Shown here: one piece after another, positions 1 through 64,000 of the stretch
How the letters are laid out: each line of letters begins with the position of its first letter
How positions within the stretch are numbered: the first letter of the stretch is position 1
NCBI GenBank assembly: GCA_958296045.1
Contig: CATQHT010000003.1
Span: 631,246 to 695,245, forward strand
DNA from: Rhodothermales bacterium
GTDB taxonomy: Bacteria > Bacteroidota > Rhodothermia > Rhodothermales > Bin80
Length of the DNA stretch: 64,000 bases
Reading direction: 5' to 3'
Notes under the pieces: model-generated
Database searches by the model: none
What the model was told of the DNA's origin: nothing
The model's input: the letters and a program-made list of their open reading frames with translations, nothing else
Position numbers and translations under genes: made by a program

Positions 1-58
1 TGCTGGCAACACACAGCACCACCGCCAGGAAAATTGCGATTACGAACCGTCTCACCAT
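1..58 (-). CDS. Start of a secreted or membrane protein, cut by the window edge
   Basis: Only 19 codons are present, reading from an ATG at 58 towards position 1. They encode MVRRFVIAIFLAVVLCVAS, a short basic start followed by a hydrophobic stretch, which is what an N-terminal signal peptide or membrane anchor looks like. The start lies three bases after the stop of the lipoprotein gene at 62-538 on the same strand, so the two are probably one transcript. Nothing of the mature protein is in the window, so its function cannot be judged. Confidence 0.6.
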   Translation of the reverse strand, partial: MVRRFVIAIFLAVVLCVAS

Positions 59-61
59 ACA

Positions 62-538
62 CTACTGCCCCAGCTGCAAGTCACCATAGGAAACCAGCTC
101 GCCTAGTGGATCCACTACAAATACGCGTACAAGACCAGACTGTCCCAGCGCCGGGGGCGAAAACCGAAACACATAAGCCCCCGGATCCCTGGCGGAACGA
201 ATCGCATCCAGGCGTCGGGCGATGCGGTTAACATCGAAGGTGACCAGATCAAGACCACCATGCACCGCGTTGAATTCCCGCACCCGGACAGGAATCGAGA
301 CAAGCGCAACATCTCCCGGGGGGTTTGGGAACGCCGGATCAATCTCAATCAGTGACTGGTAAGCCGGCGATGTGCGCCAGTCGTCGACATCAGCGGAAAT
401 TGTCTCACCCGTGACCGAGGTGTGGGTAAACCCCATCGGCACAGCGAAAGCTTGGGCCTCAAAGTCCCTTTGCAGATCCTGGGTATCACACGATGCCCAA
501 GCCAGAATCAGCAGAACGATCCCTGCCTGTCTCATCAC
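62..538 (-). CDS. Putative lipoprotein of unknown function
   Basis: A 158-residue protein with a hydrophobic N-terminus ending in WASC at residues 14-17, which fits a lipoprotein signal with Cys17 as the lipidated residue, although Trp at -3 is not ideal. The rest (charged, with many Val, Asp and Pro residues) has no motif I recognise. It is divergent from the ABC ATPase gene at 610, and the following gene on its own strand starts three bases after its stop. It is probably an envelope protein; the role is unknown. Confidence 0.6.
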   Translation of the reverse strand: MMRQAGIVLLILAWASCDTQDLQRDFEAQAFAVPMGFTHTSVTGETISADVDDWRTSPAYQSLIEIDPAFPNPPGDVALVSIPVRVREFNAVHGGLDLVTFDVNRIARRLDAIRSARDPGAYVFRFSPPALGQSGLVRVFVVDPLGELVSYGDLQLGQ

Positions 539-609
539 GACGTTACGTTGGTGCCTGTTAGATTGGGGCTTCGTGCCATAGTAACCTCAAACGGCTTCGC
601 ATTCTTGCT

Positions 610-1431
610 GTGCCCGTAACGATCGATGAATCACCTACGCCGCTTCTAGCTGCCTCCGGGCTTGCAGTGGCGCTCGGGCGGCGGCCAGCACCCATCTTGC
701 ATGACTTGGGTTTTTCCGTGCAGGCGGGCACGCTCACGGGCCTTTTGGGACCCAATGGAAGCGGCAAGACGACGCTGTTACGAGCGATATGTGGACTCGT
801 GCCCTATGCAGGATCGCTTCAGCTGCAGGGCACCGAGATCGCTGATTGGCGCGCACGGGCACTGGCGCGCAGCGTAGCGATCGTTCGCCAGGGGGCGCAG
901 CTGCTTTTCGACTTCAGCGTGCAGGAGATGGCGCTGCTGGGGCTGTCGCCACACAAACGCCTTTTGGAAAGCACGAGCGCCCGTGACCTCGAACGAGCGC
1001 ACCAGGCTCTTGCCCAGGTAGGTCTGGCCAGCTTCTATCGACGGAGCATGTTTTCGTTAAGTGGTGGAGAGCGGCAGCGCGTATATCTGGCGCAGGCGCT
1101 GGTCCAGGATGCCAGCCTTCTGCTGCTTGATGAGCCCACCACGCACCTCGATGTGCATCATCAACATGGATTTCTCCGTACCGTTGTCGATCTGGTAAAA
1201 GCAGGGCGCAGTTCGATGGCGGTGTTTCACGACATTGAGCTGGCAGCCCGGTACTGCAAGTACCTGATGATTTTGGATCGGGGCCGCCTCGCCGCGCATG
1301 GTACGCCCCACGAAGTGGTGACCGAAGCGATGCTGGCTTCTGTGTTCAAGATGCGATCCAGGGTGTCTGCCACGGCAACGGGTGGACTTCGTATCACCTA
1401 TGAGCAACCGATGGCTCAGCCTTTACCGTAG
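610..1431 (+). CDS. ABC transporter ATP-binding protein, BtuD/FecE type
   Basis: A 273-residue nucleotide-binding subunit of an importer. All the ABC motifs are visible: Walker A GPNGSGKTT (residues 47-55), signature LSGGERQR (150-157), Walker B LLLLDEPTTHLD (about 170-181) and the switch His207 in VFHD. The sequence style is that of the FecE/BtuD family, which powers uptake of corrinoids or iron chelates across the inner membrane. The start is GTG, the first start in the frame. The gene is followed nine bases later by a cobalamin adenosyltransferase, so vitamin B12 import is the most likely job. The permease and binding-protein genes are not adjacent, so the substrate is inferred from the neighbour only. 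Confidence 0.85.
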   Translation: MPVTIDESPTPLLAASGLAVALGRRPAPILHDLGFSVQAGTLTGLLGPNGSGKTTLLRAICGLVPYAGSLQLQGTEIADWRARALARSVAIVRQGAQLLFDFSVQEMALLGLSPHKRLLESTSARDLERAHQALAQVGLASFYRRSMFSLSGGERQRVYLAQALVQDASLLLLDEPTTHLDVHHQHGFLRTVVDLVKAGRSSMAVFHDIELAARYCKYLMILDRGRLAAHGTPHEVVTEAMLASVFKMRSRVSATATGGLRITYEQPMAQPLP

Positions 1432-1440
1432 GAGCATGCC

Positions 1441-2019
1441 ATGAAGATTTATACACGAACGGGTGACGACGGCACCACCGGGCTTTTTGGCGCAGGGCGG
1501 GTGCCCAAGGACCATCCCCGGATACAGGCTTGTGGCTTGGTGGACGAGACCAATGCTACGTTGGGGATGGCGCTGGCACGGATGTGGGACGCGGATGCGG
1601 ACGCGGTGGGCAGGCTTCTCTCCTCCATCCAGCATGACCTCTTCGATTTGGGGGCTGACATCGCCACACCCTCTGACACTCGTGCCGCGGTACCCCGGAT
1701 CACCCTGGAGCACGTACGCCGCCTGGAACTGGCAATTGACAGGCACGAAGAGGCCCTGGAGCCGCTTAAGAATTTTATCCTTCCTGGCGGCGTACCAGCT
1801 GCCGCGACACTGCACCTTGTTCGAACCGTGTGTCGCCGTGCGGAGCGTCAATTGGTCGCACTCGCAAGGTCCGAGGGTGTTAATAGCTTGGCCTTGCAGT
1901 ACCTCAACCGTCTTTCAGACCTGCTGTTTGTCTTGGCCCGGCGCGTGAATGCTCTGTCGGGAGCGGGCGACACTCTCTGGATCCATGGAACAGCGCGCGG
2001 ACACGATTTGGCGGCGTGA
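1441..2019 (+). CDS. ATP:cob(I)alamin adenosyltransferase, PduO type
   Basis: A 192-residue enzyme that transfers the adenosyl group of ATP to cob(I)alamin to make adenosylcobalamin. Family hallmarks are the N-terminal YTRTGDDGTTGLF (residues 4-16), FILPGG near residue 112, the Arg-rich CRRAERQ helix and YLNRLSDLLFVLAR near the C-terminus. Its length is typical for the PduO/MMAB family. It follows the BtuD-like ATPase by nine bases and is probably cotranscribed with it. Within this window an adenosylcobalamin-dependent enzyme, IcmF (23472-26897), would use the product. A hairpin lies just downstream. Confidence 0.93.
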   Translation: MKIYTRTGDDGTTGLFGAGRVPKDHPRIQACGLVDETNATLGMALARMWDADADAVGRLLSSIQHDLFDLGADIATPSDTRAAVPRITLEHVRRLELAIDRHEEALEPLKNFILPGGVPAAATLHLVRTVCRRAERQLVALARSEGVNSLALQYLNRLSDLLFVLARRVNALSGAGDTLWIHGTARGHDLAA

Positions 2020-2031
2020 TATATGATTCTT

Positions 2032-2061
2032 GTGAATCCGCTGGCAGCTGGGTGGATTCAC
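2032..2061 (+). terminator. Hairpin after the adenosyltransferase gene, possible terminator
   Basis: A perfect 8-bp inverted repeat (GTGAATCC ... GGATTCAC) with a 14-nt loop begins 12 bases after the stop of the adenosyltransferase gene. No clear T-run follows, so termination is only one possibility. Confidence 0.35.
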
Positions 2062-2105
2062 GTGTGCGTACGCCTTATATTCTGGGCTGGTATGCCTGAA
2101 TCAGT

Positions 2106-3482
2106 GTGAAACCTCGTATGCTAGGATATCGGCTACGGTTGCTGCTATGTTTCGTCATCACAGCTGCGGTCGTTCTGCAGGCCCCCGAGCTCGGGGATGG
2201 GCCGACGTTGGCCAAGCCTGCTGTGGAGAGGGACCGGTACGGAATTGAGAAGGAGCGATACCATCACTTCACTCACGAAATCCAGAAGAATGAGACGCTG
2301 TCTTCTATCCTGCGCACCTTCGGCGTAACTCATACCCAGATCAATCAAGTTTCGTCCGCTGGGGCTGGTCTGGTCAATTTTCAGTCGCTTCGGGTAGGCT
2401 CCGAGCTGCTCGCGTATACCAACGCTGCAGGAGTCACGCCGCTCTTTGTTTACAGGACTACCCCGGGTGAATATGCATTATTCGATTTCCGCGACACGGT
2501 AGCGGTATATGTAGGCCAACTCCAAGAGAAGGTCACCACCAAGACCGTGCGGGGCAGTATTTCGCAGTCCCTGTACAGGTCGCTGGACGAGGCTGGTGCG
2601 GATGAAGCCACTGGAGGGCTGACATCGACGTTAGAGCGGATATTACCGATTTCCTTTTACAGTTTGCAGCCCAACGACTCATTCGTAGTAGTGTACCAAG
2701 AGCGCCGTTCTGATGGTCTCGTAACCGGTGCAGAAGTCTTGGCAGTCCGTTTTCAGCACAGCGGCGAAGATTATTTTGTATTCGGGTTCAAGCGGGAAAA
2801 CGCACCTCACGCGTCCATGGAATACTACGATGAGCAGGGTGCCGCGATGCAGCACCAGTTTCTGCCAGTTCCAGTTCAGTACGCACGGTACCGTATTAGC
2901 AGCCGCTTCCAGCGTCGACGTTTCCACCCGGTTTATAAGCGTCACATGGACCACTTGGGCACTGATTATGCTGCGCCTCATGGGACACCCATCATCGCCA
3001 CGGCGGACGGAACAGTGATTGAAGCCGGGCGGACGGGGGGGAATGGTAAGTGGGTCAAGATTAAGCACAACGACACCTATGCGACCGGTTATCTCCACAT
3101 GTCGGAGATCCTTGTCAAGCGTGGCCAGCGTGTCCGTCAGGGTGACATTATCGGGCGAGTGGGAAGCACCGGCGTGGCCACCGGTCCGCATGTATGCTAC
3201 CGTTTCTGGAAGAGCGGGCACCAAGTGGACCCAACAAAGCTCAATATGCCCCGGGCAACTCCTATCCAACCGCATGAAAAAGAGGCCTTCATCGCGCAGG
3301 CCGATGCACTTAGGCCAAAGTTGTGGTTTGATCCGTTGGACTGCAATGAAGCGGACCCGGACTGTCCCCTGCCATATGCCGGAACAGATCGCCCGCTCTC
3401 CTTGCCACATCCCGCCACTTCTCCAGGAACTGATGGGCACCGCCTACTGTCCCAATCCGCCACACCTCAGGGAGAATTCTAG
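2106..3482 (+). CDS. M23 family murein endopeptidase
   Basis: A 458-residue secreted or inner-membrane-anchored peptidoglycan hydrolase. An N-terminal hydrophobic segment (about residues 10-25) is followed by a LysM/opacity-associated-like region (55-105) and a C-terminal LytM/M23 domain (about 275-380). Zinc and catalytic motifs are HLGTD (His283, Asp287), GYLHMS (His331) and GPHVCYRFW (His362). The residue two after His362, normally a zinc-binding His, is Cys364. As I recall, HVCYRFW is frequent in Bacteroidota-type M23 proteins, so the enzyme need not be dead. The start is GTG at 2106, 44 bases after the hairpin. It probably cleaves cross-links during wall growth. Its C-terminal 70 residues are Pro-rich and not conserved to my eye. 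Confidence 0.88.
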   Translation: MKPRMLGYRLRLLLCFVITAAVVLQAPELGDGPTLAKPAVERDRYGIEKERYHHFTHEIQKNETLSSILRTFGVTHTQINQVSSAGAGLVNFQSLRVGSELLAYTNAAGVTPLFVYRTTPGEYALFDFRDTVAVYVGQLQEKVTTKTVRGSISQSLYRSLDEAGADEATGGLTSTLERILPISFYSLQPNDSFVVVYQERRSDGLVTGAEVLAVRFQHSGEDYFVFGFKRENAPHASMEYYDEQGAAMQHQFLPVPVQYARYRISSRFQRRRFHPVYKRHMDHLGTDYAAPHGTPIIATADGTVIEAGRTGGNGKWVKIKHNDTYATGYLHMSEILVKRGQRVRQGDIIGRVGSTGVATGPHVCYRFWKSGHQVDPTKLNMPRATPIQPHEKEAFIAQADALRPKLWFDPLDCNEADPDCPLPYAGTDRPLSLPHPATSPGTDGHRLLSQSATPQGEF

Positions 3483-4097
3483 AGCAAGAAGGCTCACTGC
3501 CGACAGGCTGGCTGAGTGCACCCGGGCTGGCACCGGTTACCGACAGGCTCAGGTATTGCAGGGATCGAAGATCAGTTCCAGCAAGTATCTGGGGTGACTC
3601 GCGCAGCGTAGTCAGCGATCCTTTTCCGTTCAGCCCTTGATGTCCCTGCGGCCGTCTGCGGCGAAGCTGGCCCCCGCATTGAACACGACGTTACCGTACT
3701 CAGGCGTGTATATCCCGTCGAAGTGCACCGCGCACATGACGGCGAGAATGCCATCCGCTACGGCGGCACTCGACACTTAGGGAAGGGGCGTGCCCAGGAC
3801 TGGGAAGCGTTCCGCTTTCCGAGCGCGCTGATCCGAAGCCTCTGGCAGGCCGCAACGCTGCTTTACTTGAGGTGTTCGGCGACCCCATCGTAGACGGTCG
3901 AAGCCCGGCGGCTGCAGTAGTGCAGCGTGAGTGCTGGGTTACCGGGGCACGCGTAGCCCGATGCTTTTCGGTACAGCCACCGGTCGCATCTGAATCCCGG
4001 ACCGATCGCGCAAGCTACTCTGTAGCCACACACGACCGGCCCACACTGAATTACTCGACTAGGGGTTGCTGCCGTCCAGATTCAGTCTGCAGGGACC
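3483..4097. other. Intergenic stretch with decayed coding sequence
   Basis: No complete gene is convincing here. On the minus strand, 3630-3776 reads as a 48-codon piece from a GTG (GVYTP-like ending; the last residues are GRRDIKG) with protein-like composition and a stop codon directly upstream. It looks like the end of a broken gene. On the plus strand around 3830-3960 another protein-like piece (LLEVFGDPIVDGRSPAA) lacks a start. I read the region as residue of genes damaged when the adjacent IS21-family element arrived. Confidence 0.35.
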
Positions 4098-4144
4098 TGT
4101 CCAGCGACAACTAGAGTTGAGACCAGCGACAATTAGAGTTGCGG
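4098..4144 (+). repeat. IS21-family terminal repeats, two copies
   Basis: Two imperfect direct copies of CAGCGACAANTAGAGTTG, about 26 bp apart, match the single inverted copy at 11856-11881. Multiple terminal repeats are typical IstA binding sites in this family. Confidence 0.75.
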
Positions 4145-4157
4145 TTCGGGAGGAGGA

Positions 4158-4197
4158 GACTCCCTGGCGGAGCAGCGAGCTGCGAAGCCGGGGAGTC
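4158..4197. repeat. Strong imperfect hairpin inside the IS21 end
   Basis: GACTCCCTGGC pairs with GCCGGGGAGTC (one mismatch, or a G-U pair in RNA), and the loop contains a second small stem GCAGC-GA-GCTGC. The whole 40 bases can fold almost end to end. It sits 13 bases inside the terminal repeats. It may be a subterminal structure of the element, an attenuator, or an unrelated small repeat. Confidence 0.5.
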
Positions 4198-5119
4198 TGT
4201 CCGATTTCGTAGGCGTTCAGGGGTCCGTACCGCGTTCGTTCGGGGTAAAGATACTGCTGTACGGGAGACATATGATTCAGGTATTTCCTTGTTTGATTAG
4301 CGTTGGTTGGAGGCTTCCAGTCATCCGCTCTGGTAGTGCTGCTGGAGCCTGTTTAGGGCGGCCATCACCCGCACCATAGGTGTGCCGTTGGTTTCCGGCT
4401 GGTTGAAGGCAACGGGGCGGGCGGGCGGTCCGTAGGCTGCCCCGTTTGGTCGTTACCGTTTCCTCGCGGGCCGCTTTCGTGCGGTCTCCGTAGCCATCAT
4501 ACAGGCCCTCGGTGCGCTCTCGCCTGTGCTGGAGGCATACCAGGGTGTCCAGGCTGAGGCCGTCGAATGCCCCTTTCTCGCGTATCCCTGAGCATCATAC
4601 GGCGATGCGGAACCGTGCAATCCAGAACACAGAGCAAGGCCATCTCACCGCTGTTCGGTGGACTGACGGGGGTCCTGTGTGCTCCCTGGTCCCGGCAGCC
4701 GCCTTCCAAGTGCACGCTCAGGTCATGATGGATGCGAGTGGGCGGCCGCGCTTGATCACAGACACCCGAGATCTTCTCCGGCGGGTATCGACAATTCCGC
4801 TGCTTGTTGACCCGGTGCTTCGGCAGACGGCATCAACAGCTCGGAGACACCAGACAGACTCCCGATGAACGGAGCTGTATGCTCGGCGGTATCGCGATCA
4901 ACCTGTTCCATGGACGCTGCAGGCCGCCATAGGCGCCAGATCCACTATTGGGTGCAGGTGTCTCATCTGGATCAGCACTAGGGGCCTGAGCCGTAGGAAC
5001 GATCACATTTGCTTTCGTGGGCCGGATTGCTGGTCAGCCGTACAGCCCAAGGCAAATGGTGTCCGTTGGCAGCCCTTTCTTGTCTTGGAGCAGCCCTATT
5101 CACCTGATTCTTGTTGCCT
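4198..5119. other. Unassigned DNA between the IS21 end and the IS1182-type transposase
   Basis: No recognisable gene. The longest open frame of note (4512-4868, plus) encodes an Arg/Thr/His-rich 118-residue sequence with no domain I know and no convincing start context. Part of this DNA should be the non-coding end of the IS1182-type element, but I could not find its terminal inverted repeats by eye. Confidence 0.4.
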
Positions 5120-6661
5120 TTACGTCACATTTGCCACCTGCATTGCAAATAGCCTTCTCAGATTCAGACTTAAGCACACCAGGTCCCACTCGCCAGCAAC
5201 CTTTTTCAGTCCCCGAACGCTGAATTGTCGAAAGCCGAGGACAGACTTTATCCAACCGTTGGGTGCCTCCGAGAGCCACTTGCGCTCGCGGTAGACTGCG
5301 TGCCCCTCCTTCGTACGCAGCTTGTCCCACATGCGTGCCGTAGCGGGCCGTGTCTCTGGAGTGATGGATCCCACCTTCCCGCTCTCCCGACCGACGGCGA
5401 TATAGCCATCTATGCCGCGGGTGTTCAACGCGGTGATATTGGCCTCGCTGCAATAGCCTGCGTCCGCTATCACAATAGCGAGCTGCTGACCATAGGTATC
5501 TTGGGTGGCCGTTACCATCGGCAAAAGCTGATCTTGGTCTGTAGCCTGGTTAGTCACGCGTGTTTCCACGACTAACTGGTTGCGCCCGTCCACTACCGTT
5601 TGTGCATTGTAACTTTGCTGGAAGCCATCCTGGCTCGTCAGCATGATGCGGCTTTCGGGATCGGTGAAATTGCTTTGTGCCTTGGCTTCGGGTTCCCCGA
5701 ACGGACGCTTGTACGCTGGACCCCCTTTCGGATTGCGCTTCTGCCCCGGCTCGCGCCCCTTAGCCTCATCCCTCTCCCGCTGTCTGGCTTTCAAGTTGGA
5801 CTTGGCCTTTCGGATGTTGGCAAGCTTCTTCCGCCTGCGTGCAATCTCCTCCTCCACACTGCTATCCGCGGGGACTTCTACGAACAGGTCGGTCGTATCC
5901 GTCGGCAATTCTGGAGACAATGAGGACGAATCCACTGCCTCGGTGGGCTGTGTCGTGTCAATCCCCTGCTTTTTGCTGCCAACCGCCTTGCTCGCACGCG
6001 TGCGCTCCGTCTCCATTGCATCAAGAGCGACTTTACGACCTGCGCGAGTAGACAGCGCCGGCGGCAACTCGTCGCCCCGCACTGCCTCTCCTAACAACGC
6101 GTCTTCTACTTCATCCTCCTCCTGCGCCTGCCCCAACAGCGCGTCAACCTCTGACTGCAGCCGCTTCTCCTCCTTGTTCATTCGCGCGTAGCTCATCGCC
6201 TTACGCTTACTCGCATTCGCCTTGACTTTGGTGCCATCAATCGCAACCTTCCCCCAATCAATCAATCCAGACTTCTGTGCCATCACGACGACCTGAACAA
6301 ACAAAGCACGGAAATCCTGGAAATGACGCTGCCGGAACGCACAAATCGTACGATGGTGCGGCATGTTATTGGCCGCCAGTACACGGAAGGCAATATTAGT
6401 CTCCAACTTCTGCGCAATCTGCCGCGATGAGGTGACCCCTGTGGCATAAGCGTAGATCAACACCTTCAACATCATGGCAGGATGATAGGGTCTATTGCGG
6501 CGCCCATCCCCCTCGTATGGAGCAAAAAAGGGCGCAAGGTCCGCGCGGTCTACAAAGTCAGACACGAAAAAGGCCAGATGATCCTCTGGAAGCCAGTCCC
6601 GGAGCGATGGTGGCATCACCACTGGATCCTCTGGTGCATACGGGCGAAACGTTGTTGGCAT
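5120..6661 (-). CDS. IS1182-family transposase
   Basis: A 513-residue DDE transposase, full length for the family and without internal stops. The N-terminal domain begins with the family-like pattern FRPY..D..VMPPSLRDWLPEDHLAFFV. The catalytic region shows IDGTKVKANAS (about residue 142, first Asp), DAGYCSEANI (second Asp, about 400) and a C-terminal SEAPNGWIKSVLGFRQFSVRG block supplying the Glu region. A charged, Glu/Lys-rich linker (about 180-320) separates the halves. It lies between istB and the distal IS21 end, in the same orientation, and probably moved in as its own element. It appears intact. Confidence 0.9.
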   Translation of the reverse strand: MPTTFRPYAPEDPVVMPPSLRDWLPEDHLAFFVSDFVDRADLAPFFAPYEGDGRRNRPYHPAMMLKVLIYAYATGVTSSRQIAQKLETNIAFRVLAANNMPHHRTICAFRQRHFQDFRALFVQVVVMAQKSGLIDWGKVAIDGTKVKANASKRKAMSYARMNKEEKRLQSEVDALLGQAQEEDEVEDALLGEAVRGDELPPALSTRAGRKVALDAMETERTRASKAVGSKKQGIDTTQPTEAVDSSSLSPELPTDTTDLFVEVPADSSVEEEIARRRKKLANIRKAKSNLKARQRERDEAKGREPGQKRNPKGGPAYKRPFGEPEAKAQSNFTDPESRIMLTSQDGFQQSYNAQTVVDGRNQLVVETRVTNQATDQDQLLPMVTATQDTYGQQLAIVIADAGYCSEANITALNTRGIDGYIAVGRESGKVGSITPETRPATARMWDKLRTKEGHAVYRERKWLSEAPNGWIKSVLGFRQFSVRGLKKVAGEWDLVCLSLNLRRLFAMQVANVT

Positions 6662-6876
6662 GGGCTTAAGGGTCGGCAGGTAGCGCTAACACACACATAT
6701 ATGTACCTACAATCATAAAGATGCATATATGCAATGGGTACAGGGTGACTGTTCCAAAGATGCCACGTCAGCAAGCACCGCCACCATGCATAACGGGTGC
6801 TACTGCATCGCAGGCTCCTAGGTAAGGATAGAGCCCGCTGCGACCGCCAAGCGCTCGCGACGGCCCCGTGGAACCG
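6662..6876. other. Spacer between the IS1182-type gene and istB
   Basis: Non-coding. It includes an AT-rich stretch with the palindrome TGCATATATGCA at 6721-6732, which could be promoter or end sequence of the IS1182-type element. Its junction with the IS21 element must lie in this interval, but I cannot place it. Confidence 0.4.
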
Positions 6877-7677
6877 CTAAGGGGCTGCTGCGCTAGCATT
6901 AGGTTTACGCTGGGCTTGTTGCCGCTGCCTGGATGCTTCCAGTCGATAGCTGGGCAGGTTGAGCTCCAGGATCACGCTGTGATGCACGATGCGATCTATG
7001 GCAGCGGCGGTGGTCATCGGATCCTTGAAGATGCTTTCCCAGTGGCTGAAGGCGAGGTTGCTGGTAATCAGGATGCTGCCGCGTTCGTAGCGTTCGGCCA
7101 GCAAGTGGAACAAAACCTCCATCTCTTCGCGGCTATGCTGTACGTAGCCGATGTCGTCCAGGATCAGCGCCTCGTATCGCCTCAGCCACCTCAGCCGCTG
7201 CGGTAATCGCAGGTCACGCTTAGCAACGAGTAGTTGCTCCGCGAGCATGCCGCAGCGATAAAACTTCACGCGGCGGTGCTGAAAGATGAGCTCCCGGCCC
7301 AGCGCACACAGCAAATGGGTCTTTCCGCTGCCTGGAGGACCGAAGGCCAGCACATTCTCCTTTCGATCCAGAAAGCCACCTTCTAGGAGCACGCTCACAT
7401 GATGATCGATTCGAACTGGCAGCCGACCCCGGTCAAACGTGTCCATGGTTTTCTCCAGTGGTAGCCCGGATTCCCGGAGCCAGCGCTGTATCCGGTTGTT
7501 GCGGCGGGTGTGCACCTCCGTCTCGACCAGTTCCCACAAGAACCGTTCAAAGCTCAAAGACTCTCGTCGAGCCAAGTCCGCCCTATCCCGGTAGCCGTCG
7601 CGCATACTCGGCAAACGAAGCTCCTTCAAGCCTGCACGCAGCGCGCGATCCAGCTGCGCGGTGGTCAGTGTCTTCAT
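6877..7677 (-). CDS. istB: IS21-family ATP-binding protein IstB
   Basis: A 266-residue AAA+ ATPase that assists IstA in target capture. Walker A GPPGSGKTHL (about residue 114-123), Walker B LILDDIGY and the ITSNLAFSHW segment are all typical. The ATG overlaps the istA stop codon in ATGA, the usual translational coupling in IS21 elements. The C-terminus (RQRQQAQRKPNASAAAP) is basic. The frame is intact. It belongs with the istA exons upstream on the same strand. Confidence 0.93.
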   Translation of the reverse strand: MKTLTTAQLDRALRAGLKELRLPSMRDGYRDRADLARRESLSFERFLWELVETEVHTRRNNRIQRWLRESGLPLEKTMDTFDRGRLPVRIDHHVSVLLEGGFLDRKENVLAFGPPGSGKTHLLCALGRELIFQHRRVKFYRCGMLAEQLLVAKRDLRLPQRLRWLRRYEALILDDIGYVQHSREEMEVLFHLLAERYERGSILITSNLAFSHWESIFKDPMTTAAAIDRIVHHSVILELNLPSYRLEASRQRQQAQRKPNASAAAP

Positions 7678-8410
7678 AGCGCTTCGTGGTGTAACAGGCT
7701 ATTATAGGCGCTCAGATCCACCGCACGAACCTGCACCGAAGGCTCCTCAATCTCTTGATTCATGAGCGTCTTTACCGAAACGAGCGTAAGCGGCTGCGTA
7801 CTATTGAGCAACTGGCTAAGCGCAGCAGATACGGCGGCTTCGCTCTCTTTGGCCGCCAGATGCAGCACGCGCAGGTATTGCTTGTCGGCCGCAAGCGAGC
7901 TCGAGTGGACACGCTTTAGCTCGTCATACGCCATGCGAAGCGTATGAGACGCAAATAGATCGGCCTTGTACCGATAAGGAGCAAAGGCTCCAGGCTTGCG
8001 CACCAGCATGTCAATCACATGGCGGTATTCGACCCGAGCCTTACCTGTGCCGTGGAGCCGTGGCATGTGCGTCACGCGCCGCTGCGCATACCACACCTCG
8101 ATCCGCTCCGCATAAATCCGTACATCCACCAGCTCCCCGATCAGCCGACTATTAACCGAATACCAGTTCTTCTTCACGCGGACCAACCCGCCCTTGCTCA
8201 CGCGCATACGTCTGCGCTGATAACTGTTCAGGCGCCGCTCGGGTAACGAGCGCAGCGTGGCCTGATCCTCTTTGAGACGGGCCTCTCGATTAGCATTGCG
8301 CCCCGCAAACACCTTGGCCAGAAATGCCTCATATTCTTGCCTGCTTTCAAAGTCCGAACTGCCCCGCAAGGCGAGCTGGTTACCGATCGCGCGCTTGAGC
8401 CGAAAGTGAC
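7674..8410 (-). CDS. istA: Transposase IstA, 3' exon
   Basis: This is the C-terminal half of IS21 transposase. The coding frame enters from the intron boundary at 8410 with HFRLKRAIGNQLALRG, the segment that in intact IstA proteins follows the catalytic NENGKIEQS block, and then continues to the stop at 7674-7676. A start codon within the frame at 8369 is internal, not a real start. Joined to the 5' exon (11042-11792) it makes 1,488 nt including the stop, or 495 residues, a normal IstA length with no frame change. Expression of functional IstA therefore depends on splicing of the group II intron between them. Confidence 0.85.
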
Positions 8411-8449
8411 ATCGCGGTAGCCCCAGGGTTTCCCCTGGGGCCCCGCACA

Positions 8450-8481
8450 GATCCGTGCGTGCGCGTTAGCGCACACGGCTC
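8450..8481 (-). ncRNA. Group II intron domain V of the outer intron
   Basis: On the minus strand, GAGCCGTGTGCGC, a TAAC-type loop region, then GCGCACGCACGGATC fold into the short catalytic hairpin that begins with the AGC triad. The domain VI-like stem (CCCCAGGGG-AAA-CCCTGGGG) follows and ends in CTACCGCGAT at 8411. Confidence 0.8.
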
Positions 8482-8768
8482 CTCCCGCAGGTCGCGCTGT
8501 CGCGCATGACGTTAGGAAGTGGGGATACCCACCTCCAGCCGTAAGCGGTACACCTGCGCCCCGACTGTGGCACTGAGTCCACAGCTCTTGGACAGATTCA
8601 CGTAATCCGGCCCAGAGTCCGGCATGAATCCAGCTTTCCGCTTTCCCCTTGGGTGCGACCCTTGGCTCCACCGGCTCCGCCCCGTGGTCATCCACGCGTT
8701 GTTCGCTGGCTTCGTAGCTACTATGGTCCTCGCGGTAGGGACCCGGGTTTCCCCGGGCCCCCCGCACA

Positions 8769-8800
8769 GATCCGGACGGGCGCGTTAACGCATCCGGCTC
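8769..8800 (-). ncRNA. Group II intron domain V of the inner intron
   Basis: On the minus strand, GAGCCGGATGCG, loop TTAA, then CGCGCCCGTCCGGATC form the catalytic hairpin. It differs from the outer domain V in several compensating positions. The stop codon of the maturase gene (8785-8787) lies inside the loop of this hairpin. Confidence 0.8.
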
Positions 8801-10293
8801 CTCCCTTGGGTCGCACCGGCGTGCATGGCGACATATCGTTGATTAGGCCAGGGGTGTTTGATCTTGAGCGCAGGCCAGCACCATGTAATCATGGTCTCCA
8901 GCTTACTCCATGTCATGCGATCCTTCTGCGAACGTCTGCGGATTATTTTCATCCATTCACGCTTCAGGCGGGTAAAGAACCTTCGTAGGAACACAAAGCT
9001 GGTGGGAACAGCATAGTAGTTCAGCCATCCCCGAAGTACGCGCCCCAGCCACTGGGCTGTAGCGTGTAACGGTGCATGCATCCTACGGCGAAGCTCCTGA
9101 CGCAGGCTTTTCAGCTTTCGTGCCATTCGCTTCCCCACCGGTTTCCGTCCCAATCCGAAACGACCGCGGCGGTCCCTTCGGCAATAATGCGTAAAACCCA
9201 AAAAGTCAAACGTCTCGGGACGACCCTCACCTCGGCTGCGGCGATTCACCGCCGCAAACCGCCCAAATTCCAACAAGCGAGTCTTCTTCGGATGCAGGGA
9301 TAAGCCAAATTTGGCCATCCGCTGCCCTAGATCCCTTAGAAAACGCTGCGCGTCGTGCTTCCGCTGGAAGCCTACCACAAAGTCGTCCGCATAACGGACA
9401 AGGCAGGTTTCCCCCCACGCCACCCGCACGCGCCATCGCTTATCGTACCACAGGTCCAGAACATAATGCAGGTACACATTCGCCAGTATCGGCGAAATTA
9501 CCGCGCCTTGCGGGGTGCCCATCGGACTGTCCCGCAAAACACCGGCCTCCATTACGCCTGCCTTGAGCCATTTGATGATCAGCCGAATGACCCGTTTGTC
9601 CGCTATGCGGTGCTCCAGAAACCGAATCAGCCAGCCCTGGTCCACCATGTCAAAGAAAGAACGTATGTCCGCATCAACAATCCAGTTGACCTTCGTACGC
9701 TCGATCGCATAGGCCAACGCGTCCAACGCATCATGCGCCCTCCGCTTGTACCTAAACCCATAGCTGAAGTCAAGAAACTCCTCCTCATAGATCGGGAGCA
9801 GGATACAGATCGCCACCGCAGCCTGGACAATCTTGTCCTCCAGTGCCGCAATGCCGAGCGGTCGTGTACTGCCATCTGGCTTGGGTATCTCAACCCGCCT
9901 GGACGGCATCGCCCGGTACGCTCCGCTGTGTACGCGGTCGTGTAAGTCAGCCAAACGCGCTGTCAATCCAACCTCGTACTCCGCCCATGTCACGCCGTCC
10001 ACGCCTGGCGCTGCCTTCCTCTTTAAACGATAGAAGGCATGCCGCAGCGATTTCACCGTGATATGGTGCAGAAGCGTCGTGAGCTGCTCCTTGGGTTTCC
10101 GCTTCACGAATTGTCGCAACCGGTCCGCTCCTTGTTGCACCGCTACCCGATCCCGCGCCCGGACAGTGTTAGAGTTTTCCAGTTTCCCCTCAGGTACAGG
10201 ACTTGGCTCCGGCAGCTCCGCCGGGCGGCTACGCCCCTTGTTCGCTGCTTTCTTAGCTACTATTCCTGTATCGGACTTCTCCATGTCGTTCAT
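8785..10293 (-). CDS. ltrA: Group II intron reverse transcriptase/maturase
   Basis: A 502-residue intron-encoded protein. The reverse transcriptase domain spans roughly residues 75-340, with VDGVTWAEY, RPLGIAALEDKIVQ, DADIRSFFD, MGTPQGAVISPILANVYLHY and the catalytic YADD in LVRYADDFVVGF. The maturase/thumb region follows (GWLNYYAVP near residue 410, then the RSQKDRMTW and HPWPNQRY blocks). There is no HNH endonuclease domain, so mobility would use a nicked or single-stranded target. It starts at ATG 10293 in the inner intron and its C-terminus runs into domain V. It probably acts on its own intron and possibly on the ORF-less outer one. Confidence 0.93.
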   Translation of the reverse strand: MNDMEKSDTGIVAKKAANKGRSRPAELPEPSPVPEGKLENSNTVRARDRVAVQQGADRLRQFVKRKPKEQLTTLLHHITVKSLRHAFYRLKRKAAPGVDGVTWAEYEVGLTARLADLHDRVHSGAYRAMPSRRVEIPKPDGSTRPLGIAALEDKIVQAAVAICILLPIYEEEFLDFSYGFRYKRRAHDALDALAYAIERTKVNWIVDADIRSFFDMVDQGWLIRFLEHRIADKRVIRLIIKWLKAGVMEAGVLRDSPMGTPQGAVISPILANVYLHYVLDLWYDKRWRVRVAWGETCLVRYADDFVVGFQRKHDAQRFLRDLGQRMAKFGLSLHPKKTRLLEFGRFAAVNRRSRGEGRPETFDFLGFTHYCRRDRRGRFGLGRKPVGKRMARKLKSLRQELRRRMHAPLHATAQWLGRVLRGWLNYYAVPTSFVFLRRFFTRLKREWMKIIRRRSQKDRMTWSKLETMITWCWPALKIKHPWPNQRYVAMHAGATQGRSRMR

Positions 10294-10352
10294 CTCCAGT
10301 TACGGGGATTAACCCTCTCTTTCGCGACCCTGAACGACTCCAGGGTGACACG

Positions 10353-10654
10353 GAGACCTCCCAGGTCCCGGCGTAGTACGTACGTGCGTGCCTGGGTTCT
10401 TGGACACCGCGGGACCCTCCTCCGCCTCACCATTAGCGGCAAAGAAGGTGTTGCCTTCGACCAAATGCAAAGTCTCGGCATCCCGGACGATGAAGCTTTC
10501 GGTGCTCATTAGCCCTGCCCACACGCGCCTCTACCGACGCTTCGCCTGTACCCTCGCGAGTACACACGCACGGCTCGAGGAGATGTGCAGATGGTTAGTC
10601 TTTCACAACGGGGGACTTGCACCCCCTGTACTAACGCCAGTTAGCCTGGCGCAC
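10353..10654 (-). repeat. Intron 5' arm, copy of the inner intron
   Basis: About 300 bp nearly identical to 10739-11041, with about ten differences seen by eye. This is domain I sequence of the inner intron. Similarity stops exactly at the GTGCGCC intron start, as expected for two introns rather than a random tandem duplication. Confidence 0.85.
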
Positions 10655-10738
10655 GCATCTGACTTCTCTCCACCGTACATCCTCCGATCAGCATTTAGCC
10701 TACGCTTTGGCGACCCTCCCCGAAGGGATGGGTAATGG

Positions 10739-11041
10739 AGAGACCTCCCAGGTCCCGGCGTAGTACGTACGTGCGTGCCTGGGTTCTTGGACACCGCGGG
10801 ACCCTCCTCCGCCTCACCATTAGCGGCAAAGAAGGTGTTGCCTTCGACCAACAGAAAAGCCTCGGCATCCCGGACGATGAAGTTTTCGGTGCTCATTAGC
10901 CCTGCCCACACGCGCCTCTACCGACGCTTCGCCTGTACCCTCGCGAGTACAGACGCACGGCTCGAGGAGATGTGCAGATGGTTAGTCCTTCACAACGGGG
11001 GACTTGCACCCCCTGTACTAGCGCCAGTTAGCCTGGCGCAC
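10739..11041 (-). repeat. Intron 5' arm, copy of the outer intron
   Basis: Partner of 10353-10654. It is followed (on the minus strand) by about 85 bases of outer-intron sequence containing GTACGGTGGAGAGAAGTCAG before the inner intron begins. Confidence 0.85.
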
Positions 11042-11792
11042 TCTGCTCAATCTTCCCGTTCTCGTTGGGGCGCCGTGGCTGCGTTTGCTGCGCCTCCATC
11101 CCGTAATGCCGCATCAGAGCACCATATCGGTCGGTAAAGGGGGCTCCCTCCTTCTCGGTACGCTTTAGATTGCGTACCGCACAGCTCATAGAGTCGGTCT
11201 GGTGCAGCCGGGGCACACCACCCAACTGCGTGAGCGCATTCTGCAGCCCCGCACTTAGCGCCTCAAAGCTCTCAGACGTGCAGATCGTTCCCGCCTCCCA
11301 GTTGGAGTAGGCCAAAACGAAGTGGAACAGCATATGCTTAAACGGCTGGCCTTGGATGGTCACGCCCAGCTTGTTCATGCAGGTGAAGTCCGACTGCGCC
11401 CGCTCACCAGGTTCGTATGCCTGGTCAAAAAAGACCTCCTTCCCAGGACCCGCTTCGGCTCGCCACCGCTTCACACGCCGCTGCAATGTGCGCAGCTGAC
11501 TCGACTGAAACTGGCCAGGGTGGCGGCGCTGCAAGTGCTCGAACACAGCCTTGACCTCCAGCCCGGGGTTCTCCTCCAAATAGGGCAGTATTTCGCCCCA
11601 TACTTCCGCAAACGCGTCGGGACGCGTGCGATACGTTCGCTCGGTCTTCATCTCACTCGGCAGTTTGCCCGCACGCAGGTACTTGCGTGCGGTGTTCTCG
11701 GACATACCAGCCTTCGCCGCAGCCGTTGATCGTGCCCTCTTTTTCCCGTTAACGAGCTTGAACAGGAGCTTGACTTGCTGATCGGTAACCAT
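11042..11792 (-). CDS. istA: Transposase IstA, 5' exon
   Basis: The N-terminal half of IS21 transposase, starting at the ATG of MVTDQQVKLLFKLV (an upstream ATG at 11819 is possible). A helix-turn-helix (about residues 20-45, with KAGMSENTARKYLRAGKLP) is followed by the DDE catalytic core: AQSDFT (first Asp), HQTDSMS (second Asp) and NENGKIEQ (Glu). The exon ends directly after the Glu block, one base into the Ser codon. Reading on without splicing adds APG and a stop, giving a protein truncated just after the catalytic Glu. The 3' exon is at 7674-8410. Confidence 0.85.
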
Positions 11793-11855
11793 AATGAATG
11801 CGTGTTGACAGGTGAACAATCCTGCCCGTAGATACGCATCTCACCGATTCCTTCC

Positions 11856-11881
11856 CCCGCAATTCTAATTGTCGCTGAACA
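11856..11881 (-). repeat. IS21-family terminal repeat, istA side
   Basis: Read inward on the minus strand this end is TGTTCAGCGACAATTAGAAT followed by TGCGGG, inverted relative to the repeats at 4098-4144. It lies 64 bases upstream of the istA start. Confidence 0.75.
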
Positions 11882-12022
11882 CTTGAGCGAGAGCGGTTAC
11901 TGTTGCTTCAGTGAATCTGGTGTACATGGTATCCTCTACTTGCTCAGGTGCCAGTTAAAAAAGCAGTGGCTATATCGATTCATAGTTCCTCGGAACAGCA
12001 GAAGTATCAACAGCTCTGATCG

Positions 12023-12865
12023 TCAGCGCGAATGAGAGCGAATGAGCTCGCCGATCCTCCGCACTTCGTTAAGCGTCGGTTCCATCTCGCCCCACCCGTT
12101 TTCGGGCATACGAATAGCCGAAAACAACGACGTAAATCTCACATCCACTTGCGGATCCCGGGCCTGATAATCAAGGTCCACACTCCCTGTATCAAGCCCT
12201 GTATGAAGCACGTGGTAGCCATACCCAGCATGAAATCTATAGCGGCCATTGGAAAGAAAGAAAAGGTAAGACTCCCCTTCATTACCTTCGAACTCGTGAG
12301 ACACGCGACTGAACCCACCCCTCGAGTTCTTACCGGTTAACAACCGGAGTATAGCGTACTGACCTTCAAGGCTACCCCGGAGCACTTCCTGCACTTGTAG
12401 CACAACACTGGAACGAAACCCGTCTCGGGGCACCAGTGAATCGTACCGGTCGACAACCGTTGCGATGATTGTAACCTCCGACATCGCTGCTATGCCAGCA
12501 AGAGAACCCTGCCCTGGAACGCCCCGTACCACTCTCTCAAGATCATACCCGGCTTCCTTCAGGCGTGACACCGTTTCGAACGAATACCCGTTCATTAAGA
12601 CGTCTGCTCCTATCAGCACCCCGATTATCCTGCTGGCGCGAGCGTTTAGCGCTGGGTCTTCGCCAGGATCCAGCTTGTTCCAGGCCTCCATTATTCTCTG
12701 CGCATCTTCGAATTGATCCCTAGCTCGCAGGTACGCTTCCACTGTACCGTGAGTATCACCCGGTAATAAGGGCTTGGGTCTATCCTGGGTCACTCCAGAG
12801 GCAGGCAGAGCCCAAAGAGCCGCGAGCAGGAGAAACAACCCGCGTACAGAATACAGCGTAATCAT
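12023..12865 (-). CDS. Secreted protein of unknown function
   Basis: A 280-residue protein with a clear signal peptide (residues 1-24, hydrophobic LFLLLAALWALP then ASG). The mature part is soluble and acidic in places, with no domain I recognise. It contains a region rich in beta-type residues (about 120-220: TIIATVVDRYDSL, SSVVLQVQEVL, SYLFFLSNGRYRF), so a beta-sandwich-like fold is possible. Its ATG overlaps the stop codon of a decayed transposase frame in TAATG, which is probably accidental but could make its expression depend on that remnant's transcript. It ends about 140 bases from the IS21-family element. Confidence 0.65.
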   Translation of the reverse strand: MITLYSVRGLFLLLAALWALPASGVTQDRPKPLLPGDTHGTVEAYLRARDQFEDAQRIMEAWNKLDPGEDPALNARASRIIGVLIGADVLMNGYSFETVSRLKEAGYDLERVVRGVPGQGSLAGIAAMSEVTIIATVVDRYDSLVPRDGFRSSVVLQVQEVLRGSLEGQYAILRLLTGKNSRGGFSRVSHEFEGNEGESYLFFLSNGRYRFHAGYGYHVLHTGLDTGSVDLDYQARDPQVDVRFTSLFSAIRMPENGWGEMEPTLNEVRRIGELIRSHSR

Positions 12866-13745
12866 TATGTGTAACGCCCTTGCGGGCAGTTGGCAATCAG
12901 CTCAGCCAGCGCCTGCTGCTGGCGTTGGCTCACCTCATACAGGGCAAATAGAAAAATGTACTCCAGAGTGACCGGTGAATCCGCCTCTTTGGATAAAAGC
13001 CGGTAACAGTCCCGAACATCGGCCAGCTCATAGTCGGTGTGCCGTGCAATGCCCTCGACCAGCACATCATTGAGCATGGCGGCGGTCTTCTCCAATCGTA
13101 CCGGCAATCTGCGATCTCCCAAAGGTGCTCCGCCAAATTCCCCTGACACCCACTCCGAGAGTCCCTCTTCCCGCTGCCGTACCGGCAGCGTGCTGACCGT
13201 ATGCGCCTGCAGCTTTTTTCCTCCAGTCAGGGTCTAACTCATACACAAAGACCGCCTTCGGAGTTCGCGGCTCATCCTCGGGGTGGCGTTTCTTGCCGGA
13301 GGTCTGCCCAATGTATCTGAAATTGGTGGCCTTAAAGCAACTGCTGGTTCGCTCAGCGTCCACAAACGTCTCAATGATCCAGGGCCGATAGCCGTAACAC
13401 GCTTCAAAGTCTGCCCCCACACGCCGCAACACTTGACCCAGGACATAACTGGCCAGATTCCGACACGAACCACGAATCAACAAGCGATTCAGGCAGAGCA
13501 CCCGATGCAGATGCCGTTTACGCTCGACATCACTCCAGCCCATCCAGGTGTCCCGACTGGCTAAACGCAGACACGAAGCCGAAAAGCCAAGGGCACCCAA
13601 ATAGCCGTGCTCACTGTGGATGAGGTATTTGCGCTGGGCCCCAATAAACCGACTCACACCGCGTGGGTGCTCTTCAGCCACCAGCGTGTTCCACAGTACA
13701 AGCTGCTCACTTTCGGCAACCAGACTGATGTCGAGTAGCCCGGGG
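12865..13745 (-). pseudogene. Frameshifted, truncated DUF4338/Tn5-like transposase
   Basis: Two overlapping frames carry one broken gene. 13067-13745 encodes a DUF4338 (DruA-like) domain (EEHPRG.. .. HGYLGALGFSAS, NLASYVLGQVLRR, FKATNFRYIGQTSGKKRH), closely parallel to residues 115-270 of the intact protein at 15584-17875. 12865-13149, in another frame, continues with a Tn5-type DNA-binding domain (GEFGGAPLGDRRL, VRDCYRLLSKE). The frame change is near 13150-13230. The DDE catalytic domain is absent, so it cannot transpose. Upstream the frame is open to about 13745 without the N-terminal 100 residues of the intact relative. Confidence 0.75.
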
Positions 13746-13763
13746 GAATCTCACCCCCAGGCT
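13737..13763. repeat. Hairpin upstream of the DUF4338 remnant
   Basis: AGCCCGGGGG and CCCCCAGGCT form a near-perfect 10-bp stem around a 7-nt loop. It sits exactly at the upstream edge of the decayed transposase, so it may mark the boundary of that element or be a terminator for leftward-facing transcription. Confidence 0.45.
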
Positions 13764-14036
13764 CTCACAGGTAGGGTCGGGGTATGGCGCGCCAATCCAC
13801 AGGACTCAGTCGGTGACCGCCGCGTCCATCGCAGTCTGCGAAAGCGGATGCTCGCTCATCAGCGCTCCTGTGACACTCTGCAGTACACCGTCTCCCGTGA
13901 CTCCTGTCACATGCCGCCGACACGCCGGGCGCAGCGCCCCCGTGCAACAATCTCGCGCGTCAGGAACATAGTCTGCTGGTGACGTATAACCGTTCGGTTC
14001 CTGAGACAACATCCGTTCACAACAGACCTTAGTAAG
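13764..14036. other. Non-coding region upstream of the sulfurtransferase gene
   Basis: No gene seen. It should contain the promoter of the sulfurtransferase gene at 14037. No promoter element stands out enough to name. Confidence 0.4.
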
Positions 14037-14888
14037 ATGAGTGAATCGCAGTATGCGCATGGTGACGTCTTGGTGTCACCCGACTGGGTAGCAAGCAACT
14101 TGGACAACACCGATTCCTTCCGCATAGTGGAATCCAACGAGGATGTGCTCCTCTACTCTACGGGCCACATACCCAATGCCGTGCACATTGACTGGGTTAC
14201 CGACCTCAATGACCAACTGGTGCGCGACTATGTCGGACATCGGCGGTTTGCCGAGTTGTGTGCCGAGAAGGGTATCTCCAACGACACCACAGTAGTCTTT
14301 TACGGTGATAAGAGTAACTGGTGGGCGTGCTATGCTTTTTGGGTATTCACGCTGTATGGACACAAGAAGTGTCTGCTGATGAACGGCGGGCGCACAAAGT
14401 GGATCAGTGAGGGGCGGCCATTGACCACGGATGTACCTGCCTTCGAACAGACATCCTATGAGGCTGAGCCGCAGGATAGATCCATTCGCGTATTCCGGGA
14501 CGAGGTCCTCGCTCACATAGATGCCAAAGGAGCACTGGTTGACGTTCGCTCACCGGCGGAGTATTCTGGGCAACTGCTGCACATGCCTGCCTATCCACAG
14601 GAGGGTGCTCTGCGTGGTGGACATATACCGGGTGCGAAGAACATTCCTTGGAGTCGCGCGGCTAATGAAGATGCGACGTTCAGAAGTCGAGAGGAACTTG
14701 AGTCGATCTATCAGGATGAGCTGGGTTTGGATCCAGACGCCGACACCATCGCATACTGTCGCATCGGGGAACGGAGCAGCCATTCCTGGTTTGTCCTCAC
14801 CTACCTGCTTGGCTTCCAAAACGTACGCAACTACGACGGTTCCTGGACAGAGTGGGGCAATCTCGTAGGTGTGCCCATCGAAAAATAG
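14037..14888 (+). CDS. Thiosulfate/3-mercaptopyruvate sulfurtransferase (tandem rhodanese)
   Basis: A 283-residue protein with two rhodanese domains. The N-terminal inactive one (about 10-135) contains [23 protein letters not shown], and the C-terminal catalytic one (about 155-283) contains VDVRSPAEY and [13 protein letters not shown]. The active-site loop is [11 protein letters not shown] (Cys at about residue 242), the form found in the CysA/SseA thiosulfate sulfurtransferases. It would carry sulfane sulfur as a cysteine persulfide. A SufE gene starts 17 bases after its stop, so the pair probably supplies sulfur for Fe-S cluster or other cofactor assembly. No signal peptide, so it is cytoplasmic. 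Confidence 0.92.
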
Positions 14889-14905
14889 CATCAACATCAT
14901 CGGGT

Positions 14906-15328
14906 ATGGCATCCCTCAATACCATCATTGAGGACTTTCAGTCTGTAGATCCTCGTACCCGGCTGGACCTGTTGCTCGACTACGCGTCGCAATTGCCGGA
15001 GTTGGCAGAGCCCTATCGTGTGTTGAGAGATCAGGGGCTGAGCATGGTTCACGAGTGCCAGTCCCCCGTGTTTCTTGTGGTGCAGGTACACAACGATACC
15101 GTAGGGATCATTACTGATGTCCCCCAAGAGTCCCCCACCCCCAGGGCTTTTATGGCCATATTGGTGGAAGCTTTTGACAATCGTTCGACCGGGGAAGTGT
15201 TGCGCAGTCCCGACGACATCCTGATGCAGCTGGGTATTGCCCGCCTGATCGGTATGCAACGAACGCGGGGACTGAGCGCAATCTATCGGCACATGCGCAG
15301 TGAAGTGGCACGCCGGGCTACGAAGTAG
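14906..15328 (+). CDS. sufE: SufE-family sulfur acceptor protein
   Basis: A 140-residue protein if started at the ATG of MASLNTIIEDF. The frame is open further upstream into the rhodanese gene, but this start fits the family length. The SufE signature ECQSPVFLVV is present at about residues 50-59 with the sulfur-accepting Cys, and the C-terminal RTRGLSAIYRHM is typical. SufE takes persulfide sulfur from SufS and hands it to the SufBCD scaffold. Here it lies next to a rhodanese and not in a suf operon, which suggests an alternative sulfur source or a shared regulation. Confidence 0.9.
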   Translation: MASLNTIIEDFQSVDPRTRLDLLLDYASQLPELAEPYRVLRDQGLSMVHECQSPVFLVVQVHNDTVGIITDVPQESPTPRAFMAILVEAFDNRSTGEVLRSPDDILMQLGIARLIGMQRTRGLSAIYRHMRSEVARRATK

Positions 15329-15583
15329 GGTCATGTTGACGGTTGCATGACAGACTAAGGAAGACCCAACCTGACAGGAAACGGATGGGCACTACCCCGC
15401 ACATCCCACCGGTATCAGGCAGGCGAGAACTTTTAGGTTTTGCAAGTATCGAACCCCTTGAGGTTTGTTCGCGACCAAGAAGCTGACAGATACAGGCACA
15501 GCCCGCTTCAATGGGTCGCTAGCCCTCCCCGTTAATCTAATGGTGGACCTGACAATAACGTTTGTGTCCGTTACCTTACGGGC

Positions 15584-17875
15584 ATGCAGGGGCCACTCGG
15601 GATCTTGGAAACGCTTCGCAGTGCCGTGCTGGAGGTGTCAGCTACGGTAGCGGCGCATCGTGACAAGAGTCGGCGTGCGCTCGCGGGTATGGTGTGCGAG
15701 CAATTCCGCTTGGTCGATGCACATGGCGAGAAGCGGCTGGCGGGCTGCATGAAGGCCCTTAGGGTGCTGCATTCTGAAGAGCAGATTGCTTTACCCCCTC
15801 CACAGGTGAAGCTTCGAATCGCCAAGCCACGGCTATTGGGTAAACCGGTACCGGAGGCGGTGGACGTTCCGGCTGATGTGCGCGAGATCGAGGATTTCGA
15901 GATCGTCCGAGTAGACAGCACACAAGATCGCGCCATCTGGAATACGCTCATGGACGAAGAGCATCCGCGGGGGGTGACCACCTTTGCGGGAGCACAAATG
16001 CGCTACCTAATTAAAAGCGCCCACGGTTATCTGGGGGCGGTCGGTTTCTCTGCCGCTGCGCTTTATCTCAAGGCGCGGGACCGGTGGATGGCCTGGAGTC
16101 ATGAGCAGCGCAGCGGCCATCTTAAGCGCGTAGTGAACCTGAGTCGTTTTCTGATTCGTCCAAGTGTTCGGTGCAAGAATCTGGCGAGCTTCGTGCTGGG
16201 TCGCGTGTTTCGGCGATTGTCCTCCGACTTCATGGCCCGGTATAAGTATGTACCTTACGTGGTAGAGACCTTCGTGGGTCCACGTTACGAGGGTACGTGT
16301 TTCAAGGCAGCAGGCTTCCAATACTTAGGTCTCACCCAGGGGCGCGGTCGGCATGCACCGAGCGGCGTGGGAAAGCGTTCACGGAAGAAGGTATTCGCCT
16401 ATGAACTGGATCCTGCGTGGCGCGATCGGCTGGGCGTACCGCATGTGGCATTGCGACCCCGGCTGGAGGTGGGCGCTGGGCTGGCGAGCGACTCTTGGGC
16501 GGAGCAGGAATTCGGCGGTGCAGCGTTGGGCCATATTCGGCGCACCGCCCGTCTGGTAAAGAGCGCGGCACTAGTAGCAAAGACGATGGGAAAGCCCGTA
16601 ACCACGGTTCCCAACCGAGACTTAGCTGCTGTAAGGGGATATTGGCGATTCATCGAGAAGGCCGATAGGTTCGGCATCACACCTGCGAAGATACTGGCGC
16701 CGCACCGGCAGCGGACCATTGAGCGGATGCGCACCCAGAAAACGGTACTGTGCGTGCAGGATGGTACAGACATTAGTTACAGCGCACGTCCGCAGTGCGA
16801 CGGATTAGAAGTAATCGGTAGTAACCAAACCAAGGCACAGGCGCGCGGCGTACATCTGCACGCGACCCTGGCGTTGAACGACGAGGGATTGCCCTTGGGA
16901 GTATTACGGTGTTCGTACAGAAAAAAGGAAGGGCAAACCACGACGCATCAATGGATTGACGGGCTTCGCGACATAGATGAGGCTGCACAGACGCTGCCGC
17001 GCAAGACGCGCGTGCTTAGCGTGATGGACCGGGAAGCGGATGCATTCGAGATCTTTGCGGCGCAGCGCACTTTGAAGCGGACCGATGTGCTGATTCGGGC
17101 CAAACACGATCGGAATCTGGGTAAGAACCATGATCGCCTGTTTAAAGCCATGCGCCGTGGACCTGCTGCCGGTGTGCTGGAGCTCTTGGTAGAGCGTCTG
17201 AGTCTTCGGGCGAAGTCTGGTCGGATCACGCACAAGGGCCGTCCGAAGCGTAATGCACGCATGGAGGTGCGTTTTCGCCAAGTGAGGCTGCCAGCAACAG
17301 GCGGGTTTGCCGAAGATCCCGTGAAGGTCTCCGCGGTCCACGTTCGTGAGATAGCACCGCCCAAAGGTGCAGATCGGATTGAGTGGTTTCTGCTAACCAC
17401 CGTGGAGGTTACCTCACTACAGGAGGCAGAGCAGATACTGGAATACTACACCCTGCGCTGGCGCGTGGAGGACACCTTTCGGGTACTCAAGACGGGTTGC
17501 CGCGTCGAAAAGCTGCGCATGCAGCAGGCAGAGAACCTGCACCGGGTAATAACGCTGTATATCGTCACGTCCTGGCGGCTCATGCTCATGACGCTGTTGG
17601 GGCGTGTGACTGCCAACATGGACGCGGAAGTGATTTTCACGGACGCGGAGATGCATATGTTGCGGGTCTATGCCCACAATTACGACCTTCCCGAACTCAA
17701 GGACCTCACCTCGGGAATTTTGTTGATGGCAATGATGGGCGGCTACATGAACCGAAAGCACGACCCGCCGCCTGGGCACGAAATCATGTGGCGTGGGTAC
17801 GCAAGTCTGCAGATGCGCGCCATAGCCTACAAAGAACTCAGGATATACGATCTTGTGGAGCGCCCGCCACCATAG
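15584..17875 (+). CDS. Tn5/IS4-type transposase with N-terminal DUF4338 (DruA-like) domain
   Basis: A 763-residue fusion. Residues about 100-275 are a DUF4338 domain, the domain also found in DruA of the Druantia defence system (WNTLMDEEHPRG, SAHGYLGAVGFSAAALYL, NLASFVLGRVFRR, FKAAGFQYLGLTQGRG). Residues about 300-365 are a Tn5-type DNA-binding domain (WAEQEFGGAALGHIRRTARL). From about 385 on is an RNase H-fold transposase with VQDGTDISY (first Asp), VMDREADAFEI (second Asp) and YYTLRWRVEDTFRVLKTGC (the YREK-like Glu block). It appears complete. I could not identify terminal repeats. A shorter broken relative lies in inverted orientation 2 kb away. No other Druantia gene is nearby, so transposition is the likely role. 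Confidence 0.9.
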   Translation: MQGPLGILETLRSAVLEVSATVAAHRDKSRRALAGMVCEQFRLVDAHGEKRLAGCMKALRVLHSEEQIALPPPQVKLRIAKPRLLGKPVPEAVDVPADVREIEDFEIVRVDSTQDRAIWNTLMDEEHPRGVTTFAGAQMRYLIKSAHGYLGAVGFSAAALYLKARDRWMAWSHEQRSGHLKRVVNLSRFLIRPSVRCKNLASFVLGRVFRRLSSDFMARYKYVPYVVETFVGPRYEGTCFKAAGFQYLGLTQGRGRHAPSGVGKRSRKKVFAYELDPAWRDRLGVPHVALRPRLEVGAGLASDSWAEQEFGGAALGHIRRTARLVKSAALVAKTMGKPVTTVPNRDLAAVRGYWRFIEKADRFGITPAKILAPHRQRTIERMRTQKTVLCVQDGTDISYSARPQCDGLEVIGSNQTKAQARGVHLHATLALNDEGLPLGVLRCSYRKKEGQTTTHQWIDGLRDIDEAAQTLPRKTRVLSVMDREADAFEIFAAQRTLKRTDVLIRAKHDRNLGKNHDRLFKAMRRGPAAGVLELLVERLSLRAKSGRITHKGRPKRNARMEVRFRQVRLPATGGFAEDPVKVSAVHVREIAPPKGADRIEWFLLTTVEVTSLQEAEQILEYYTLRWRVEDTFRVLKTGCRVEKLRMQQAENLHRVITLYIVTSWRLMLMTLLGRVTANMDAEVIFTDAEMHMLRVYAHNYDLPELKDLTSGILLMAMMGGYMNRKHDPPPGHEIMWRGYASLQMRAIAYKELRIYDLVERPPP

Positions 17876-18185
17876 CGCATGGCGTAGGTTCGGCAATCTC
17901 AACGGTTTCGCTCACCGCACGCTCCACAAGGTGCATGCCCGCAATGCGAGGGGGTACACGCGCCCGTCGCGGTCGGCGCATACACCCTTAACTCACGCTC
18001 GCTACGCGAATGGCCTTGACCCTTTGCATCTACCACTTAGAATAGCGTAACATTCACCTCCAGCGCGAAGCGCAGGCCTCCCGCTACGAGGGCTATGCTT
18101 TTCTTGTCGAGTAACCGCGTGGCTAAGGGCCAAGATCTGCCCGCCCTATGCACCTTGAGGGCTCGTTGCCAAGCTGCTTGAGTGA
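17876..18185. other. Intergenic region with a possible outer-membrane protein tail
   Basis: On the minus strand, 18037-18153 reads 38 residues from a GTG and ends ALVAGGLRFALEVNVTLF followed by a stop. A final amphipathic strand with a terminal Phe is typical of beta-barrel outer-membrane proteins. The frame is open upstream into the BNR gene end and no complete gene exists, so it may be a remnant cut off by the transposon, or chance. The outer end of the DUF4338 transposon must also lie here. Confidence 0.3.
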
Positions 18186-21059
18186 TTACCGGGTAGGCCT
18201 AGGGGGCCTGACAGTGAGGGCAGCTTGTGCCTGCTCCAATCCAGAGGAAATCGCGATCACATATTCGCCTGACTCTAGGTAGTACCTACCATCATCCGCC
18301 GCCTCCCATTCCCGGGATTCGGCTAATGCGGCGGACTCATCGGCAGTCAGATCGTACGTCACATAATTCAATCCCCGCTCGGCATCGTCAGCAAAGGACC
18401 TAACATTTCCTTCCGCGTCCCGTACGTGTACAGTAACCTCACCTGCATCCCCGACCCAGTAGCAGAATGCCACGTCAGGCTGAAATGGCTCGCGCCAAAC
18501 CGCAGTCTGCCGCCCCCAGAATGAAGAGCGTGTGACGGGATCAACCTTAAAGACGTGGAGTACCTTGTCCATAAGCTCCGGCGTCAACAGCTGCAGCTCA
18601 CTAATGTCTGCCCGATAGATGGAGCGACCGTGCGTTCCCACCAACAAGTCCTTGGCACGCGCCTGGATCTTCAGATCATGCACTGGAGCGTATGGCAATG
18701 ACGGCCCAGCGCTCATAAACGTCATGCCTTGATCCAGAGATACGTATAAGCCATGGTCGGTCCCCACATACAGCAAGTCCGCGTTGGCCGGATCCTCCAA
18801 CACAACGTTCACAGGCTCCATCGGCAGGTCTAAGCCGATCTCGGTCCACGTGGCCCCGTAATCGTCGGACTGATAGACATAGGCTTCAAAGTGATCCCAG
18901 CGGTACCCATTGAGCGTCACATACACACGCCCCATATAATGATGGGAAGCCTCAACACGACTGACCCAAAGGTCTGGCGGTAAGTCATCAGAAATGCGCT
19001 TCCATGTATATCCCCCATCCCGGGACACATGCACCAATCCGTCGTCGGAGCCGACATATACCAAGCCAAACCGCATCGGGGACTCGTCAATGGTCGTTAG
19101 CGTGCCGTATGGGACATCCCCTTTGCGACCTCCCTGGGTAAGGTCGCCAGACAGCGTTTCCCAATTTCTGCCCCGGTCGAAGGAACGATGCACCTTGTTG
19201 GTTCCAAAGTATAGAACGTCGGGATTATGGCGAGAAAGGTGGATCGGGGTCTGCCAATTGAAGCGCAGCGGACGCTCACCTAGTGTGTGCTCAGGCCGGA
19301 TGGATTCACGCTGGCCACTGGCCTTATTAATGCGCACATAGTAGCCGAATTGTGACCCGGTGTACACTAGGTTGTTGGTACGCGGGTCTACCGCCACCTG
19401 CATGCCGTCACCGCCCAGATACCGTTCATAGGGATAGCGGCCACTCGCATACCATCCGTAGGAATACTCGTACGTGTGGGGGCCGCCCCACACGCCATTA
19501 TCCTGCAGCCCTCCGTACACATGGTACGGGCGCGCATCGTCCACACCAATAGCATAGAACTGCCCCACTGCTGGCGTATTGGCTTTGAAAAATGTCTTCC
19601 CGTCATCATATGTGATGTTAACGCCCCCGTCATTCCCGTTGATAAAGTGACCCGTACGCTTGGGGTTGATCCACATCGCTTGGTGATCCGCATGCACATG
19701 TGGCCCGCCAATGGCCGCCCACGTTGCTCCCCCATCTGGAGAGCGCAGCAAGGGCACACCGAGCAGGTACACGACATCGGAGTCCGTCGCGTCAACCCGG
19801 ATTTCGCCGAAGTAGTAGCCGTAGGAGTTGTACACGCTATCTAGAAACTCCTCGTGGGTCTTGCGCCACGTCTGACCCGCATCATCGGACCGGTAGACCT
19901 CCGCCCCAACCACTGGTGTATCGAACAGCTCCCGATTGGCATCCTCCACGTACCATACCAGGTGGATCGGTTCAATGTCCTCCTCATGCACCTTCTGAAA
20001 AATCTCGCGCGCTGGGTATTCTGAACCAAAACCGTTGTCTTCCAGGTAGTCCGCAACCATCGTGGTATCCAATTCCAGAAACTGCTCCCGATTCATCGTA
20101 CGAAGCATGTCCCTCGTCAGCTGCGGCTCCTCGTCATCTTCCTCCAGCGGGCGACGATCCTGGTTGTCGAGAACAGCATAAAGCACGTTGGAATCAAACA
20201 TCGCCAATCCTATCCGGCCCACGCCCGGCCCTTCAGCGAATGGCAGTTGATCCCACGTCTTGCCGCCATCCGACGACTTATAGATGCCGGAGCTGCTTCC
20301 ACTTTCCACAAGGTTCCATGCCCTACGCTCCCGGTGCCATATTGCGGCGTAGAGCACCTGCGGGTCGTTAGGATCTGCGACCAGATCGATGGCGCCCGCG
20401 TTCGGGCCCACAAACAGCGTCTTATTCCATGTGAGGCCTCCGTCAACGCTCTTGTAGACGCCTCTTCCGGGGTTTGGCGAATAGAGTGCTCCCAAGGCGC
20501 CAACCCAGAGCGTATCTGGATTCGTGGGGTGCAGGACGATGCGCCCGATCCGGTGGGTCTCCTGCAGGCCGCGATGCTCCCATGTTTTGCCGCCATCGGT
20601 GCTTCGGTATATGCCCGTGCCCGAGTATGACGAGCGACTCGAGTTGTTTTCTCCCGTGCCGACCCAGATGGTCTCGCCATGATCCCAGTCCACAGCGATG
20701 TCGCCAATGGTCATGACCGCCTCGTGGTCGAATAGCGGCTCAAAAGATTGCCCGTTGTTGACGGTACGCCACAAGCCTCCCGAAGCATAGGCCACATAGA
20801 AGCGTGTCGGATTGATTGGATCCGCATCAATGTCCACCACGCGCCCGCTCATAATGGTGGGACCTACATTCGCAAACTCCAGGTTGGTGAGGAGCGAACC
20901 GCTGCGGCCCGCCATCCTTGTTTCAAAGCTGGCCAGCCTGTCAGCAGCCGCGGTGGGCTCTACCAGTGATGGCATGGGCCCGGGCTCGGCAGGCTGCTGT
21001 GCCTGCGCCACAAGCGCGCTAGCGGCTAACAGTGCAAGGCAAAGGGTGATGGCGCGCAT
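18186..21059 (-). CDS. Secreted BNR/sortilin-type beta-propeller protein
   Basis: A 957-residue exported protein when started at MRAITLCLALLAASALVAQAQ, which gives a clean signal peptide. The open frame extends 76 codons further upstream, but that part is not signal-like. The body contains many BNR/Asp-box repeats (YRSTDGGKTW, YKSVDGGLTW, YKSSDGGKTW, YRSDDAGQTW, VYQSDDYGATW), which build large propellers as in VPS10/sortilin and xyloglucanase-like proteins. A C-terminal region (about 860-957) looks like a separate beta domain. Such proteins are common in Rhodothermota and related marine bacteria, usually annotated as glycosyl hydrolases, but no catalytic residues can be assigned. Probably periplasmic or cell-surface. 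Confidence 0.85.
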   Translation of the reverse strand: MRAITLCLALLAASALVAQAQQPAEPGPMPSLVEPTAAADRLASFETRMAGRSGSLLTNLEFANVGPTIMSGRVVDIDADPINPTRFYVAYASGGLWRTVNNGQSFEPLFDHEAVMTIGDIAVDWDHGETIWVGTGENNSSRSSYSGTGIYRSTDGGKTWEHRGLQETHRIGRIVLHPTNPDTLWVGALGALYSPNPGRGVYKSVDGGLTWNKTLFVGPNAGAIDLVADPNDPQVLYAAIWHRERRAWNLVESGSSSGIYKSSDGGKTWDQLPFAEGPGVGRIGLAMFDSNVLYAVLDNQDRRPLEEDDEEPQLTRDMLRTMNREQFLELDTTMVADYLEDNGFGSEYPAREIFQKVHEEDIEPIHLVWYVEDANRELFDTPVVGAEVYRSDDAGQTWRKTHEEFLDSVYNSYGYYFGEIRVDATDSDVVYLLGVPLLRSPDGGATWAAIGGPHVHADHQAMWINPKRTGHFINGNDGGVNITYDDGKTFFKANTPAVGQFYAIGVDDARPYHVYGGLQDNGVWGGPHTYEYSYGWYASGRYPYERYLGGDGMQVAVDPRTNNLVYTGSQFGYYVRINKASGQRESIRPEHTLGERPLRFNWQTPIHLSRHNPDVLYFGTNKVHRSFDRGRNWETLSGDLTQGGRKGDVPYGTLTTIDESPMRFGLVYVGSDDGLVHVSRDGGYTWKRISDDLPPDLWVSRVEASHHYMGRVYVTLNGYRWDHFEAYVYQSDDYGATWTEIGLDLPMEPVNVVLEDPANADLLYVGTDHGLYVSLDQGMTFMSAGPSLPYAPVHDLKIQARAKDLLVGTHGRSIYRADISELQLLTPELMDKVLHVFKVDPVTRSSFWGRQTAVWREPFQPDVAFCYWVGDAGEVTVHVRDAEGNVRSFADDAERGLNYVTYDLTADESAALAESREWEAADDGRYYLESGEYVIAISSGLEQAQAALTVRPPRPTR

Positions 21060-21295
21060 GATCTTGGATCTGATTGGTCCAAGGCGTAAAGTACGGCACG
21101 CGCGGCCCTGCAGGCAACGCGCACCGCACGCAATACGAACCATACGCACAGGTTTGAAAGCAACGCGCAGGGTGCCTGGTCGGCGGGCAGGCAGATCAGT
21201 AAGTCCGCCTTGCGGATCAGAAGGCTCGCGTGGTGATCCAGCTGGAAAGAGCGGGGCAAAGAAGTCTCTACACCTCGTGTGGTGCAAGCGCGTAG

Positions 21296-22180
21296 CTACC
21301 TGTTGTCCTCCAAAGCTGCAGCGAGCCGATGCAGCTTTCTGAACGATACGCTATCACGTACATCAGTGCAGTGGTCAATCTCTACACCTCTGCCGCTGAC
21401 CTCCACCGCCACGATAAAGCGATCAGCTACCCAGACCATGATAGCACATTCCACCTGGTCGTCACTGATTCGCGTGAGCGACTCATAAGCCGGATAGTCG
21501 CCCGAACGTGGCCTGAAACGCCTCGTCCGCTCAAACCCATCACTGCTCTCCTGATCAATCTCCCCATCCAGCCACTCAGCCGACTTGCGGACCAACGGCG
21601 CAAGAGCACCTGGATCAATGATGCTGACCGATGCCTCGACCTCGTCACTGGCAAATTTGGCCGTCACATCCGCACCACCAGTCCCAAATGGATGGTGTTT
21701 GCTGTCAGTCGTCACCAGGTCGAGCCCATCAATATCATTGGGCAAAAGCTTCATGAGATCACGCACATGGGCGGGCTCCTTGCGGCGGCTTTCGCCGACG
21801 ATCTCATCAATGAGGACAGCCACCTCGCTGAGCACGTCTTCCAGCTGATCCGAAAACTCCTCGATAGATTCTTCAATAGTCTCTTCCAACGCGTCCTCTA
21901 GCTCATCGCTTACGATGGCATCATCTGGATCCTCATCGTGCTCATCCCACTCCCTTTCAGAACGAAGTTCCCGCTCCTGGCGCTCTTGCTCTTCCTGCAC
22001 AGAATCCTCCTGCCTCTCTACATCCCTCTCTTCGCTGACCTCATAGGCATCCTGGGATTCTGCGGCTTCGTCGGATTTCATGCTTGGTTCGCCGCTGCAC
22101 GCTCCGACAGCGGCTGTAATCAGAAACAGGAGAAAGCACTTCAGTGCCTGGGGCGTCATGGACTTCAGGGGAGCGCTCAT
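21296..22180 (-). CDS. Acidic lipoprotein with a charged coiled-coil-like region
   Basis: A 294-residue protein starting at MSAPLKSM (an ATG 14 codons upstream is possible). The signal ends in AAVGACSG, a good lipobox with Cys at about residue 28. Residues about 35-125 are extremely rich in Glu, Asp, Arg and Gln (runs such as RQEDSVQEEQERQERELRSE), predicting an extended helix or coiled coil. The C-terminal half (about 140-290) is a compact domain with beta-type segments and an LVTTDSKHHPFGTGGADVTAKF stretch that resembles transposon-independent envelope proteins I cannot name. Probably anchored in the outer membrane. Function unknown. Confidence 0.75.
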   Translation of the reverse strand: MSAPLKSMTPQALKCFLLFLITAAVGACSGEPSMKSDEAAESQDAYEVSEERDVERQEDSVQEEQERQERELRSEREWDEHDEDPDDAIVSDELEDALEETIEESIEEFSDQLEDVLSEVAVLIDEIVGESRRKEPAHVRDLMKLLPNDIDGLDLVTTDSKHHPFGTGGADVTAKFASDEVEASVSIIDPGALAPLVRKSAEWLDGEIDQESSDGFERTRRFRPRSGDYPAYESLTRISDDQVECAIMVWVADRFIVAVEVSGRGVEIDHCTDVRDSVSFRKLHRLAAALEDNR

Positions 22181-22222
22181 CTGACATTCAGGTGTTGGTC
22201 TGAGCTGCTCAAGTGTACGCAA

Positions 22223-22746
22223 TGATCTCCCTACAGGGTTCAGCAGTCCTTAGGAGAGCGATTGCGCCAATCGCATGATTACCGACAGGCTGGCACCGCC
22301 GTTCTCCAAGGTGGTCATCCAGCCGTTGCTGTTTGGGCTGCAGCGGACCATGATCCAAGGATGATGCAATAGATGCATTGATGCTGGACTGCTTGCCAAC
22401 ATATTCGATTCCGCTGAATTTCTTCCAGCAGGCGTGGCTGTTGATACCGGCGATTGGCGCCTATTGTTGCACGTAGGGCATTGCACGTCGCACCGGCGAA
22501 AAGCACTTGTCCCCTTCCGTCAGCAGGCTTTACTACTGGACGTGCCACCACATGCTATTCCGGCTGGGCACCGGGGACAATCCTTGTGGTCAACCTGGAT
22601 GCACACCACTAACGTCAGGATAGGACAATCGAGGCTCGTGCCCGTCCACCATGTTGTACAGTGGCCAGAAGTGATGGGTCCGAGGATTTTCGAAGACCGC
22701 GCGCCACACGCAGGCCGGCGGATGCTGCGCGCCATCAGTTCCCAGG
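22223..22746. other. Non-coding or decayed region upstream of the lipoprotein gene
   Basis: No gene is convincing. Minus-strand frames contain Cys pairs (DCPRCP and VQCPTCN, in two different frames), which could be the relic of a zinc-ribbon transposase or nothing. The region separates the thymidylate kinase end from the acidic lipoprotein start and should hold the latter's promoter. Confidence 0.35.
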
Positions 22747-23475
22747 CTATGGTTCTATACTGGAATACGCATCCGCGCCCGTCTGGCCAAGCCAAAACTC
22801 GCTTACCTTGGTGAAAACCTCTTGGTGTATGCTATCAATGCTGCGCACCTGCCCATCGCACTTCATACAACGTACCCGCAACCAACGCGAACCGTACTGC
22901 AGCGCGCACAGCTCACTGTATACGTCGCGAACACGTTCCAGAAATGGCCGATCACGCTCGTGTAGGTCAGCCTTGAGATCGGTGTAACCTCGCTCTGCCT
23001 TGTTTGCGACTTGGGCAGCACCCGCCTCTACTGTGACATCCAGCAGCACGGTCAAGTCAGGATGCGGCAGTCTGTTTGCCTCGTACTCCACACGAGAAAG
23101 CCATGCATAAAAGTCGAATCGCTTCTGTGCCGGAATGCGCGCACCCTGGAAGGCCAAGTTGGATGCCACATACCGATCCGCTACCACAATGGCGTGCTCC
23201 CGTTGCAGGGTCTCCAGCATGCCACGGCTCTCAAAGCGATCTTCGGCAAACAGCAGCGCGGGAAACCAGACTGGGATGGAGTCCAAGGGACCAAATTGTC
23301 CGTTCAGGTAGCCGCTTAGAATCCGACCACTCCATGTCTTGCCATAGCGCGGAAAGGCCGTCCAACATGCCGACACACCAGCCGCCCTTAGTGCCTGGAC
23401 CAGACGTACAGTCTGTGTTCGCTTGCCTGCACCGTCTATACCTTCGATAGCTATAAACAAGGTCCGGCCCGTCAC
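22747..23475 (-). CDS. tmk: Thymidylate kinase
   Basis: A 242-residue dTMP kinase. P-loop EGIDGAGKRTQ lies near the N-terminus, the substrate DRY motif is DRYVASNLAFQGAR, and RTLFIAIEG and FPRYGKTWSGR are family-like. It phosphorylates dTMP to dTDP for DNA synthesis. The chosen start is a GTG at 23475 that overlaps the IcmF stop (ATGTGA), giving VTGRTLFIAIEG. A longer frame to 23538 would overlap the mutase by 66 bases. The overlap implies translational coupling to icmF. It is somewhat longer than typical Tmk (about 205-215 residues), with the extra residues at the C-terminus. Confidence 0.9.
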   Translation of the reverse strand: MTGRTLFIAIEGIDGAGKRTQTVRLVQALRAAGVSACWTAFPRYGKTWSGRILSGYLNGQFGPLDSIPVWFPALLFAEDRFESRGMLETLQREHAIVVADRYVASNLAFQGARIPAQKRFDFYAWLSRVEYEANRLPHPDLTVLLDVTVEAGAAQVANKAERGYTDLKADLHERDRPFLERVRDVYSELCALQYGSRWLRVRCMKCDGQVRSIDSIHQEVFTKVSEFWLGQTGADAYSSIEP

Positions 23476-26400
23476 ATTGAGCGACGGTATTGACCGCCCA
23501 CGCGAAACAGCTCCTGCGTCAGCTGCTCCAAGCTGCACACCCTGACCGCATCCATCAGCGCCTCAAAGAGGTTTGCTCCCCTGCGAGCCCCCTTTGCCAC
23601 TCGCGCAAGCGCCACGGGTGCTAAAACCCGGTTTCGATGCTGGAATGCGCGAAGGTTGGCGATCTGGTGCCGCTTTTCCTCCTCCGTGGATCGGGAAAGA
23701 AACTGGGGCGCCGCGCCTGCATCTGCCTCTACGCCATCCTCGCGCCCTCTAAACTCGTTGACACCGACGATAGACAGCTCTCCAGACTGTTTTTGCCATT
23801 CGTAGCGAAGCGACTCATCCTGAATCTTGCCGCGCTGGTACGTAGACTCCATCGCACCCAGCACCCCGCCGCGATAGTTGATGCGCTCAAATTCCAGCCA
23901 AACAGCTTCTTCCACAAGGTCTGTCAGCTCGTCGATAATGAACGAACCTTGCAGGGGGTTTTCATTCTTGGCCTGACCCAGCTCGCGACCGATAATCAGC
24001 TGTATCGCCATCGCACGCCGCACACTCTCTTCCGTCGGCGTGGTGATCGCCTCATCGTATGCGTTGGTGTGCAGGCTGTTGCAGTTGTCATAGATAGCAT
24101 ACAGCGCCTGCAGCGTCGTGCGGATGTCGTTGAATTCAATCTCCTGCGCGTGCAGGCTGCGACCTGATGTCTGAATGTGATACTTGAGCTTCTGGCTGCG
24201 GGTGTTGGCCCCATACTTGTCGCGCATCGTAACAGCCCAGATGCGACGAGCCACGCGACCTATCACGCTGTATTCCGCATCCATCCCGTTGGAAAAAAAG
24301 AAGGACAGGTTTGGCGCAAAGTCATCAATAGCCATCCCGCGGGCCAGGTAATATTCTACATAGGTAAAGCCGTTGGCCAGTGTGAAGGCGAGCTGCGTGA
24401 TCGGATTGGCGCCCGCTTCGGCAATGTGGTAGCCCGACACCGATACCGAATAGAAGTTTCGCATCCCGTGATCCACGAAATACTGCTGGATGTCGCCCAT
24501 CATGCGCAGCGCCATCTCCGTGGAAAAGATGCACGTGTTTTGTGCCTGGTCTTCTTTGAGAATGTCTGCCTGCACGGTCCCGCGCACCCCGCTTAGCGTG
24601 CGCGCCTTGATGGACTGGTGTTCCGGGCGCGTAAGCACGCCCCAGTCCACAAGATCTGCGGATGTGCATCCTAGCATTCCGAGGCCGCTATGGTCGTGCT
24701 CAGGCGGCAATGCTACTTCGCGGCCATCTGGGCCAAAGGGCACGTAGTGAGGCCGACCCCGGCCGAGTCGCTCGTCAATCGTGCGTGCTGCCTCTTGCCA
24801 GCAATTCTCTAAGCGCAGGAACCGTTCGCTCTGCTGATCAATGGCGGCATTGAGAAACATCGCCAGAATCATCGGCGCTGGGCCGTTGATCGTCATCGAG
24901 ACACTGGTCCGCGCATCCAGAAGATTGAATCCGCTGAACAGCTTCTTCATGTCGTCCAGCGTGCAGATCGATACACCTGCGTTTCCAACCTTGCCGTAGA
25001 TGTCCAGCCGCTCATCTGGATCGAAGCCGTAGAGCGTCGGTGAGTCAAAAGCCGTGGATAAGCGACGTGCTGGCATGCGTGCCGACACTAGGTGAAATCG
25101 GCGATTCGTGCGCTCTGGACTGCCCTCTCCAGCAAACATGCGGATGGGGTCTTCCTGCGTTCTCTTGAGCGGATAAACTCCGCTGGTAAAAGGGAAGTAG
25201 CCGGGCAGATTCTCCAGGAGCGCGAATCGCAAGCGTTCGCCTGCATCCTGCGTCCTTGGCAGCGCTATGCGCGGCACCTTCAACCCGCTCAATGTTGACG
25301 TGAAAAGCGGCGCCCGGATTTCTTTGCCCCGCACTTGGTATGTATAGTACTCGCTACGATACGTTTCCATGCGCTCGTCCCATCGACTCAGGACATCCCT
25401 GCTGATCATGCTCAGCCGTCTCCACCAGTGACGCACCATGGAACTGAGCCGATCCGTCAGCTGCACTACATCGTTCGGCTCCCAAATCTCCACCTGCTGG
25501 CGGACCCCTACCGCCTGGCCCCACTTGCGTGCGATAGCGATCTGCTTTTCCGCGTGCGCGCGGTATGCGCGACATACTTCTACAATCTCTCCCAGATAGC
25601 GCTGGCGCTTGGCGGGTATGATCTGGGCATCTGTCTGATCGTGCGCAGGAGCGTGGATGGAGGTCGCATACCGCAGGCCATGGCGCTCCTGCAAAGCTTT
25701 CACAACGTCGGCGTAGAGGCGCGTAACACCAGCGTTGTTGAAACGTGAAGCCATTGTCGGATACACCGGCATCGCCTCCAGGCTTTCCCCGAATGCAAGG
25801 CGATTGCGCTGCACCTGTTTACGAATATCGCGCAAGGCATCGGGACTGCCTCTGCGGTCAAACTTGTTAAGTGCCACGAAGTCGGCGGCATCCAGCATGC
25901 CAATCTTTTCCAGCTGCGTGGCGGCTCCGTAGTCGCAGGTCATCACGTACAGCGAGACATCCACAAGATTCACAACCTCGGTGTCATTCTGACCGATGCC
26001 CGCCGTCTCAACAATGACCAGGTCAAAGCCGTCCTGACAGCAGGCTGCCACGCATGCACGCAGCGCTTCACTTACGGCCCGATGGGCTTGGCGCGTAGCG
26101 AAGCTGCGCATAAACACGCGGCAGTTTCCTGCCTCGTCTTTCGCAACATCACCATACATCGCATTCATTCGGATCCGGTCCCCGAGCAGAGCGCCACCGG
26201 TTCGGTGCCGCGTGGGATCCACCGACAGCACCGCGACCCTGGACTCGGGAATATCACTTAGCATGCGTAGCACGAGTTCGTCCGTCAGCGTGGACTTACC
26301 AGCGCCGCCTGTACCTGTGATGCCCAGCACCGGCACGGGCAGACTCCCGTTCGTCTGTGCGGGCGGTTGCACTGTTTCATGTCCCGCCTCAATCCGCGAA

Positions 26401-26897
26401 AGGCGGCGCGCCAGTGATCCACCGTCTGCCCCACCGTTAAGATCCAGTATGCTGACATCGCATTGCTTCAGCATCAGGTTGATCATACCTTGGAGCCCCA
26501 TACGCATGCCGTCACGTGCCGTGAACACTTTGCTCACGCCGTATGCTTCCATGACGGCCACTTCCGGGTCGGTAATCACACCGCCCCCTCCAGCAAAGAC
26601 CTTCACATGCTCCGCCTGCCTCGTACGCAGCTCTTTGAGCATATACCGGAAGTACTCCTGATGACCGCCCTGGTAGGAGGAAATGGCGATGCCATGCACA
26701 TCCTCCTGGATAGCCGTGATCACGACTTCTTCCACAGACCGGTTGTGTCCCAGATGGATAACCTCTGCGCCAGAGGCTTGGAGGACGCGCCGAATGATGT
26801 TGATTGCCGCGTCGTGGCCATCAAAGAGGCTGGCAGCCGTAACGAAGCGAAGCGTATGAAGCGACTGGTACGGCGCTGATGGGTTAGGAGGCGCCAT
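23472..26897 (-). CDS. icmF: Fused isobutyryl-CoA mutase IcmF
   Basis: A 1,141-residue adenosylcobalamin-dependent acyl-CoA mutase in which small subunit, G-protein chaperone and large subunit are one chain. An N-terminal B12-binding domain (about 15-150, with SLFDGHDAAI supplying the cobalt-binding His and VFAGGGGVI) is followed by a MeaB-like GTPase (about 190-440: GITGTGGAGKST Walker A, VETAGIGQND, ALNKFDRRG) and then the catalytic TIM barrel (about 540-1,120: YGKVGNAGVSI, SMTINGPAPMILAMF). It interconverts isobutyryl-CoA and n-butyryl-CoA; some homologues prefer isovaleryl/pivalyl-CoA. The start is at MAPPNPSAPY; the frame extends 33 codons further but that part looks non-coding. It overlaps tmk by four bases. 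Its cofactor could come from the adenosyltransferase at 1441. Confidence 0.95.
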   Translation of the reverse strand: MAPPNPSAPYQSLHTLRFVTAASLFDGHDAAINIIRRVLQASGAEVIHLGHNRSVEEVVITAIQEDVHGIAISSYQGGHQEYFRYMLKELRTRQAEHVKVFAGGGGVITDPEVAVMEAYGVSKVFTARDGMRMGLQGMINLMLKQCDVSILDLNGGADGGSLARRLSRIEAGHETVQPPAQTNGSLPVPVLGITGTGGAGKSTLTDELVLRMLSDIPESRVAVLSVDPTRHRTGGALLGDRIRMNAMYGDVAKDEAGNCRVFMRSFATRQAHRAVSEALRACVAACCQDGFDLVIVETAGIGQNDTEVVNLVDVSLYVMTCDYGAATQLEKIGMLDAADFVALNKFDRRGSPDALRDIRKQVQRNRLAFGESLEAMPVYPTMASRFNNAGVTRLYADVVKALQERHGLRYATSIHAPAHDQTDAQIIPAKRQRYLGEIVEVCRAYRAHAEKQIAIARKWGQAVGVRQQVEIWEPNDVVQLTDRLSSMVRHWWRRLSMISRDVLSRWDERMETYRSEYYTYQVRGKEIRAPLFTSTLSGLKVPRIALPRTQDAGERLRFALLENLPGYFPFTSGVYPLKRTQEDPIRMFAGEGSPERTNRRFHLVSARMPARRLSTAFDSPTLYGFDPDERLDIYGKVGNAGVSICTLDDMKKLFSGFNLLDARTSVSMTINGPAPMILAMFLNAAIDQQSERFLRLENCWQEAARTIDERLGRGRPHYVPFGPDGREVALPPEHDHSGLGMLGCTSADLVDWGVLTRPEHQSIKARTLSGVRGTVQADILKEDQAQNTCIFSTEMALRMMGDIQQYFVDHGMRNFYSVSVSGYHIAEAGANPITQLAFTLANGFTYVEYYLARGMAIDDFAPNLSFFFSNGMDAEYSVIGRVARRIWAVTMRDKYGANTRSQKLKYHIQTSGRSLHAQEIEFNDIRTTLQALYAIYDNCNSLHTNAYDEAITTPTEESVRRAMAIQLIIGRELGQAKNENPLQGSFIIDELTDLVEEAVWLEFERINYRGGVLGAMESTYQRGKIQDESLRYEWQKQSGELSIVGVNEFRGREDGVEADAGAAPQFLSRSTEEEKRHQIANLRAFQHRNRVLAPVALARVAKGARRGANLFEALMDAVRVCSLEQLTQELFRVGGQYRRSM

Positions 26898-27033
26898 GCG
26901 TCCGATTAGTAAGATTCTGTTAACGACGGCGGTGATGCATGGTTCGGCGCGGACTCGCCGCACATGGGGGCAGAGAGTCCGCCGCTCATCGTACATTCCT
27001 GCCAGTCAACCGAAATCTAATACCCCTGGTGCA

Positions 27034-27936
27034 ATGACTTGGAGTCCTTCATGCGTGCGTGCTGGGCGGCCTGCTCTGTCCGTCATTCTCTACGCTGCCG
27101 TCCTGGCGCTTCCGGCGCAAGGCCAGCATTCGGTGGTAAATGATGCATTCGAGATGGAAAGCGAGATCCTCGACTCGACCCGTAAGTACGCGGTCTACCT
27201 GCCACCAGGGTATGACACGTCAGAGCGCAGCTATCCGGTACTTTACCTGCTGCATGGTGCAGGAGACGATCAAACCGGGTGGGTTCAGTTCGGCGAAGTC
27301 CAGCACATGGCCGACCGTGCCATCGCTTCTGGGCAGGCCACACCCATGGTAATCATCATGCCCGATGCTAACACGGGGGTGCGGGGGTATTTCAATGATG
27401 TGACCAACGAGTGGCGCTACGAGGATTTCTTCTTTGAGGAGCTGATGCCGCATGTGGAGACGAAGTTTCGAATCAAGCGCCAGAAGCGGTATCGCGCAGT
27501 GGCTGGACTGTCTATGGGCGGAGGCGGCTCATTCATGTACGCCCTGCACCGGCCGGACCTCTTTTCCTCGGCGGCGCCACTCAGTGCATGGGTCGGCCCC
27601 GAATCTGCGGAGCAGTACAGGAACACGATGCGCCGCTGGGGCAACGACCTCGGTTCTGTGACCGACGAGCAGCTTGAAGCATATATTGCGCGCCACAACG
27701 CGGTACGGCTTCTGGAGACTCTGCCTGCGGACGACATCAGTTCGGTCCGTTGGTTTATCGATTGTGGTGATGATGACTTCCTGTACAAGGGCAATTCTGA
27801 GGCACACATCGTAATGCGTGACCGCGAAATTCCTCACGAGTTTCGGATCCGCGATGGCGGTCACACGTGGACCTATTGGCGCGACAGTCTGCCTGTTGTG
27901 CTGGCGTTTGTTTCTCAGGCATTCCATCAGTACTAG
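27034..27936 (+). CDS. Secreted esterase (esterase D/feruloyl esterase-like)
   Basis: A 300-residue alpha/beta hydrolase with a signal peptide (MTWSPSCVRAG then LSVILYAAVLALPAQGQ). The frame is open 46 codons further upstream, but only this ATG gives a signal. The oxyanion region is YLLHGAGDDQTGW, the nucleophile elbow GLSMGG (Ser at about residue 156), an acidic CGDDDFLY segment follows, and the catalytic His is in DGGHTWTYW. This is the enterochelin esterase/feruloyl esterase D-like family acting on ester substrates in the periplasm or outside. It is the first gene of a tight operon with the DUF5916 gene 12 bases downstream, and divergent from icmF. Confidence 0.88.
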   Translation: MTWSPSCVRAGRPALSVILYAAVLALPAQGQHSVVNDAFEMESEILDSTRKYAVYLPPGYDTSERSYPVLYLLHGAGDDQTGWVQFGEVQHMADRAIASGQATPMVIIMPDANTGVRGYFNDVTNEWRYEDFFFEELMPHVETKFRIKRQKRYRAVAGLSMGGGGSFMYALHRPDLFSSAAPLSAWVGPESAEQYRNTMRRWGNDLGSVTDEQLEAYIARHNAVRLLETLPADDISSVRWFIDCGDDDFLYKGNSEAHIVMRDREIPHEFRIRDGGHTWTYWRDSLPVVLAFVSQAFHQY

Positions 27937-27947
27937 ATTCCGTCCAT

Positions 27948-30185
27948 ATGTGCTGGTCTGCCCGCCATCTGGTGCTTCGCGTACTGCTATTCTTACCACT
28001 GGTGGTAGCGCATGAGGCTACAGCACAGGAGACATTCCGTATTCAGCGCATCACGGGCTCGGTTCAGGTGGACGGCTTACTGGATGAAGCGGTTTGGGAT
28101 GTGCTTACTCCTTTGCCGCTGGTGATGTATGAGCCGGTGTTTCGGGGAGCGATGACCGAGCATACTGAGGTGCGCGTGGGGTATGACGACAACTATATAT
28201 ATGCCGCTGCTCGGCTCGGCTATGCGGATGTCGCGCTGATGCGTGCCAATTCGATGTACCGGGACCGTTACAGCGGCGACGATTTGTTCTCCATCCTTAT
28301 TGACACCTTCAACGACAGGCAGCACGGCCTGTGGTTTGCCACCAACCCCAATGGCGTTCGTCTGGACTACGCGATATCCAATGATATGGATTATCTGGGG
28401 GATAGTCCTTTTGGCCAGGTCATCAATGCAAGCTGGAACACGTATTGGGATGCGGCTACTTCGGTCACCGATGAGGGATGGACCGCGGAGATGCGCATCC
28501 CGTTTTCTGGGCTTGGGTTTCAGGATGAGGACGGTACTGTAGAGATGGGGATGGCGGTGGTACGTTGGATTCCGAGCAAGGCAGAGGCCCATGTATTTCC
28601 GGCCATCCAGCCGAACTGGGAGATGGGGTGGGCCAAGCCGTCGCAGTATGAGCGGGTCCTATTTGACGGCCCGCGCTCCAGCCGCCCGTTGTATATCACA
28701 CCTTATGTAGCGGGAGGCTCCACGCGCCTGAGTTCGCTGGATGATGACGAATCGGTGTACGAAGTGTCCAGCAGCCTTACAGGAAATCTGGGTGGCGATG
28801 TGAAGGTCAATCTGAACAGCAACCTAACGCTTGATGTCACGCTCAACACCGACTTTGCTCAGGCGGAGGCTGACGAGGTGCAGGTGAACCTGTCCCGGTT
28901 TCCGCTCTTTTTTCCTGAGAAGCGCCAGTTTTTTCAGGAGCGGGCGGGCATATTCGAATTCCGAACGCTGGGCCGATTCGGGCGCATTTTCCATTCACGG
29001 CGGATTGGACTTCATGACGGCGAAGCGATCCCCATCCTGGGTGGCGCACGTCTGGTAGGCCGTATAGGGCGCTGGGATGTGGGTCTGCTCAATATGCAGA
29101 CGGCACCAGGAGGCGGCCTTCCATATGAGAATTTCGGCGTCTACCGGGTGCGGCGCAGCGTGCTTGATGCCAACTCCTATGTTGGCGGCATCGTTACCAC
29201 ACGGATCGGATCAGACCGGACCTACAACCATGTGTACGGCTTTGACACCCAGCTGCGCGTTTTGCCGAAGACGTTTCTTATCGCGAAATGGGCGCAGGTG
29301 TTGTCCAATGCGACGGGCCTGAGTTTCTGGGAGGATACGAGCGGCGGCTTTGCGCGCTTGCGCCTGGAGCGTCGCACCCAGATCGGGCTCAGCTATACGC
29401 TCTCGGGCACATGGCAGGGCCAGAAGTTTGAGCCCGGCGTTGGATTCCTTTCCAGGACCGGATTCGTAAATCCATTCCTTGTGGTAGGCTACGGCTGGCT
29501 GGCTGGGGAGTCTTCGCGGGTCTTGTCTTTCCGGGGCCAGCTTCTGATGACGCAGTACTATCGCGACAGCAATGGAAGTCTGGACTGGTCCTATGTGCGT
29601 TTCGATGCGCCTGTTACCTTTAAGCAAGGCGACGTCCACGTGCTGACTTTGGAGCACTACCGGGAGAATTTCCTAGAGCCCCTAGAGCTTCCCGAAAACA
29701 CCATCGTTCCGGCAGGGCACTACACGTATTCCACGATTCAGTGGAATTACTTTATGAGCGATGGTCGCCGTCTGCGGACGGATGTTGCTGCTACCGTCGG
29801 GTCCTTTTATGACGGCTCCAATGTGGGATTTGAGTTGGAGCCAACCTGGAATGTGTCGCGCCACCTGGAGGTTGGGGCTGCTTACCAGTTCAGTCGGGTA
29901 CGTTTTCCAGACCGCGGTGACCGCTTCAGCGTCCATGTCGGGCGGCTCCGGGCCCAGATCGGATTCTCTACCAGAATGTCCGTCAATGCCTTTGTGCAGT
30001 ACAATGCCTCCACCGATCTTGTCTTTGCGAATCTGCGTTTCCGCTACAACTTTCGTGAGGGCAATGATTTGTGGTTAGTCTTAAATGAGGGGCGCAACAC
30101 GGACCGCCAAGCCGCGGTCCCGGTCCCTCCGGTGCTGGACAGCCGCACATTGCTCTTGAAGTACACGCACACGTTTATTCGATGA
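27948..30185 (+). CDS. DUF5916 outer-membrane protein with CBM9-like N-terminal domain
   Basis: A 745-residue protein. The signal peptide is LVLRVLLFLPLVVAHEATAQ. The N-terminal domain (about 30-215) has VDGLLDEAVWDVL and DEGWTAEMRIPFSGLGF, typical of the CBM9-like domain of this family. The remaining 500 residues are a DUF5916 beta-barrel region (LSRFPLFFPEKRQFFQE, GGARLVGRIGRWDVG) with alternating strands to a C-terminal TLLLKYTHTFIR. The family is abundant in Bacteroidota and relatives. Its role is not established; carbohydrate binding or outer-membrane transport is suggested by the domains. It sits between a secreted esterase and a propeller protein in one operon, whose next ATG overlaps this stop. 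Confidence 0.88.
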   Translation: MCWSARHLVLRVLLFLPLVVAHEATAQETFRIQRITGSVQVDGLLDEAVWDVLTPLPLVMYEPVFRGAMTEHTEVRVGYDDNYIYAAARLGYADVALMRANSMYRDRYSGDDLFSILIDTFNDRQHGLWFATNPNGVRLDYAISNDMDYLGDSPFGQVINASWNTYWDAATSVTDEGWTAEMRIPFSGLGFQDEDGTVEMGMAVVRWIPSKAEAHVFPAIQPNWEMGWAKPSQYERVLFDGPRSSRPLYITPYVAGGSTRLSSLDDDESVYEVSSSLTGNLGGDVKVNLNSNLTLDVTLNTDFAQAEADEVQVNLSRFPLFFPEKRQFFQERAGIFEFRTLGRFGRIFHSRRIGLHDGEAIPILGGARLVGRIGRWDVGLLNMQTAPGGGLPYENFGVYRVRRSVLDANSYVGGIVTTRIGSDRTYNHVYGFDTQLRVLPKTFLIAKWAQVLSNATGLSFWEDTSGGFARLRLERRTQIGLSYTLSGTWQGQKFEPGVGFLSRTGFVNPFLVVGYGWLAGESSRVLSFRGQLLMTQYYRDSNGSLDWSYVRFDAPVTFKQGDVHVLTLEHYRENFLEPLELPENTIVPAGHYTYSTIQWNYFMSDGRRLRTDVAATVGSFYDGSNVGFELEPTWNVSRHLEVGAAYQFSRVRFPDRGDRFSVHVGRLRAQIGFSTRMSVNAFVQYNASTDLVFANLRFRYNFREGNDLWLVLNEGRNTDRQAAVPVPPVLDSRTLLLKYTHTFIR

Positions 30186-31456
30186 GATCGATGGTAGTAA
30201 AGCGCTTTTCTTCCTTCTCTGGGCACTCTCGTCTGGTAATTATGTGCGGCTTTGCCGCTGTCGCCATGGTATTTGGCAGCTGCTGGATGGGAGTAGCCCA
30301 TGCTCAGCTGGCCGCTGCCCTTCCTGAAGGCCCCGAAAAGGCCTTGGTCGAAGCCTATTGCACCGCCAGCTGCCACCCAGCGCGCTCTATCCTGAGGTCC
30401 GGCGGCTACAACACACCTGAGGCTTGGAAGGCGGTTATGGCGTCTATGATTGTGCTACCGGAAGAAGAGGCCGATGCCATAGCCAGCTACCTGTCCCAGC
30501 ATTTCCCAGAGCGTCAGGAGCGCAACCCGGTTCTTATTGACGGACCCATTGAGGTCATATTCGAGGAATGGATCGTGCCAACGCTTGGGCAGCGCTCCCG
30601 CGACCCGGTTGAAGCGCCCGACGGGTCCATCTGGTGGACCGGTATGTGGGCCAGCCTTGTCGGCAGGCTGGATCCAATAACGGGCGAGATGAAGGAATAC
30701 CCTCTACCGCCCGAGGCGCGTCCGCATAGCATCATCGCTGACGAGGACGGCTTCATTTGGTACACGGGCAACAGCAATGGCACGATAGGCAGGCTCGATC
30801 CAGAGACCGGCGACATCACGGAATATCCGACGCAGGCGGGCGATCCTCATACCATGACTTGGCATCCGAATGGTAAGCTTTACTTCACATCGCAGCGTTC
30901 TGCGATGCTCGGGCGGCTGGATCCGGCTACCGGCGAATTGGACGAGATCGACACTGAGCCACGCCCCTATGGTATTGTAGCGGCCCCAGACGAGGCAATC
31001 TGGGTCGCATACAACGGCACCAACATGCTCGGCAGGCTTGATGCGGAATCTATGGAGGTCCGTTACTATCCTCTTCCTGATGAACGCACCCGCGTTAGGC
31101 GCCTTGGCGTCTCGAGTGGCGGAATGATATGGTATGTTAACTCTTCGATGGGACGTATTGGACGCTTGGATCCGGCTACGGGAGAGGTGGAGGAGTGGGA
31201 CTCGCCCAGCGGTCCCCGGTCTCATCCTTATTCTCTTGCCATCATCAACGACAAGGTCTGGTACAATGAGTCGGGTATGCGCCCAGACGCTTTGGTCCGT
31301 TTCGATCCAGTCACGGAGTCTTTTCAGAGCTGGGAGATTCCTTCGGGTGTGGGCATCATTCGGCATGTGTGGGTCACCCGAGCTGGCGAGCTGCTGATCC
31401 ACCAGAGCAGCTCCAACAGGGTGGGCCGTGTGACCATCAAGGACCTCGCCAATTGA
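30182..31456 (+). CDS. Secreted Vgb-like propeller with N-terminal CxxxCH motif
   Basis: A 424-residue exported protein. The signal spans about residues 18-41. Residues 45-120 resemble the small cytochrome-c-like domain often found in front of such propellers (EAYCTASCHPAR, AWKAVMASMIVLPEEEADAIASYLSQHFP), but the haem motif is C-TAS-CH, with three residues between the cysteines instead of two. From about 130 to the end is a streptogramin lyase (Vgb)-like propeller with repeated GRLDPxTGE and WYT/WYV units. Its ATG overlaps the DUF5916 stop (ATGA), so it is translationally coupled. Probable periplasmic or surface redox-linked protein; lyase activity is not implied by the fold alone. Confidence 0.82.
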   Translation: MRSMVVKRFSSFSGHSRLVIMCGFAAVAMVFGSCWMGVAHAQLAAALPEGPEKALVEAYCTASCHPARSILRSGGYNTPEAWKAVMASMIVLPEEEADAIASYLSQHFPERQERNPVLIDGPIEVIFEEWIVPTLGQRSRDPVEAPDGSIWWTGMWASLVGRLDPITGEMKEYPLPPEARPHSIIADEDGFIWYTGNSNGTIGRLDPETGDITEYPTQAGDPHTMTWHPNGKLYFTSQRSAMLGRLDPATGELDEIDTEPRPYGIVAAPDEAIWVAYNGTNMLGRLDAESMEVRYYPLPDERTRVRRLGVSSGGMIWYVNSSMGRIGRLDPATGEVEEWDSPSGPRSHPYSLAIINDKVWYNESGMRPDALVRFDPVTESFQSWEIPSGVGIIRHVWVTRAGELLIHQSSSNRVGRVTIKDLAN

Positions 31457-31634
31457 CGCAGGACGCAACCTCTTGGATTCGGCTGATATCCCTGGCTATG
31501 CGACAATATCGAATTTCTGGAGAGGCGCAGCCTCAAAATCTTGGCCCATCTTTATCAATCGGGCTGACAGTCTCCTGGTTCCGGGGTCACGTTCGTCCTC
31601 ATTTTCCGCCTGGAGGGCCGATTTCGGGTGGCCC

Positions 31635-33109
31635 ATTTAACAAGGAAGTGCAACACTTGATTCGGCAGAGCAATGGGTTGGCGAGCGCGTTAGCATCCCG
31701 ATGGAGCCGTAGGGTCCAGAGGCTGTTGGTATGTATTGTGGATTCATCATTGGAGGGTATCAGATGGCAAAGGGCTACCGTCATCTTTCGTACGAGGAAA
31801 GGGGTCAAATTCATGCGTTGAAGAGGCGGGGGGATTCAATACGCGCCATAGCGCGACAGTTGGATCGTTCGCCATCGACGATCAGTCGAGAGGTGCAGCG
31901 CAACAGTGGAGGTAGAGGCTATCGGTATAAGCAGGCGGACCAACTGGCTCGTGTAAGGCGCCAGAAAGCGTCGTAGCATCCTCGTAAGACGACCGCAGCG
32001 CTGTGGGCCATGGTGCGCGAGAAGCCTGCATTGCACTGGAGTCTGGAGCCAATCGCGGGTCGGCTTCGTCTTGACGGGGTCATTGCGGTGAGCACCACAT
32101 GGATCTACCTGGTATACTTGGAGCGACAGAGCAGCTGGGGGATCGTTGTGCAAGCTGCTTCGCCGCAGCGGAAAGCGTTATAACAGACGTAGCCAGCGCG
32201 GTGCTGGGCGCGGCCTGATACCGAGTCGTAAAGACATCAGCGAACGGGATCCCAAAGTGGAGAGGAAGGCGCGTATAGGCGACCAGGAGGTGAATACGAT
32301 TATTGGGGGCAAGCACCAGGGTGCGTTGGTATCGATGGTCGACCGTGCGTCGAAAATCACGTTTCTTGCGCTGGTATCTTCGAAGGCAGCGATCAGTGTC
32401 CGCCGCGCGATCGTAGCGTGTCTGAAACCGGTGAAGGATCGGGTGCTTACCATCACGGCGGACAATGGGAAGGAATGCGCTCATCACCAGCACATCGCCC
32501 GGGCCCTTTCAGCGTCGTTTTACATTGCGCGGCCGTATCATTCCTTAGAGCGTGGCCTGAACGAGCACACCAATGGCCTGGTACGGCAATACTTGCCGAA
32601 GGCGACCAACTTCCGCACTGTTGAGCCGGCAGCGGTAATGCGGGTACAGACGATTCTGAACGATCGTCCACGCAAGCGCTTGGGTTACCGCACACCGGCG
32701 GAAGTCTTCATTGGCGCACGGTAGGCTGTAGCGGCCGCTGTGGATGGTGCACCAAGGTCTGAGCCAGACCCGACGGCAGAAGCCGGTGTGCCTGGATCAG
32801 CGATTCCCAGCAGTCCAGCCTGAGGTGATGGATTGATTCGGTCGTATCACCAGAACGACCGGTAGGGCACGATACCGTCTACATGCGGCATCATGGATGG
32901 CTGCGCGCATAGGAAAGGGCGTTTGTCCCGCTGGCGCCGAAGCTCTTGGGGCCCAAAGCGCTGTTTTAGTCTGCCCGACGCCGTCCCATCTCCGGTCTGG
33001 TTTCGCCCTCCCTTCGATAGAACGGCCCCTTCCTGCTCTCTTCGCTAACCTCTGCCTCTATTTGCGAGCACACTTACCTGATTGCATATGTTGCGCTTCG
33101 GAGTTAAAC
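31635..33109 (+). mobile_element. Degraded IS30-family element
   Basis: Imperfect inverted ends: TTTAACAAGGAAGTGCAACA at about 31637 on the plus strand and, on the minus strand from 33108, TTTAACTCCGAAGCGCAACA. The transposase (31764-32724) is broken. About 360 bp between the gene end and the right repeat have no coding content, unusual for IS30, so the right boundary is uncertain. Confidence 0.45.
31764..32724 (+). pseudogene. IS30-family transposase, broken
   Basis: The start MAKGYRHLSYEERGQIHALK and helix-turn-helix (RAIARQLDRSPSTISREVQRN) are clear. A TAG stop interrupts at 31974-31976, the same frame continues (IAGRLRLDGVIAVSTTWIY) to about 32180, and a frameshift near 32140 moves the gene into the frame of 32146-32724, which carries the integrase-like core. 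In that core the usual GDWEGDTI block reads GDQEVNTI, so a catalytic Asp is changed, while TADNGKE and SLERGLNEHTNGLVRQY remain. It is an inactive remnant. Confidence 0.85.
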
Positions 33110-33121
33110 TGGGGGTGCTCT

Positions 33122-33394
33122 CTACGGGACCCGCAGCACCTGGGACTTCTCTGACGTGGACTCATCGTCGGAGGATACCGTGTCGATGATGTCGGCAATG
33201 GCACTCTTGGCCTCTTTCAGCTGCTTTCCAACCACGGCAAGCTATTCAGTGAGGCTCCGAATGTGCGGCGTTGCGGCCGCGACGACTCCAGGGGCGACGA
33301 TCACGGGTTTGGCCCGCAAGATCTGGATAACGTCCTCGGCTGTGAATCGCCGTATACGGTGTTTTTTCAGCGACTTAGCGATTAATGACGGCCG
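33122..33394 (-). pseudogene. IS110-family transposase fragment
   Basis: On the minus strand the sequence encodes RPSLIAKSLKKHRIRRFTAEDVIQILRA followed by VIVAPGVVAAATPHIRSLTE, then an in-frame TAG, then LAVVGKQLKEAKSAIADIID. This is the middle segment of an IS110/IS1111-type (DEDD) transposase, where a helical region leads to the C-terminal domain. Both flanks are missing and one Gln codon has become TAG. It is a relic only. Confidence 0.6.
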
Positions 33395-33808
33395 GACCCG
33401 ACGCGCAACCTGCGGTGTGGGCGCAAGTTTCCAACACCTTTCCACTAAGAATGGCCCACTACCCCTCGTCCCGGCGTAGAGGACTTTGCTCCGGTTTTGA
33501 CCACTTCTATACCCTTTCAACACGTCAGTAGCGGTCCACTCTCGTTCAACTCCGTAGTCCATACCTGACGAGATCCTACCATCGCCATTTCTACACTCGC
33601 TCACTACCGGACCCTCAAAGCTAAGCAGCAGCCGGTGGTTGCAGCCTCCCCCTGTAGGACGGCTGCGAAGCACCTGCCTCCATCTCCAATGCAGTAACGC
33701 TACCCTTCCGTTATTCAACGAATGTTACTTCCGTGCCACTCGTGGCACGCGCCCCTCAGGTATCGGGGCACCCCGCTGGACCCAGGTAGCGATGCCGGAC
33801 AAGCTGGT
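33395..33808. other. No gene seen between the IS110 relic and the thioredoxin-like gene
   Basis: No open frame has protein-like composition. The region probably holds insertion-sequence debris. Confidence 0.35.
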
Positions 33809-34342
33809 CTACCGAATCAGTTCTTTCTCTTCAATGCGCTGGGCAACTACCTCATCCAGCTTCGACGCTGTGCGCTCCAGCACAGACACCTGAGGCGTCC
33901 CATCCATCAGGTGCAGGTACGTACGCGCACCCAACCCGTATTTACTGCGTCCCATTGCAATATCGTCGAAGTGATCAACCTTGGCCAAGTGGTCTACGCC
34001 GTCTCTTGTATCCCAGTCTATGGCAATACCCATTGCCGAAAACGATGCACCGTGTGCTGCAGCGTGCTCACGCACGGCAACCATCGCGCTGTCAACCACG
34101 CCAGCTAGATCAGGATTGTTACACCACCAACAGGCCGCAGAACCGAAATACACCAGTACGAATTCACGTTCCATCGGGCCCGTGATTGATGGTGTGTATT
34201 GCATCGAGTCTTCGTGATGCGCACTTAGCCACTGGACCGTGATGGCCGGGAAGGGCAAGATGCCCAAGGCAGCCAGTACAAACGTCACGGACAACGCTAA
34301 CGCGACCGCTGCGCTCCTCGAGCCTTTGCGATGTGGGGCCAC
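33809..34342 (-). CDS. Membrane-anchored thioredoxin-like protein
   Basis: A 177-residue protein with one N-terminal hydrophobic segment (about residues 9-32) and a small domain starting FVLVYFGSAACWWCNNPDL, where Cys71-Trp-Trp-Cys74 is in the position of a thioredoxin-fold redox site. The second half (HFDDIAMGRSKYGLGARTYLHLMDGTPQ) resembles the substrate loop region of thioredoxin-like proteins, but the usual cis-Pro is not obvious. It probably faces the periplasm. It is the last gene of a three-gene cluster, 11 bases after the propeller lipoprotein, and could form or isomerise disulfides in the Cys-rich peptide encoded first. Confidence 0.75.
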   Translation of the reverse strand: MAPHRKGSRSAAVALALSVTFVLAALGILPFPAITVQWLSAHHEDSMQYTPSITGPMEREFVLVYFGSAACWWCNNPDLAGVVDSAMVAVREHAAAHGASFSAMGIAIDWDTRDGVDHLAKVDHFDDIAMGRSKYGLGARTYLHLMDGTPQVSVLERTASKLDEVVAQRIEEKELIR

Positions 34343-34353
34343 CGTTGTGTCGG

Positions 34354-35571
34354 TTATCGTGTGGCGCTAGGTATGGGATGGATCCCCAGTTGAGGATACG
34401 GTGAGGATCGGGAAGTGTATAGACGGTCCTGGTCCATGGTTCGTACAATAATCCCACTAGATAGCTGAAAATTGACTGGGTGCACTCCCAGATACTTGCC
34501 ATATCCCGACAATACATCCACTTTGTAAAAGTGATTCGCCCAACGGGCCCCATCTTCGGATAGCCTCTCACGGCGCGTCAGCCAGAACGAGTTTCCGCGC
34601 GCTCCCCCCGTGATTTCGAGGTGGCCCGACTCATCAACAAGTGGCGGCAAACTCCCAATTGCCAGATGCCCTGTCTCAATATACCTCGCTCCTTTAGAGG
34701 CTATCCGGGCATCTGCAAGCCTGATCTGCCAGATTATGTCACCCGATTCGGCGAACGCGGTCGCTATGGGAGCGTTCGGGTGTGTGTACAGAAGAGTGTG
34801 ATGTGTCGTGTTACATTCCATGTTGCCCCCTTCTGCCATTTTTGCGCGCACAATCAAGTGAGGGTCGTTATAGCGTTCGCCAAACGACGAGACGTACTCC
34901 CCTTCTAAGGTGTATTTGTGGATCACACCATCGAGGTCTTCGGAGTATCCTGGGGTATAAACATGTCCATGCATCGCGCACATATCGCTGTTGGCAAACG
35001 CCACGGCAACTCTGAACGATGTCCGGAATTCATGGCTACCACCCTGGTTTCTGCTGAACACCGACACCGTTCTCGCACCGGAACCGACCACTACATGCAC
35101 ATCTTGGCCTGTATCTGTAACAGCAACTTTTCTCACGAGGCTGAATTCGCCCGGTCCTTCCCCGGGCCCTCCGATGATGTCTACTAGGTGGCCTTCAGAA
35201 TTGTAGGCCCGGACATGACTGTAACTTCCATCCACATAGTATACGAGGCTGTCACTAACCGCCACATCCCGTATTGTGCCAATCATATCGTCCAGATCCC
35301 CGTCCGCGACGCCGACCGTGTGACCCCCACGGAGAGCAGCCAACACCCATAATAGCGTGTCCTGAGAATCGTCATGGATGATGAACCTAGGATCTGTGAC
35401 CGCAGGAATGTTGCCGGGGGTTGGATGGAGTTCGAATTCACCGTACAACCCCGTACCATCAACTGCGACCCCATGAACGTTGTCGGTGCCTGCACCATTC
35501 TGGCAGGCTGTGAGCAGCACCAGGGCCAGCGGGAACAGTAGTGTCTGCTGAGACAGCGTCAAGGAGTGCAT
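34354..35571 (-). CDS. Propeller lipoprotein (6-bladed beta-propeller type)
   Basis: A 405-residue protein starting at MHSLTLSQQ. The signal LFPLALVLLTACQNG has a good lipobox with Cys at about residue 23. The body has propeller-type blades with the IIGGPGEGPGEF motif near residue 138, which is characteristic of the NHL/6-bladed propeller proteins common as lipoproteins in Bacteroidota. The start overlaps the end of the Cys-rich peptide gene by 13 bases and the stop is 11 bases before the thioredoxin-like gene, so the three are an operon. Probably a surface or periplasmic binding protein. Partner and ligand unknown. Confidence 0.82.
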   Translation of the reverse strand: MHSLTLSQQTLLFPLALVLLTACQNGAGTDNVHGVAVDGTGLYGEFELHPTPGNIPAVTDPRFIIHDDSQDTLLWVLAALRGGHTVGVADGDLDDMIGTIRDVAVSDSLVYYVDGSYSHVRAYNSEGHLVDIIGGPGEGPGEFSLVRKVAVTDTGQDVHVVVGSGARTVSVFSRNQGGSHEFRTSFRVAVAFANSDMCAMHGHVYTPGYSEDLDGVIHKYTLEGEYVSSFGERYNDPHLIVRAKMAEGGNMECNTTHHTLLYTHPNAPIATAFAESGDIIWQIRLADARIASKGARYIETGHLAIGSLPPLVDESGHLEITGGARGNSFWLTRRERLSEDGARWANHFYKVDVLSGYGKYLGVHPVNFQLSSGIIVRTMDQDRLYTSRSSPYPQLGIHPIPSATR

Positions 35572-35864
35572 TCCCACGAATAGCATGTGGTGTACGGACC
35601 AAGAAAGTCATAAGCGCAGCCCGTACCTGCATCGTCAGGATATGCCATGCAGAGACCACACCAGTCCAGATCCCCAGACCAACCACAATCACTTGTTCCG
35701 GGGTTCCCAAGTTCATAGCAGTCCAAATCATTATATGGCGCAGTTGTCGCCTCCACATCCCTGGGGCTGATTACGGGTGCCACAACCCCGCCAGCGAAGT
35801 ACGCCCCTGCGATAAGCGCCATCACGACCAGTGCGCGTGTCAGATAGGTCGTGCCGCTTTTCAT
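35559..35864 (-). CDS. Small Cys-rich exported peptide, NVEALA-like
   Basis: A 101-residue precursor. The N-terminus MKSGTTYLTRALVVMALIAGAYFAGG is a signal-type segment, followed by a short spacer ending DVEATTAP and a 55-residue Cys-rich tail with seven cysteines (LDC, SDC, DWCGLC, TGC, TTC, WEC). The layout (basic start, hydrophobic leader, xVEA-type motif, small Cys-containing tail) recalls the NVEALA family of Bacteroidota, whose genes often adjoin 6-bladed propeller genes as here. The match is by architecture only. It is first in an operon with a propeller lipoprotein and a thioredoxin-like protein. Confidence 0.7.
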   Translation of the reverse strand: MKSGTTYLTRALVVMALIAGAYFAGGVVAPVISPRDVEATTAPYNDLDCYELGNPGTSDCGWSGDLDWCGLCMAYPDDAGTGCAYDFLGPYTTCYSWECTP

Positions 35865-36125
35865 AGCGTCACGTCCCCCTCCAGGACAGATTGGTCATAG
35901 GTTGCCGCGGCTGGCACGTCCAGCGACACGACACTGTGCAGCAACAGGCACTTCCACGAAGTCCCCAGCGCCGTACGTGATGGTACAGCGTAATGATATG
36001 CATTCTGCGAAAAAAACAATCTTGTGCCGTGCTGCAGCGATTCTAAATTTGGGGCGTTCGATGGGGGGAACGGATCTTGTTTTGCGGTAGGCTACGCGTG
36101 CGTAATCCGACGACTTCGTGCACCC
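35865..36125. other. Upstream region of the peptide cluster
   Basis: No gene seen. Contains an A-run at 36009-36016 and should contain the leftward promoter of the peptide operon. The end of the second IS21-family element begins at about 36126, so that element lies immediately upstream of the operon. Confidence 0.4.
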
Positions 36126-36251
36126 AATCCGAGGTTAGCTGGACGGGTAATCCGAGGCTAACTGGACACCCGCGCTGGATGTTGTCCAGCCGCGTTATGA
36201 TGGTGACGTAAGCTGCCATGCCCTGTGGTTGCTGGGAGATTGTGGTTAGAA

Positions 36252-37017
36252 TCAAGATGAGTCTTCCGGGTTTTCCGACACGTTCACGTTAGCCATTTGC
36301 TTACGCATCGAGTCGCCGGTCAGCTGGATGCGGTGCGCGTTGTGGACGAGGCGATCCAGGATAGCATCGGCGAGCGTAGGATGTTCCATGGCCTGATGCC
36401 AGCGTTCCACCGGGAGCTGGCTGGTCGCAATGGTGGAGCTGACCTGGTGTCGGTCATCCAAGATTTCCAGCAGATCATCTTGCTGTGCACTGGTGAGTTT
36501 TTTCAGCCCCCAATCACCAACAACCAGCACGCTAAGCCGCGACAACGTACGCAGCAGCTTCAGGAGCCGGCCCTCTGCTCGCGCCAGCGCAACGTCTTCG
36601 AGCATTCGTTGCAACCGGAAATAGCGCACTTTAAAGCCTTTTAGGCAGGCGGTGTGGGCCAGCGCACAGGCAATATAACTCTTACCCACGCCGGTGGGGC
36701 CGGTGATGATCACGTTCTGCTTTTGGCGTATCCAGTCGCATCCGGCCAAATACAGCATGAGGCGACGGTCCAGTCCGCGATGCATGCGATAGTCTATGTC
36801 CTGCATACACGCCTGTTGCCGTAGCCGAGCGCGGCGAAGCCGTGACTTCAATCGAAGGCTTTCACGCCGGTTGGCTTCGCGATCCACCATCTCACCGAGG
36901 CGGTCCATGTAATGCCACCTGCTCAATGCCAGGATGGTTTAGCTGATCGCGCAAAGCGTCGGCCATGCCATAGAAGCGAAGCTTCTCGAGCTGCTCTATC
37001 GTTGGGTGTGTCAACAT
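36252..37017 (-). pseudogene. istB: IS21-family IstB, frameshifted
   Basis: The start MLTHPTIEQLEKLRFYGMAD is at 37017. The frame is lost near 36905 (HPGIEQVALHG then a stop) and continues in the next frame as HYMDRLGEMVDREANRRE with the AAA+ core: Walker A GPTGVGKSY, Walker B VLVVGDWGLK (where the family normally has DDWG or DDFG) and IATSQLPVERWH. One base is missing or extra at the junction, so full-length IstB is not made unless by recoding. Confidence 0.85.
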
Positions 37018-37021
37018 GGAA

Positions 37022-38550
37022 CTAAGCGTTGTTGTCAGGGGGGCCGGCGTAGTACTGGGCACCGCGGATGTTGTCGTGCATGATGGGCGGGTCCTCCTCT
37101 GCCTGGTACAGGGTAAGCCGCTCAAAGCCACGTTTCAGAACATTAGCGATGCTGCTTGTGCGGAAGATCTGGTGCACTAATGCCCACTTACAGGCCGCCT
37201 CGATGTGCTCGCCCAGATAGGCGCGCTTAAGGTCCAGGAGCCCCCAGTGAAAGCCCTGCTCAGGATGCCTGCGGCGCTCTATGATGGTCAACGCTACCTT
37301 CTCCGTGTTCGGACCGATCTGCGCGGCACGCTCAAGCAGGCGATGCTGCTGGGCGTACTCCTGATGATTCGAAGGCATATGCTCAGAATGTGTGCTCCAT
37401 CCGTAGACCTTGGGGCATAACATGTGGGATGCTCTATACGTTGGTTACCAAGGTATATCTCCACGGTAGCTTCCCCCACGCATACGTTCACCTTGCGCCG
37501 GACATGCCGATACGGAACGCTGCAGAACCGCTTGTTCACCGCCACATCATAATCAAAGCTCACCGTGGCCACTTTCCACTCCCTATACTCAAAGGGCTTC
37601 GAGGGTAAAGGGCGCATCGCGGGCAAATCCACCGCCTCAAACTGACTGCGACGGCTCCCTTCGCGCTTCTGAAAAGGAGTATCATTCAGGGTAACCAACC
37701 CCTTCGCAATCCGCTCATTGAGCATATCCAGCGTGAGGTAAGGGACCGTACCCAAGGCGGCCAGAATCCACTGCTCCACTACTTTGACCGCAGATTCGAC
37801 TTTGGCCTTATCCCTTGGTTTTCTCGCGCGAGCCAGCAGCGCTACCAGATCGTAATGCTCGCACATCTCCTGGTAGGTAGGATTGATTTCCGGATCGTAG
37901 CGGTGCGCCTTCTTGACTGCCGCCTTCAAGTTGTCAGGCACCACCGCCGCCGGTACCGCACCGAAAAACTCAAAGGCCCGACGATGTGCGCCAATAAAGC
38001 TCCTCAGCGTCTGGTCTCCGGTGGCCTCCGCATACGTGTAACTGGAAAAACCCATCGTGGCCACAAAGACCTGAGCTGGCTTCGGCTGATCACGCACCTT
38101 TATCGTCATGCCCGCAAAGTCCGCATAGAGCTTCTCACCCGCCTTGTGGTGCAGATGCATGGTCACCTGCGTGCGGTGGCGCCAAGCACGATATAGGTCA
38201 CAGAAACGACTGTAGCCGTAGCCGTCTGGATACGTTGCACGGTAGGACTGCCAAACCAACTTCAGCGTCATGCTCGACCGCGACATCTTCCGATGCACCT
38301 CCTCCCACCTTGGCTCAGACTTGTGGCGCACAGAAGCCTCCGCATACAGGCGTGACTCCAAACCATGATCATCCATACCCTCCGGCAGAGGCCAGGACAG
38401 ACCCGCATGCTTTGCACGCTCCAAATACGCCCTCACCGTACTGGCTGAAACGGACAGACACTTCGCAATCTTGCGATTGCTATACCCCTCCCGGAAATGC
38501 AGCCGAAGCACGTCCCTAATCGCCCGCATAGACACTCGCTTGTTTGACAT
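37022..38550 (-). pseudogene. istA: IS21-family IstA, frameshifted
   Basis: The start MSNKRVSMRAIRDVLRLHF leads into a helix-turn-helix (SNRKIAKCLSVSASTVRAYL) and the DDE core (YADFAGMTI, AVVPDNLKAAV, KPRDKAKVESAV). The first frame carries residues up to about HPTCYAPR at 37420, then continues correctly only in the second frame (KVYGWSTHSEHMPSNHQEYAQ), giving the C-terminal 125 residues to 37022. One frameshift near 37410 inactivates it. It ends four bases before istB. Confidence 0.87.
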
Positions 38551-38741
38551 CAGAAACTCGGTTGGTGATTGAGTTCCTGATATTAAGCAGCTGACGGATC
38601 CCCTCCGATACCGCCACTGCTCCACTGCCACCAGCCAAAACCACACACCTGTAAAGGCCTCTACTCAGCCCCGAGACAGGCGTCAGCAGCCCTCCACAAG
38701 TGTCCAGATTGCCTCGGATTACCCGTCCAGCTTGGATCGGA

Positions 38742-39290
38742 CTATGCAATCCGGCCTTGTATTTCACTACCAGTGACGAAGTTGGGTTCACGGACGACTG
38801 GCCGATTTCCTCGGTGCAGCAGGCACCGGTACCACCGCCCGTAGAGGTCCATTTTACTGCAGCAGCCGAGGACACAGAGCCAGACGCCGCACAGTTGAAG
38901 GAAGCATGGCAGTTGCTGGATTCGCGCAGTCTGGAAGGCGACCGGATCGTAGCGGTCTGACTACGCGGGTTGTGCCCGCACGGGGTAAACATCCGCTAAG
39001 GGGCTGCTCCGTGTGCTGCGCAGCGGTACTGGGCTTTAATCGGCGGTGCAGGAGGTGTTTGGCCCGAAGGTCGTGATACAGCGCTGTCTCAATACGCTCT
39101 TAGATCACGTCACCTGTGGTCTTCCAGAAGATCTTCAACGCCTGCATCACATGCGCTCTACGGGACGGTTACGGAGGTTGAGGCGACAGGAATTCCCAAC
39201 AACACTACGCGTCGTCGAGCATGCTGGATAGAGCAGAGAATCCATCTGGCCTCAAAAGTGGCTCGCATCAGCTCGGCATGGGTGGCGCCT
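38742..39290. other. Fragments next to the second IS21 element
   Basis: On the plus strand, frame 38742-38960 encodes an acidic C-terminal piece (EVHFTAAAEDTEPDAAQLKEAWQ) that could be the tail of a gene cut by the IS21 element. Further on, 39046-39200 encodes QEVFGPKVVIQRC and LDHVTCGLPEDLQR, resembling a segment of IS256-family (mutator) transposases with internal damage. Neither is complete. Confidence 0.4.
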
Positions 39291-39965
39291 CTACCTCTCG
39301 TAGGCCAATGCCACACAGAACCCGTTGCGCTCTCCAAACGAAACCGCTAAGGGAGTCCGATCGTCGAGTAACGCAAGTCCGTTGCCTTCACCCACGTTCA
39401 ACACCAGCCGAATATGCTTCGGCGAACGCCTGAATCCAGTCCGCAGAGCCTTTAGCACAGCCTCTTTCAGCGTCCAGTAGAGTATTCTCCGGTCTACCGT
39501 ACTCAAGGGAAGCGTGTGGTACTCCGCACGCTCCGATGGGTGAAGCATGAAGGATTCCAGAGCCGCCGACCGAGTCCTTATGGGCTCCAGATCCACCCCG
39601 ACCGCCATCGGACCAGCGGCGGCCACAGCACACCCCCCTGCGTGTGCAATACTGACTTTAAGCGAAGATCCCACCACGTCTACGCCGCCGTCCGCTGCCT
39701 GCACGAGAGGGACATCCGCCAAGCCCATCCCGAGGCGATGCGCTAGCAGTGTACGCAGCGCTATGCGGCCCAATAGAAAATGCCGCCGCGAACGCGGGTG
39801 GCGCATAGCGTCATAGCGGATGCGTTCCTCTGCAGATAGTATTCCCAACTGCACCTCGTCGTCCGCGCTCGAAGACTCCCAGCGAAGACCGATGACACGT
39901 GGCCATGCAATATTCTCGAACGTCGACAAGGTACTGACTCCAGATCCTGATTCAGGAGACGACAT
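39291..39965 (-). CDS. 4'-phosphopantetheinyl transferase, Sfp type
   Basis: A 224-residue enzyme from the ATG of MSSPESGSG (an upstream ATG at 40010 is possible). It moves phosphopantetheine from CoA to a Ser of acyl or peptidyl carrier proteins. The magnesium and CoA motifs are clear: AVGVDLEPI (about residue 120-128) and WTLKEAVLKALRTGF (about 165-180), with RRHFLLGRIALRTLLA earlier. The Sfp type usually serves polyketide or nonribosomal peptide carrier proteins. No such synthase is in this window, so it may serve fatty-acid or remote clusters. Monocistronic as far as visible. Confidence 0.9.
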   Translation of the reverse strand: MSSPESGSGVSTLSTFENIAWPRVIGLRWESSSADDEVQLGILSAEERIRYDAMRHPRSRRHFLLGRIALRTLLAHRLGMGLADVPLVQAADGGVDVVGSSLKVSIAHAGGCAVAAAGPMAVGVDLEPIRTRSAALESFMLHPSERAEYHTLPLSTVDRRILYWTLKEAVLKALRTGFRRSPKHIRLVLNVGEGNGLALLDDRTPLAVSFGERNGFCVALAYER

Positions 39966-40010
39966 GAGCCTGCCCCGCGACTTCGGACTCAGCAAAGACC
40001 CGCTATTCAC

Positions 40011-40348
40011 AAATCCCCATCGGAAACAGTCTCAAGCAAACATGCGACTTAACCACTGGGGCGCATGTGAGGCCTAGAAGACAAACGCTGCGCACATCAA
40101 TAGAGCGGAGCGGGACTACAGCTAATTCCGCCCGCTATGGCCAGAAGGTAAGCACGCACAGCGGGCTCCAGTCACACAAATCAGCGCCGCTCATCACTCA
40201 CCTATTCGGTCACGGTACATTCCGAAGCTGGCGCCAACACTCCTGGTCCATTCCAGCGGTAGGAAGCAGACATGCGGAAATGATTCGCGTCGCCGTAGGA
40301 AGACTTCCCAAGGACTGCCAGGCAGGATCGAACTCTTGGGCGCCTGCC
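40011..40348. other. Intergenic region between the sod and PPTase genes
   Basis: No gene or strong structure was seen. It should contain the promoter of the phosphopantetheinyl transferase gene and the end of the sod transcript. Confidence 0.4.
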
Positions 40349-40984
40349 CTAGAAGCTCTCCCCGGGCGCCGCCGCGTAGCGGTCAGCCACGGCCACCCAA
40401 TTCACCACGTTCCAAAAGGCTTTGATATAGTCGGGCCGGCGATTCTGATAGTTCAGGTAGTAGGCATGCTCCCAAACGTCAAGGCCGAGCAGAGGCACAT
40501 GACCGCTCATGTACGGGCTGTCCTGATTGGCCGTTGAATACACCTTGAGCCCCGCAGCCTCAGGATCATAAACCAGCCATGCCCACCCGCTTCCAAAACG
40601 CGTGCCCGCCGCTTTGGCAAACGCCGCACGAAACGCCTCTACGCTTCCGAAGCTGGCGCTGAGCGCATCAGCCAAGGGTCCCGTGGGGCTGCCACCTCCG
40701 TCGGGCCCCATAACAGCCCAGAACAGACAATGATTGGCGTACCCGCCCCCATTGTTGCGCAACGCAGCGGACATGCCAGAGACGCTATCCGCACGAGCCG
40801 CGGCATACAGGATGGATGCAATGCCATGCGATGCACCAGCGTGCTCGCCGCCACTGAGCGCATTATTCAGGTTGTTGGTGTAGCCCTGGTGATGCTTCGT
40901 ATGGTGAATTTCCATCGTGCGCGCATCAATGTGCGGCTCCAGAGCGTCATACGCGTAAGGCAGTGCAGGTAGCTTGAAAGCCAT
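40349..40984 (-). CDS. sodB: Superoxide dismutase, Fe/Mn type
   Basis: A 211-residue enzyme that dismutates superoxide to oxygen and hydrogen peroxide. The four metal ligands are visible: His in [12 protein letters not shown] (about residue 27), His in GYANHCLFW (about 83), and Asp and His in [15 protein letters not shown] (about 168-172). The [13 protein letters not shown] segment is seen often in Mn or cambialistic forms; I cannot decide the metal from sequence alone. No signal peptide, so it is cytoplasmic. It is a single gene. Confidence 0.95.
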
Positions 40985-41094
40985 GATGTCGACAAGTGTG
41001 TGGTGAATTGGTGAGTCGAGCGGGTAGCCGAATACGGCGCAAACAGCAAACTTGTTTCAGGGCCAGCCCCCGTGCACGGGAACAGCGATCACAA

Positions 41095-41526
41095 TCACAA
41101 CGGTACCAGCATAGTTTCGCGAAAAAAGCACTCGAAAAAGCCGACAGCCTTCTCCCGACCGGAGAAGTCCATGGCAACCCTAAACGTAGATCGCCCGCTG
41201 TTGATGTCCAGATGCAACCTGCAGCTGAAAATCCTGCGCTTCCTTTCCACGCCCACGATGTCCGTGTAGCGAACCAGCTGCGGCGCATCAAAATCGGTGT
41301 TCTGAAAAATCATCCTATCCGACGCCAAAAGCGCACCATCCTTCGCGTTCTTCAGAAAGGTTAGATCCAGAAGGGCAAGCACCTCCTGCGAACCCATAGC
41401 CGGCGCATAATCTACGATCGCGTTGTGGACCAGCCGCTGGGGAATGTGCGGATGCACGTAAATGCCCAACCTAGGGGCATGCGGGATAAGGTCTTTTAGC
41501 AGTTCTTCAAATAGCATCTTACTCAT
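41095..41526 (-). CDS. Small protein with a possible PH-like domain
   Basis: A 143-residue cytoplasmic protein from the ATG of MSKMLFEELLKDLI (the frame extends 40 codons upstream, where it looks non-coding). Residues about 60-135 (GALLASDRMIFQN, LVRYTDIVGVERKRRIF, RSTFRVAMDFSGREKAVGFFE) have the rhythm of a bacterial PH-like domain: a strand carrying a 'switched on at threshold' signature, then YTDI and a terminal helix. No function known to me. It lies 155 bases after nuoN on the same strand and might be transcribed with the nuo operon. Confidence 0.65.
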   Translation of the reverse strand: MSKMLFEELLKDLIPHAPRLGIYVHPHIPQRLVHNAIVDYAPAMGSQEVLALLDLTFLKNAKDGALLASDRMIFQNTDFDAPQLVRYTDIVGVERKRRIFSCRLHLDINSGRSTFRVAMDFSGREKAVGFFECFFRETMLVPL

Positions 41527-41681
41527 ATTAGCTCCATGCATCCCGGCCGTGGGCTGCCCGCTGCGGCACAGGCCTGCAATTCTCGACCGCCAAGGCAGGC
41601 GGTTCGTCGGCGAAGTACTGGCAGGCAAATGCACCTGCGTCCCCAACAGGCGGTGCCGTGACAGCCGGATCCGGGAAACCT

Positions 41682-43178
41682 CTACGGCGTGCCTCCCGTG
41701 AAGGCCACGTCAAAATATACCATCGGAAGGTCACGAACGACAGGTACGAAACCGATGACGGTCAACACCACTGCACATGCCACCAATACCGCCGCCGAGA
41801 GGCTCGGAACCGGGAATTTATGTGCTTGCACCTGCGGTGCCGACCAAGACTGCGGGCGCATCCAGAAGACGTATAGCACGCGCAGATAATAATAGCCAGA
41901 CAGCGCACTCGCTAAGACACCTACGATCACCAGCCATGTGAATCCGGCCTCAATCGCGGGCGCGAACACCGCGATTTTACCAAAAAAGCCGCCGAACGGC
42001 GGAAAGCCGATCAGGCTGAACATGAAGACCGTCATCACCACGCCAAGTATAGGCTTGCGCAACCCAACACCAGAAAGCGAATCTATGGTCTGCTCACTCC
42101 CTTCTTTCTGGTCCCACTCCAAGAGAGCCATCACGCCGAAGGCCCCAAGATTCATGAAGGAGTAGATCAGTAGGTAGTACGCGGCACCCGCGTACCCTTC
42201 GCCCGTCCCTGCTACAAGTGCTACCAACACGTACCCAGCGTGCGCCACCGACGAGTAGGCAAGCATCCGCTTGACATTGTTCTGCACCAGAGCGAAGATG
42301 TTGCCACCAACCATTGTGACCAGCGCCACCACAGCCAGGGCCGTCTGCCATTTAGTGGCAGCTAGGTCCCCCAGCCCATAATACAGCACCAGGATCAACG
42401 CAGCGAACGCTGCCGCCTTCGACGCGGTGGACATATACCCGGTCAGGGGCGTTGGGGCACCCTGATAGACGTCAGGGGTCCACATATGAAAAGGAACCGC
42501 GCTGACCTTAAACAGAAAGCCTACCAGAAACAGCGCCACGCCTGCCCAGAACAGGAGCATCATGCTGCCCCGGGCCTCAAAACCCGCAGCCAGATCCGGC
42601 AATATCATGGTCCCGGTAGCCCCATAAAGCAGAGCTATACCGTACAAGAAGAATCCCGTCGAGAAGGCGCCGAGCAGGAAATACTTGAGCGCGCTCTCGA
42701 TGCCACCTCCCCCTTGACGTACCAAGCCCACTAGGATATAAAGCGCGATCGACATCGTTTCCAGCCCCACAAACACCGTCACCAAGCTGTTCGCACTGGC
42801 CAGCATCACAGCCCCAGCCGTAGCGAACAAGATCAGGGCATATACCTCCCCATAACCCCGCCTGATACGATTGAGATAGGGCACACTTAACACGATGCTG
42901 ACCAATGCACTGATCAGCAACGTGATGTTGATGTACGAGGTTAGCCCATAGGCGCGAATCAAGTCATAGAATGCGGTGCTGCTTCCCGCATCCAATCCGC
43001 GCACCTCCCATCCGGCGGCCACGACACAGGTCATCGCAGCAAGCACCGGCAGCACCGGATCGTCATTGCTGAAAATATCCCAAACGATGCAGACGACGCC
43101 CGCGGTCATTAGCAGCAGCAGCGTGAACCCGCCAGCCACATCAAACAGGATGCCTTCGTACGCTCCGGCTAGGTCCAT
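41682..43178 (-). CDS. nuoN: NADH-quinone oxidoreductase subunit N
   Basis: A 498-residue, highly hydrophobic antiporter-like subunit of complex I with about 14 membrane segments. Family features include the LETMSIALYILVG helix with the Glu that takes part in proton transfer (about residue 140), LKYFLLGAFSTGFFLYGIALLYGATGT and the Lys-containing VSAVPFHMWTPDVYQGAPTP segment. It is the last nuo gene of the operon, one base after the pterin dehydratase gene. Length and motifs are normal, so it is presumably functional. Confidence 0.96.
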   Translation of the reverse strand: MDLAGAYEGILFDVAGGFTLLLLMTAGVVCIVWDIFSNDDPVLPVLAAMTCVVAAGWEVRGLDAGSSTAFYDLIRAYGLTSYINITLLISALVSIVLSVPYLNRIRRGYGEVYALILFATAGAVMLASANSLVTVFVGLETMSIALYILVGLVRQGGGGIESALKYFLLGAFSTGFFLYGIALLYGATGTMILPDLAAGFEARGSMMLLFWAGVALFLVGFLFKVSAVPFHMWTPDVYQGAPTPLTGYMSTASKAAAFAALILVLYYGLGDLAATKWQTALAVVALVTMVGGNIFALVQNNVKRMLAYSSVAHAGYVLVALVAGTGEGYAGAAYYLLIYSFMNLGAFGVMALLEWDQKEGSEQTIDSLSGVGLRKPILGVVMTVFMFSLIGFPPFGGFFGKIAVFAPAIEAGFTWLVIVGVLASALSGYYYLRVLYVFWMRPQSWSAPQVQAHKFPVPSLSAAVLVACAVVLTVIGFVPVVRDLPMVYFDVAFTGGTP

Positions 43179-43179
43179 A

Positions 43180-43482
43180 TTACCCGCAGATTTTCGCGCA
43201 GTTCGCCACTATAGCAGTGGCGAGCGCCACATCCATCGCTGTTACTCTGTTGCCCGCATCGTGCGTGCAAATCTCGACCGTCAGTGCGCCGTAACTGACG
43301 ACCATCTCGGGATGGTGATTCATCGCCTCCGCCTCAAACGCTATGCGCACCGCCATGCTGACGCAGTCGCGATAGTTGCTAAAACGGTATGTGCAGCGCA
43401 GCCGGTCCTCGTACCACGACCAGCCAGGCAAGTCGTGTAGGGCTGCAGCAATCTGCGCGGCATCTAACGGCACCCGGTTCAT
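43180..43482 (-). CDS. Pterin-4a-carbinolamine dehydratase
   Basis: A 100-residue enzyme from the ATG of MNRVPLDAAQIAAAL, which follows the nhaD stop by seven bases. The longer frame to 43614 overlaps nhaD and is not used. The signature is AMNHHPEMVVSYGALTVEICTHDAGNRVTAMD (the catalytic His pair and THD). It dehydrates 4a-hydroxy-tetrahydropterin, the product of aromatic amino acid hydroxylases. Such a gene inside a complex I operon next to nhaD is the arrangement described for Rhodothermus marinus. A regulatory or scaffolding role there is undecided. Confidence 0.93.
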   Translation of the reverse strand: MNRVPLDAAQIAAALHDLPGWSWYEDRLRCTYRFSNYRDCVSMAVRIAFEAEAMNHHPEMVVSYGALTVEICTHDAGNRVTAMDVALATAIVANCAKICG

Positions 43483-43489
43483 ACGTCCC

Positions 43490-45049
43490 TCAAATAACCC
43501 AGCCTGAATAGAACACCAACCATACCAGAAAATATACCGGAAGCAGAATGGGGATCGCGTACTTGAAGAGGTATCCAGCAAATGAAGGCGCATCCACGTT
43601 ATTTGACTCGGCAATGGCCTTGACCATGAAGTTCGGGGCGTTTCCGATGTACGTCATGGCGCCAAAAAAGACCGCAGCCACTGATATTGCCTGCAAATAC
43701 AGCCATGACTCTGCGGCCTCGGCAAAGGCCTTGACTTCTCCAGCTACGCCAACGTCGAGGCCGAACTTGCCCATCGCGGCGGCCAAGAAATTCAGATAGG
43801 TTGGCGCATTATCCAACACCGCCGAAAGCATGCCGGTACCCCAGTAAAAGAGCCCCGTCGTGAGGGTGTCGGCGTTCTCGCTGGCATAGTTCGAGATCAG
43901 TGCCAAGGCCGGCACCATACAGGCGAAGATGCCAGCGAACAGCCATCCCACCTCGCGGATCGGCTCAAAGGTGAACTCGTTCTTAGCAAGCGCCTCTTTC
44001 TTGCAGAAGCGGTACGCGACAAAGCACATCGAGAACATGATGACCTCGCGAATCCCGAACGGCAGATGGTAGGTCCCTACCAGATCCAGAGGCGTGTCCT
44101 TCATCGCTGTGATCACGTTGGGATCGATAAATACGGAAACCACTATGATGACCACATAGATAAAGCTGCGGTTGCCTTCCAGTGCGATCTTCCTGCCGTC
44201 GGATACCGCGGTCACGCTTGTGGCTTTGTTGCGGGAGTCCATGACGTAGAAAATCCCCAAGAGTACCACCATAGTGGGCAGCCACACATACCATACCTTC
44301 GCCGCGGTCCAGAAGAATGGTACACCTCTTAAAAAGCCCAAAAAAAGCGGCGGATCGCCGATGGGCGTCAGCGCACCACCTACGTTAGCGACGATAAAGA
44401 TGAAAAAGACAATGTGATACGGCTTCAGCCGGCCCTTGTTAAGACGCATGTAAGGGCGAATAAACAACATCGCCGCACCGGTCGTAGCAATGAGGTTGGC
44501 GATGAGTGCTCCCACAGAAAGGAGTCCGACATTGACCAGAGGCGTGCCGCGCGCGTTGAGCTTCAGAAAGATGCCGCTGGCAGCGATAAACAGCGAGGCG
44601 ACCAGCGCAATAAATGACAGGTATTCCTGCAGCGCATGCATCATGGATGTGGCGTCATGCAGCACGAAGACGTAGTACAGCGTGACCATAAGTCCGAATC
44701 CTACCGCGTACTTCGGGTAATGGTGGTGCCAGTGGTGCATGTACAGCAGCGGGCCGGTGGCAATCATCAGCAGGAGGCCCACAAAAGGAAGTACCAGCCA
44801 AAGGGGCGGCAGCGCTCCATGGTGCCCGCTGGATTCGCCGTGGCCATCAGCAGCCTCCCCATGCCCATCCTCGTCCGCTACCTGGGCTGCCTTAGCATCG
44901 AGGCTGTGGTCGTCAGCCGCAGCCGTATCCGCAGAGGCTTCCCGTGCCTGGATGTCAGCCGCCGCCGAATCTGGGAAAGCATCTTGTGCCTGGGCAATAG
45001 CGCAAGGAATGAGAAACGCTATCCACAACGCCGTCAATAGCTTTGCCAT
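43490..45049 (-). CDS. nhaD: NhaD-type Na+/H+ antiporter
   Basis: A 519-residue inner-membrane antiporter of the ion transporter superfamily. After a signal-like N-terminus (MAKLLTALWIAFLIPCAIAQA) comes a roughly 60-residue acidic, Ala/Asp/His-rich stretch that would face the periplasm, then about 12 membrane helices (GGALTPIGDPPLFLGFLRGVPFFW, the TPIGDPP loop being typical; NAPTYLNFLAAAMGKF; AMTYIGNAPNFMVKA). It extrudes sodium in exchange for protons. It sits between nuoM (11 bases) and the pterin dehydratase gene in the complex I operon, linking sodium homeostasis with respiration. Confidence 0.95.
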   Translation of the reverse strand: MAKLLTALWIAFLIPCAIAQAQDAFPDSAAADIQAREASADTAAADDHSLDAKAAQVADEDGHGEAADGHGESSGHHGALPPLWLVLPFVGLLLMIATGPLLYMHHWHHHYPKYAVGFGLMVTLYYVFVLHDATSMMHALQEYLSFIALVASLFIAASGIFLKLNARGTPLVNVGLLSVGALIANLIATTGAAMLFIRPYMRLNKGRLKPYHIVFFIFIVANVGGALTPIGDPPLFLGFLRGVPFFWTAAKVWYVWLPTMVVLLGIFYVMDSRNKATSVTAVSDGRKIALEGNRSFIYVVIIVVSVFIDPNVITAMKDTPLDLVGTYHLPFGIREVIMFSMCFVAYRFCKKEALAKNEFTFEPIREVGWLFAGIFACMVPALALISNYASENADTLTTGLFYWGTGMLSAVLDNAPTYLNFLAAAMGKFGLDVGVAGEVKAFAEAAESWLYLQAISVAAVFFGAMTYIGNAPNFMVKAIAESNNVDAPSFAGYLFKYAIPILLPVYFLVWLVFYSGWVI

Positions 45050-45060
45050 GCTGTCGTCAG

Positions 45061-46764
45061 TTACTGATCCAGGGTGTGCATATCAGAACGGGCCGTACGC
45101 GCACCAGGGTACACCGACTCTGGCTGCTCTGGCGCAGGCCACTCGTTGCGGACCGTCTGCACATCCTCCCTGCTAGGCGTCGACTCTTCGGGCCGCATCA
45201 TGCCTGGTGTGGGACGGGCTGGCGCCGCGGCCCGCTTTTGTTCCATCAGCGTAATCAGGTGCGCACTTGCGGGTTCGCTCCGATCCAAAAACGGCTGCGG
45301 CATCACTCCGATAAGGATCATCAGCGCGGCCAATGGCGCCAGCGTGATGAGCTCGCGGCGGCTCAGGTCGGGCATGGAACGGTTCTCCTCGCTTTGCACC
45401 GGTCCGAAAAACACTCTGGTGAGCATCCAGAGCAAATACACGGCCGCGAGAATCACGCCCGTCGTCGCCGCAGCCGTCAGCAAGGGCATGCCGGGAGTCG
45501 TGCTGCTAAAAGAGCCTACAAGGATGAGAAACTCCCCCACGAATCCGTTCAGACCCGGCAATCCAGCCGACGCCAGCGCCGTCAGCACCATGAAAAACGT
45601 CAGCAGCGGCACCGAACGGGCAATACCTCCATAGTCCGCCATCCTGCGCGTATGGCGCCGCTCGTAGAGCATGCCGACCAGCAAAAACAACGCACCCGTG
45701 GATAACCCGTGATTGATCATCTGGATGACGGCACCCTGCAGACTCGTGAGCGTGAAGGCGAAAATCCCAAGCACCACAAATCCCAGGTGGCTCACGCTGG
45801 AATATGCCACCAGCTTCTTAGCATCGGGCTGCGCCCTTGACACCAACGCTCCGTAGACGACGCCAATCACCGCCAGCGTCCCAAACAGGATCGCATAATC
45901 GAAAGCGGCATTGGGAAAGAAGGGCAGACAAAACCGCACTAGCCCGTATGTGCCCATCTTCAGCAGAACCCCGGCCAAGATCACAGAGCCGCCCGTAGGA
46001 GCCTGTACATGCGCATCCGGCAGCCATGTGTGAAAGGGAAACATGGGCACCTTGATGGCAAACGCCAAAGCAAACAGCACAAAGAGCCACGTCTGCGTAC
46101 TGATGGGGACATTGAACTGCAGCACCTTGAAATAGTCCGTGGTGAACACGCCGCCATTGACCGCATGCCCAACCATGTGCCCCAGATACAGGATTGCCAC
46201 CAGCATCAGCAACGATCCCACCATGGTGTAGATGACAAACTTGACCGCCGCATAAATTCGGTTCTCTCCACCCCAGATGCCAATGAGGAAATACATCGGA
46301 ATCAGCGTCAGCTCAAAAAAGATGTAGAAGAGCACGACGTCAAACGCACAGAACACACCGGTCATTCCGGTCTGCAAGATGAGAAGCAGCGTGTAGTAGC
46401 CCCTAACGTGTTGCTGGATGTATTTCCACGACGATAGCACGACAATAGGCCCGAGAAGCGTCGTCAGCAGCACAAGCAACAGGCTGATCCCGTCCACACC
46501 CACGACATATCGGATGTCGTAGGCGTCACTGATGAGGTGAAACCCTCCACTGGTAAACTGCAAGGAGGCAGCCTCTGGCACGCTGAACCCTACCCAGAGC
46601 AGAGCCGAAACCAAAAAGGTCACCGTAGTGACCACCAGCGCCACCATACGGACAGCCTGCGGGCTGCGCGCCACCATGGCGAGCAATGCGCCCACCAGCG
46701 GCAGAAATATTATGACGGACAGCAGGTCTGGAATCTGCATGGCGCTAAGAAACGATAAGGGCAA
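45061..46764 (-). CDS. nuoM: NADH-quinone oxidoreductase subunit M
   Basis: A 567-residue antiporter-like complex I subunit. Core motifs include LSSWKYIQQHVRGYY, FYIFFELTLIPMYFLIGIWGG (conserved Glu), FAIKVPMFPFHTWLPDAHVQAPTGGSVILAG (conserved Lys) and YSSVSHLGFVVLGIF. The C-terminal 70 residues or so (after FLDRSEPAS) are hydrophilic and Pro/Arg-rich, beyond the usual end of NuoM. The start overlaps the nuoL end by 20 bases. It is followed 11 bases later by nhaD. Confidence 0.96.
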   Translation of the reverse strand: MPLSFLSAMQIPDLLSVIIFLPLVGALLAMVARSPQAVRMVALVVTTVTFLVSALLWVGFSVPEAASLQFTSGGFHLISDAYDIRYVVGVDGISLLLVLLTTLLGPIVVLSSWKYIQQHVRGYYTLLLILQTGMTGVFCAFDVVLFYIFFELTLIPMYFLIGIWGGENRIYAAVKFVIYTMVGSLLMLVAILYLGHMVGHAVNGGVFTTDYFKVLQFNVPISTQTWLFVLFALAFAIKVPMFPFHTWLPDAHVQAPTGGSVILAGVLLKMGTYGLVRFCLPFFPNAAFDYAILFGTLAVIGVVYGALVSRAQPDAKKLVAYSSVSHLGFVVLGIFAFTLTSLQGAVIQMINHGLSTGALFLLVGMLYERRHTRRMADYGGIARSVPLLTFFMVLTALASAGLPGLNGFVGEFLILVGSFSSTTPGMPLLTAAATTGVILAAVYLLWMLTRVFFGPVQSEENRSMPDLSRRELITLAPLAALMILIGVMPQPFLDRSEPASAHLITLMEQKRAAAPARPTPGMMRPEESTPSREDVQTVRNEWPAPEQPESVYPGARTARSDMHTLDQ

Positions 46765-48739
46765 TCACCACGATCACGCCCAGAACGATAGCCAGCGCAT
46801 ACGCCTGCACCACGCCTGTCTGCAGCCGGCGCACGCAATCACTGATGCGCTGCGCCGCTTTTGCTACCGCATTCACGGCACCGTCAACTAGGCGCACATC
46901 CAATGGCGCAAGCCCGTGCTCCGCACCGCCGATAACGCCACGAACCACCGTCCGGTCATAGAACTCATCCCAATAGTAGCTGCGCTTCCACCACCGGTAC
47001 AGACCTTTAAATCGCCCCTGAATCAGCGCATCGCCACCTAGCCCGTGGCAGGCGAAAAAGCGCCACGACCACCAAACTCCAACGACTGCAATAGCAGATC
47101 CCAACAGTATCAGCCCCACCTCCGCTGGCATGCCCACATGTGTTTGCGTAGCAGCCTCCGCCACCGGACCCGGATGCCCTTCATGACCCGCGAGGTAACC
47201 GTGGATCCAATTGGTCAGGCCGATCTTCTCTGCTAGATGCGGCAGCCCGATAAATCCGCCGATAAGCGAGAGTGACGCTAAGACGACCAGCGGCATGGTG
47301 ATGGTCCACGGCGATTCGTGGGGTTGTACCTCGTCTGCACGCGGCCACCTGGGGGCTCCCTCGAAGGTGAGCATGTAGGAACGTGTCATGTAGAACGCTG
47401 TCAGCAGCGCCGTCCCCAGGCCGACGGCCCAGACAATCCACGCAAAGGCATGGCCGTCCAACCCGAATTCGAACGCTTTGAAGAGGATCTCGTCCTTGCT
47501 GAAGAAACCTGCCGTCAACGGAATGCCGCTAATAGCGAGCGTAGCCATTAGATAGGTACGCCCTGTTCGTGGCATGAACCGCTTAAGCCCACCCATCGTC
47601 CGCATGTCCTGCGGATCAAAAGCCCCCCTATAGCCCTTATGACGCAAAGAGTGCTCGACCTCATGCATGCCATGAATCACGCTGCCAGAGCCAAGGAACA
47701 GGCAAGCCTTAAAGAAGGCATGCGTGACTACATGGAAAATGGCAACAAAGAAAGCGCCCACCCCGGTAGCCATAAACATGAACCCGAGCTGTGACACTGT
47801 AGAGTAGGCCAGCACCCGCTTGATGTCGGTCTGTGCCATCGCGATCGTGGCGGCCACCAGCGCGGTCAGCGCGCCCGTCAATGCTATCACCCCCATCACG
47901 GTAGGTGCGAGAAGCACCAGGGACGACAGACGCGCCAAGAGGTATAGCCCGCTGGTCACCATGGTGGCGGCATGGATAAGCGCCGAAACCGGCGTTGGTC
48001 CAGCCATAGCATCGGGAAGCCAGACAAAGAGCGGAATCTGCGCGCTTTTGCCAGTCGCGCCAATGAAGAGCAGCAGCACCACAGCGCTGATCGTGCCCTG
48101 CGACATCGCTTCAGCACCGGCGAAGATGGTCGCAAAATCCAAGCTGCCCACCTCGCGCACCAGGATGAACATCGCCAGAAGAAAAGCGAAGTCTCCGATT
48201 CGGTTGACCACAAACGCTTTGGTGGCGGCCGCGCTGTTTTTCAGATCCTCGTACCAGAAGCCTATCAGGAGGTAGGAGCACAGTCCGACCCCCTCCCAAC
48301 CCAGGAACATGACCAGCAGGTTATCCGCCAGGACCAGGTTGAGCATCATGAAGATGAACAGGTTCAGGTACGCAAAGAACTTCCAGTAGGAGCGGTCCCC
48401 GTGCATGTACCCGACCGAATACAGGTGTATCAACGCGCCCACCCCCGTGACGACAAGCGCCATGATGAGGGACAGGTGGTCCACCCGGTAGGCCACCGAT
48501 ACGGTGAAGTCACCCGCGCCCATCCATGTGTAGAAAGTGGCCACATGCGGATCTCCATACCCCTGGACAAACAGCACCACCGTCAGCACAAAGGGCACCG
48601 CCACCATGCCTGTGCCTACCGTTCCGATCACCGTCTCGTGCTTTCTGAGCCTCGGCCAGAACAGCGGAAGGAGTCCGTTCAAGACCGCCCCCGCTGCAGG
48701 AAGCAGAACAATCAGCAGTATGGTCAGGTCAGGATTCAT
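46745..48739 (-). CDS. nuoL: NADH-quinone oxidoreductase subunit L
   Basis: A 664-residue subunit, the largest membrane subunit of complex I, with about 16 membrane helices and the long lateral helix near the C-terminus. Motifs include LSLIMALVVTGVGALIHLYSVGYM, FLGWEGVGLCSYLLIGFWYED (conserved Glu), GKSAQIPLFVWLPDAMAGPTPVSALIHAATMV (conserved Lys and His region) and AYSTVSQLGFMFMATG. The length is within the family range. It starts 27 bases after nuoK and overlaps nuoM. Confidence 0.97.
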   Translation of the reverse strand: MNPDLTILLIVLLPAAGAVLNGLLPLFWPRLRKHETVIGTVGTGMVAVPFVLTVVLFVQGYGDPHVATFYTWMGAGDFTVSVAYRVDHLSLIMALVVTGVGALIHLYSVGYMHGDRSYWKFFAYLNLFIFMMLNLVLADNLLVMFLGWEGVGLCSYLLIGFWYEDLKNSAAATKAFVVNRIGDFAFLLAMFILVREVGSLDFATIFAGAEAMSQGTISAVVLLLFIGATGKSAQIPLFVWLPDAMAGPTPVSALIHAATMVTSGLYLLARLSSLVLLAPTVMGVIALTGALTALVAATIAMAQTDIKRVLAYSTVSQLGFMFMATGVGAFFVAIFHVVTHAFFKACLFLGSGSVIHGMHEVEHSLRHKGYRGAFDPQDMRTMGGLKRFMPRTGRTYLMATLAISGIPLTAGFFSKDEILFKAFEFGLDGHAFAWIVWAVGLGTALLTAFYMTRSYMLTFEGAPRWPRADEVQPHESPWTITMPLVVLASLSLIGGFIGLPHLAEKIGLTNWIHGYLAGHEGHPGPVAEAATQTHVGMPAEVGLILLGSAIAVVGVWWSWRFFACHGLGGDALIQGRFKGLYRWWKRSYYWDEFYDRTVVRGVIGGAEHGLAPLDVRLVDGAVNAVAKAAQRISDCVRRLQTGVVQAYALAIVLGVIVVIALIVS

Positions 48740-48766
48740 CGGCCAGACGTTGCGAACCGGTAGCAG

Positions 48767-49072
48767 CTACCACTTGAACAGGTTGAAGTCGTTAATATCT
48801 ACGGACAGTTTGTTGCGGAAGATCGCGATTACTATCGCCAGCCCTATCGCGGCCTCTGCGGCCGCCACGGACATCACAAAAAACACCAGGATCTGTCCCG
48901 ACACGTCGCCCATAGACTGGCTGAATGCCACTAGGGTCACGTTGACGGCATTTAGCATGAGCTCCACCGACATCAGAATGATGATCAGGTTGCTCCTGAG
49001 CAGGACCCCCGCCACCCCTATCGCGAACAGGACGGCAGCGAGCGTCAGGTACCAGCTGAGAGCAATCTCCAT
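48767..49072 (-). CDS. nuoK: NADH-quinone oxidoreductase subunit K
   Basis: A 101-residue, three-helix subunit. The family pattern [30 protein letters not shown] is complete, including the conserved Glu in helix 2 and a second acidic position in the [15 protein letters not shown] segment of helix 3. It takes part in proton pumping between NuoJ and NuoN. It starts five bases after the nuoJ stop. Confidence 0.97.
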
Positions 49073-49077
49073 GCGAC

Positions 49078-49584
49078 TTAGGCGAATCTACGTTTGGCCA
49101 GCATCACTGCACCGATGGTAGCTACGAGCAGCAGAATGCCGATCACCTCGAATGCCAGCGCGTAGCGGGTAAAGAGCGACTTAGCAATGGTAGTGGCGGA
49201 GCCTGCGTTGGCCACATCGACGACCTCGGTGGCTGGCAGCAGGTCAAGACCCGTGGCACCTATAAGCACCAGCTGCGTCAGCACCACGACACAAAGCACA
49301 AACCCTACGGCCTTTTTCCAGCCCACCCCCTTCATCGTTGGCATAGTGCCCAGGTTGAGCAGCATGATGACAAACAGGAAGAGTACCATGATGGCTCCCG
49401 CGTAGACCAGGACCTGTACCACAGCGATAAACTCGGCGCTCAACGTCAGGTAGAGGCCCGCCACGCAAAACAGCGTTAGGATCAGCCAGAGCGCACTAGA
49501 AACCGGATTGCGCGCGATCAGCATCCCCAGTGCCCCGATCACCGACAGCGTGCCAAGCATTACAAAAAGCGACTCAGCCAGCAT
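49078..49584 (-). CDS. nuoJ: NADH-quinone oxidoreductase subunit J
   Basis: A 168-residue, five-helix subunit of complex I. It shows [23 protein letters not shown] and [18 protein letters not shown] with the conserved Gly/Ala-rich third helix. It is the first gene of the nuoJ-K-L-M-nhaD-pcd-nuoN operon. Upstream on the same strand comes an unrelated amidohydrolase gene, so nuoA-I (and nuoH/nuoI in particular) are not adjacent and the complex I genes must be split between loci. Confidence 0.96.
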
Positions 49585-49701
49585 TTATCGACAGGTTGAG
49601 GGGCTGGGAAGGGAAATCACCAAGGTATGCTTATAGGCTTCGGACGCGCAAAACTACGCATATCGGCCCGAATGCGCCGAACAAGATCCTGTAAAGGCCG
49701 G

Positions 49702-51177
49702 CTATTGGCCAGTGCCCTCTGGCAGCGGCACCGCCTGGCCTTCTGGAAGCGGTGAACGGTACGGCTCCCCTTCTGTTGTCTCGAGAAAGTGCGTCCGCGC
49801 CGCCTCTCGGAGTTCGGGCCGCAGGAGCAGATCCACGCCTGTGGCGGCCAGCACCTTGGCTGCCACCATAGCTCCTTTGACCGCTGCCTCCGTGCCGTGG
49901 CTGGCCGTGCTAGCCCAACTGTGCCACGGGATGCCCGCCGGCGCCGTGGTCACACTGAAGCCTGCCGTCGGCGTGATGAAGCTCACTTCGGCCACATCTG
50001 TGGATCCGCCGCGCGGTGGCTGCACCGTGTCCGCGAGCGCAGTGACCTTAGCATCGTAGCCTTTTTCCTCCACCTCGAGGCTGGCCTGTAGCGTACGGGC
50101 AAAAGACTGTTCCTCTTCTGTGAAATCCACCGGACCTACCAGCTCCAAATTTGTCTGCAGAGCCTCCTGCAGAGGCCTGTTCAGGTTGTACTTGTGGACT
50201 CCTGTGTTAAGAAACACTTTGTGGCTGGTACGCGTGCTGAGTGCTGCGCCCTTAGCGATATCCAAGATCCAGGCATACCACCGGTCCACGCTGGCGCGAT
50301 CCGTGTCACGCACGAAGTACCACACTTTGGCATATTCCGGTACGACGTTGGGCGCTTCTCCAGCGCGCGGTATTACGTAATGGATGCGCGTTGTCGGGTG
50401 GACATGCTCACGCATGAGGTTCACTCCGTAGTTCATCAGCTCCACCGCGTCTAAGGCGCTGCGGCCGTTCCACGGGTCCGCCGAGGCATGGGCGGCCTGT
50501 CCGAAAAACTCGACAGTAAAGTTGTTCATGGCGCGCCCCGGCTGGTTGCGCACACCCGTTTCTAGTCCCGGATGCCATTCGAGTACCGCGTCAGCTTCGT
50601 CAAACAGGCCCGCCTGTGCCATATAGACTTTGCCCACCACGGTCTCTTCTGCCGGGGTTCCGTACATGACGATGGTGCCGGGAAGCTCTTTATCGTCCAT
50701 CACTTGGCGCAGCGCCATCGCTGCTCCGACCGACGCGGCACCAAAAACGTTGTGTCCGCACCCGTGGCCGGCGCTCGCGCCGTCTTCACGCGATACTCGG
50801 CGAGGCTCAGGAGCATTACCTACACCGGGGAGCGCATCATATTCCGCCAGAATGCCGATGACGGGACTTCCCTTGCCGTAGCGTGCAACAAAGGCCGTTG
50901 GCATGCCTGCCACGCCCCTTTCGACTTCAAATCCTGCCCCCTCGAGCATCCTCGCCAGGAGTTCGGCCGACTGCACCTCCTGCAAGGCCGTTTCTGACAG
51001 GTGCCAAAGCTGCATGGATGCATAGCGGATGTCGGGCCCGAGTGCTTCGGCCGCATCCAGCGCCGCCTGTTTAGCCAGCGAGAGGTCTTGGGCGACCAAG
51101 TGGCCTTCCGAAGGCACGACAAAAGCGCCAATCAGCGCGGAGAGGGCGAAGAGTCGTTGAGCAGCGCCAAGTCTCAT
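49702..51177 (-). CDS. Exported M20-type amidohydrolase, AbgB-like
   Basis: A 491-residue metal-dependent amidase/peptidase of the M20D type. The signal peptide is LFALSALIGAFVVPSEGHLVAQ. The metal and catalytic motifs are GILAEYDALPGVG (about 105), GHGCGHNVFGAASVGAAMAL (about 145) and YGTPAEE (about 180), with the dimerisation domain from about 225 (GQAAHASADPWNGRSALDAVELM). The family removes acyl or amino-acid groups from amides, for instance p-aminobenzoyl-glutamate. An exported form suggests use of peptides or conjugates outside the cytoplasm. A gap of 117 bases separates it from nuoJ. Confidence 0.92.
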   Translation of the reverse strand: MRLGAAQRLFALSALIGAFVVPSEGHLVAQDLSLAKQAALDAAEALGPDIRYASMQLWHLSETALQEVQSAELLARMLEGAGFEVERGVAGMPTAFVARYGKGSPVIGILAEYDALPGVGNAPEPRRVSREDGASAGHGCGHNVFGAASVGAAMALRQVMDDKELPGTIVMYGTPAEETVVGKVYMAQAGLFDEADAVLEWHPGLETGVRNQPGRAMNNFTVEFFGQAAHASADPWNGRSALDAVELMNYGVNLMREHVHPTTRIHYVIPRAGEAPNVVPEYAKVWYFVRDTDRASVDRWYAWILDIAKGAALSTRTSHKVFLNTGVHKYNLNRPLQEALQTNLELVGPVDFTEEEQSFARTLQASLEVEEKGYDAKVTALADTVQPPRGGSTDVAEVSFITPTAGFSVTTAPAGIPWHSWASTASHGTEAAVKGAMVAAKVLAATGVDLLLRPELREAARTHFLETTEGEPYRSPLPEGQAVPLPEGTGQ

Positions 51178-51241
51178 TCTTCGGGCATTTGTTTATAAAG
51201 AGCAGAATAAAAGTAAGCGATCGGTGGCGACAAAATAGCCA

Positions 51242-52921
51242 CTAATTCTGAAGCAGCGACGGTGCCGGTGCAGCATCTTCTTTCATGGTGTCGAGGACGC
51301 TGGTTGCCACCTCTTCTGGATTAACGTCCTGGTCCCAGGCAATGACCCGGGCAATCTGTCTGTGCCGGTGCAACCACATCGCTAACAGTCGTATGGCGTC
51401 GGATTCTGGCACGCTGTAGCGGGCGGGCCGCACATGGGGCGCAGCTAAGAGTCGCATAAGCTCGGTCTTTAGCGGCGGTATGTCGTCCTCCTTGAGCGGT
51501 GATGCGGCCGCCAACTCCTCTACCGGCAACCCGTGGCGCACTAGATGCACTTCCCATGTGCCACCCCGCGGTACCACTATCACGGCGTTGCGGTCGTACA
51601 CGGACTGACCGGTCACGAAGCGTTTTCGTTCCAGGCTGCTCAGCTTCAGCATCCAGTCCCGAATCTTGGCGGCGCGCTCAAAGTGCGTCGCCTGGGCCGC
51701 CGCCTTCATGAGGGTTTCCAGCTCCGCTTCGAGTTCGGGGGATCCTTGCTCGAGAAACGCGCATGCCTCCATTGGCCCGGCTGGCACCAGCCTGCCGCCC
51801 AGGTGGGAAGACCGCAGGCTTGCTAGGTGGTTCTGAGCAGCGTGCGCCGAATGCTCACCATAGACCTCAAAAACGGCTTTGACGATAGTCTCCGCTTGGC
51901 GCACGGTACGAAACGGACCATAGTACCGCGCACCGTCATCCTGTATGTGGCGCACTACGGTCAGTCTGCGATCCGCCGTGCCCTTACCGATGCGCAGAAA
52001 AGGGGGCGCAGAAAACCGCCGTTTCGAAGCGCCTTTGTCTGCTCTGTTGAAGGGCGGCACAAGCTCTTTGCGCAGCCGGTGCTCCAGCAGTATGGCAGCC
52101 AGCTCAGTCCGTGTTTCTGTCCACGTGACTTCCCGGACCGACTGTACAAGGCGACGTGTAGTCGGGTCCTTGCCGGGTATTCCTGTAAAGTAGCTGCGCA
52201 CGCGCCTAGCGAGCACGCTGGCTTTACCGATGTAGAGCAGGCGTCCCCGGCTGTCGCGCATAAAGTACACGCCTGGTGTTTTGGGCACTGCCGGCAGCGT
52301 GGTTTCGCGAAGAAGCGTGACATGCCTGGGAAGGTCCCCGGTGCTGCTGTACCGGCGCCTCTGAAAGCGCAAGAGCTCCTCCACTGTGTTCACGTTGTGC
52401 TCTGCTGCTAAGCGTTTCAGAAGGTGCCAAAACACGTGCAGCGTAGCCATAGCGTCAGGCAGCGCGCGGTGCGCGATGGTGCGTTCGATACCGTAGTACG
52501 CCACCAGGCTGCGTAATGACCGGGACCGCAGTCCGCTCAGTACGCGGCGAGCCAGCCTGATCGTGCACACGGTGTCGTTATTCAATGGCTCCATGCCGGC
52601 CCGTTCCATCTCCGCCTTCAGAAATCCTAGGTCAAAGCGCTCATTGTGCATCACCAGTACGGCGCCACTGAGAAACTCAACAAGCGGCGGCAGTGCCTGC
52701 TCGGCGGTGTGCGCGTGCGCCACCAGATTTCCGCTGATTCCTGTAAGCCGGGTCACATAGCGCGGGATGCCCCGCATCGGGTTGATTAGGCACGTGAATT
52801 TATCGAGCACATCCTTGTGGCGTGCTTTAACGGCACCGACCTCAATGAGGCGCCCGGTGTCTGGGTGCAGCCCGGTCGTCTCGGTGTCCAGTACAACAAA
52901 CGTCGCTTCAGTCAACAGCAT
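51242..52921 (-). CDS. DnaQ-like exonuclease fused to UvrC-like GIY-YIG nuclease
   Basis: A 559-residue two-part nuclease. Residues 1-175 are a DEDDh 3'-5' exonuclease (FVVLDTETTGLHP with Asp12 and Glu14, LVMHNERFDLGFL, and HRALPDAMATLHVF with the His-Asp end). Residues about 210-295 are a GIY-YIG domain (TPGVYFMRDSRGRLLYIGKA, LARRVRSYF), and the rest, with a UVR-like pattern (FERAAKIRDWMLKLSSLER), resembles UvrC's middle region without the C-terminal RNase H-like domain. This architecture is recurrent in Bacteroidota and actinobacteria and is thought to act in DNA repair like Cho. It is divergent from mdh. Confidence 0.9.
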   Translation of the reverse strand: MLLTEATFVVLDTETTGLHPDTGRLIEVGAVKARHKDVLDKFTCLINPMRGIPRYVTRLTGISGNLVAHAHTAEQALPPLVEFLSGAVLVMHNERFDLGFLKAEMERAGMEPLNNDTVCTIRLARRVLSGLRSRSLRSLVAYYGIERTIAHRALPDAMATLHVFWHLLKRLAAEHNVNTVEELLRFQRRRYSSTGDLPRHVTLLRETTLPAVPKTPGVYFMRDSRGRLLYIGKASVLARRVRSYFTGIPGKDPTTRRLVQSVREVTWTETRTELAAILLEHRLRKELVPPFNRADKGASKRRFSAPPFLRIGKGTADRRLTVVRHIQDDGARYYGPFRTVRQAETIVKAVFEVYGEHSAHAAQNHLASLRSSHLGGRLVPAGPMEACAFLEQGSPELEAELETLMKAAAQATHFERAAKIRDWMLKLSSLERKRFVTGQSVYDRNAVIVVPRGGTWEVHLVRHGLPVEELAAASPLKEDDIPPLKTELMRLLAAPHVRPARYSVPESDAIRLLAMWLHRHRQIARVIAWDQDVNPEEVATSVLDTMKEDAAPAPSLLQN

Positions 52922-53109
52922 CCGCTGCGAAGGTCCTGATAATTACAGTCACTCCAACACTTAACATACAATACATACATGACACCTTTATGTCACCGGG
53001 TCACCATCGCGTGTGTGTTTTTCCTACGCTGTAGTCTGGGCAGAATGCGGGGCATGCATAGCCATCGGTGTAGTATTTTCATTTTTCCTTAGGCCAACTG
53101 GAGTACGGA
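52922..53109. promoter_or_regulatory. Divergent intergenic region, nuclease/mdh
   Basis: 188 bases between two divergent starts, including an AT-rich run (acttaacatacaatacatac) at about 52962-52980. It must hold the promoters of both genes, but I do not name exact boxes. Confidence 0.4.
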
Positions 53110-54057
53110 ATGAGCAAGGTAACGGTAATCGGAGCAGGCAATGTGGGCGCAACCGTAGCAGAATGTGTAGCGCGCAAGGACATGGTGGACGAAGTCGTTA
53201 TGATTGACATCAAGCCTGGGCTATCAGAGGGCAAGGCGCTTGACATTGCTCAGTCAGCGCCTATCCACGGGTTTGACACGACGGTCACAGGATCTACGGG
53301 TAACTACGCGGCCACTGCGGGATCCGATGTCTGCGTCATCACGTCCGGTGTCCCCCGCAGGCCCGGCATGAGTCGCGACGACCTCCTCTCTATCAACGCC
53401 GGTATTGTGCGATCGGTGACAGGGTCTTTTGTGGCGCATAGCCCGGATGCAGTCATCATCGTAGTGGCAAACCCGCTCGATGTGATGGCCTATGTAGCCT
53501 ACACGGTCTGCGGCTTTGCCAGCCACCGGGTCCTGGGCATGGCTGGCGCGCTGGATACTGCGCGGTATCGCTGCTTCCTTGCCATGGAGCTTGGTGTCTC
53601 GGTACGTGACATTCAGGCGCTGCTGATGGGTGGTCACGGGGATACCATGGTGCCGCTACCGCGGTATACCACGGTCGCAGGGATTCCGCTGTCCGAGCTG
53701 TTGAGTGTTGAGCGCATGCATGCCATCATTGAGCGCGTCAAGGGAGGGGGCGGTGAACTGGTGAAGCTCATAGGCACCTCTGCCTGGTATGCTCCCGGCG
53801 CCGGCGCTGCTGAAATGGTGGAGGCAATAATCAAGGACTCCGGGCGCGTGCTGCCCTGCGCGGCCATGCTCAAGGGCGAATACGGTTACAGTGATTTGTT
53901 TATCGGCGTTCCTGTATGCCTGGGCAGCCGAGGGGTGGAAGACATCATTGAGGTCAAGCTCGACAACGATGAGCGTGCGCTCATGAAGCAGTCGGCTGCG
54001 CATGTCCGGTCAAACCTTGACGCTTTGCGGCGATTGCAGAGCGAGGGTAAGGCCTAA
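53110..54057 (+). CDS. mdh: Malate dehydrogenase
   Basis: A 315-residue NAD-dependent dehydrogenase of the lactate/malate family, tricarboxylic acid cycle. NAD binding is through VIGAGNVGATVA (residues 5-16) and Asp in VVMIDI. Substrate residues are in GVPRRPGMSRDDLL (two Arg), VANPLDVMAY (Asn) and MGGHGDTMVPL (catalytic His). The Arg at the specificity position (RRPG) favours oxaloacetate/malate over pyruvate. Length and all motifs are normal, so the enzyme should be active. Confidence 0.95.
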   Translation: MSKVTVIGAGNVGATVAECVARKDMVDEVVMIDIKPGLSEGKALDIAQSAPIHGFDTTVTGSTGNYAATAGSDVCVITSGVPRRPGMSRDDLLSINAGIVRSVTGSFVAHSPDAVIIVVANPLDVMAYVAYTVCGFASHRVLGMAGALDTARYRCFLAMELGVSVRDIQALLMGGHGDTMVPLPRYTTVAGIPLSELLSVERMHAIIERVKGGGGELVKLIGTSAWYAPGAGAAEMVEAIIKDSGRVLPCAAMLKGEYGYSDLFIGVPVCLGSRGVEDIIEVKLDNDERALMKQSAAHVRSNLDALRRLQSEGKA

Positions 54058-54067
54058 CAGAGCAGGC

Positions 54068-54346
54068 TCAACTGCGGGACTGAGGCAACAGGTAAACAAT
54101 CGTTGCGCCCCATCCGCTGCGATCCTCCGCTGCATGGTAGCGCATCACCGCCGGATTCTTATCGAGCAGACTATGCACTGTGCCGCGCAACACGGACCGC
54201 CCTTTGCCGTGAATGACTCGCACGCGCAGGATGCTTCGTGCGCGGCACTGCAGCAGGTATTCCGCAACGACGCTTGGCACGTCGCGTGGCCGAAACACAT
54301 GCAGATCCAGTATGCCGTCTATCGGATAGCGGGAAGCTTCGTCCAC
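54068..54346 (-). CDS. Small Smr-domain protein
   Basis: A 92-residue stand-alone Smr domain from a GTG start. The two hallmark motifs are LDLHVFRPRD (residues 13-22) and VIHGKGRSVLR (about 44-54). Smr domains, as in the MutS2 C-terminus, bind and can nick DNA or RNA; the short forms act on RNA in some bacteria. It lies 10 bases from the mdh stop on the opposite strand, so the two transcripts converge. Confidence 0.88.
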   Translation of the reverse strand: MDEASRYPIDGILDLHVFRPRDVPSVVAEYLLQCRARSILRVRVIHGKGRSVLRGTVHSLLDKNPAVMRYHAAEDRSGWGATIVYLLPQSRS

Positions 54347-54397
54347 GTTGGTGCCCCTGATTCTTGAGTGCCGGGTCCTGCAATTCGTGCAATGCTG

Positions 54398-54922
54398 CTA
54401 TCTCATGTCCAGGCTGTAGAACGCTTCAATCGCTTCGTAGTCTGCAGGATCGATGCCTGCGTCCTGGGCCGCGCTGAAGCCGTCAATGATCACGACCTTC
54501 ATCAGGTACTCGGCGGGCAGGAGCGCAACGATTTCGTCCCAGACAAGGTCTGTGGCCGATGATGCCTCGATAAAGATCTCCAGAAGGGCGTCGTCGTAGG
54601 CATAGCCTATTGTAAAGGTATAGTCGACGGCCACCACATCCAGATTCTCGATCCCCAGGGTATAGGGCAATGCCGTCCATGTGCGCTGGTCACGGAAATA
54701 GACGAAGACAGCGCCCCTGTCCACCACGGAGGGTACGAGCTCGCGAAGATTGTAGCCTCTCGACACTACGGTGCCGTTGCGGGTTGCGTCACTGGGAGCA
54801 AAGGCGATGGTAACCGTACGGACATTGGCGTTACCTGGCGGACCTTGGGGACCGGCCACCTCGACGCAACCGGACCAGGCGAGGGCTGCAGTGAACAGGA
54901 GCGCAGACTGCTTCATCATCAT
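54398..54922 (-). CDS. Putative lipoprotein with a short collagen-like stretch
   Basis: A 174-residue protein if started at the first of three consecutive ATG codons (MMMKQSALLF). The longer open frame to 55147 has a non-protein-like N-terminus. The signal ALAWSGC gives a lipobox with Cys at about residue 20. Directly after comes GPQGPPGNANV, the 'VEVAGPQGPPG' pattern of small secreted proteins in which one collagen-like unit precedes a beta-domain. The rest is acidic and beta-type, with no recognised domain. It follows the Smr gene on the same strand. Confidence 0.7.
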   Translation of the reverse strand: MMMKQSALLFTAALAWSGCVEVAGPQGPPGNANVRTVTIAFAPSDATRNGTVVSRGYNLRELVPSVVDRGAVFVYFRDQRTWTALPYTLGIENLDVVAVDYTFTIGYAYDDALLEIFIEASSATDLVWDEIVALLPAEYLMKVVIIDGFSAAQDAGIDPADYEAIEAFYSLDMR

Positions 54923-55606
54923 TCCATTTGCGTTGCTGATGAACTTCGTACTGCAGCAACTTGGCGCAAAGATCGAGCCACCACCGGCAATCGTAAAGCA
55001 TCCAGAATGGTCCGGTTGCGTCAGATACAGGCCACCGATTCTGGACCAGGAAAGACACGCACAGCAGACAATTCTGAAACTCTGCGTTGCTGGACTCGCA
55101 GGCACGCCTGAGGGACGTCTTCCGCGATAATTCAGCCGAATTTGCAATTAATTGGCAAAACAATCTTGTAGATAGCCCTTAGTCTCCGTAGCTTTGGGGT
55201 ACTAAAGGCATGGGTAGCCCATTTCAATGCCTGAAACCCAAGAGGGTTCTGCGTTTGGGTGGCTGGAATGCTAGAAGAGAGCGCTTCCAGTCGAGTCCGT
55301 TGCCGACCTTGCGTGCACCATCATGCCATTGCTTATGAGAATGCTGCCGCGCAGCACCCGGCCTGCACCAGGGCTGACATGCTCTGCAGGTCGCGTGACA
55401 TTGATACGCGGTTCCTCGATCCAGACTTCCACAGCGGCAGACCGCTGTGGACATCATTCACCCAATCTCCACAGGTGCCCTCGCTGTTGGGCCGGTTTTG
55501 CCGTAACGAAAAGGCCGGCGGTACGTAGGGACAACTGGTCCGGCATCGCATTTCCTGCTGGCATGGCATTTCCTGCTGGAGACGCTTCAAATCGACACCA
55601 AGACCA
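54923..55606. other. Long intergenic region before the sigma factor gene
   Basis: No gene is convincing in about 680 bases. Near its right end two copies of GCATTTCCTGCTGG lie 18 bases apart (55548-55561 and 55566-55579), just 27 bases before the sigma factor start. They may be an operator or a regulatory repeat. The region should hold the promoters of both flanking genes. Confidence 0.45.
55548..55579 (+). promoter_or_regulatory. Direct repeat upstream of the ECF sigma factor gene
   Basis: Two exact copies of GCATTTCCTGCTGG, period 18, directly 5' of the gene. A repeat of this kind so close to the start suggests a regulator or translation-control site. No known motif matches. Confidence 0.4.
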
Positions 55607-56410
55607 ATGACAATCGCACGCATTATTCGCAAGACTTCCGAAGATCGGAAGCGCAAGGCTCTTGCCCGGCTAGAGCAGCTTGAGCTTATGAAGGATGAGG
55701 AGCTGATGGAGTACTTCCAGGCAGGTGTGGAAGACGCCTTCGGTATTCTCTACGACCGCTACAGTGAGCGGCTGATGAATTATTTGTACGGATTTCTGAG
55801 CGATACGCGGCGCTGTGAGGACTTGCTACAGGAGACGTTTATCCGAGTCCATCGCAACCGTCACTCGTATGTCCGCATCGCAAAGTTTTCCACATGGTTG
55901 TACACGATTGCGGGCAACCTTGCGCGTAGCGAGTACCGCAAGCGCAAGCGACGCCGCATGTATTCCATCCAGTCGGTCAATCGCGACAACGAAGAGTACG
56001 AGATGGCCATTCCAGATGAGTCGTTTTCTCCAGACCGGCATGCAGAAAGCACTCTGCAGGATATGCGTATCCAGAAAGCGCTGAAGGATATTCCTTCCAC
56101 CTTCCGGGAGGTGGTGGTGCTGCGAGATGTGCAGCAGCTGTCGTACGAGGAGATTGCCACCGTCACCGGGCTTCCGATGGGGACAGTTAAGAGTCGCATC
56201 AACCGTGGGCGCACCAAGTTGCAGGGGCTCCTGAGGGAGATTTACCCGTTCCTGGAGGAGGAATATGCGGATATCGTGGCGGTCGATCCGCCGTCTGAGA
56301 ACGCTTCGGAGACAAAAGATACTGCTGAACTGACGACGACCACTGCAGAGGCCCCGGCCCCCGTCGCTGAGGAGGCGACCCCTGTAGAGAAGGCCGCAGT
56401 CTCCGGTTAG
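55607..56410 (+). CDS. ECF-type RNA polymerase sigma factor
   Basis: A 267-residue sigma-70 family regulator. Region 2 (about residues 40-110: YDRYSERLMNYLYGFLSDTRRCEDLLQETFIRVHRN, with FSTWLYTIAGNLARSEYRKRKRR) contacts the -10 element, and region 4 (about 165-215: LPSTFREVVVLRD.. LSYEEIATVTGLPMGTVKSRINRGR) is a helix-turn-helix contacting -35. The C-terminal 55 residues are acidic and Ala/Thr/Pro-rich, not part of the fold. An anti-sigma factor gene does not follow; instead a DUF971 gene starts four bases on. The regulated stimulus is unknown. Confidence 0.92.
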   Translation: MTIARIIRKTSEDRKRKALARLEQLELMKDEELMEYFQAGVEDAFGILYDRYSERLMNYLYGFLSDTRRCEDLLQETFIRVHRNRHSYVRIAKFSTWLYTIAGNLARSEYRKRKRRRMYSIQSVNRDNEEYEMAIPDESFSPDRHAESTLQDMRIQKALKDIPSTFREVVVLRDVQQLSYEEIATVTGLPMGTVKSRINRGRTKLQGLLREIYPFLEEEYADIVAVDPPSENASETKDTAELTTTTAEAPAPVAEEATPVEKAAVSG

Positions 56411-56414
56411 CGCA

Positions 56415-56765
56415 GTGCCTGGTCGCGGTGCGCCGTTGCACCATTCATTGGCGGCAACACGAATCGTAGTAGATCGCCCAGCCCAGGAGTTTGTCGTTTA
56501 CTGGAAGGATGGTCATGTAGGCAGATTCCCGCTGGATGGTTTGCGCCGGTCCTGTCCGTGTGCTGGCTGTCAGGGTCACGATAAGATGCATACGTTACCC
56601 GACCCTGCTATCTTCAGGCAAGCTCCGTCTCGCCAGTGGCACCGAGTAAAGGTGAGCGTAGCGGGCAGTATCGGCCTGCGTCTGACGTGGGATGACGGTC
56701 ACAGCAGCGGGATCTTCACTTGGGCGCGGCTCCGCGCGACATGCCCCTGTGATGTATGCGCGTAG
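56415..56765 (+). CDS. DUF971 domain protein
   Basis: A 116-residue protein from a GTG start. The domain has two Cys pairs, SCPCAGCQGH (about 46-55) and CPCDVC at the C-terminus, and DGHVGRFPLDGLR/DDGHSSGIFTWARLR repeats, the pattern of the DUF971/gamma-butyrobetaine hydroxylase N-terminal zinc-binding domain. Stand-alone DUF971 proteins are often near Fe-S cluster assembly genes, but here the neighbour is an ECF sigma factor. It is probably cotranscribed with it (gap four bases). Confidence 0.88.
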   Translation: MPGRGAPLHHSLAATRIVVDRPAQEFVVYWKDGHVGRFPLDGLRRSCPCAGCQGHDKMHTLPDPAIFRQAPSRQWHRVKVSVAGSIGLRLTWDDGHSSGIFTWARLRATCPCDVCA

Positions 56766-57365
56766 CGCACCTGCTGTGGGCGTCTGGTGTTGAGATGGCT
56801 TATCACGCTTCGTTTGCTCGTCTCGCAGTCCTTCCGACCGAGTCTGAGCCATTCGCATTGATCTGACGCAGGGGCAACCGACGATTGCAGCGGCATCTCG
56901 GCTGGGAGGTGGCCCGTTTCGAGGCCGCGGGCTCAAGGGATGTTCAAGACTGCTTCTGGTGACTTGGCATGCAACAGGACGCTGTTCGGGCCACGGGCTG
57001 CCTCGCGTGTCGCAGCATGTATTCGGGTCGGATAGACTGCCGGTCATCCGTAGACCAAGGGCATCCAACCTAGTTCGGCGTGCCAGAAGCGCCATCCTCT
57101 GCCTGGCGCGCGTGGCAAGTGCGTACGGCAGCGAGCTCGATTCGATGAGGTATCGCTGCTGCGTGGCGCGACTAAGAGGTGCTGCTGGCAGGAGTCGGAT
57201 ACCCGCCAAAGGCCCTCCCTTGGGCTTGGCCGCATGGCGACCGACGCACAGCACGCAAGTCGTGCGGGCTACAGCGCTATGGCGCCCCACGCTCATTATG
57301 CCGCGACCTTGGGTGCGCCGCCTGCACGAAGGCTGGTGACTCCTGTAGGACTCGCGATGCGGAGC
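56766..57365. other. Intergenic region with no recognised gene
   Basis: About 600 bases. Open frames on both strands have biased, Arg-rich composition and no plausible start, so I call none. No repeat or RNA structure stood out. Confidence 0.4.
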
Positions 57366-57461
57366 CTAACCCATCATACGCACCAATAGTAGCACCACAA
57401 TGACAACAGCAGCTAAGATCCCGACGGCCATCACCATATCTTTCTTTTGCTTCCGGTTCAT
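57366..57461 (-). CDS. Single-pass membrane microprotein
   Basis: A 31-residue frame reading MNRKQKKDMVMAVGILAAVV then IVVLLLVRMMG. The basic N-terminus and 20-residue hydrophobic stretch fit a type II single-span membrane peptide, much like the small anchors that accompany respiratory or stress proteins. It is too short for a homology judgement. An independent sign is the near-perfect membrane pattern over its whole length and a clean stop. No ribosome-binding site is obvious. Confidence 0.45.
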   Translation of the reverse strand: MNRKQKKDMVMAVGILAAVVIVVLLLVRMMG

Positions 57462-57823
57462 GGTAAGTACGTTTGACATGCTGGAAAATACAATGCAGCG
57501 TGTTCACGATTTCTTCTTGCCAGCTCAGCATTGCCGGGACATGTCCTCCCCTGCTGACATCTTTGGATCCGCATTGGAATGGGACAGGTTTGCTGCCTAG
57601 CGACAGGCAAAGGGTCTAACGACATACCGGGTTGGTGGCCGGTTCTTTGGATGGCGCACACGACGGCAACGGCGGCAGAGTGGTATAAGCTCTGGTTCCT
57701 TGGCTGCGGCTGGCTTTTTCAGCCTGGTCGATGCCCGCCCTCGTGCTGGCCTGCACCGCGCCGCGGGCTCCTACTGTCCGAAGGTGCGTACTACGCGCTG
57801 CCCCCGATTCTGTCGCCAGTCGC
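57462..57823. other. Intergenic region upstream of the PhzF-like gene
   Basis: About 360 bases without a convincing gene. It should contain the promoters of the microprotein (leftward) and of the PhzF-like gene (rightward). Confidence 0.4.
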
Positions 57824-58699
57824 ATGCCTTCATTTCCGTTTTCGCAGGTGGACGCCTTTACGCGTCGGCCGCTGGGCGGCAACCCGTGTGCCGTAGTCTT
57901 CGACGCCGATTCGCTTAACACGCAGCAAATGCAGGCGATCGCGCAGGAACAAAACCTTTCAGAGACCGCATTCGTGTTATGCTCCAACGTTGCAGATATT
58001 CGCGCGCGCTACTTCACGCCCAGGTCAGAGATTCCGCTGGCGGGCCACCCCACGATCGCCACGATCTTCGCACTGGTCGAAAGTGGCCGCATCAGTGTGT
58101 TTGGCCGCAGACGTGCGTTATCGCTTGAGCTTGCCGCGGGCGTCATTTCCGTGGAGGTGGTGTCCGAGGGCGGAAAACCGGTACGCGTCGTGATGACGCA
58201 GCTCAGGCCCCAGTTTCTGGCCAAGCTGTCTGCGGCTGAAGTCTGCCCTGTGTTCGGCTTGGATCCGGTCATGCTCCATCCCGACGTTCCTGTTGAGGTC
58301 GTCAGCACCGGTACTGCCCAACTCATGATCTGCGTCCGGTCCGTCGACGCCCTGCGCACCCTTGATGTCCGATACCGTGACCTCGCGACCCTTGGGGAGC
58401 GGGCAGGGTTTTTCAGTGCACATCTCTTTTACATTAACGTCGACGGAAGTCGCACCTTCGCCCGCCATTTCGCCCCCGAATTTGAGGATCCGTTCACCGG
58501 GTCCGCCACAGGAGGCATGGGCGCCTTCCTTTGGCATCACGGCCTGACGGCACATTCCCGCTTCTTGGCTGAGCAAGGCACATGGATGGGCCGCAAGGGC
58601 GTCGCATCAGTGGAGGTGCTGGGACCGCCGGACGACATTTCCGGGGTCAAGGTGGGCGGCAATGCTGTCACCGTCATCCGCGGAACGCTCACCATTTGA
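57824..58699 (+). CDS. PhzF-family isomerase-like protein
   Basis: A 291-residue protein from the ATG of MPSFPFSQVDAFT, the start that matches the family; the frame extends 31 codons upstream without similarity. The fold halves are recognised by VDAFTRRPLGGNPCAVVF with the catalytic-type Glu in NLSETAFVL (about residue 46), LAGHPTIATIFAL, and TGSATGGMGAFLWHHG in the second half. PhzF proteins isomerise small metabolites through a conserved Glu; most genomic members have unknown substrates. The next gene, a PLP enzyme, starts 35 bases on, suggesting a two-gene operon. Confidence 0.9.
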   Translation: MPSFPFSQVDAFTRRPLGGNPCAVVFDADSLNTQQMQAIAQEQNLSETAFVLCSNVADIRARYFTPRSEIPLAGHPTIATIFALVESGRISVFGRRRALSLELAAGVISVEVVSEGGKPVRVVMTQLRPQFLAKLSAAEVCPVFGLDPVMLHPDVPVEVVSTGTAQLMICVRSVDALRTLDVRYRDLATLGERAGFFSAHLFYINVDGSRTFARHFAPEFEDPFTGSATGGMGAFLWHHGLTAHSRFLAEQGTWMGRKGVASVEVLGPPDDISGVKVGGNAVTVIRGTLTI

Positions 58700-58734
58700 C
58701 CATACTGAACGCCAACCACTACAGCCATTCTGGC

Positions 58735-59874
58735 ATGCCTACCTCTATAGATACTATGCTGGTTCACGCCGGCGAAAAGCGGCTTCGCACGGGCGGCGCC
58801 GTGCGGCTACCGATCTTTCAGACCGCCATGTTCGCGCATGACGACGGCCCTTTGCGCTACATCCGGTACAACAACACCCCCAACCAGGCCGTGGTATGTG
58901 CGAAGCTTGCGGCTATTGAGCAGGCTGAGGCCGCTATTGTTACAAGCAGCGGGATGGCCGCCATTTCGGGCGCTTTGATGTCGGTGCTCCGGCCCGGCGA
59001 CCATTTTCTTGCTCAGAACAGCCTCTACGGTGGGACGCACAGCTTCGTGACGACGCTTTTAAGCGAGTTCGGCATCGACGTGACCTTCATTGATGCGGAC
59101 GATCCGGGTGGTTGGAAGGATCTGGTCAGGCCGCGTACGCGGGCGGTCTATGTGGAGTCGATCACGAATCCGCTGCTTGAGGTGTGCGACCACGAGGCCG
59201 TAATAGATTTCGCCAAGGCTAACGGTCTGGTGTCGCTCATTGACAATACGTTCACCTCGCCATACAATTTTGCCGCTTGCGCTTTTGGGTTTGACCTGTC
59301 GCTTCACAGCGCAACCAAGTACCTTAATGGCCATTCCGATATCGTGGCGGGGGCCATCGTCGGGCGCGAGGACCTTGTACGTGCGTGCAAGCGCACACTC
59401 GTGCACCTAGGTGGTGCGCTGGATCCAAACGCATGCAGCCTGCTGAATCGTGGCCTGCAGACCTTGGCGCTTCGCATGCGTGCTCATAATGCCAACGCCT
59501 TGGCGCTGGCGCGCTTTCTGGAGGGTCACCCGGCTACGCACAAGGTCAATTATCCTGGGCTTACCAGCCATCCTCGCCACGCTCGTGCGCGGCGGCTGTT
59601 CAAGGGCTTTGGCGGCATGATTAGCATTGAGCTTTGCGATGGTCTACCTGCCGCTACCCGTTTTATCGAGCGGCTCAAGTTGCCGCTCTTTGCACCCAGC
59701 CTAGGCGGCGTGGAGTCGCTAGTTACGCGCCCTGCTATGAGCTCACACGCTTCGCTCACTCCAGAAGAGCGTGCAGCCATCGGTATCGCGGACGAACTGG
59801 TACGCATCTCCATCGGCATTGAAGCCACCGAAGACCTTGTACAAGACTTTGAACAGGCGCTAGGCACCAGCTAA
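58735..59874 (+). CDS. Cys/Met metabolism PLP-dependent enzyme
   Basis: A 379-residue enzyme from the ATG of MPTSIDTMLVHAGEKR. Features of the gamma-family are SSGMAAISGALMSVLRPGDH, the Asp in IDNTFTSPYNF that pairs with the pyridine nitrogen, and the PLP-binding Lys in LHSATKYLNGHSDIVAGAIVG (about residue 195). The N-terminal YIRYNNTPNQ replaces the commoner YTRxxNPT. It is a cystathionine gamma-synthase/lyase or methionine gamma-lyase relative; which reaction cannot be fixed by eye. It probably forms an operon with the PhzF-like gene. Confidence 0.9.
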   Translation: MPTSIDTMLVHAGEKRLRTGGAVRLPIFQTAMFAHDDGPLRYIRYNNTPNQAVVCAKLAAIEQAEAAIVTSSGMAAISGALMSVLRPGDHFLAQNSLYGGTHSFVTTLLSEFGIDVTFIDADDPGGWKDLVRPRTRAVYVESITNPLLEVCDHEAVIDFAKANGLVSLIDNTFTSPYNFAACAFGFDLSLHSATKYLNGHSDIVAGAIVGREDLVRACKRTLVHLGGALDPNACSLLNRGLQTLALRMRAHNANALALARFLEGHPATHKVNYPGLTSHPRHARARRLFKGFGGMISIELCDGLPAATRFIERLKLPLFAPSLGGVESLVTRPAMSSHASLTPEERAAIGIADELVRISIGIEATEDLVQDFEQALGTS

Positions 59875-60294
59875 TTGGATCTGACAGCCAGGGCGGCAAG
59901 CGCAGCACAGCGTGCGGTAAGAGTCAGAACAGGTCCTGCATGACCGTCGCAGGGAAGTGCCTACGCGGAGACGTATATACGAACGTTGTACTATACGAGT
60001 CTACTGGCGCGCCACAATTAGGGGGTTGGCGCGCTCGGTTCGGCAACAGGTAAGTGCCGGACCGTGGCCAATGGGCACTGACTCAGTGTTCGCAAGGGGT
60101 GCGCCGCGGCGGTGTATGGCATTGGACACTGACTGTGACAGCTGGGAGGATCAGAGCCGCAGTTAACCCCCAGCCAACGCGCACCTCTTGGAGGCGCAGT
60201 GCGCACCCCCATCGCAGTCTCAATTGACTTGGCGCGACCCTTGAGCGGAACAACACTGTTGAAGCCCCGATGCGTGAACCGGGCTGGGCCTCGA
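59875..60294. other. Intergenic region, convergent genes
   Basis: About 420 bases between convergent genes. A stem GCGCGCCA ... TGGCGCGC with a short loop lies near 60007-60034 and could be part of a terminator. No gene seen. Confidence 0.4.
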
Positions 60295-61440
60295 CTACAT
60301 TGCCGCGGTACCGAATGCGAAGACGGTGCGGGACTGGTACCGCTCGCCCGGGCGCAGGATCGTGGACGGAAAATCGGGTTGGTTTGGTGAGTCTGGAAAA
60401 TGCTGCGTCTCCAGGCAGAAGCCGGCATGGCGGCCATACACGTGCGATCCCTTGCCGGGAAGCGCGTCCAAAAAGTTGCCCGTATATAGCTGCACGCCCG
60501 GCTCGGTGGTGTAGACCTCCAGCGTACGGCCCGAAGCAGGATGATAGGCGCGGGCTGCCAACGCCAGCGAATCTTCTCCTGAATCTAGCACGAAGTTGTG
60601 ATCATAGCCACCGCCTATCGTAAGCTGCGGGTGCTCGTCGCTAATACGCGCGCCGATCCGCGCAGGACGAGTCTTGAAATCGAATGGCGTACCCACCACA
60701 GCGGCCACCTCGCCGTTAGGTATCAGGGTGGAATCCACAGGAGTGTAGTGGCTGGCATTAAGACTCAGCTCGTGGTCCAATATGTCGCCCGACCCTTCTC
60801 CTCCAAGGTTGAAATAAGCGTGCTGGGTCAGGTTCACCGGGGTGGCATGCGTAGTCGTCGCCTCGTAATCCACAATCAGCTCGTTGCCCGCCGCCAACGT
60901 GTAGGTCACAGTGACCGCCAGCGTACCGGGGTATCCCTCTTCTCCGTCTTGACTCACATATGAGAATTGCACCGATGGTCCCCGGTCATCTGCCACCGGG
61001 GAAGCATCCCAGATCACCTTGTCAAAGCCTACCACACCCCCATGCAGGTGATTTGCGCCGTTATTGCGTGCTAAAACATAGGTCTCGCCGTCCAGCTTAA
61101 AGGTACCACCGGCGATACGATTCCCATATCGTCCGACCACTGAACCGAAATACGGATTGTCGCCGAGGTAGCCCTCTAACGTGTCAAAGCCCAGCACCAC
61201 ATCATCCACTTGGCCCGTCCTGTCAGGCACCCGCAGGGCAACGATAGCCGCCCCGTACGTCATGATTGCCACCTCCATCCCCTGCTCGCTAGTCAAAGTG
61301 TAGCGCTCAACCTGTCCCTTACCGGGTATAGAACCGAAGACATCACTTGCGACATCCTGCATCGCATGTGCCTGAAGGCTGAAGGCCACCATGGCCAACA
61401 TACCTGTGGCCCTAATTGAGAAACAAGTGATTCCCGTCAT
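60295..61440 (-). CDS. galM: Exported aldose 1-epimerase
   Basis: A 381-residue mutarotase that interconverts alpha and beta anomers of aldoses. N-terminal signal TGMLAMVAFSLQAHAMQ, then the GalM beta-sandwich: GRYGNRIAGGTFKLDG, NNGANHLHGGVVGFDK (His), NLTQHAYFNLGGEGSGDILDHELSLNA (catalytic His region), TIGGGYDHNFVLD, and FCLETQHFPDSPNQPDFPS (catalytic Glu). A secreted form suggests breakdown of extracellular sugars. Its start overlaps the small hypothetical gene at 61412-61684 by 29 bases, so both are in one leftward transcript. Confidence 0.93.
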   Translation of the reverse strand: MTGITCFSIRATGMLAMVAFSLQAHAMQDVASDVFGSIPGKGQVERYTLTSEQGMEVAIMTYGAAIVALRVPDRTGQVDDVVLGFDTLEGYLGDNPYFGSVVGRYGNRIAGGTFKLDGETYVLARNNGANHLHGGVVGFDKVIWDASPVADDRGPSVQFSYVSQDGEEGYPGTLAVTVTYTLAAGNELIVDYEATTTHATPVNLTQHAYFNLGGEGSGDILDHELSLNASHYTPVDSTLIPNGEVAAVVGTPFDFKTRPARIGARISDEHPQLTIGGGYDHNFVLDSGEDSLALAARAYHPASGRTLEVYTTEPGVQLYTGNFLDALPGKGSHVYGRHAGFCLETQHFPDSPNQPDFPSTILRPGERYQSRTVFAFGTAAM

Positions 61441-61684
61441 CTGTGATTACTTCCATGTCATGAAGCGCAAACCAGCCCTCGTTTTCTGTTCCAGAAGAGT
61501 TCCGGTACGGCTCATCCGGGTTGCCCGTCTCGATATCAACCACATAGGCCAGATCCTTCTTCATACCGGGCGCCACCTCTACGGCACGGGCGATATCGGC
61601 CACACGACCAGTGATCTCGCCCAACATGGTGCCGTATCTGGTGTACAGGTAGATCCGTACGTCTTTGCCGACCAGATCGAACAC
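61412..61684 (-). CDS. Small hypothetical protein
   Basis: A 90-residue acidic protein, no signal peptide. It has a beta-rich pattern (VRIYLYTRYGTMLGEITGRVADIARAVEV, WFALHDMEVITDDG) like a small LSM/Tudor-type barrel, but I cannot assign a family. The gene overlaps galM by 29 bases and lies 35 bases downstream of the lipoprotein gene. Confidence 0.65.
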   Translation of the reverse strand: MFDLVGKDVRIYLYTRYGTMLGEITGRVADIARAVEVAPGMKKDLAYVVDIETGNPDEPYRNSSGTENEGWFALHDMEVITDDGNHLFLN

Positions 61685-61719
61685 GGAACCCCGTTGCTGA
61701 TTAGCCTACTGATCCACTC

Positions 61720-62181
61720 CTATTGCGACGGAGCTTCCTCTTTGCGCGTAGCCGTAATGTCCAGACCCATGCTGTAGTCACGAGCAAACTGCTCACCTGC
61801 AAGCATCCCATCCTCAAGCGTCATCTCCACATCCATCCAGCCAAATTCACCACTGTCAAATGAAAAACTGACCGTATTGGTCTCCAGGTCAAAGTTTGCC
61901 CCGAAGGTAAGGGAGTCGTCTGGAGCCGAATCCACAGACATCGTGGCGATAAGCGAGTCCCCTTCTGTAGTGAACACGATGCCTCCGGTGAACAGGCCCT
62001 GCGGCGTATCCACCGCCCATGACCAGTCCCCGACTAGCGGATTTGCGGGCACTTCGGGCTCAGGTTCCGAATCGGCTACGGCAGCGCTTGAGCCGGCACA
62101 GCCGGAAATCAGCAAGGCGGCCAGCACCACCGCCGAGATGGCAGAACCGGCAGCAAAAGCTCGGTGGGAAAAAGATGACAT
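61720..62181 (-). CDS. Putative lipoprotein of unknown function
   Basis: A 153-residue protein with a standard lipoprotein signal (SAVVLAALLISGCAGS, Cys at about residue 28). An acidic linker (EPEPEVPANPLVGDWSW) is followed by a beta-type domain with alternating strands (GGIVFTTEGDSL, DLETNTVSFSFDSGEF) resembling lipocalin/calycin-like folds seen in secreted Bacteroidota proteins. Unknown role. It lies 27 bases downstream of the oxidoreductase gene on the same strand. Confidence 0.75.
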   Translation of the reverse strand: MSSFSHRAFAAGSAISAVVLAALLISGCAGSSAAVADSEPEPEVPANPLVGDWSWAVDTPQGLFTGGIVFTTEGDSLIATMSVDSAPDDSLTFGANFDLETNTVSFSFDSGEFGWMDVEMTLEDGMLAGEQFARDYSMGLDITATRKEEAPSQ

Positions 62182-62208
62182 GGGTACCAGGAATCTGAAT
62201 GTGGTGGA

Positions 62209-63555
62209 TTATGGTCTCTTCGCGCGAGGCTTCAGCGAGGTGAGCGCGCCGATACGCACCGGCTCACCCGTCTTCACGCTCCTCCTTGCGGCAATGCCGA
62301 TAAGGGCTGACATCGCTCCGTCTCGTGCTCCCGCAGCCAGCCTGAGCGGGTCTGGCATGTCTGGACTTCTGAATATACGATCTTTGAGGCGGGCATCGCC
62401 TCCGCCGTGGCCGCCACCGCCATGCGGTACCTGCACCAGCTCCGTAGCCCCGAATTTATCCGTGATGCGGAGTTCGTCGTAATCCGGCGTCTCCCAGGGC
62501 TGTCGTTCCTTAATCCAGGCTTCCAAGCGACCCCGGGTGCCATTGAACGATATGCGATACCCCTCGTAAGGCGAATAGGTCGTCAGCGAATAGCTGACAT
62601 GCACACCGTTGGCATAGCTGACCTGCGCAGACATCTTGTCAAAGATATCAATGTCGTCGCTCCATACGCACCCGTCCCTAAGGTATCCGTCATGATGCTC
62701 GTGCGCCACATACAGATTCATCAGCGAAGCGCTTTGCGTGATGTCCCAGTAGTGTGCGCATGATGCGGCGTGGGGGCACCCGCGGCAGTTGGTATGTCGG
62801 AAATCATTGTTGTGCCCGTAATACTCAAGCGCACCGTACGCGAACACCTCTTCCGGCTCGGACTCCAGCCACCAGTTGAGCAGATCAAAATGGTGCGTCG
62901 CCTTGTGTACAAACAAGGTGCCGCCATAGCGCTCCTTGCCATGCCACCGCCGAAAATAGCTCGCCCCGTGGTACACATCCAGATACCAATGAAAATCCAC
63001 TGAGCGCACCTCCCCGACATGACCTGCCATCAGCAGCTCTTTGATGCGCTGCCGGTGCGGCGAATACCTGTAGTTGAATGTGACTGTGACCTTCCTCCTC
63101 GTCTGCGCCTGGGCATCCAGTATCGCCTGACACTTTGCGGCATCGGTGGTCATAGGCTTTTCCGAGATCACGTCACAGCCCGCATGCAGTGCCCGGACAA
63201 TAAACGTATGGTGCGTGGCATCGGTCGTGGTCACTATGACCGTATCCGGCTGCGCCACGCGCACCATCTCGTCAAAGTCAGTATATGTCGGGCATGCTAC
63301 TCCGATATATTCTTTGGCGTAGGCCACGCGCCCGGGGTTGATGTCACACAGGCCAGCGAACTCTACCACGTCGGCATAGTCCCGCGCCAGGCTGCGACCC
63401 CACATGCCTATGCCGCGAATCCCGGTTCCGACCAGTGCCACGCGATGCCTCTTTGGAGAATGTGAAGCGAACACCGCAGGGTTTACCAGCATAGAGGCTG
63501 CAGCCGCCGCACTGCTCTCTTTCAGGAAGCGTCTACGTGTCAGACTCTTGGCCAT
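62209..63555 (-). CDS. Gfo/Idh/MocA-family oxidoreductase, Tat-exported
   Basis: A 448-residue NAD(P)-dependent oxidoreductase. The twin-arginine signal TRRRFLKESSAAAAASMLV indicates export folded with its cofactor. Dinucleotide binding is VALVGTGIRGIGMWG (about residue 38), then the EKP motif VISEKPMTTDAAKC (about 133-146) with the catalytic Lys. The second domain has YHGASYFRRWHGKERYGG and a Cys-rich NCRGCPHAASCAHYWD segment (four Cys in 15 residues) not typical of the family core. It follows a second family member, so the two are likely paired. Substrate unknown, probably a sugar or inositol derivative. Confidence 0.9.
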   Translation of the reverse strand: MAKSLTRRRFLKESSAAAAASMLVNPAVFASHSPKRHRVALVGTGIRGIGMWGRSLARDYADVVEFAGLCDINPGRVAYAKEYIGVACPTYTDFDEMVRVAQPDTVIVTTTDATHHTFIVRALHAGCDVISEKPMTTDAAKCQAILDAQAQTRRKVTVTFNYRYSPHRQRIKELLMAGHVGEVRSVDFHWYLDVYHGASYFRRWHGKERYGGTLFVHKATHHFDLLNWWLESEPEEVFAYGALEYYGHNNDFRHTNCRGCPHAASCAHYWDITQSASLMNLYVAHEHHDGYLRDGCVWSDDIDIFDKMSAQVSYANGVHVSYSLTTYSPYEGYRISFNGTRGRLEAWIKERQPWETPDYDELRITDKFGATELVQVPHGGGGHGGGDARLKDRIFRSPDMPDPLRLAAGARDGAMSALIGIAARRSVKTGEPVRIGALTSLKPRAKRP

Positions 63556-63571
63556 GGTCCTGTAGGTCCGG

Positions 63572-64000
63572 TCAGACGGTCAGCTCCCACCCCGGCTCAT
63601 AGGACCGGTTCCAAAGGGCCATCGCCTCATCGTCGTGCAGGATGTGACCATTGGCCGAGTCACACTGCAGTGACTGCCCGGTCAGCTGTGCGATGTTACC
63701 CAGGTGGCAAAGCAGCGTGCTCTTGTGCCCCTCATCGATGGGCGATGCCTGAGAAGCTCCGTCCCTGATCACCGCCAGAAAGTTGGCGATATGCCGATCG
63801 GTCAGACCTCCGCCACCGCGGATGTCAAGGGTCGCTTCCTGCCCCGAAGCTCTGGACCGTTTCCATATCTCTTTGTTTTCTTGGTCATAGACGATATATC
63901 CAGACCGGTCCATAATAACTGTCCCGTATTCGCCGTAGATGACAGTTCCGCGGCCGAGGCCGTTTACCGGGTAACCGTTGCAGCTTCTACCGTCCCATGT
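63572..64000 (-). CDS. Gfo/Idh/MocA-type oxidoreductase, C-terminal part (window edge)
   Basis: The last 142 codons of a gene whose start is outside the window. The frame runs to position 64000 without a stop (TWDGRSCNGYPVNGLGRGT just at the edge). YGEYGTVIMDRSGYIVYDQE is the beta-sheet of the C-terminal domain, and the end (GGGGLTDRHIANFLAVIRDG, DEGHKSTLLCHLGNIAQLTG) is typical of oxidoreductases of the family in Planctomycete/Bacteroidota-type pairs. It ends 16 bases before the Tat-exported paralogue on the same strand, so an operon is likely. Confidence 0.85.
   Translation of the reverse strand, partial: TWDGRSCNGYPVNGLGRGTVIYGEYGTVIMDRSGYIVYDQENKEIWKRSRASGQEATLDIRGGGGLTDRHIANFLAVIRDGASQASPIDEGHKSTLLCHLGNIAQLTGQSLQCDSANGHILHDDEAMALWNRSYEPGWELTV

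Follow-up and report, generated by a model that had tools for sequence, protein, structure and literature searches.

A recurring three-gene cassette for a predicted exported Cys-rich mini-protein, a propeller lipoprotein and a thioredoxin-fold protein in Rhodothermia

The cluster lies on the minus strand of the window, by which we mean the whole 64,000-nucleotide stretch analysed here, from a Rhodothermales genome of 4.78 Mb in four contigs. ORF calls and translations confirmed the three genes proposed by the original prediction, a mini-protein, a propeller lipoprotein and a thioredoxin-like protein, together with the 11-base gap between the second and third genes, the 101-residue precursor with its DVEAT motif and seven Cys, and the CWWC site. 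The features are as follows.

35559..35864, minus strand: gene 1, predicted exported Cys-rich mini-protein precursor, 101 amino acids (aa), based on the ORF and its translation, family alignment A10, a profile match and purifying selection
34354..35586, minus strand: gene 2, six-bladed (NHL/TolB-like) propeller lipoprotein, 410 aa, lipobox LLTAC, start at 35586 or 35571
33809..34342, minus strand: gene 3, membrane-anchored thioredoxin-fold protein, CWWC, 177 aa from a GTG start, shortened by an in-frame TAG
35733..35735, minus strand: codon 44 of gene 1, TAT (Tyr) at the position of the family's first core Cys, from DNA and protein alignments
33731..33808, minus strand: homologous continuation of gene 3 past the in-frame stop (TSLSGIATWVQRGAPIPEG...), corresponding to the C-terminal part in relatives, from frame translation and DNA and protein alignments

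The profile match of gene 1 (E = 2e-15 in a search of the local loci) is to a model that includes the window row among its own sequences. Genes 1 and 2 overlap by 28 bases when gene 2 is read from its first ATG (34354–35586) and by 13 bases when it is read from the second (34354–35571), and the 13-base overlap described earlier holds for the latter start. A Shine-Dalgarno-like GGAGGGGG lies upstream of gene 1. Other copies of the cluster (for example, L049) have a GTG start overlapping the propeller stop, which is missing in the window copy. Directly upstream of the cluster are IS21-type istB and istA-like genes (36252–38646), and downstream is a decayed IS30-type transposase (31731–32724) split into two ORFs, with an HTH_38 match and a weak integrase-core match. 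Further along, on the strand opposite to the cluster, lies a propeller of the virginiamycin B lyase family (PF24684; 30182–31456) with an N-terminal extension that contains a CTASCH stretch.

The window peptide has a hydrophobic leader at approximately residues 10–32, DVEAT at residues 36–40 and tail Cys at positions 49, 60, 69, 72, 83, 94 and 99. It belongs to a family of 58 distinct sequences with a hydrophobic leader and six core Cys, typically spaced as CExDxC...C...C...C...C; C-x4-C opens 51 of the 58 tails, Glu directly follows the first Cys in 41 and Asp stands at +3 in 37. Window-type peptides carry two Cys beyond these six, making a CGxC. An AxA-like site lies between leader and first Cys in 52/58 mini-proteins, compared with 41.7 ± 2.5 in shuffled sequences (0/2,000 shuffles as high), with signal peptidase I cleavage scored from the motif alone. 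In the window, DVEAT is better read as a predicted signal-peptidase-like site, V37-E38-A39 before T40. The peptide genes have dN/dS values mostly of 0.09–0.43, with one close pair at 1.2, and the structure model of a typical member consists of the leader helix and two beta-hairpins, with moderate confidence in the tail (pLDDT ~75–86). This model had no usable structural match in the PDB, a sequence search of solved structures with the peptide returned no matches and no Pfam or NCBIfam family was matched. Fulvocin-related proteins and CefA were rejected as identities for the peptide, both being single-member, weak matches (E = 0.11 and 0.95, respectively).

The long hydrophobic helix of the mini-protein could also stay in place as a membrane anchor. 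In that case the peptide would go unreleased, its helix in the inner membrane and its Cys-rich tail forming the periplasmic portion of a permanent complex of all three proteins, such as a redox or metal sensor, which we regard as possible but doubtful. The predicted helix, at ~30 residues, exceeds the usual signal sequence and contains a near-invariant Gly, the thioredoxin is likewise membrane-anchored and the acidic CExDxC motif could bind metal; however, AxA-like sites precede the first Cys more often than in shuffles, and the stretch linking the helix to the first Cys is variable in both length and sequence.

The propeller profile matches NHL propellers of known structure (E = 2.5e-8), and against DUF5128 (PF17170) the protein scores 17.6 bits, below the gathering cut-off of 22.9. 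It shares the matched propeller repeat region with NHL and six-bladed propeller lipoproteins (DUF5128, ScyF-like and TRIM-NHL folds) but falls below every curated cut-off and forms a subfamily of its own tied to the peptide. Paralogues of gene 2 in the same genome are 57–58% identical, and those of gene 3 67–70%.

No Pfam thioredoxin family matched the gene 3 product at cut-off, and a sequence search of solved structures with the thioredoxin returned no matches. Its AlphaFold model (pLDDT 87.5), with a predicted membrane helix at residues 6–25, adopts the TlpA/ResA/tryparedoxin fold (best VIA Z 8.4, rmsd 3.2 over 104 residues). The cassette thioredoxins resemble TlpA, ResA, CcmG and tryparedoxin proteins in fold, periplasmic membrane anchor and cis-Pro position, but differ from them in having a GSxxC motif, in usually having lost the resolving Cys and in being tied to propeller and peptide genes. 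The first Cys is present in 69/74 aligned rows and, with the cis-Pro position P150, is invariant in a 31-row alignment. The second, resolving Cys is Ser or Ala (CxxS or CxxA) in most trios, whereas the window keeps CWWC and several other trio thioredoxins retain CxxC. By an alignment-based count of rows that are not independent, CxxC occurs in 12/56 propeller-linked versus 8/10 stand-alone thioredoxin homologues (Fisher P = 7e-4), and the resolving position requires at least 13 changes on the tree. By eye, and again across non-independent rows, extra Cys pairs in the peptide appear weakly linked to CxxC thioredoxins. VKOR, a general disulfide catalyst, was found in 30/30 relatives searched, including genomes without the cassette.

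These observations weaken the earlier proposal that the peptide is matured by its CWWC thioredoxin: with the resolving Cys lost in most trios and VKOR found in all 30 relatives searched, the cassette thioredoxin probably does not act as oxidant for the peptide. A role as isomerase or mixed-disulfide partner would fit a single-Cys thioredoxin better than one as oxidase.

The same three genes recur well beyond the window. Further window-subtype copies lie in the same genome at ~0.87, 1.35 and 0.44 Mb of contig 3 (the last decayed), with more distant cassettes at 0.04, 0.23 and 1.79 Mb. A search of the order with the thioredoxin alignment gave matches in 30/114 genomes, and the named relatives found with the propeller were mostly Rhodothermales metagenome-assembled genomes, whose bin names (for example, RHO1, CAR3 and bin80) we take to suggest sponge symbionts. 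A plasmid search with one thioredoxin gave no match. On reading the loci, we found the order peptide, propeller, thioredoxin in six families of the order (f1, f3, f4, f5, f12 and f14) and in a further family of the same class (f18). Based on features alone (a small ORF with a hydrophobic segment and at least six Cys behind it), a peptide-like gene lies upstream of 21/45 propeller–thioredoxin pairs versus 3/211 other genes in the same loci (Fisher P = 2e-15). The family model places a peptide beside 44/56 propeller-linked thioredoxin rows, a partly circular figure, since loci of this kind went into building the model. As an independent check, the A4 model, from which f18 sequences were left out, found peptides upstream of f18 propellers with E down to 4e-11. 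Alignment A4, used in this first search outside the order, shares with A1 an L044 row with a non-native leader (MKTVTHLLTDARTIV), that copy being frame-disrupted there; A10 and A11 contain native translations only and replace A1 and A4, and our conclusions rest on them where possible.

Pairwise distances are correlated between peptide and propeller (r = 0.68), peptide and thioredoxin (0.72) and propeller and thioredoxin (0.88), a congruence expected for any co-inherited operon. The nearest relative lies in the same genome for only 6–11 of 40, which argues for a long coexistence of different cassettes within genomes. No other conserved neighbour recurs beside the trio in the surveyed loci. The original prediction had named a lack of recurring neighbourhood or of Cys conservation as evidence against it; instead, the triplet recurs across the order and class and the Cys pattern is conserved across the family. 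That unrelated genes came together by chance could be entertained for the window copy, which sits between IS30-like and IS21-like elements and is partly degenerate, but recurrence in tens of loci under selection refutes this and leaves it virtually no probability. The cluster is real, conserved and uncatalogued, as seen in its anatomy, its conservation and its folds.

The copy in the window is probably a decaying member of this set, judging from its alignment to the nearest paralogues. Where nearly all relatives have the first core Cys, the window peptide has Tyr44, which accounts for its odd number of Cys; with that Cys lost and an odd number remaining, the peptide cannot form all of its disulfides. 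The paralogues have sense codons at the TAG that ends gene 3, beyond which the window sequence is still homologous to them. Two sister copies carry frame disruptions in the peptide leader, and in one copy in genome G002 the peptide is interrupted by a transposase-bearing insertion. The damage in these copies could be genuine decay or could stem from consensus errors in metagenome assembly, and its concentration in these genes, with adjoining propellers intact, favours decay.

The closest parallel is with the NVEALA (PF14055) and TolB-like six-bladed propeller (PF15869) loci of Bacteroidales, on which, as for DUF5128, the set of papers searched contained nothing. In two genomes of Bacteroidales type, as judged from their NVEALA matches, most NVEALA genes sit upstream of a TolB-like propeller lipoprotein, followed at three of these loci by a CTSC thioredoxin-like lipoprotein. 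The order is thus the same, peptide, propeller lipoprotein and thioredoxin-like protein (in some loci a thioredoxin-like/DUF1573 lipoprotein), and both systems share a short precursor, a hydrophobic leader, an xVEA-type site before a variable Cys-containing tail and several copies per genome. They differ in that NVEALA tails have few and irregular Cys whereas the mini-proteins have six, in the propeller model (TolB-like versus DUF5128-like) and in the thioredoxin, a CTSC lipoprotein in NVEALA loci but membrane-anchored and mostly CxxS/A in the cassette. Signal peptidase I (Peptidase_S26) genes lie within two NVEALA clusters (L256:12835-13725 and L258:1293-2180), which suggests that a dedicated peptidase cleaves at NVEALA; no signal peptidase gene recurs beside Rhodothermia cassettes.

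Sequence comparison did not extend this parallel to homology. PF14055 gave no match to the window peptide at E ≤ 10, matched 0/20 relatives, was absent from the matches of 31 mini-protein family members and, among 395 genomes of the phylum, matched none from the same order or class. The NVEALA motif itself does not follow the leader, which is succeeded by DVEATT in the window and by varied AxA-like sites in relatives. Profile–profile alignment by hhalign joined only 19 leader columns of the mini-protein and NVEALA profiles (prob 27), with no similarity beyond the leader, and the thioredoxins and propellers of the two systems could not be aligned above noise (prob 3.8 and 3.1, respectively, some of the alignments being small). 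The profile search proposed earlier gave no PF14055 match, and of the comparison with NVEALA loci the architecture, a peptide upstream of a propeller, stands while membership does not. Nor is the thioredoxin an addition special to the window, as had been supposed, since it recurs in the trios and is present in some NVEALA loci. A divergent true homologue of the NVEALA cassette would account for the common gene order, the comparable length of the leaders, the V-E-A ahead of the tail and the presence of both a TolB/NHL-type propeller and a thioredoxin-like gene, but given the leader-only alignment, the noise-level scores and the differing Cys pattern of the tails we consider this unlikely. With no homology from sequence comparison, the cassette can be said to work like NVEALA loci, not to be one.

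Bacteroidetocin loci of Bacteroidetes also place a small Cys-containing peptide next to a thiol oxidoreductase, the peptides having a 15-aa double-glycine leader and four Cys and being served by an ABC exporter with a peptidase domain (PMC6671954). These loci lack a propeller gene (PMC6671954), and the cassette lacks the 15-aa double-glycine leader, the four-Cys tail and the peptidase-ABC exporter. No such exporter recurs beside the cassette in the surveyed loci, and the family alignment has no short double-glycine leader at the cut site, the one Gly pair being unconserved and inside the hydrophobic helix. The mini-protein might still be an antibacterial peptide, with the propeller lipoprotein as its immunity or carrier protein, as the small, Cys-rich, diverse and multicopy peptides and the bacteroidetocin pairing would allow. 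Besides the missing leader and exporter, however, most mature tails look acidic rather than cationic by inspection and the thioredoxin is mostly CxxS, and we hold this role to be rather improbable.

Our preferred reading, to which we give an even chance, is that the three genes form a cassette for a mini-protein that is secreted, disulfide-bonded and bound by the propeller, with the thioredoxin as its isomerase or mixed-disulfide partner. It is supported by the fixed gene order, the AxA-like site, the six Cys under selection, the lipobox of the propeller and the membrane-anchored thioredoxin with its near-invariant Cys. Signal peptidase I would cut the leader and free a domain of 35–60 residues into the periplasm or to the surface, where the general VKOR pathway would oxidise it. 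The single conserved Cys of the thioredoxin-like partner may then form or rearrange mixed disulfides with the mini-protein, as isomerase or holder, with full CxxC chemistry presumably limited to some subtypes such as that of the window. The lipid-anchored propeller would bind the folded mini-protein as its cognate partner and hold or present it at the envelope. The presence of several diverged cassettes in one genome points to distinct pairs that are not interchangeable, as of ligand and receptor.

A bolder version, which we put forward as speculation with little probability, is that six-Cys mini-proteins across the class each have their own propeller receptor, and that the single-Cys thioredoxin tethers them by a mixed disulfide and hands them to the propeller, in a ligand–receptor (or toxin–immunity) system that is parallel to, or shares ancestry with, the NVEALA cassettes of gut Bacteroidales. 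The cassette itself brings together, class-wide and in one compact unit, an uncatalogued family of predicted secreted Cys-rich mini-proteins and an uncatalogued thioredoxin-fold family. It also gives the unexplained NVEALA/propeller loci a distant parallel in which a shared peptide, propeller and thioredoxin logic becomes visible, and with it two testable ideas: that V-E-A within NVEALA marks a signal-peptidase site, and that the peptides are disulfide-bonded ligands of the propellers.

Some loci depart from the simple trio. In f3, double cassettes (L152, L160, L162 and L164) contain one CGPS thioredoxin for two propellers and two different peptides, of which the first is of an HPFCE type and the second of an xHCEYD type. 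At L139:1038-1898 (+), a second peptide gene of the family lies on the opposite strand just past the cassette. At L155:6194-7947, two peptides whose Cys are arranged differently, perhaps members of a sister family, precede a propeller that has no thioredoxin.
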